Notes under the pieces: model-generated
Databases searched by the model: none
The model's input: only the letters and a program-made list of their open reading frames with translations
Told to the model about the DNA's origin: nothing
In this document: in pieces, positions 1 through 20,070 of the stretch
How the letters are laid out: each line of letters starts with the position of its first letter
How positions within the stretch are numbered: the first letter of the stretch is position 1
From: a virus
Length of the DNA stretch: 20,070 nucleotides
Virus record (IMG/VR): IMGVR_UViG_3300025655_000389
Coordinates: 1-20,070 of that record
Strand: one strand, 5' to 3'
Position numbers and translations under genes: made by a program

Positions 1-1023
1 ATTACCCAGTACCCTACCCCTTACGTATGGGACTACCTGCGTTCTCGCCTTCGTACGACCGATCAGGAGCTCATGGGTAACTTATCGATGAGATGTACGG
101 CGAACCCCGGTGGGGTAGGCGGCTGGTGGGTCAAGAAGATGTACATCGATGCGGCACCTCACAACACGACCTTTGGTGCGTCGGACATCGAAACAGGTAA
201 AACATTTGTATGGCCTCAAGGTCACCCTAAAGAGGGTCAACCTCTATTTTATCGACGGTTTATCCCCGCACGTCTGACTGACAACCCCTATCTTATGGCA
301 GACGGACAGTACGAGGCGATGCTACGCTCCCTGCCAGAGGTCGAGCGCAAGCGACTCCTCGAAGGGGACTGGGACGTTGCAGAAGGTGCAGCGTTCCCAG
401 AGTTCTCACGGGTACGGCACGTGGTAGATCCTATCGAGCTACCTACCAACTGGCCCCGCATCCGAGCAGCCGACTACGGCTACAGCTCTCCTTCGTGTGT
501 CCTTTGGGGCGCTATTGACTGGGACAACAATATCTGGGTGTACCGTGAGTTGTATGGTAAGGGAATGACAGGAGAGGAGCTTGCCCAAAAGATTATGGAG
601 GCAGAGGCAGATGATCCCGCCCCACATTACACTGTACTTGACTCTTCGTGCTGGAATAAAACGGGTCTTGGCCCCTCTATCGCGGAAACAATGATACGGT
701 GTGGCGTACGATGGACACCATCAGATCGCAATCGAGTAGCAGGCAAGATGGAGATACACCGCAGGTTGGCAGATGATCCACACTCCGGGCAGCCGCGCAT
801 GAAGATATTCAGTACCTGCCAGAACATTGTCAAACAGCTTGCAGGTATTCCGCTGTCAAAAACAAACAGCGAAGACGTAGACACCAAAGCAGAAGATCAC
901 GCATACGATGCGCTCCGCTACATGGTGATGACCCGCACATCGGGCTACGCATCAATACACAGTCAATTAAGAGGAATTAAGGACAGGGCGTATCAACCGA
1001 TGGACGCCACATTCGGATACTAG
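1..1023 (+). CDS. terL: Terminase large subunit, C-terminal part (5' end outside window)
   Basis: The reading frame is open from the first base, so the gene is truncated by the window edge; the ATG at 73 is internal. Terminase large subunit is the packaging motor, coupling ATP hydrolysis to DNA translocation through the portal and cutting the concatemer. What remains is the end of the ATPase domain (the RCTANPGG segment near 91-114, typical of the coupling motif) and the whole RNase H-like nuclease domain. Candidate metal-binding aspartates are in ADYGYSS (Asp codon 472-474), VLDSSCW (640-642) and EDHAYDALRY (907-909), the expected D...D...D order. The ATP-binding Walker motifs lie upstream of the window. 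The next gene starts 3 nt after the stop. Identity is strong from motif order; the exact packaging type cannot be read from this fragment. Confidence 0.93.
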   Translation: MTQYPTPYVWDYLRSRLRTTDQELMGNLSMRCTANPGGVGGWWVKKMYIDAAPHNTTFGASDIETGKTFVWPQGHPKEGQPLFYRRFIPARLTDNPYLMADGQYEAMLRSLPEVERKRLLEGDWDVAEGAAFPEFSRVRHVVDPIELPTNWPRIRAADYGYSSPSCVLWGAIDWDNNIWVYRELYGKGMTGEELAQKIMEAEADDPAPHYTVLDSSCWNKTGLGPSIAETMIRCGVRWTPSDRNRVAGKMEIHRRLADDPHSGQPRMKIFSTCQNIVKQLAGIPLSKTNSEDVDTKAEDHAYDALRYMVMTRTSGYASIHSQLRGIKDRAYQPMDATFGY

Positions 1024-1026
1024 GGC

Positions 1027-2760
1027 ATGGCAGAATTAGCAGACAAACTACGCGACAAGACGCTTACGGTAGGAGAGGCACTAGACCTCGCCACCAAAGA
1101 TGCTCCCCAATCGCGTATCAATAATATCAAATCTTTTGGCAATAAGCTAAAAAGGCTTGGTATCGAGTACTCTGCTCCGTTCTCATCTATCGGTGAAGCA
1201 GCCAACTTGGAGCTTTTAGCTCAAGAAAGAGGTGAACCGTTCAAGGCACTGACAACTGTACAAAACGCGGTTAACAAAGCTGCTGCTGCTCAGGATATCG
1301 AAAATCCGTTCCCCGACTATTCTGCGAAGGCACAATCTGCAGGATTGGTTGAGGGCAAACAAAAAAGAGGATCATTAGCATTTAAGGGTGTTCCTGAATC
1401 AAAGTTCAGTATGCCAACCATTATGAATGCAATCAAAAATATTGAGGACCCGGACACTCGCGCTGCAGTTGCTTTTAATGCCCTCATACCTCTTCGCGTA
1501 GGAGGAGAAAACGGCCTTACCTCATTAACATTTGATGATATTGACCTTGATAACGGAGTCATTCGTGCAGCAGGTTCAGGTAAAAAATACAGACCTGAAC
1601 TTGTTTTGCCTCCCGTTGCTCGTGCCATCCTTGAAGATCAGGCTAAACAGGCTAAAGAGCAGGGACGCTCCCGTATATTCAATACGACGCGAGAGAGAAT
1701 GACGCAAGCCGTAAACGCCCCCGGAGGTATGAAGGATGCGTTTTCTGAATTTGAACGTCGCATGGGTAGAAAACTTACTGGTATCAAAGACCTCCGTAAG
1801 ATTATCCCATCAATTCTCGCGTATGAACTAGGGTACAAAGACCTAGTAAGTAAAATTCTAGGTCATGAAAGCCCATCTGCCATTATGGGTGAAATGGCAA
1901 AGATGACATCCGATTATTACACCTCTCCCGTTTTTAAGATTGACGAGGTTGAACCAGAAACACGTGCTCTACGTGCTGTTGAAAATATTTTTGCTGACAC
2001 AGCTAATATGCAGGACTTGCGAGAGCTTCCCTTAGAGATGAATGTCTCTGCAACTAGAGTAACTGAAAGCAATCAAAGATTTCCTGTCGTACCACGAGGG
2101 CAAGATTTACTAGAAGGCTCTACACCGATTGCCTCAACCCCTGAAGATGAAGAGATTCTTCAGGCTAGGCGAGAAAAACAGAAAACAGAAATAGCGGCAC
2201 AAACAGCAGAAGCAGAACTTCGTACAGAGCAGGCCGCTACCGAAAAAGCTCGTACGATTGTAGAACGAAAAGGGCTAACCGAAGAGGCTGCTCGTATTAA
2301 AGCCGAAGAGCAAGAACTTCTTCGTAAAACTAAACAGGATTTAAGGGCCGAAAAACTTGCTGCAGAAGGTAAAGGCCCTCCCACGTCGTCTATGGTTGGC
2401 GACATGTTTTCTAAAATTGTGGATGTTTATAAAAACCTTCCGGGTCCTGTTAAAAAGATAGTACCTATCGCTGGTACCACTGCTTCACTTTATGCTGCTG
2501 GGCAAAAAGGCGCAGAAGCTATAGAACACTATGAACGCGGGGAGTACGGCATGGCTGCGGTGCGGGGAGCGCAGGCAGTTGAAGAGGTTGTTAGTCCTTT
2601 TCCAGTTACAACGAGCGATATTGAGGAGGCAGAACCTCTACCTGAAGATTTACGCAGCGGACCTTTAGGCGTTACAGCCCAACAGATAACACAACAAATT
2701 AACGCATTACCAAGACGTGCCTCGACTGAGGACCAAATGAATCAGTTATTGAACAAATAA
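1027..2760 (+). CDS. Tyrosine recombinase-like protein with long coiled-coil C-terminal extension
   Basis: The 577-residue protein has a tyrosine-recombinase catalytic domain at about residues 125-300. The first arginine box is PLRVGGENGLTSLTFDDIDL (Arg157), the beta-hairpin lysine is in GSGKK (Lys186/187), the second arginine box is KDLRK (Arg257), the LGH box gives His280, and DYY gives Tyr297 or Tyr298 as nucleophile. The usual His of the HxxR box is Lys254, and the gap from LGH to the tyrosine is longer than usual. Residues 1-125 may be a divergent arm/core-binding region. After the catalytic domain come about 275 more residues: an acidic linker, a charged Ala/Glu/Lys/Arg coiled coil (about 375-447), a short hydrophobic or amphipathic stretch (470-492) and a Gln-rich end. 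Such a tail is not part of ordinary integrases. It sits 3 nt after terminase in the late operon, with no visible attP. Whether it is active, integrative or a virion component is unknown. Confidence 0.75.
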   Translation: MAELADKLRDKTLTVGEALDLATKDAPQSRINNIKSFGNKLKRLGIEYSAPFSSIGEAANLELLAQERGEPFKALTTVQNAVNKAAAAQDIENPFPDYSAKAQSAGLVEGKQKRGSLAFKGVPESKFSMPTIMNAIKNIEDPDTRAAVAFNALIPLRVGGENGLTSLTFDDIDLDNGVIRAAGSGKKYRPELVLPPVARAILEDQAKQAKEQGRSRIFNTTRERMTQAVNAPGGMKDAFSEFERRMGRKLTGIKDLRKIIPSILAYELGYKDLVSKILGHESPSAIMGEMAKMTSDYYTSPVFKIDEVEPETRALRAVENIFADTANMQDLRELPLEMNVSATRVTESNQRFPVVPRGQDLLEGSTPIASTPEDEEILQARREKQKTEIAAQTAEAELRTEQAATEKARTIVERKGLTEEAARIKAEEQELLRKTKQDLRAEKLAAEGKGPPTSSMVGDMFSKIVDVYKNLPGPVKKIVPIAGTTASLYAAGQKGAEAIEHYERGEYGMAAVRGAQAVEEVVSPFPVTTSDIEEAEPLPEDLRSGPLGVTAQQITQQINALPRRASTEDQMNQLLNK

Positions 2761-2784
2761 CTGTTAATAGTGGCAGAAAAGGAG

Positions 2785-2813
2785 TAGACAAAATGCCAAT
2801 GAATAACTATAAT
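2785..2813 (+). promoter_or_regulatory. Candidate sigma70-type promoter overlapping a small gene start
   Basis: TAGACA (2785-2790) is followed after 17 bases by TATAAT (2808-2813), one mismatch from the full consensus. It overlaps the ribosome binding site and first codons of the 77-residue gene, so a transcript from here (start near 2820) would miss that start codon and first serve the portal gene at 3052. The region is A/T-rich and the match may be chance. Confidence 0.35.
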
Positions 2814-3026
2814 TATGGTGCAGGCTATATTATGGGCCAAGACAAACAATCAGTTGACGCCAAAACAGGCGAAAATCAACTGTACCGTCAAGGTCTCGAG
2901 TTCGATACTCGCGCCAAAACGGGCGTACTTACCGAAGACATGCCTAAAAAACAAAGCAAGCCTACCGATACTGGCATGCTCAAAATGGCTGATGATTACA
3001 GCCTGTACAATACGAGCGGCAAGTAA
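2793..3026 (+). CDS. Small hypothetical protein between recombinase-like gene and portal
   Basis: This encodes 77 residues starting MPMNNYNYGAG. The start is supported by AAGGAG about 7 nt upstream, in the 32-nt gap after the preceding gene. The protein is hydrophilic, with a Tyr/Asn/Gly-rich start and a Lys/Asp/Thr-rich remainder; it shows no signal peptide, membrane segment or motif I recognise. The position immediately before the portal gene, 25 nt from it, suggests co-expression with head genes. An overlapping frame starting at 2815 lacks its own ribosome binding site and is Ser/Lys-rich in the way of a shadow frame. Function unknown; a minor virion component is one possibility, which is inference from position only. 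Confidence 0.7.
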   Translation: MPMNNYNYGAGYIMGQDKQSVDAKTGENQLYRQGLEFDTRAKTGVLTEDMPKKQSKPTDTGMLKMADDYSLYNTSGK

Positions 3027-3051
3027 TACCTAATCCCAAAGGGGACTCTTA

Positions 3052-5187
3052 ATGGCATCTGATGGAATGTACAGCTCGGCTGATGATGATCAGCCCAGCG
3101 AGATCAAAAACGTCGAAGAAAAAGCCCCCGGACTTGCTGGATTGATTCAAGAACGGTTCCGTGCTGCGGAAACTGGTCGTTACAATCATGAACAGCGTTG
3201 GCTACAAGCCTATAAAAACTTCCGGGGTAACTTCAACGACGGCAGTACCCAGTACCGCGATTCTGAGCGGTCAAAGGTCTTTCTTAAGATCACTAAGACG
3301 AAAGTCTTGGCGGCGTACGGTCAGATCGTGGACATTCTGTTTGCCAATAAACGGTTCCCTCTGTCGGTTGAATCTACCCCAGTGCCCGAAGGCATTGCGG
3401 AGTTTGCTCATCTTAAGACACCACTAGACGACGCCCTGACCCTCACAGACCCTTTCGGGTACGAAGGCGACGGTCGAGAGCTTCCCCCCGGAGCTACACG
3501 TGCCGTAGAACAAGAGAAAGACTTCTTGGGCGGCTTAAAAGGCGAGTACGGGCAGCTACCCCTTGCAGAGGGGCGTTCTCGTATTGGAGAGCCACAAATC
3601 TCTCCTGCAGCCGAAGCAGCCCGTCGTATGGAAAAGATGATCCACGACCAGCTACTCGACACCAACGCAGTCAACGTACTTCGTTCTGCCGTGTTCGAGT
3701 CGGCCCTATTTGGTACGGGTATCGTCAAAGGTCCGATGAACTTCTCCAAGACCATCAGCAAGTGGGGTCGTGATGAAGAAGGCAACCGTGAGTACCAGCC
3801 GTATGAGAAGATGGTGCCACGTATCGAAGCAGTATCCGTGTGGGACTTCCACCCTGATCCTTCTGCTTTGAGCCTTGATGACGCAGAGTACGTGATTCAA
3901 CGTCACCGTATGAACCGTCAGCAGCTACGTTCGCTACAGACTCGTCCGTATTTCGATAAAGAGATAATCGCAGACGTTATTGCTAGTGGACCAAACTACA
4001 TCGACAAGTACTACGAAGACACCGTACGTAATGACGAGAACGATCCTGCGTATCAAGACAACCGCTTTGAGGTTCTTGAATATTGGGGCATTCTCGATGG
4101 GTACTTCGCCAAACAGATCGGGATGGATCTCCCTGCAGGGATGGATGACCTCGATCAGGTACAGATTAACGCATGGGTATGCGGACCTCGCGTATTGCGT
4201 TGTGTGCTCAATCCGTTTACTCCGGCACGTATTCCGTACCATGCCGTACCGTTTGAGTTGAACCCGTACAACATTTTTGGTGTAGGCGTAGCCGAGAACA
4301 TGGAAGACGCACAGATGCTCATGAATGGGCACATGCGTATGGCTATCGACAACTTGGCACTTGCAGGTAACTTGGTGTTTGATGTTGATGAGGCCGCTTT
4401 GGTTCCCGGACAAAACTTCGATATCTACCCCGGAAAGATCTTCCGTCGTCAGTCAGGCGTCACAGGTACCGCAATCAATGGTTTAAAGTTCCCGAATACA
4501 GCGGGTGAAAACATTCAGATGTACCAGATTGCGCGTCAGCTTGCAGACGAAGAAACGGGTATCCCGTCAATTATGCACGGTCAGACAGGTGTAACAGGCA
4601 CGGGGCGTACAGCTTCGGGTCTGTCTATGCTGCTCGGTTCTGCCAGCTTGTCGATGAAGACGGTTATCAAGAATATCGACGACTTTATGCTTAAGCCGCT
4701 GGGTGAGGCGTACTTCCAGTGGAACATGCAATTCAATGAGGAATCGCCTGACATCGAGGGAGACTTAGAGATTAAACCTCGTGGTGCTTCGGCTGTCATG
4801 CAAAAGGAGGTACGTACGCAGCGTCTTACGGCTCTGCTACAAACGGTAGTCAACCCAATGTTGGCACCCTTTATCAAGATACCTAACCTTATGCGTGAGC
4901 TGGCTATCTCTCAAGACATCGATCCTGATAGTCTTGTCAACAATATGGACGAAGCCGCTCTGTACGCAGAGATGCTGAAAGGACTACAGAATGTACAACA
5001 AGGAGCAGGCCCGCAAGGTGGCCCCGCTGGTCAACAACCCGCAGGTATGGGACCCGATGCAGGAGTACCTCAAGGATCTCCAGAGCTTGACGCTTCGGGG
5101 GTTGGTGATGGCACAATCGGAACAGGAAATGTTCCGTCTGCAGGGGAAAGCGGCTTTACTGGAAATGCTTCTCAGTTTGAAGAATAA
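3052..5187 (+). CDS. Portal (head-tail connector) protein
   Basis: The 711-residue protein is close in length to podovirus portals of the P22 type. It would form the dodecameric ring at one capsid vertex through which terminase packages DNA and to which the tail adaptor binds. Supporting features are the position after terminase, the N-terminal helical segment with RYNHEQRWLQAYKNFRG, the Asp/Pro-rich central part with VSVWDFHPDP and YVIQRHRMNR, and the TASGLSMLLGSA segment, which resembles portal stem or core sequences. The start has GGGGA 6 nt upstream. The last 60 or so residues are a Gly/Pro/Gln-rich low-complexity tail, and exactly that part is overlapped by another gene in a different frame. 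Family assignment rests on recognition of sequence style and gene order, without an alignment. Confidence 0.88.
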   Translation: MASDGMYSSADDDQPSEIKNVEEKAPGLAGLIQERFRAAETGRYNHEQRWLQAYKNFRGNFNDGSTQYRDSERSKVFLKITKTKVLAAYGQIVDILFANKRFPLSVESTPVPEGIAEFAHLKTPLDDALTLTDPFGYEGDGRELPPGATRAVEQEKDFLGGLKGEYGQLPLAEGRSRIGEPQISPAAEAARRMEKMIHDQLLDTNAVNVLRSAVFESALFGTGIVKGPMNFSKTISKWGRDEEGNREYQPYEKMVPRIEAVSVWDFHPDPSALSLDDAEYVIQRHRMNRQQLRSLQTRPYFDKEIIADVIASGPNYIDKYYEDTVRNDENDPAYQDNRFEVLEYWGILDGYFAKQIGMDLPAGMDDLDQVQINAWVCGPRVLRCVLNPFTPARIPYHAVPFELNPYNIFGVGVAENMEDAQMLMNGHMRMAIDNLALAGNLVFDVDEAALVPGQNFDIYPGKIFRRQSGVTGTAINGLKFPNTAGENIQMYQIARQLADEETGIPSIMHGQTGVTGTGRTASGLSMLLGSASLSMKTVIKNIDDFMLKPLGEAYFQWNMQFNEESPDIEGDLEIKPRGASAVMQKEVRTQRLTALLQTVVNPMLAPFIKIPNLMRELAISQDIDPDSLVNNMDEAALYAEMLKGLQNVQQGAGPQGGPAGQQPAGMGPDAGVPQGSPELDASGVGDGTIGTGNVPSAGESGFTGNASQFEE

Positions 5188-5218
5188 CTACACAGAAGTT
5201 ATGAAGAATGGCAATTGA
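4991..5218 (+). CDS. Small helical protein overprinted on the portal 3' end
   Basis: This 75-residue frame (start MYNKEQARKVAPLV) overlaps the last 197 nt of the portal gene in another frame and ends 31 nt beyond it. It reads like a real protein: VWDPMQEYLKDLQSLTLRGL, then EMFRLQGKAALLEMLLSLK, an amphipathic helical pattern with no low-complexity content. The portal frame over the same bases is a flexible Gly/Pro/Gln tail. A ribosome binding site AAAGGA lies at 4978-4983, 7 nt before the ATG. Its stop overlaps the start of the next gene (ATG at 5208). Small helical proteins at this position after the portal occur in related marine phages as I recall; their function is unknown to me. A packaging or head-assembly accessory role is inference. 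Confidence 0.75.
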   Translation: MYNKEQARKVAPLVNNPQVWDPMQEYLKDLQSLTLRGLVMAQSEQEMFRLQGKAALLEMLLSLKNNYTEVMKNGN

Positions 5219-6803
5219 TCCAGAAGAGACTAGGAAAACTTTCTTAGACATTGCACAAGATGTCGAAAGTCCGTTTGTTGAAAGTCCTTTTGTTTTGTCG
5301 CCAGTTGTAGGTGGCCCCTCTCTTTTAGATAACCAAGAAGAGTTAGCCCCTACGGATCTTAGCATTCCACTGTGGAAGCAAAGAATGTTACAGCGTCGTG
5401 ATGAGCGTCGTGAAAATAGAATGCTTGAAAATCTTAAGGGGCGATATCTAGGCTCCGAAAATAATCTACAGAACTTAAAAGGTCTTCTGGAAGATATTGG
5501 TAGCATTGCTAATAAGTACACCGACTTTAAACTAAGAAAGTACATGCGTGATACGTATGATTTAGTTGGTGATGAAGCTACAATTATAAAAGATCTTGCT
5601 TTAAGCGCAAACACAATTGATTGGGGATTCTTAGAACTCCCAGAGGGTCAAGTCTCATTTGCCAGTTTAGATGAGCTGGATGCACTTAAGATTGATCAAT
5701 TTGGCAAAGAGAATGTACAGGCGTACGAATCTACTTTGGCAGAACAGACACAACAAGTCGCATCTAATCTGCAGCCCTACGTTTATCAAACGTATGATAC
5801 CATATTTTTTAACGATAAAGCACAGGGGCAAGTCTTTATCTCAGATGCAACGCTTCCTGCTACGCCCAACCCAACAAATATATACTCCGCAGCAGCAGCT
5901 ACTGGTGTATCCTATATGGGCGTTGGAGATGTTATAAATAAGGGCGTTGTTAGTTTAGGTAACGCTATTAATGATAAAGCCGCCCAGATTGTTGCGGGCG
6001 GAGCTGTAAATGAGGCGTTTAATAATACCATATACGGTATAAGCGGGCAGGTACCACTCCCTCCGGGAGCCGATGCTGCAGAAGCTATGCTTGCTACAGA
6101 GAAGCTGAAGATGGACACTCAGTTTACTCAGCAAACGGCAAGCCTGACAGCTCAATTAGCAAGTACCGCAGGTGCCATATTATCAATTGACTCTTTCCTC
6201 GAAAATCCATCATTTGAAGGGGGATTATCTGTTGCGGCTGCTGGTACTACTGCTTATGCAGCATGGACAGGGTCTATGGCTGCAGCACAAGCAGCCGCCG
6301 TTCTTAATCCTATAGCTCTTGGTATTGGAGTTGTATCGTATATATCGGCTAAAAGGAAAGGTTCAACTTACGGACACGCTATCATAGGATATACAGACGG
6401 TGAATTCAAAATGACAAGCGAAAGTAGCAAGAATAAAGGTTTCCGTTACACTATTCCTGAAGCTAACAAAGCCTCTGTAGTGCTTAATGAGCTCGTTAAA
6501 ACCTACGGATTTAAAGTAGACCAAGATAAAGTTTCAGCTTTAGATATGCGCGTAGATTTTGATAAAACGCAGTACACCAAAAACGCAAACTCGGTTGTGG
6601 CGGATGCTATCAAGAGCGGTGCTATTTATGCTACTGAAGCAACACCAGAGGATATGAACTGGAAGCAACTTTTTACTGATGCTGTAAGTGCTGCCAACGC
6701 AGGATACACGAACATAAGTGGGTTCCTAGAAAATAGAAAAAAAATGTTGGAATACTATACAAGCATACCTGCAACAAATATTCGTGCAATGCTTAGTTTC
6801 TAG
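5208..6803 (+). CDS. Hypothetical protein with a hydrophobic segment, candidate internal virion protein
   Basis: The 531-residue protein starts inside the end of the preceding gene, which suggests translational coupling; no strong ribosome binding site is visible. The N-terminus has a tandem VESPF-VESPF repeat (residues 19-28), then a charged helical region. The middle (about 225-330) is Ala/Gly/Gln-rich. A long Ala/Gly hydrophobic stretch at about 338-382 (ending VLNPIALGIGVVSYIS) could insert in or cross a membrane. The last 140 residues form a separate domain (IGYTDGEF...LNELVKTYGFKVD...) that resembles part of the next gene product. I do not recognise a family. A membrane-active segment in a protein encoded among head genes would suit an ejected internal protein, but this is inference. 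Codons are visibly more A/T-rich than in the portal gene. Confidence 0.85.
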   Translation: MAIDPEETRKTFLDIAQDVESPFVESPFVLSPVVGGPSLLDNQEELAPTDLSIPLWKQRMLQRRDERRENRMLENLKGRYLGSENNLQNLKGLLEDIGSIANKYTDFKLRKYMRDTYDLVGDEATIIKDLALSANTIDWGFLELPEGQVSFASLDELDALKIDQFGKENVQAYESTLAEQTQQVASNLQPYVYQTYDTIFFNDKAQGQVFISDATLPATPNPTNIYSAAAATGVSYMGVGDVINKGVVSLGNAINDKAAQIVAGGAVNEAFNNTIYGISGQVPLPPGADAAEAMLATEKLKMDTQFTQQTASLTAQLASTAGAILSIDSFLENPSFEGGLSVAAAGTTAYAAWTGSMAAAQAAAVLNPIALGIGVVSYISAKRKGSTYGHAIIGYTDGEFKMTSESSKNKGFRYTIPEANKASVVLNELVKTYGFKVDQDKVSALDMRVDFDKTQYTKNANSVVADAIKSGAIYATEATPEDMNWKQLFTDAVSAANAGYTNISGFLENRKKMLEYYTSIPATNIRAMLSF

Positions 6804-6810
6804 GAAAGTT

Positions 6811-7512
6811 ATGCAATTATTTCTTAAACCAGAAGCAGAAACAGATTTTAGCCGTTCAGAGGTTTCTGTACAATACGATGCAGATGAGGGCGTATTCAAG
6901 GCGGGCTCTGCATCTGTTATTGGGGCAGAAGAAAACGCAAACTTTGCTCAGATACACGCAGAACAAGCTGCTAGTACTTTGAATTCATTAATCACGGAGT
7001 ACGGATTTAAACCTCACCCACAAGCGCTTAGTGTGATCTTAAGGGATAGCGGCACCATTACCAATAATCCCAACTATTTTAGTAACAATAAAAAAGGATC
7101 GTTAACTGCTCAACAGCTCATGTACACTATTATTAAGCAGGGCGGGCTACAAGTATCAGAAGAAACACGGGACGATATAACGGCTAATCAAGACGCCTTC
7201 GCTGAATTTATTATAAATACAGCAAATAAAATGCAAGATGACATTGCTCGTAAATCCTACTCTATGCCCACAATGATTCATGATCAGACATTCTACGGCA
7301 TAGATAGTGTTCGGGGGAACAACAACAACTACACCCCCTTTGCATACAGGCAAGCAGCACAAGAATTTGCACGTAATGCTTTTAAAATTAAAGAAGAGAC
7401 CGTAAACGGCAAACAAATTATGGTTGAAACAGGTTTTGAGGTTATGGGTGATAACACCCTAAGATACTACGAGCAACCTTTGGGTGAGAAACGTAATGAA
7501 TCAGTTCAATAA
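6811..7512 (+). CDS. Hypothetical protein sharing a domain with the preceding gene
   Basis: The product is 233 residues, start MQLFLKPEAETDF. A GTG at 6784 in the same frame would overlap the upstream gene; the ATG at 6811, preceded by AGGAAA at 6802-6807 just after the upstream stop, is preferred, though its spacing is short. Residues 22-140 resemble the C-terminal domain of the previous protein: a strand ending in G-x-FK, a helix with A-x-x-LN-x-L-x-x-x-YGFK, a strand with S-x-x-x-R, then IK-x-G and a later acidic-to-AN segment. The remainder contains an Asn run (GNNNNYTPF) and a basic stretch. There is no signal peptide, membrane segment or known motif. The pair probably arose by duplication and may act in one complex. 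Function unknown. Confidence 0.82.
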   Translation: MQLFLKPEAETDFSRSEVSVQYDADEGVFKAGSASVIGAEENANFAQIHAEQAASTLNSLITEYGFKPHPQALSVILRDSGTITNNPNYFSNNKKGSLTAQQLMYTIIKQGGLQVSEETRDDITANQDAFAEFIINTANKMQDDIARKSYSMPTMIHDQTFYGIDSVRGNNNNYTPFAYRQAAQEFARNAFKIKEETVNGKQIMVETGFEVMGDNTLRYYEQPLGEKRNESVQ

Positions 7513-9025
7513 AATCCATCTTGATACAGAAGCTCTCAGCCCTGATTTACTGCAGGCCCTTACTCTTTCTGTGTATGGTCTCAACCATATTTCTTCAGCA
7601 CCTCCAGAAGAAGAACAACTACGTATGATGATGGCTACGGGGGGCGTAACAGAAGTACAGAAAACTGTTCCTGATCAGCCTAGCCCTGCTGGACCCCCCA
7701 GCGGCGTAATCGGTGCTGCCGAAGCAACTCCACAAGAAAGCATTGCAGACGATGTACCTATGGAGGTGCCGGAGGGTGCCTTCATTATCAATGCCGCAGC
7801 CGCAGAAGTAGCAGGCTACGGTGACATTAAGAAGATGATCATGAGTGCTATCGGCGTAGCAAAGCGTCTAGGTATTGAGATTGCTACGGGAGATTCTGAA
7901 GCAAGTGAAGAAGAAGCCGTAGACCTACTGGTGTCTAAAGGCGAAGTGTACATCGAGCCTACACTTGCTAAGATCATCGGGTACGACGTACTTGAGAAGA
8001 TCAACAATCGCGGCAAGAAAGAGGTAGCTCGCCGTCAACAAGAGGCCGCAGCCGCTGAGGAACAGCAGGCAGCGCCCGCGCCACAAGCACCTCAAGCGCC
8101 GATGCAGCGAGGCGGATTCGTAAAAAAAAAGTTTGCTGAAGGTGGAGATGTAAACTCTGAAGAGGGTTTGGTAGAACGTATAGCTGATTTTTTAATCACA
8201 CCACTCAATGAAGGCGAAGAAGAGCAGTTAGCCCAGATAAAATCTGAAGCTGAAGCGCGTAAACAAGGTGAGTCCTTTGGGGATGTAGAAGCTGGGTTTG
8301 ATATCCTAAATAGATACAAAACAAACCGTGCGAATCTCTATATACCTGAAGGTTCTGATGCCGTTGAGGAGGGATACAATAGTACGTGGGATCCTGTTCT
8401 TCAACTTGCACTATCTGATCCAAGAGGTCTTTCGGGCTTTGTTTCAGAAAAACCTATGGGCGAAAATGTTTATGGTGCATATGAACCTAAGTCAAATGAT
8501 ATCCGAATGAGCTCGCAAGAGTACGGCACTGATAAAAAGATGTCATATGTTGATACTTTGACGCATGAGTTAATGCACAAAGGCCAATACGAAAGCGGTT
8601 CAGCTCCGGTTGATTTTGACAATTTCGGAGATATGATTGAGAGGAATAGGTATTTACACGCTGTAATAAGCAAAAAATTGATGCTAGACAGTTTATACAA
8701 GATGCAAAGTGCTAAAACAGAAAAAGAAAAATCGCTGTATAAGAAGTCTTTTGAGCACAACATTGATATGCTAACAGGCGTTTACATGCCAGCTATACCA
8801 GAGTTTAAAGAAAAAATAAAAGATAAGAGCATACTTGCGGACATGTACACAGGCGACATCACACCCGCAGAAGCTGCTACAGAAGTTTATAACTTGTTTG
8901 AAAGCAGCCCTACCGCTACAGCTATAGAACGAGACGCAGAGGCTAGGGCTATGTACCGCCTCTCTACAAACAGAAAGCAAGCAGCAGCTCAAAAGAATTC
9001 TTCCGGATTTATTCCGAAGAACTAA
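7496..9025 (+). CDS. Two-part virion-associated protein with C-terminal HExxH metallopeptidase domain
   Basis: The chosen start is ATG 7496 (GGTGAG at 7483-7488); a GTG at 7484 is less likely. The product is 509 residues. The N-terminal part contains two similar segments, VPEGAFIINAAAAEVAGYGD (91-110) and VSKGEVYIEPTLAKIIGYDV (146-165), a motif I associate with marine phage proteins. It then has an Ala/Gln/Pro linker (180-203) and GGFVKKKFAEGGDV. The C-terminal half holds TLTHELMHKGQ, a zincin HExxH motif (His357, Glu358, His361). A third metal ligand could be Glu478 or Glu482 in IERDAEARAMY. Base composition becomes A/T-richer at the linker, suggesting a fusion. The gene overlaps the previous one by 17 nt and precedes scaffold and coat, the usual place for a head-maturation protease; that role, or a host-directed virion peptidase, is inference. 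Confidence 0.82.
   Translation: MNQFNKIHLDTEALSPDLLQALTLSVYGLNHISSAPPEEEQLRMMMATGGVTEVQKTVPDQPSPAGPPSGVIGAAEATPQESIADDVPMEVPEGAFIINAAAAEVAGYGDIKKMIMSAIGVAKRLGIEIATGDSEASEEEAVDLLVSKGEVYIEPTLAKIIGYDVLEKINNRGKKEVARRQQEAAAAEEQQAAPAPQAPQAPMQRGGFVKKKFAEGGDVNSEEGLVERIADFLITPLNEGEEEQLAQIKSEAEARKQGESFGDVEAGFDILNRYKTNRANLYIPEGSDAVEEGYNSTWDPVLQLALSDPRGLSGFVSEKPMGENVYGAYEPKSNDIRMSSQEYGTDKKMSYVDTLTHELMHKGQYESGSAPVDFDNFGDMIERNRYLHAVISKKLMLDSLYKMQSAKTEKEKSLYKKSFEHNIDMLTGVYMPAIPEFKEKIKDKSILADMYTGDITPAEAATEVYNLFESSPTATAIERDAEARAMYRLSTNRKQAAAQKNSSGFIPKN
8122..8139 (+). other. Candidate -1 ribosomal frameshift (slippery) site
   Basis: Nine A residues (8122-8130) precede G8131. In the zero frame they contain the heptamer A-AAA-AAG at 8125-8131, the same as the dnaX slippery site. 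A GAGG lies at 8109-8112, about 12 nt upstream, a position where a Shine-Dalgarno-like stimulator can act. A -1 shift adds Val-Cys and stops at TGA 8137-8139, giving a 214-residue product without the metallopeptidase; a +1 shift stops at TAA 8151-8153. No strong downstream stem-loop is visible, so function is uncertain. Confidence 0.4.
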
Positions 9026-9027
9026 AG

Positions 9028-9102
9028 GACAGCTACCCGTCGCCAACGGCCCTGTCACTCAACTAACCGAAGCAGCTACCCACCGAACGCGAGTGGCCCT
9101 GC
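9028..9102 (+). promoter_or_regulatory. Twin structured RNA hairpins upstream of the scaffold gene
   Basis: Hairpin 1 (9028-9056): GACAG pairs with CTGTC, then an asymmetric internal loop CTAC opposite CC, then CCGT pairs with ACGG around a 5-nt loop. Hairpin 2 (9072-9102): GCAG pairs with CTGC, the same CTAC/CC internal loop, then CCAC pairs with GTGG around a 9-nt loop. Stem bases differ between copies but pairing is kept, while the internal loop is identical. The linker is 15 nt. Hairpin 1 begins 3 nt after the upstream stop codon, and the scaffold ribosome binding site (9105-9110) follows hairpin 2 by 2 nt. Likely a cis-acting RNA element; role unknown. Confidence 0.65.
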
Positions 9103-9117
9103 ACAAGGAGAAGTATC

Positions 9118-10005
9118 ATGGCAAAAGCAAGAGGCCACCGCGCCAACAAACCTAACGATTCCTTTGGAACTATCAACAACTCACATCTCTATCGTGGCAA
9201 TTACCGTGACGACGTGTACAATGACGACGATGAGGAGCCTGTAACCGAAATGGAAGCTCAATCGGACCCCTCGCAAGAAGAGGCCACTCCAGACGGATTC
9301 TCTCGGAAATCCAAACAGGACGACGTAGACTACAAGAAAAGGTACGACGACTTGAAACGCCACTACGACGCTAAAGTGTCTGAGTGGAAAGAAGAGAAGA
9401 AAGACCTTGCTGCACAGGGGGAATCATCCCCGCAATTAGACGCACTGACCCGTCTTAAAGCTCCTAAGAGCCTTGAAGAGTTAGAGCAGTTTAAACAGCA
9501 GTACCCTGACGTGTACGGCGTAGTTGAGACAATCTCTGCCCTGCGAGCAGATAGCACAGTAGAGGAGCTTCGTAATGAAGTGAATCGTCTGCGTGAACGT
9601 GAGCAGGATATGGAAGTACAGAAAGCCTATCAAGAGCTTCTACGTCATCACCCAGATTTTGATGATCTGCGTAACGACGACAAGTTCCTTGCTTGGCTCG
9701 ACGAACAACCATCTACATTGAGCGACGGTATCTACAAGAATAACACCGATGCTAAGTGGGCAGCTCGTGTCATCGATTTGTACAAAGCAGATACAGGTTT
9801 GTCAAAAAATAAAAGAGGCACCAACGCCTCTGCCGCAGAAACAGTAACCAAACGTGTAGCGAAAGACGTTAATGCAAAAGGTACTGGTGGACAGAGGATT
9901 TGGAAAGCATCTGAAATTGGCCGCATGAAACCGCATGAGTTCGAAGCAAACGAAGCAGAACTTGACGCGGCTCGTGCAGAAGGGCGCATCGATTTTAACG
10001 CTTAA
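9118..10005 (+). CDS. Capsid scaffolding protein
   Basis: The 295-residue product is highly charged, very acidic near residues 35-60 and helical, directly upstream of the coat gene, the standard position of a podovirus scaffold. Predicted coiled-coil regions are around DVDYKKRYDDLKRHYDAKV (about 75-100) and EELRNEVNRLREREQDMEV (about 150-170). The C-terminus has a basic Lys/Arg-rich stretch and then a helical segment (FEANEAELDAARAEGR), compatible with a coat-binding end. The start has AAGGAG at 9105-9110 with 7 nt spacing. Scaffold proteins assemble coat and portal into the procapsid and then leave or are degraded. The twin hairpin element just upstream may affect its expression. The assignment rests on position, charge pattern and helical content. 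Confidence 0.85.
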   Translation: MAKARGHRANKPNDSFGTINNSHLYRGNYRDDVYNDDDEEPVTEMEAQSDPSQEEATPDGFSRKSKQDDVDYKKRYDDLKRHYDAKVSEWKEEKKDLAAQGESSPQLDALTRLKAPKSLEELEQFKQQYPDVYGVVETISALRADSTVEELRNEVNRLREREQDMEVQKAYQELLRHHPDFDDLRNDDKFLAWLDEQPSTLSDGIYKNNTDAKWAARVIDLYKADTGLSKNKRGTNASAAETVTKRVAKDVNAKGTGGQRIWKASEIGRMKPHEFEANEAELDAARAEGRIDFNA

Positions 10006-10033
10006 CCATTATTAACAACGAAGGAATATGACT

Positions 10034-11008
10034 ATGGCTTTTAATAGTGCATCAGGTTATAACAACCTGCCTTCCGGTAACTTTACACCGGAAATCTTTA
10101 GCCAGAAAGTCCTCAAATTCTTCCGTCGTGCTTCGGTTGTTGAAGACATCACCAACACCGATTACGCGGGTGAAATTGAGAACTACGGCGACACGGTTCG
10201 TATTATCAAAGAACCTACGATTACTGTATCTAGCTACTCACGTGGCGCAGTAGTCAACCCACAAGACCTTGCTGACGATCAAATCACGATGATTGTTGAT
10301 CAGGCCAACGCATTTGCGTTCAAGATCGACGACATCGAAGAGCGTCAGTCTCACGTCAACTTCGAAGCTCTTGCAACTTCTTCGGGTGCATACTCGCTGA
10401 AGCGCAAGTACGACGCTACGATTCTTGACGCAATGGCAACCAATGCAGGCTTGACTGGTGAGTCGGGTGCTTCTGTTAATCAGATCAGCGGCATCGGTAC
10501 TCTCGGTTCGGCTCTTGACATTGGTGGTGCAACCTCTCCGGGGGACACTGCAGTTAACACGATGATGATCATGGCTCAAGCCCTTGATGATGAGTCTGTA
10601 CCTGAAGAAAACCGCTGGTTCGTTGCTCCTCCTGCTTTCTACAAGCACCTGTTCTCTGCAGGTTCTAAGTTTGCAGAAGTACAAGTAACTGGCGATGCAG
10701 TATCTCCTCTCCGCAACGGTCTCGTATCGTTGGGTAACATTGCAGGCTTCCGTTGCTACAAATCAACGGCCTTCAATTCAACGGGCGGTACTGACCAAGT
10801 TACTTTGAGTGGTCTTGCAACTGACGGCACGGAAAATGTAATCCTTGCAGGTCACATGAGCTCTACAGCTACTGCTTCGCACATCGCGAAAACAGAAGTT
10901 GTTCGTTCGACTGAAACCTTTAGCGACATCATTCGCGGTCTGCATGTCTTCGGTAGCAAAGTATTGCGCCCTGAAGCCATCGTTCGCGGCGTTGTTAGCT
11001 TAGACTAG
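10034..11008 (+). CDS. Major capsid (coat) protein
   Basis: The product is 324 residues starting MAFNSASGYNNLPSGNF. An ATG at 10028 is only 1 nt from the AAGGAA ribosome binding site (10021-10026), so ATG 10034 with 7 nt spacing is preferred. N-terminal features FTPEIFSQKVLKFFRRASVVEDITNTDY and GDTVRIIKEPTITVSSYSRG, and then VDQANAFAFKIDDIEERQS, match the style of P22-like / HK97-fold coat proteins of podoviruses. The EENRWFVAPPAFYKHL segment and the final VVRSTETFSDIIRGLHVFGSKVLRPEAIVRGVV are typical of the core beta-strands and C-terminal part. It lies between scaffold and decoration genes. No proteolytic delta domain is evident at the N-terminus. Confidence 0.93.
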   Translation: MAFNSASGYNNLPSGNFTPEIFSQKVLKFFRRASVVEDITNTDYAGEIENYGDTVRIIKEPTITVSSYSRGAVVNPQDLADDQITMIVDQANAFAFKIDDIEERQSHVNFEALATSSGAYSLKRKYDATILDAMATNAGLTGESGASVNQISGIGTLGSALDIGGATSPGDTAVNTMMIMAQALDDESVPEENRWFVAPPAFYKHLFSAGSKFAEVQVTGDAVSPLRNGLVSLGNIAGFRCYKSTAFNSTGGTDQVTLSGLATDGTENVILAGHMSSTATASHIAKTEVVRSTETFSDIIRGLHVFGSKVLRPEAIVRGVVSLD

Positions 11009-11022
11009 AGGAGTACTAAACT

Positions 11023-11439
11023 ATGGTTGATTATACAATCACTGGTGCTGTTGCTGGCGTACCCGCTGGCGTTAAAGCACAAGTTGTAGAAGTTGTTCTT
11101 GACTTCTCTTCAACTAGCTTAACAACTTCTGATTCGGTAGAAGTATTCGAACTTCCTGCCAACTCTTTGGTTATTATGGCAGGTCTCGAAGTTCTGACCC
11201 TTGCCAGCACTGGTTCTCCAGTTCTGGATCTTGGCGATGATGCTGATGACGACATCTTTGCTGCTGCTGTTGCAGGTCACACTTCATTGGCATCTGGCAC
11301 GACAAGTGTAGGCAAGTTCTACACCGCTGCTGACACCATCGACTTGATTGCTAACACAGCAACATTCGACGGTAAAGTACGTGTGTACGCTGTTATCGCA
11401 GAACTCGGCACTGCCGAAGCTGCGGCAGCTTTTGCCTAA
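11023..11439 (+). CDS. Probable head decoration / minor capsid protein
   Basis: The 138-residue product is Ala/Val/Thr/Asp-rich, starting MVDYTITGAVAG. It starts 14 nt after the coat stop, with AGAGGAG overlapping that stop as ribosome binding site. The sequence is mostly predicted beta (VKAQVVEVVLDFSSTSL, SVEVFELPANSLVIMAGLEVL, GKVRVYAVIAEL) with a Gly/Asp/Asp segment DLGDDADDDIF. Small beta-rich proteins directly after the coat gene are commonly head decoration or cement proteins. It is acidic and has no Cys or membrane segment. The strong hairpin after its stop suggests that the transcript of scaffold, coat and this gene may be delimited here. I see no specific motif that proves the decoration role. 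Confidence 0.75.
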   Translation: MVDYTITGAVAGVPAGVKAQVVEVVLDFSSTSLTTSDSVEVFELPANSLVIMAGLEVLTLASTGSPVLDLGDDADDDIFAAAVAGHTSLASGTTSVGKFYTAADTIDLIANTATFDGKVRVYAVIAELGTAEAAAAFA

Positions 11440-11447
11440 TATAGTGC

Positions 11448-11477
11448 GGGGGAGGGCTAGTCTCTCCCCCAATCTTT
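11448..11477 (+). terminator. Strong GC-rich hairpin after the capsid genes (possible terminator or RNA stabiliser)
   Basis: GGGGGAGGG (11448-11456) pairs with CTCTCCCCC (11462-11470), nine pairs including one G-U, around the 5-nt loop CTAGT. The tail is AATCTTT, with only a short U run, so termination may be partial. The ribosome binding site of the next gene begins 7 nt after the stem. It may lower read-through from the abundant coat transcript or protect its 3' end. Confidence 0.6.
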
Positions 11478-11489
11478 AAGGAGATTATA

Positions 11490-11846
11490 ATGCCCCTCAA
11501 AAAAGGCTCTTCACAAAAGACGATCAGCGAAAACATCCGCAAGGAGATGGAATCGGGTACGCCGCAGAAGCAAGCTGTGGCTATTGCCTTATCTAGCGCA
11601 GGTAAGTCCAAGAAGAAAGCCGCTATGGGAGGCTACACGGAGCGTTGGAACGCACAGCGCATGGCAAAGGGCGGGGAGTCCCGCGTCAATGAGGCAGGCA
11701 ACTACACGAAGCCTACTATGCGTAAGAGATTATTTAACCAGATCAAGGCTGGCAATAAAGGTGGATCTTCGGGTCAATGGTCAGCACGTAAAGCCCAGAT
11801 GCTTGCTAAACAATACAAGGAAAAGGGCGGGGGCTACACAAGCTGA
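11490..11846 (+). CDS. Small lysine-rich protein, DUF5872-like
   Basis: The 118-residue product is strongly basic. The start [20 protein letters not shown] followed by [12 protein letters not shown] (24-35) is a signature I associate with small proteins of marine phages and giant viruses. The second half ([16 protein letters not shown] at 47-62, then [23 protein letters not shown]) is like the DUF5872 family. The start has AAGGAG at 11478-11483 with 6 nt spacing, right after the GC hairpin. No enzyme motif, membrane segment or signal peptide. The high Lys/Arg content suggests nucleic-acid contact, perhaps DNA condensation in the head, but no function is established to my knowledge. It shares the GGYT-x-RW motif with the next gene. 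Confidence 0.82.
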
Positions 11847-11856
11847 GAAAGAATCT

Positions 11857-12159
11857 ATGGCAATCGCAAAACCACAGAAAAGCCTACAAGACTGGACGAA
11901 ACAGAATTGGCGAACCAAAAGTGGTAAGCCTTCAACACAAGGGCCAGACGCTACAGGCGAGCGTTATCTACCTGAAAAAGCAATTAAAGCTCTATCTAGT
12001 GACGAATACGCCAGAACCACAAAAGCAAAGCGAGAAGGCAAAAAGCAAGGCAAGCAGTTCGTGAAGCAACCTAAAGGCGTTGCAGAAAAGACAGCAAAGT
12101 ACCGTGCCGCATCAGGCGGGTACACAGCAAGATGGAGTAAAGCTCGTGGCAACAACTAA
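11857..12159 (+). CDS. Small lysine-rich protein, DUF5872-like, second copy of GGYT-x-RW
   Basis: The 100-residue product starts MAIAKPQKSLQDW. The frame is open further upstream, but that part overlaps the previous gene and reads as shadow sequence; ATG 11857, 10 nt after the upstream stop, gives a compact basic protein. Features are DWTKQNWRTKSGKPS, GERYLPEKAIKAL (35-47), a Lys-rich middle and the end GGYTARWSKARGNN. It resembles the DUF5872 family as I know it. The ribosome binding site is weak (GAGAAAG). The last 14 nt overlap the next gene. Function unknown; Lys/Arg content is compatible with DNA binding. Confidence 0.75.
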   Translation: MAIAKPQKSLQDWTKQNWRTKSGKPSTQGPDATGERYLPEKAIKALSSDEYARTTKAKREGKKQGKQFVKQPKGVAEKTAKYRAASGGYTARWSKARGNN

Positions 12160-12430
12160 GAACGTAGAACGTACAGAAGGCGGCAAGCTAAAATATCGGG
12201 GAGAGACCTTTTCTGGGTACAACAAACCAAAACGTACCCCCGGAAAGAACAAAAAGTTTGCCGTACTTGCTAAGAAGGGTAGCGAAGTTAAGATTGTACG
12301 TTTCGGAGATCCCAATATGACAATCAAGAAGAACATTCCAGAGCGTCGTAGTAACTTCCGTGCCCGTCATAACTGTGACACGGCAAAGGACAAGTTCTCG
12401 GCCCGCTACTGGTCATGTAAGGCGTGGTGA
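12146..12430 (+). CDS. Small basic protein, DUF5754-like, GTG start
   Basis: The start is most likely GTG 12146, with GGAG at 12134-12137 spaced 8 nt; an upstream TTG at 12080 would only add overlap with the previous gene. The 94-residue product contains FSGYNKPKRTPGKNKKFAVLAK (about 22-43), VRFGDPNMTIKKN (51-63) and the end RARHNCDTAKDK followed by ARYWSCKAW, a pattern I recognise as the DUF5754 family of phages and large viruses. Two Cys (78 and 91) with His76 could be metal ligands, but only three such residues are evident. It overlaps the upstream gene by 14 nt and forms one operon with the two basic proteins before it. Biochemical function unknown. Confidence 0.82.
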   Translation: MATTKNVERTEGGKLKYRGETFSGYNKPKRTPGKNKKFAVLAKKGSEVKIVRFGDPNMTIKKNIPERRSNFRARHNCDTAKDKFSARYWSCKAW

Positions 12431-12434
12431 TATC

Positions 12435-12800
12435 ATGTGGCAAGCACTTGTAGGACCTATAGCTAATATCGCAGGTACTTGGCTTGAGGGCAAGCAAAAG
12501 AAGGCTGAAGCCCAAGCTAAACTTGAGGTAGCTAAAGTAGAAGCAACCGTTAAGAAGGTTGAACAGGATGGCGACTGGGAAACCCAAGCCATGTCCGCAT
12601 CGGATAACTCGTGGAAAGACGAGGCGTGGACCTTATGTTTCATAGCTATCATTTTAGCTAGTTTCGTCGGGCCTCTGCAGCCGTACATGCAAGCAGGGTT
12701 TGATTTTCTCCGTAACGCACCTGAATGGCTTCAGTATGGCATCCTTGCAAGTATTGCCGCCAGCTTTGGTATCAAATCGATTAGTCAGCTAAAGAAATGA
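12435..12800 (+). CDS. Holin-like membrane protein
   Basis: The 121-residue product starts MWQALVGPIANIAGTWLEGK. The frame continues upstream, but ATG 12435 follows the previous stop by 4 nt with GGTGAT before it. Layout: a short N-terminal amphipathic or hydrophobic helix (1-17), a charged Lys/Glu/Ala linker (18-47), SASDNSWKDE, then two hydrophobic segments at about 64-81 (WTLCFIAIILASFVGPL) and 100-116 (QYGILASIAASFGIKSI), and a Lys end. This resembles small phage holins of the 3TM type. It would permeabilise the inner membrane to let lysozyme reach peptidoglycan. Its TGA overlaps the ATG of the lysozyme gene, a classic lysis cassette arrangement that supports the call. Confidence 0.8.
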   Translation: MWQALVGPIANIAGTWLEGKQKKAEAQAKLEVAKVEATVKKVEQDGDWETQAMSASDNSWKDEAWTLCFIAIILASFVGPLQPYMQAGFDFLRNAPEWLQYGILASIAASFGIKSISQLKK

Positions 12801-13228
12801 AGTACGATAGAGAACAGCTCGTAGATCAGCTAATGATACACGAGGGCGTAGAACTTAAGCCGTATAAAGACACATTAGGGATATTGACAATTGGTATCGG
12901 ACGTAATCTCGAAGATAGAGGCATTAGTGAAGACGAAGCTCGTTACTTGTGTCTTAATGACATTCAAATTGTTGAGCGAGAGCTTCATTCAAATTTTGCT
13001 GTTATTGACAGGCTTGATCCTGCACGTCAGCTTGTTATTTCCGATATGGCTTTTAATCTCGGTATTCCTCGTCTTCGAGGCTTTGGAAAAATGTGGCAAG
13101 CTCTGGATGACGGAGATTTTGAGCAAGCAGCAGTAGAAATGCTCGACTCCAAGTGGGCACGTCAGGTAGGCCAGCGGGCACAAAGACTGGCAGAAACTAT
13201 GCGTACAGGTGAGTACCCGCAATTTTAG
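12797..13228 (+). CDS. Endolysin, T4-type lysozyme (GH24)
   Basis: The 143-residue product is an N-acetylmuramidase that cleaves the MurNAc-GlcNAc bond of peptidoglycan at lysis. Catalytic residues match T4 lysozyme Glu11-Asp20-Thr26 in spacing: Glu16 (MIHEGVELKPY), Asp25 (YKDTLG) and Thr31 (ILTIGIGRN). Further family features are DMAFNLG, GFGKMWQAL and DSKWARQVGQRAQRL. No signal peptide, so export depends on the holin gene with which it shares ATGA. It is slightly shorter than T4 lysozyme (164) and seems complete, with a normal stop. The hairpin and promoter after it mark the end of this transcription block. Confidence 0.95.
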   Translation: MKYDREQLVDQLMIHEGVELKPYKDTLGILTIGIGRNLEDRGISEDEARYLCLNDIQIVERELHSNFAVIDRLDPARQLVISDMAFNLGIPRLRGFGKMWQALDDGDFEQAAVEMLDSKWARQVGQRAQRLAETMRTGEYPQF

Positions 13229-13249
13229 GGTTGACTATCCTCTGTTTTT
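13227..13249 (+). terminator. Weak terminator-like hairpin after lysozyme
   Basis: AGGGT (13227-13231) pairs with ATCCT (13237-13241; one G-U) around a 5-nt loop, followed by CTG and five T (13245-13249). The stem is short, so termination would be weak. Its loop overlaps the -35 box of the promoter described next. Confidence 0.35.
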
Positions 13250-13259
13250 GCTGTAAAAT
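13231..13259 (+). promoter_or_regulatory. Strong sigma70-type promoter for the tail module
   Basis: TTGACT (13231-13236), 17-base spacer, TAAAAT (13254-13259): one mismatch in each hexamer and ideal spacing, in the 49-nt gap between lysozyme and the next gene. The predicted start is near 13265-13267, so the GGGAG ribosome binding site (13266-13270) would be at the very 5' end of the mRNA. It would drive the tail genes from 13278 on by host RNA polymerase. Confidence 0.75.
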
Positions 13260-13277
13260 AAGCATGGGAGTACCGCT

Positions 13278-13553
13278 ATGTCAACATTTTTTATTGAAGC
13301 AATTCGTCACAGGTACAAAGCCCGTAAGCGGGATGCCGAACAGACCGTAGATTTCTACTCTGATATTGAGGCTACCGATGAAAATATCGAGACCATGTAC
13401 AGCAAAATAGACGCTGCTTTGACTGAATGGATCGATGCAGACCTCCGTCTGGGGGCAATAGACGTAATAACAGGCCAGTTTCCGCGACCGTTTGAGCGGG
13501 AAACAGCCAATATAAATGACCTGATACAACGTATATTTGAGGGTCGTGGGTAG
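13278..13553 (+). CDS. Small acidic hypothetical protein, first gene after the promoter
   Basis: The 91-residue product starts MSTFFIEAIRHRYKARKRD. The start has GGGAG with 7 nt spacing. The N-terminus is basic (HRYKARKR), the middle acidic and helical (DIEATDENIETMYSKIDAALTEWIDADLRLG), the end PRPFERETANINDLIQRIFEGRG. No membrane segment, signal peptide or motif I know. It is the first gene behind the best promoter in the window, so expression should be good. The heptad-like helical middle suggests oligomerisation. Function unknown; it could be a small tail-assembly or regulatory protein. Confidence 0.75.
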   Translation: MSTFFIEAIRHRYKARKRDAEQTVDFYSDIEATDENIETMYSKIDAALTEWIDADLRLGAIDVITGQFPRPFERETANINDLIQRIFEGRG

Positions 13554-13559
13554 TTTTAA

Positions 13560-13637
13560 ATGCCAAACAGCCAAAGAAAATTGCCAAGAAAACCAAGCAG
13601 TATAGGAAAGTCTAGTGTCGATTACGTCTTATCCTAA
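13560..13637 (+). CDS. Possible 25-residue leader peptide
   Basis: ATG 13560 opens a 25-codon frame (MPNSQRKLPRKPSSIGKSSV..., ending with TAA 13635-13637) that fills the gap between two genes and overlaps the first 23 nt of the next one. It is basic and serine-rich. A G-rich stretch (GGGTAG) lies before it but no clear ribosome binding site. It may be chance; a coupling peptide for the GTG-started gene after it is the alternative. Confidence 0.2.
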   Translation: MPNSQRKLPRKPSSIGKSSVDYVLS

Positions 13638-14868
13638 TTTGGTTCGTCTTTCTAGCACAGGCAATGGTAATCAGGTTTCTATTGGCGGTACGAACGTAGA
13701 TGCTTTTGGAAGGTTGCGAACCGCACAGCCCTTTACGCTTTTTGATAGTCAGAATAGATTTGGTATAGACCCACAGTTTGATACCTCGACAACAGGTAGC
13801 GGTGCTACATCTCACCTTGCTAATGAGAGCAGTGTGCAGATGTCTGTTACTACTGCGTCAGGTGATGAGGTCATTCGCGAATCAAAGCGGGTGTTTCCGT
13901 ATCAACCGGGGAAAAGTTTGCTGGTTATGGCAACCTTTGTGTTCGCAGCCCAGCAAGAAAATCTTCGTCAGCGGGTTGGATATTTTGGGGCTAACGACGG
14001 TGTGTACTTCGAACAGAATGGCACGGACGTACGCTTTGTTGTACGCACCTCAACAAGTGGTAGTGCAGACGACACACGCTACGTAGCACAGTCTAGCTGG
14101 AATACAGACAAGCTGGATGGCACAGGTCCAAGCGGATACACGCTAGATGTTACCACTACCCCTAGCGCACAAATACTGTTTATGGATTTTGAGTGGCTTG
14201 GTGTCGGGACGGTACGGTGTGGTTTTGTTATCAACGGTGAGTTCATTGTTTGCCACAAGTTCCACAATGCGAACAGTCTCGATAAGGTGTACATGAAAAC
14301 GGCTATCTTGCCGATACGTTACGAGATTACAGCCACAGGCACGTTGTCTAGTTCCGCAGCCATGAAACAAATTTGTTCCAGCGTTATTAGTGAAGGCGGA
14401 TACCAGCAAGTAAATGCGTTGAGTTGGGCAAGGATGACTACCGCCACAACGGTAACAACCTCGTTTGAGCCTCTTGTGTCCATTCGATTGAACTCCGGCA
14501 GTCTGGACGCTGTTGTACTGCCAGCGTATTACACAGTCTTTCCTATTCCGAACAACGTCGATTACGAGATTGCCCTTATTAAAAATCCGACACTTACGGG
14601 TGCTTCTTACGATACCAGCACTTTTGACAATGTAGATTTTGACGTAAGTTCAACGGCCCTAACTGGCGGGACACTCGTGTTGCAAAACTATACAAAGGGT
14701 ACTAATCAATCTTCAGGCGACGCCATAGTTCCCACAGGCTACAACTTCGACCTTCAAATTGGGCGAACCATAGCTGGCACAAGCGATGTCTATACTCTGG
14801 CTGCACGAACCATTTCAGGAACTGACGACATCATTGGCTGTCTGGCATTTTGGGATTTAACCTCATGA
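13615..14868 (+). CDS. Putative virion structural protein (tail/appendage), GTG start
   Basis: The 417-residue product has a GTG start at 13615 with AGGAAAG at 13604-13610; an in-frame TAG at 13603-13605 excludes a longer version. The sequence is beta-rich with many Thr, Ser, Gly and Asn. The N-terminal segment GTNVDAFGRLRTAQPFTLFDSQ and the following DESKRVFPYQPGKSLL-like part are conserved features I have seen in marine phage structural proteins without assigned function. Later parts (RYEITATGTLSSSAAMKQICSSVISEGGYQ) look like a lectin- or jelly-roll-like fold, which is a guess. It ends in an ATGA overlap with the next gene. A virion surface or tail role is inferred from position and composition. 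Confidence 0.82.
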   Translation: MSITSYPNLVRLSSTGNGNQVSIGGTNVDAFGRLRTAQPFTLFDSQNRFGIDPQFDTSTTGSGATSHLANESSVQMSVTTASGDEVIRESKRVFPYQPGKSLLVMATFVFAAQQENLRQRVGYFGANDGVYFEQNGTDVRFVVRTSTSGSADDTRYVAQSSWNTDKLDGTGPSGYTLDVTTTPSAQILFMDFEWLGVGTVRCGFVINGEFIVCHKFHNANSLDKVYMKTAILPIRYEITATGTLSSSAAMKQICSSVISEGGYQQVNALSWARMTTATTVTTSFEPLVSIRLNSGSLDAVVLPAYYTVFPIPNNVDYEIALIKNPTLTGASYDTSTFDNVDFDVSSTALTGGTLVLQNYTKGTNQSSGDAIVPTGYNFDLQIGRTIAGTSDVYTLAARTISGTDDIIGCLAFWDLTS

Positions 14869-15203
14869 GCGAACGTAAAAAACGAACTCTTGCTCTCGAA
14901 CTAACCACCTCGAACCAAGACATCTACACGGTTCCCGGTCGATTTAACACCGACGTAAACAGCATCTACATTAACAATGCGTCGGGAAGCACAGTTACAT
15001 TTAGCCTCGATTGGTACGAAGCAGCGACAACAACATACCACACCCTCGCTGAGACCGTTGAACTTCCCGCGAACTCCCTGCTTCAGATTACCGACTACCC
15101 CCTATTCCTTGTAAAGGATGACAAGATTCGCGGCCTTGCTAGTGCAAACAGTGCCGTGAATATCTCAATATCTCTCGAAGAGTATTATGAGACTTCTATT
15201 TAA
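14865..15203 (+). CDS. Small beta-rich structural protein
   Basis: The 112-residue product starts MSERKKRTLALELTTSNQDIY. The start is the ATG in the ATGA overlap with the preceding gene; GGGA lies 9 nt upstream. Alternating hydrophobic residues (VNSIYINNASGSTVTFSLDWYEAATTTYHTLAETVELPANSLLQITDYP...VNISISLEEYYETS) suggest a compact beta-sandwich. Similar small proteins occur in phage tail modules, where they decorate or cap larger components. It is coupled to the upstream gene, so both products may interact. No catalytic motif, signal peptide or transmembrane segment. Exact role unknown. Confidence 0.78.
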   Translation: MSERKKRTLALELTTSNQDIYTVPGRFNTDVNSIYINNASGSTVTFSLDWYEAATTTYHTLAETVELPANSLLQITDYPLFLVKDDKIRGLASANSAVNISISLEEYYETSI

Positions 15204-15223
15204 CCGCTTAACGGAGAAGATTG

Positions 15224-15661
15224 ATGGCAATCACAACCGCAATGTGTAACAGCTTTAAGACAGAACTGCTGGGCGGTGTTCACGATTTGGACACCGATTC
15301 CATCAAGTTGGCTCTGATTAAGGCTACCCCGACTGGCACGTACAATGCCAGCACAACCAATTATTCTGATGTGACAGGAAACTCTGATGAGGCATCCGGA
15401 ACAGGCTACTCTGCCGGAGGGCAAGTCCTTGATGGGGCGTCTATTACTTTAGACGGTTCTACCGCTATTGTTGACTTTACAGATGAAGTATTTGCTGACG
15501 TTACTGTATCTGCTGATGGCTGTATTATTTACAACGCTGGGCAAGGCAACAAAGCAATCGCTGTCATTGATTTTGGTGGCACAGTGAGTGCTACTGCTGG
15601 TGACTTGACTATCGAATTTCCTGCCGCCGACGCAAGTAACGCTGTAATTCGCATCGCGTAA
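15224..15661 (+). CDS. Putative virion structural protein of a common marine-phage type
   Basis: The 145-residue product starts MAITTAMCNSFKTELLGGVHDL. A TTG at 15221 is adjacent, but ATG 15224 has GGAG at 15213-15216 with ideal spacing. The opening CNSFKTELLGGVHDLDTDSIKLALIK, the central GTGYSAGGQVLDGASI and the end TIEFPAADASNAVIRIA are a pattern I recognise from many phage structural proteins annotated only as hypothetical. It is acidic and rich in Thr, Ala and Asp. Expected fold is beta-rich. It lies in a series of small tail or appendage genes. The function within the virion is not established to my knowledge. Confidence 0.82.
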   Translation: MAITTAMCNSFKTELLGGVHDLDTDSIKLALIKATPTGTYNASTTNYSDVTGNSDEASGTGYSAGGQVLDGASITLDGSTAIVDFTDEVFADVTVSADGCIIYNAGQGNKAIAVIDFGGTVSATAGDLTIEFPAADASNAVIRIA

Positions 15662-15670
15662 GGAAACATC

Positions 15671-16441
15671 ATGGCTGTTACCGTAAATGCTGCTGTTTAC
15701 GGAGTAGGTGTCTACGGAACAGCTAGGTATGGCAAGGTTATTGTAAGCAACCTTGACCAAGCCACCGCCACAGCTTCTGCTGGAACCGTTCAGGTAAACG
15801 TAACAGAAATCCTGAACAGTGTGACCGCAACAGGCGCAATTGCTCCCGTAGTTGCTGGTGGGTTTGAGATTGACATTAGCGAAGTTATTTCGGCTGGTGT
15901 CGGTGCTACAGGTGCAGTCAATACTGTACAGGTAAACGTTGTAGAAATTCTAGGCAGTGTTAGCGCAACAGGTTCTGCAAACGACATTATCCCCCATGCA
16001 AATTCTTTAATTGTTGTTGATGGGGTTCAAGGCACAGGCGCAGTCAATACTCTCGAAGAAAAGCCAACAGAGGCTCTGGGCAGTGTAAGTGCTACAGGCT
16101 CTGTAAACACTGTTCAAGTTAACATCACCGAAATACTTGGCAGTGTAAGTGCAACAGGTTCGATAGGAACACTAGAGCACAGCAACACAGTAACGCTAAC
16201 GGGCGTACAAGCCACAGGTACTGTTAATGCACTCGAAGAAAAACCCACAGAGGTTCTTGGTAGCGTAAGTGCTATAGGTGCAGTTGGCAGTCCCGCGGTA
16301 AACATTCTCGAAGCATTGAGTAGTGTTACATCCACCGGAACAATCGGAACTCTAACGACCACCGCCGTCGTTTTCGATTTCTACGCAGTTCGCGAACAGT
16401 ATAGCCCCCGCCGAACCATCCTCATACCTCGAGCAGCCTAA
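15671..16441 (+). CDS. Repeat-rich putative virion surface protein
   Basis: The 256-residue product has a YG motif start (AAVYGVGVYGTARYGKV, residues 7-23), a long degenerate repeat array (about 28-230) and a distinct end FDFYAVREQYSPRRTILIPRAA. The repeat unit is about 20 residues, built around L-G-S-V-S-A-T-G followed by a valine-rich strand (TVQVNVxEI) or a LEEKPTE strand. Ten units can be counted. The ends are of different character and probably attach the array. A repeating Ser-Thr-Gly turn with alternating Val strands suggests a beta-solenoid or fibrous stalk. AGGAAA overlaps the upstream stop as ribosome binding site. The role, probably a surface spike or fibre, is inferred. Confidence 0.8.
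   Translation: MAVTVNAAVYGVGVYGTARYGKVIVSNLDQATATASAGTVQVNVTEILNSVTATGAIAPVVAGGFEIDISEVISAGVGATGAVNTVQVNVVEILGSVSATGSANDIIPHANSLIVVDGVQGTGAVNTLEEKPTEALGSVSATGSVNTVQVNITEILGSVSATGSIGTLEHSNTVTLTGVQATGTVNALEEKPTEVLGSVSAIGAVGSPAVNILEALSSVTSTGTIGTLTTTAVVFDFYAVREQYSPRRTILIPRAA
15752..16360 (+). repeat. Degenerate ~60-bp coding repeats, with a ~180-bp higher-order duplication
   Basis: The coding repeat LGSVSATG occurs at residues 94, 136 and 156 and as a variant (LGSVSAIG) at 196, with more diverged copies elsewhere. A longer block, GVQ-x-TG-x-VN-x-LEEKPTE followed by LGSVSA, occurs twice with a 60-residue period (beginning about 118 and 178). Codons differ between copies, so the array is not recent. 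Confidence 0.8.
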
Positions 16442-16444
16442 CCG

Positions 16445-16612
16445 ATGACCGCCTTCGACCGAACCATCCACGTTACATCGGAATTTAGAGTGGTGCTTAT
16501 CGATGATATCGGAACCGCTTCGACGCGAACTGTCGAGGTTCCGTTTGAAAACAGAAACGTAGAAATACATCGCGGAACGTCCTCTGCTGAACGAACCGTA
16601 CTTGTGGAGTAA
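16445..16612 (+). CDS. Small hypothetical protein, 55 residues
   Basis: ATG 16445 opens a 55-codon frame ending at TAA 16610-16612, filling the gap between two clear genes. The product begins MTAFDRTIHVTSEFRVVLID and contains STRTVEVPFENRNVEIHRGTSSAERTVLVE, alternating polar and hydrophobic residues typical of a small beta-sheet. No strong ribosome binding site is seen 4 nt after the upstream stop, so coupled translation is likely. The sequence style is like small proteins seen at the same place in other marine phages. Function unknown; the position between the repeat protein and the FKWPYKDPDE-type gene suggests a tail-module structural role. Confidence 0.7.
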   Translation: MTAFDRTIHVTSEFRVVLIDDIGTASTRTVEVPFENRNVEIHRGTSSAERTVLVE

Positions 16613-16618
16613 GATAAC

Positions 16619-16966
16619 ATGTCCTTTCGCTGGCCCTTCAAAGACCCCGACGAAACCTTAGACTACAGCGTAGATTGGTCTCGCTTCTTGGAGTCGGCAA
16701 CAATCTCATCCGTAACGTGGTCCGTCAAGACCTCCGCCTACGACACAGAAACCACCCTCGCTTCGGGCCAAACCTTGACAACGGCATCCGGTTCGGCAAC
16801 CACGGACAGTATCCAAAACGTAAGCCAAACCAACACCAGCACGGTTGCAACAATCAATATCGGTGGTGGGGTTGTCAACCGGGAATACACCTTCTTCTGC
16901 ACGATTATTGATTCGACGGGCAGTACCGCCAAACGCTCCATCAAACTTAAAGTTCGGGATAGATAG
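16619..16966 (+). CDS. Small Ig-like structural protein (FKWPYKDPDE type)
   Basis: The 115-residue product begins MSFRWPFKDPDETLDYSVDWSRFLESATISSVTW, a start I recognise from a widespread phage structural family. The rest is beta-rich (TLASGQTLTTASG..., VATINIGGGVVNREYTFFCTIIDSTGSTAKRSIKLKVRD), compatible with an immunoglobulin-like domain. GGAG at 16606-16609 with 9 nt spacing sets the start. Ig-like proteins commonly decorate capsids or connect tail fibres. The gene directly precedes the head-tail adaptor. From about here the coding style has more C-ended codons than the genes at 5-7.5 kb. Confidence 0.82.
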   Translation: MSFRWPFKDPDETLDYSVDWSRFLESATISSVTWSVKTSAYDTETTLASGQTLTTASGSATTDSIQNVSQTNTSTVATINIGGGVVNREYTFFCTIIDSTGSTAKRSIKLKVRDR

Positions 16967-16968
16967 AC

Positions 16969-17649
16969 ATGGCATACAACTTTCTTGGATTATCGAACGA
17001 CGTTGCGGTTCGCCTAAACGAAACTCAGTTAACGTCAAGTAACTTTGCTACAGCCACCGGATTTTATTCGGCAATCAAGGAAGCCGTCAACTCCTCCATC
17101 CGCCACATCAACCAAACCCACTTCGGTTGGCCATTCAACCACAACACCCAAGAACAGACTCTCGAGGCGGGGATTACGAGGTATGCTATTCCGGGAGAAG
17201 CCAAGTATGTTGACTTCGATACCTTTCGGGTTCGCAGGGATACCACCCTCGATTTGGGTAGGGCAGTTCGCCTCAAGCAGTTGAGCTACGACGAGTACGT
17301 CGATAGGTACATAGATCAAGAGGACGAAACCGACACGACCAAAGGTGGGGCTCCCAAATATGTGTTCCGCACCCAAAACAACGAATATGGTATCGTACCC
17401 TTCCCGGACAAAGCCTACCAAGTTGATTTCGAATATTTCACCTTTCCTGTTGACCTTTCCTTGTACAGCGATGTCCCCAGCATCCCGGAACGTTTCCGGT
17501 TCGTCATTGTCGATGGAGCCATGTACTATGCCTACATGTTCCGCGATAACATCGAGATGGCGTCCTTGTCACAGCGCAAGTTCGACGATGGCATCAAGCA
17601 GATGCGAACCTTGCTTGTCAACGAAAACATCTACATGAGAGCGACTTAG
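16969..17649 (+). CDS. Head-tail adaptor / tail tubular protein A-like
   Basis: The 226-residue product begins MAYNFLGLSNDVAVRLNETQL. The pattern FYSAIKEAVNSSIRHINQTHFGWPFNHNTQEQTLEAGITRYAIPGEAKYVDFDTF followed by KQLSYDEYVDRYIDQED and the YVFRTQNNEYGIVPFPDKAYQVDFEYF strand pair fits the adaptor family of podoviruses (T7 gp11 or P22 gp4 analogues). The C-terminal helix FRFVIVDGAMYYAYMFRDN, followed by a helical region, would contact the portal ring. Location before the nozzle gene is the standard order. It starts 2 nt after the upstream stop. It joins the portal to the nozzle after packaging. Confidence 0.87.
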   Translation: MAYNFLGLSNDVAVRLNETQLTSSNFATATGFYSAIKEAVNSSIRHINQTHFGWPFNHNTQEQTLEAGITRYAIPGEAKYVDFDTFRVRRDTTLDLGRAVRLKQLSYDEYVDRYIDQEDETDTTKGGAPKYVFRTQNNEYGIVPFPDKAYQVDFEYFTFPVDLSLYSDVPSIPERFRFVIVDGAMYYAYMFRDNIEMASLSQRKFDDGIKQMRTLLVNENIYMRAT

Positions 17650-17650
17650 T

Positions 17651-19624
17651 ATGCCTGACCGCTGGCAAACCTACGCCATCGAATTTGACGGGGGTTTGAT
17701 TACGAACCTATCTCCCCTGCAGCACGGAGTTAACGCACCCGGTTCAGCCCGTGTGTTGCGTAATTTCGAACCCTCTATTGAAGGTGGGTATCGGCGCGTA
17801 GAAGGGTTTGATAAGTATGATGACAATCTCGTTCCTCCCTACGGTGCGCCTGTAGTTCACGGCTCTGGGCAGACCGGAACATCTCTCGTGCTGGGGAACA
17901 TCCACACTACCCCGGAAGATGGTGATACTTTTACCATCGCAGGTGTTTCCGGAACGTACACAATTGATACGAGTGGCGTATCTTACGATGCAACAAACAA
18001 TCGAGCAACCCTAACCTTAACGACCAGCCTCGACTCTAGCCCCGCAAACGCTGCTGCCGTAACCTTCACCAGCACCACCTCGAATTATCAAATCAATGGT
18101 ATTGCAAGTTGGGAGGATTCGGTCATTGTTTCCCGAAACAACTCTATCTACAGGACTACGGGAAGCGGCTACACCCACATCAACGTCCCCAACTATGGCA
18201 CAGTCCTTGTGGATGGGGGTAGCCAGACGGGTACGAGCCTCGTTGTCGACGGTTTGTCGGCTGCACCCCAAGCGGGAGACGTGTTTAAGATTGCCGGGGT
18301 TGACCTCGTATATACGGTCACGGCAGACGCAACCGTATCTTCCGGGGGAGCAACCCTTTCTATCAACCCTGCTCTCGACTCTAGCCCCGCCGATAATGCG
18401 GCAATCACGTTTCTTTCAACCAGCCGGGACGGGACAGTAAAGTTTCGGTTCGCCCGTTACAACTTCAACGGCACAGAAAAGATTGCTATGGTCGATGGTG
18501 CCAATGCTCCTGCCCTATATGACGATTCGACATTTACGGTGCTTAACGCTGCCCCCTCTGAAGCAGTCGCGGCAAGCCACGTAGTAAACTTTAAGAACCA
18601 ATTGTTTTTCGCCAAAGGTTCTATCCTTGTTTTCACGGCCCCTTTTACCGACAACGACTTCACCGCAGCAAGTGGCGCAGGAACAATAAATGTCGGAAAT
18701 GCAATTACGGGCTTGATTATTTTTCGAGAACAGCTTATAATATTTAGTGAGAGATCTATTTCTCGTTTGATTGGCAGCACAATCGCTGACTTTCAACTGC
18801 AACCCGTGACGATGGATACGGGATGTGTCGAGGAAGACACCATCCAAGAGGTTGGCGGGGATATCATCTTCTTGGGTCCGGACGGGATACGTTCACTCGC
18901 AACGACGGATAAGTTTGGGGATTTCTCCATCGGGGTTATTTCCAAACCCATCCAAACTGAAACGAACAGGCTAGTGAGCCAGCACACGTCCTTTGCCAGC
19001 GTGGTGATTCGCGAGAAGAGTCAATATCGCATCTTCGGATATAGCGCGAACATCACCACCGACTCGGCAAGGGGCATTCTCGCAACCCAAACGGAAAAGG
19101 GCATCCAGTGGGGCGAGTTGAGGGGTATTCGGGCGTACGTTGCGGATAGTAGTTATAATGCCTCTACGGAGATAGTGGTTTTCGGACACGATGACGGATA
19201 CGTTTACCAAATGGAGTCAGGCAACAGTTTTGATGGGGCGAACATCCCTGCTAGTTTTGCAACCCCTTTTATCCCCGTGAACGACCCCCGGATTCGCAAG
19301 ACATTCTACAAGATGTTTCTTTACACGGACCCGCAGGGAAGTTTCACAGCAGATGTGGCCTTGAAATATGATTTCGAAGAGTCAAACGTAATTCAACCCG
19401 CATCTATAACTTTTAACAATGCGTCCGGTGCGGGTGCGCTAGCCTTCTACGGGGAGGCACTTTACGGCACTGGGGAATACGGCGGCACAATCCAGCGGCT
19501 TTTCGATAGCCAACTTATAGGTTCCGGATTTGTCGTATCGTTGGTTTTTAGCTCGGAATCGACGAACCCGCCCTACTCTCTCGACGCTTTAACCTTCGAA
19601 TACGGAACCTACGGGCGACGCTAA
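17651..19624 (+). CDS. Tail nozzle / tail tubular protein B-like (P22 gp10 type)
   Basis: The 657-residue product begins MPDRWQTYAIEFDGGLITNLSPLQHGVNAPGSARVLRNFEPSIEGGYRRVEGFDKYD, the typical opening of podovirus nozzle proteins, which form a beta-propeller ring below the adaptor and close the DNA channel. LIIFREQLIIFSERSISRLIG (about 354-374) and the VGGDIIFLGPDGIRSL segment are typical blade motifs. The C-terminal part (FYGEALYGTGEYG) fits a binding region for the fibre. Two copies of a roughly 70-residue beta domain (71-144 and 189-258) sit inside the propeller region. It starts 1 nt after the adaptor stop. Confidence 0.88.
   Translation: MPDRWQTYAIEFDGGLITNLSPLQHGVNAPGSARVLRNFEPSIEGGYRRVEGFDKYDDNLVPPYGAPVVHGSGQTGTSLVLGNIHTTPEDGDTFTIAGVSGTYTIDTSGVSYDATNNRATLTLTTSLDSSPANAAAVTFTSTTSNYQINGIASWEDSVIVSRNNSIYRTTGSGYTHINVPNYGTVLVDGGSQTGTSLVVDGLSAAPQAGDVFKIAGVDLVYTVTADATVSSGGATLSINPALDSSPADNAAITFLSTSRDGTVKFRFARYNFNGTEKIAMVDGANAPALYDDSTFTVLNAAPSEAVAASHVVNFKNQLFFAKGSILVFTAPFTDNDFTAASGAGTINVGNAITGLIIFREQLIIFSERSISRLIGSTIADFQLQPVTMDTGCVEEDTIQEVGGDIIFLGPDGIRSLATTDKFGDFSIGVISKPIQTETNRLVSQHTSFASVVIREKSQYRIFGYSANITTDSARGILATQTEKGIQWGELRGIRAYVADSSYNASTEIVVFGHDDGYVYQMESGNSFDGANIPASFATPFIPVNDPRIRKTFYKMFLYTDPQGSFTADVALKYDFEESNVIQPASITFNNASGAGALAFYGEALYGTGEYGGTIQRLFDSQLIGSGFVVSLVFSSESTNPPYSLDALTFEYGTYGRR
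17861..18424 (+). repeat. Duplicated ~70-residue beta domain inside the nozzle gene
   Basis: Copy 1 (17861-18082) and copy 2 (18215-18424) share the pattern G-x-QTGTSLV, P-x-x-GD-x-F-x-IAGV, a Y-T strand and LDSSPA-x-x-AA-x-TF. The DNA is diverged, so the duplication is old. The segment between copies is normal propeller sequence. Confidence 0.75.
18713..18741 (+). promoter_or_regulatory. Candidate internal sigma70-type promoter in the nozzle gene
   Basis: TTGATT (18713-18718), 17-base spacer, TATAAT (18736-18741): perfect -10 and four of six in -35. It lies in coding sequence for a conserved blade motif, so it may be a by-product of the protein code, but locally the codons are A/T-rich (ATA, AGT, AGA) in a gene of C-ended codons. 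If active, it would give extra transcription of the tail-fibre gene at 19643. Confidence 0.35.
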
Positions 19625-19642
19625 CCATAAGGAATCAAAACG

Positions 19643-20070
19643 ATGGGTCAAGGATATACTCGTAATGACACTTCCAACAACATAGCCGACGGCAACATCA
19701 TCAATGCCTCCGACCTCGATGGGGAGTTCGATGCTGTAGAGGCAGCGTTCAATTCCTCGACAGGACACACCCACGATGGTACGTCGGCGGAAGGCGGGGC
19801 CATTACCGTACTCGGCCCAGTTCAGGACTTCGTTGCCAGCGCAACCGAAATCAGACCGAAAACCACGAACACCCTCGATATCGGCACGGCTTCTCTTCAG
19901 TTCAAAGACTTGCATCTTGATGGGACAGCCTACCTCGATGATGTCCAAGCGGTTGGCGCGGTGGATATCACGGGTGACCTAGACGTTGACAACATCAACA
20001 TCAATGGTAACACAATCATCAGTACAAATACCAATGGCAACATTGTTCTGACACCTAATGGTACAGGTGA
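19643..20070 (+). CDS. Tail fibre protein, N-terminal part (3' end outside window)
   Basis: The frame from ATG 19643 stays open to the window end, giving 142 codons and a partial one. AAGGAA at 19628-19633, 9 nt before the start, is the ribosome binding site. The start MGQGYTRNDTSNNIADGN, followed by INASDLDGEFDAVEAAFNSSTGHTHDGT, is the common virion-attachment domain of phage tail fibres. It continues into repeated Asn/Asp/Thr-rich beta segments (TNTLDIGTASLQFKDLHLDGTAYLDDV, ITGDLDVDNININGNTI). Such proteins are homotrimeric and bind the host receptor with the C-terminal end, which is not in the window. It follows the nozzle gene by 18 nt. Confidence 0.88.
   Translation, partial: MGQGYTRNDTSNNIADGNIINASDLDGEFDAVEAAFNSSTGHTHDGTSAEGGAITVLGPVQDFVASATEIRPKTTNTLDIGTASLQFKDLHLDGTAYLDDVQAVGAVDITGDLDVDNININGNTIISTNTNGNIVLTPNGTG

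Follow-up and report, generated by a model that had tools for sequence, protein, structure and literature searches.

A hypervariable tyrosine recombinase cassette between the terminase and portal genes of a marine phage clade

Sequence comparisons give good support to two properties of the slot between the terminase and portal genes in a clade of marine phages: its position in the late operon is fixed across one terminase clade, and it is occupied by a hypervariable modular cassette. The starting point was the window, i.e. the 20,070 bases of IMGVR_UViG_3300025655_000389, an apparent fragment of an uncultured marine phage genome. Its slot gene, ORF 1027-2760, encodes what alignments and structural models together strongly indicate to be a tyrosine recombinase with its catalytic residues retained. 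The cassette is the main feature of this locus across the clade and is invisible from a single sequence.

Source, lineage, and sampling

Compared with HMO-2011-type phages that infect Roseobacter, Pelagibacter, and SAR116 bacteria, the window shows about 48-56% identity in the large terminase subunit (TerL) and about 45-52% in the portal protein. These identities place the phage in an uncultured sister lineage of that group of marine podoviruses. The window TerL is truncated at its 5' end, and the full protein used for comparison was taken from the near-identical contig L002. Relatives comprised 80 IMG/VR contigs collected by terminase similarity, and in the terminase tree the slot-bearing contigs form a single branch (74 rows, SH-aLRT 98%). 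In public genomes, two pairs of phage contigs (L104/L105 and L107/L108, NHFY01 and NZIV01 contigs) are equal in length, range, and match scores and are filed in MAGs of two phyla, Flavobacteriales and Neomarinimicrobiota; the phage sequences have probably been misbinned.

The slot gene and its neighbours

The slot gene runs through 577 codons with no internal stop, starting 3 nt past the TerL stop and ending 32 nt ahead of the small gene that follows (Table 1). It lies among packaging and head genes, in agreement with the late-operon location given in the initial annotation, and this position in the operon suggests late expression. The same annotation placed the gene directly between terminase and portal; the slot is correct, but a 77-aa gene intervenes before the portal. 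The long tail noted there is also present, covering about residues 302-577, and is variable and mostly helical in a model of low confidence, with a helical stretch at 372-447, Ala/Gly-rich helices, and a C-terminal end reading ...STEDQMNQLLNK. Farther downstream, window ORF 15671-16441 consists of imperfect repeats of ~30 residues each (..EVLGSVSATGSVNTVQVN..).

Table 1. Coordinates of the slot gene, its predicted parts, and neighbouring features in the window
Feature	Position	Strand	Remarks
Terminase large subunit, 3' part	73..1023	+	Upstream border of the cassette
Slot gene, putative tyrosine recombinase head and variable C-terminal tail	1027..2760	+	577 aa, ATG start
N-terminal helical, core-binding-like domain	1027..1356	+	Residues ~1-110, pLDDT about 90, all helical
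Catalytic domain (predicted)	1357..1932	+	Residues ~111-302; R157, K187, K254, R257, H280, Y298
Variable tail	1933..2757	+	Residues ~303-577; exchanged among close relatives
Small 77-aa gene, no family match	2793..3026	+	Present beside the slot gene in most relatives
SU10-type portal protein	3052..5187	+	PF23899 1.8e-26; downstream border of the cassette
Late protein with HExxH motif	7484..9025	+	Similar to the slot C-terminal tag at its own C-terminus (SSGFIPKN) and internally (GGFVKKKFAEGG)

A survey of the terminase-portal gap in related genomes had been suggested at the outset, and it revealed a large slot gene throughout the clade: every contig of the 74-contig terminase clade that reaches the gap has one gene there, of 338-1051 aa. 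A small gene of 65-87 aa is present in most clade contigs that extend further past the slot. In more distant relatives, the gap measures 3-10 bp or holds a few tiny ORFs, and the slot gene is absent from these slotless relatives, as it is from each cultured HMO-2011-type member examined at this position. The slot recombinases fall into at least eight subfamilies, and three contigs have the tail only. The Rhizobium phages RHph_N3_19 and phiM6 also have large slot genes (protein of unknown function, SGNH hydrolase), which were considered as possible kin of the recombinases and rejected, as they show no similarity to recombinases and their C-termini lack the terminal tag described below.

Fold and active site of the slot protein

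As a single sequence, the window slot protein matches the phrog_1 integrase family (E 7.6e-6) and, under the Pfam curated cut-off, PF00589 (E=0.0034), with no match against the PDB by sequence alone or by tblastn in 50,697 phage records. An AlphaFold2 model built from a 32-sequence alignment (the window and 31 relatives) gives a head whose residues 1-280 largely reach pLDDT 80-95, and Foldseek relates this model to lambda Int (E 7e-5, probability 1.00) and to XerA, XerH, and the Tn1549 integrase (also probability 1.00), with MrpR and YopR among the matches at lower probability. The initial assignment to the tyrosine recombinases is thereby upheld by the predicted fold. Residues 286-307 around Y298 have pLDDT <50, so the model gives no direct view of the pocket geometry at the tyrosine. 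In the L053 subfamily, modelled separately, the tyrosine region reaches a pLDDT of about 90 and Foldseek leads to Xer and Cre; a profile-profile alignment (hhalign) of the window and L053 subfamilies (98.8%, E 1e-16) spans residue 11 to the third motif.

The six best-conserved of the 514 columns in the window alignment are R257, F218, R157, Y298, H280, and K187, and the five presumptive catalytic residues among these (R157, K187, R257, H280, and Y298) all fall within the nine columns that are at least 90% conserved (hypergeometric p 4e-10). Conservation among the 32 sequences thus confirms the catalytic R157, K187, R257, and H280 listed in the initial annotation and narrows its two ambiguous pairs, Lys186/187 and Tyr297/298, to K187 and Y298: L003 reads F297 and Y298 where the window has Tyr at both positions, so the nucleophile of the window protein is Y298 and not Y297. 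Missing from the earlier list was the His/Lys-II position, which is K254 in the window and K, S, T, A, or G across relatives. The A8 and A9 subfamilies have Arg instead of His at position III, and the complete R-K-H-R-H-Y set occurs in the L068, L071, L075, and L076 proteins, with the L068 and L076 types also being integrase matches at the sequence level (phrog_1 4e-33). When 64 slot proteins were scanned, 37 matched phrog_1 and 25 phrog_216 (both integrases), while PF00589 was matched by 20 (best E 2e-30).

The presence of MrpR and YopR among the structural matches and the variable His/Lys-II residue could also fit a fold that has lost catalysis and now serves as a DNA-binding regulator or survives as a relic of structure, like these proteins of SPbeta. 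However, in each of the five subfamily alignments R-K-R-(H/R)-Y ranks with the columns of highest conservation, which would not be expected had catalysis been lost, and the L068 and L076 types keep every catalytic position, making a retired fold very improbable.

Hypervariability, modularity, and selection

Head subfamilies, which were assigned by the analyst from alignments, change 36-40 times on the terminase tree, where the minimum possible is 13. Pairwise DNA comparison reveals exchanges of the head, the catalytic domain, or the tail with sharp borders. In the pair L073/L080, the flanks are mostly 85-96% identical and the slot gene about 35%, and in L033/L066 flanks of 89-99% identity enclose heads of about 37%. 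The pair L003/L021 differs in the catalytic domain (about 52%), with flanks, N-terminal part, and tail mostly >85%, and thus retains the N-terminal domain despite the exchange of the catalytic one. The window and L007 share the head (94-98%) and the downstream region (94-99%), with a tail identity of about 40%. Conversely, tails that are 73-92% identical occur on heads without detectable similarity (L041/L043, L033/L043). Assembly chimeras are an unlikely source of these swaps because clean borders recur across many independent contigs.

L068 carries a textbook integrase head; the slot genes of its near relatives L070 and L063 lack a head and keep the middle and C-terminal parts, and L059, from the same subclade, matches the middle part only. 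Together with the head and tail exchanges, these tail-only versions indicate that the recombinase is a head that can be exchanged on its carrier. Purifying selection acts on the head between diverged relatives, with dN/dS of 0.09 for window/L003 and 0.03-0.04 among L010/L019/L021 (dS near saturation); when the window is compared with its nearest kin, L005 and L007, dN/dS is about 0.9, on few changes. The R-K-R-(H/R)-Y set shows no decay despite the exchange of the slot.

Integration, attachment sites, and lysogeny

Some HMO-2011-type phages are temperate, and in subgroups I-III the integrase gene is reported to lie upstream of the replication genes (PMC9038755). The slot gene could therefore be a relocated integrase in the late operon, whose head swaps change the host attachment site and whose attP lies within the gene or elsewhere. 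This reading is in keeping with the canonical active site of the L068 and L076 types and with allele swaps driven by competition for attachment sites, in which rare alleles find empty sites. It also agrees with the lack of another integrase in the longest relatives: the PF00589 and phrog_216 profiles, run against G001, a near-complete relative of 53,956 bp that includes genes for replication, packaging, head, and lysis, and against the 25-43 kb contigs, matched the slot or nothing, although a very divergent second recombinase could escape detection, since both profiles also miss several slot heads.

Several observations count against such relocation. The known integrase of this phage group sits elsewhere in the genome, and the spacers of 3 nt upstream and 32 nt downstream leave no space for an attP next to the gene. 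In line with the initial annotation, no att site was found beside the slot gene, nor was a tRNA-type core found within it, though the gene itself could still contain an attP; no tRNAs were found in the relatives. A Pfam scan of 45 ORFs of G001 yielded no repressor family, with T7-type endonuclease I, RNR, helicase, and HNH among its matches; a PHROGs search of G001 matched 111 families (25 of the 111 listed). None of the 40 GTDB loci collected by terminase similarity is a slot-bearing prophage, and tail swaps under a constant head would be left unexplained. An ordinary integrase is also unlikely because the slot is always filled while its version is constantly swapped. Overall, we consider a relocated integrase unlikely.

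Searches for inverted repeats that might form a recombinase core site recovered weak or lineage-bound elements only. A partial palindrome of 33 bp (e.g. GTATATCCCGGCGGGTCTTAGACCCATAGTACA) is conserved among slot-bearing contigs, 200-430 nt ahead of TerS (at ~1390-1430 in L003 and ~2030-2060 in L009, upstream of the presumed late promoter), and some contigs have a TAGGGTACCCTA palindrome near it; these are possibly a packaging or regulatory site. The shared palindrome and the late-operon position adjoining the terminase would suit a late resolvase, acting in the producing cell on multimers or concatemers at a phage site to give correct packaging units. However, the 33-bp palindrome is almost identical in L037, L038, and L041 despite their three different head types, and is thus unlikely to be the recombinase site. 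Such rapid diversification would be unexpected for a housekeeping resolvase, three close relatives lack the head, and G001 already has its T7-type endonuclease I, so that a late resolvase seems distinctly improbable.

A terminal tag shared with the portal

Many relatives of the slot protein end in a C-terminal tag of the form ...[GSN]F[LIV]xx (e.g. DNFLTMQP, GDSFLNMKP, DQGFLSVN). Of 61 slot proteins, 31 have the F-[LIV] tag within their last 45 residues, against 2.0 expected from shuffles. Among portals, 29 of the 52 compared have it N-terminally (MSEDNFLQP..., MADNFLEP...), and 9 of the 28 proteins homologous to window ORF 7484-9025 have it C-terminally. These counts come from the sequences on which the motif itself was defined, and the homologous portals are not independent of one another. 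The terminase lacks the tag, and the remaining genes show it no more often than chance. Portals tend to have the tag where the slot protein has it (Fisher p 4e-4, from counts that ignore shared ancestry), and no portal of a slotless relative carries it except in the Rhizobium phages RHph_N3_19 and phiM6, whose portals start with MASFLDD and MASFMDE (FL- or FM-type). The natural reading of these sequences is that the shared tag would reflect a common docking partner in the procapsid. The window lineage has neither tag, its slot protein ending in DQMNQLLNK and its portal starting with MASDGMYSS. The packaging and ejection of the protein envisaged in the initial annotation is indirectly backed by portal-shared tags in many relatives, tail shuffling, and tail-only versions, but not by a tag in the window itself.

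Most portals of the slot clade have NFL[QE]P at the N-terminus (e.g. L023, L041; L147:4639-6756). ORF 7484-9025 and its homologues (L003, L010, L025, L037, L046, L083) combine a conserved N-terminal with a variable C-terminal part; several homologues have an HExxH peptidase-like motif, and GF-type tags lie at internal and terminal positions. This family is perhaps a second polymorphic cargo locus. Neither the L070 tail protein nor window ORF 7484 had a match in phage records.

Proposed role of the slot protein

The slot enzyme may be delivered by the virus particle. We find it nearly an even prospect that the protein is an active, late-made recombinase cargo that is loaded into the virion, ejected with the genome, and directed at allele-specific DNA targets; its enzymatic activity, virion loading, ejection, and DNA target are what we infer here. 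The slot gene would be translated together with terminase and portal, and its recombinase would be the cargo of a late phage protein, placed there as a swappable head. The variable C-terminal part would dock the protein to the procapsid or portal, and the docked protein would be loaded into the particle and enter the next cell with the genome. Delivered in this way, the recombinase would act early in the next infection on sites that differ between alleles, with Y298 cleaving DNA and strands being exchanged between DNA sites. Possible targets include the closure of the incoming genome, or host or rival-element DNA. More doubtful, though still worth considering, is the wider proposal that this marine phage clade packages a tyrosine recombinase in its virion as an interchangeable head on a portal-tagged carrier, that its alleles pass between close relatives under selection of a frequency-dependent or arms-race kind, and that recombination is delivered as a protein at infection.

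Comparison with known systems and implications

The site-specific recombinases known from phages are mostly integrases, invertases, or resolvases that the cell produces, and in MrpR/YopR-type regulators the catalytic residues are lost. The slot protein is a tyrosine recombinase by family, in a new setting. It resembles the phage tyrosine integrases (PF00589; phrog_1, phrog_216; lambda Int) in fold and in Arg-I, Lys-beta, Arg-II, His-III, and Tyr. Unlike these, its gene lies between terminase and portal, encodes a long exchangeable tail, and has no att site or lysogeny genes that we could find, and its family varies at His/Lys-II and has Arg at III in two subfamilies. The HMO-2011-type integrase (e.g. 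of CRP-3; PMC9038755) is likewise a tyrosine recombinase from the same phage group, whereas the slot gene belongs to the packaging and head module and is missing in the cultured members examined. With the MrpR/YopR-type proteins, the slot protein shares a phage recombinase fold as a remote structural match, but those are described as regulators, whereas it retains catalytic residues.

The best behavioural analogues of this putative cargo are the injected polyvalent proteins and other ejected virion proteins (T4 Alt, P1 DdrB, N4 vRNAP; PMC5512222), which the slot gene resembles in its late or virion context, modular enzymatic head, variable carrier, and conflict-like diversification. In the main text of the polyvalent-protein survey, the words "recombinase" and "integrase" are both absent (PMC5512222), and our literature search for packaged integrases returned only retroviruses and virophages, plus an unrelated paper.

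Here a recombinase is fixed in a head-gene slot with its catalytic residues kept, and swaps are far more frequent in it than in the adjacent genes. If it is delivered by the particle, recombination would join the list of activities that phages inject, which would explain why the enzyme is retained in a clade without recognisable integrase or repressor and would make the slot a source of many natural recombinases whose specificities may differ. The terminal tag shared with the portal, if confirmed, could be used to predict virion cargo in uncultured phages.
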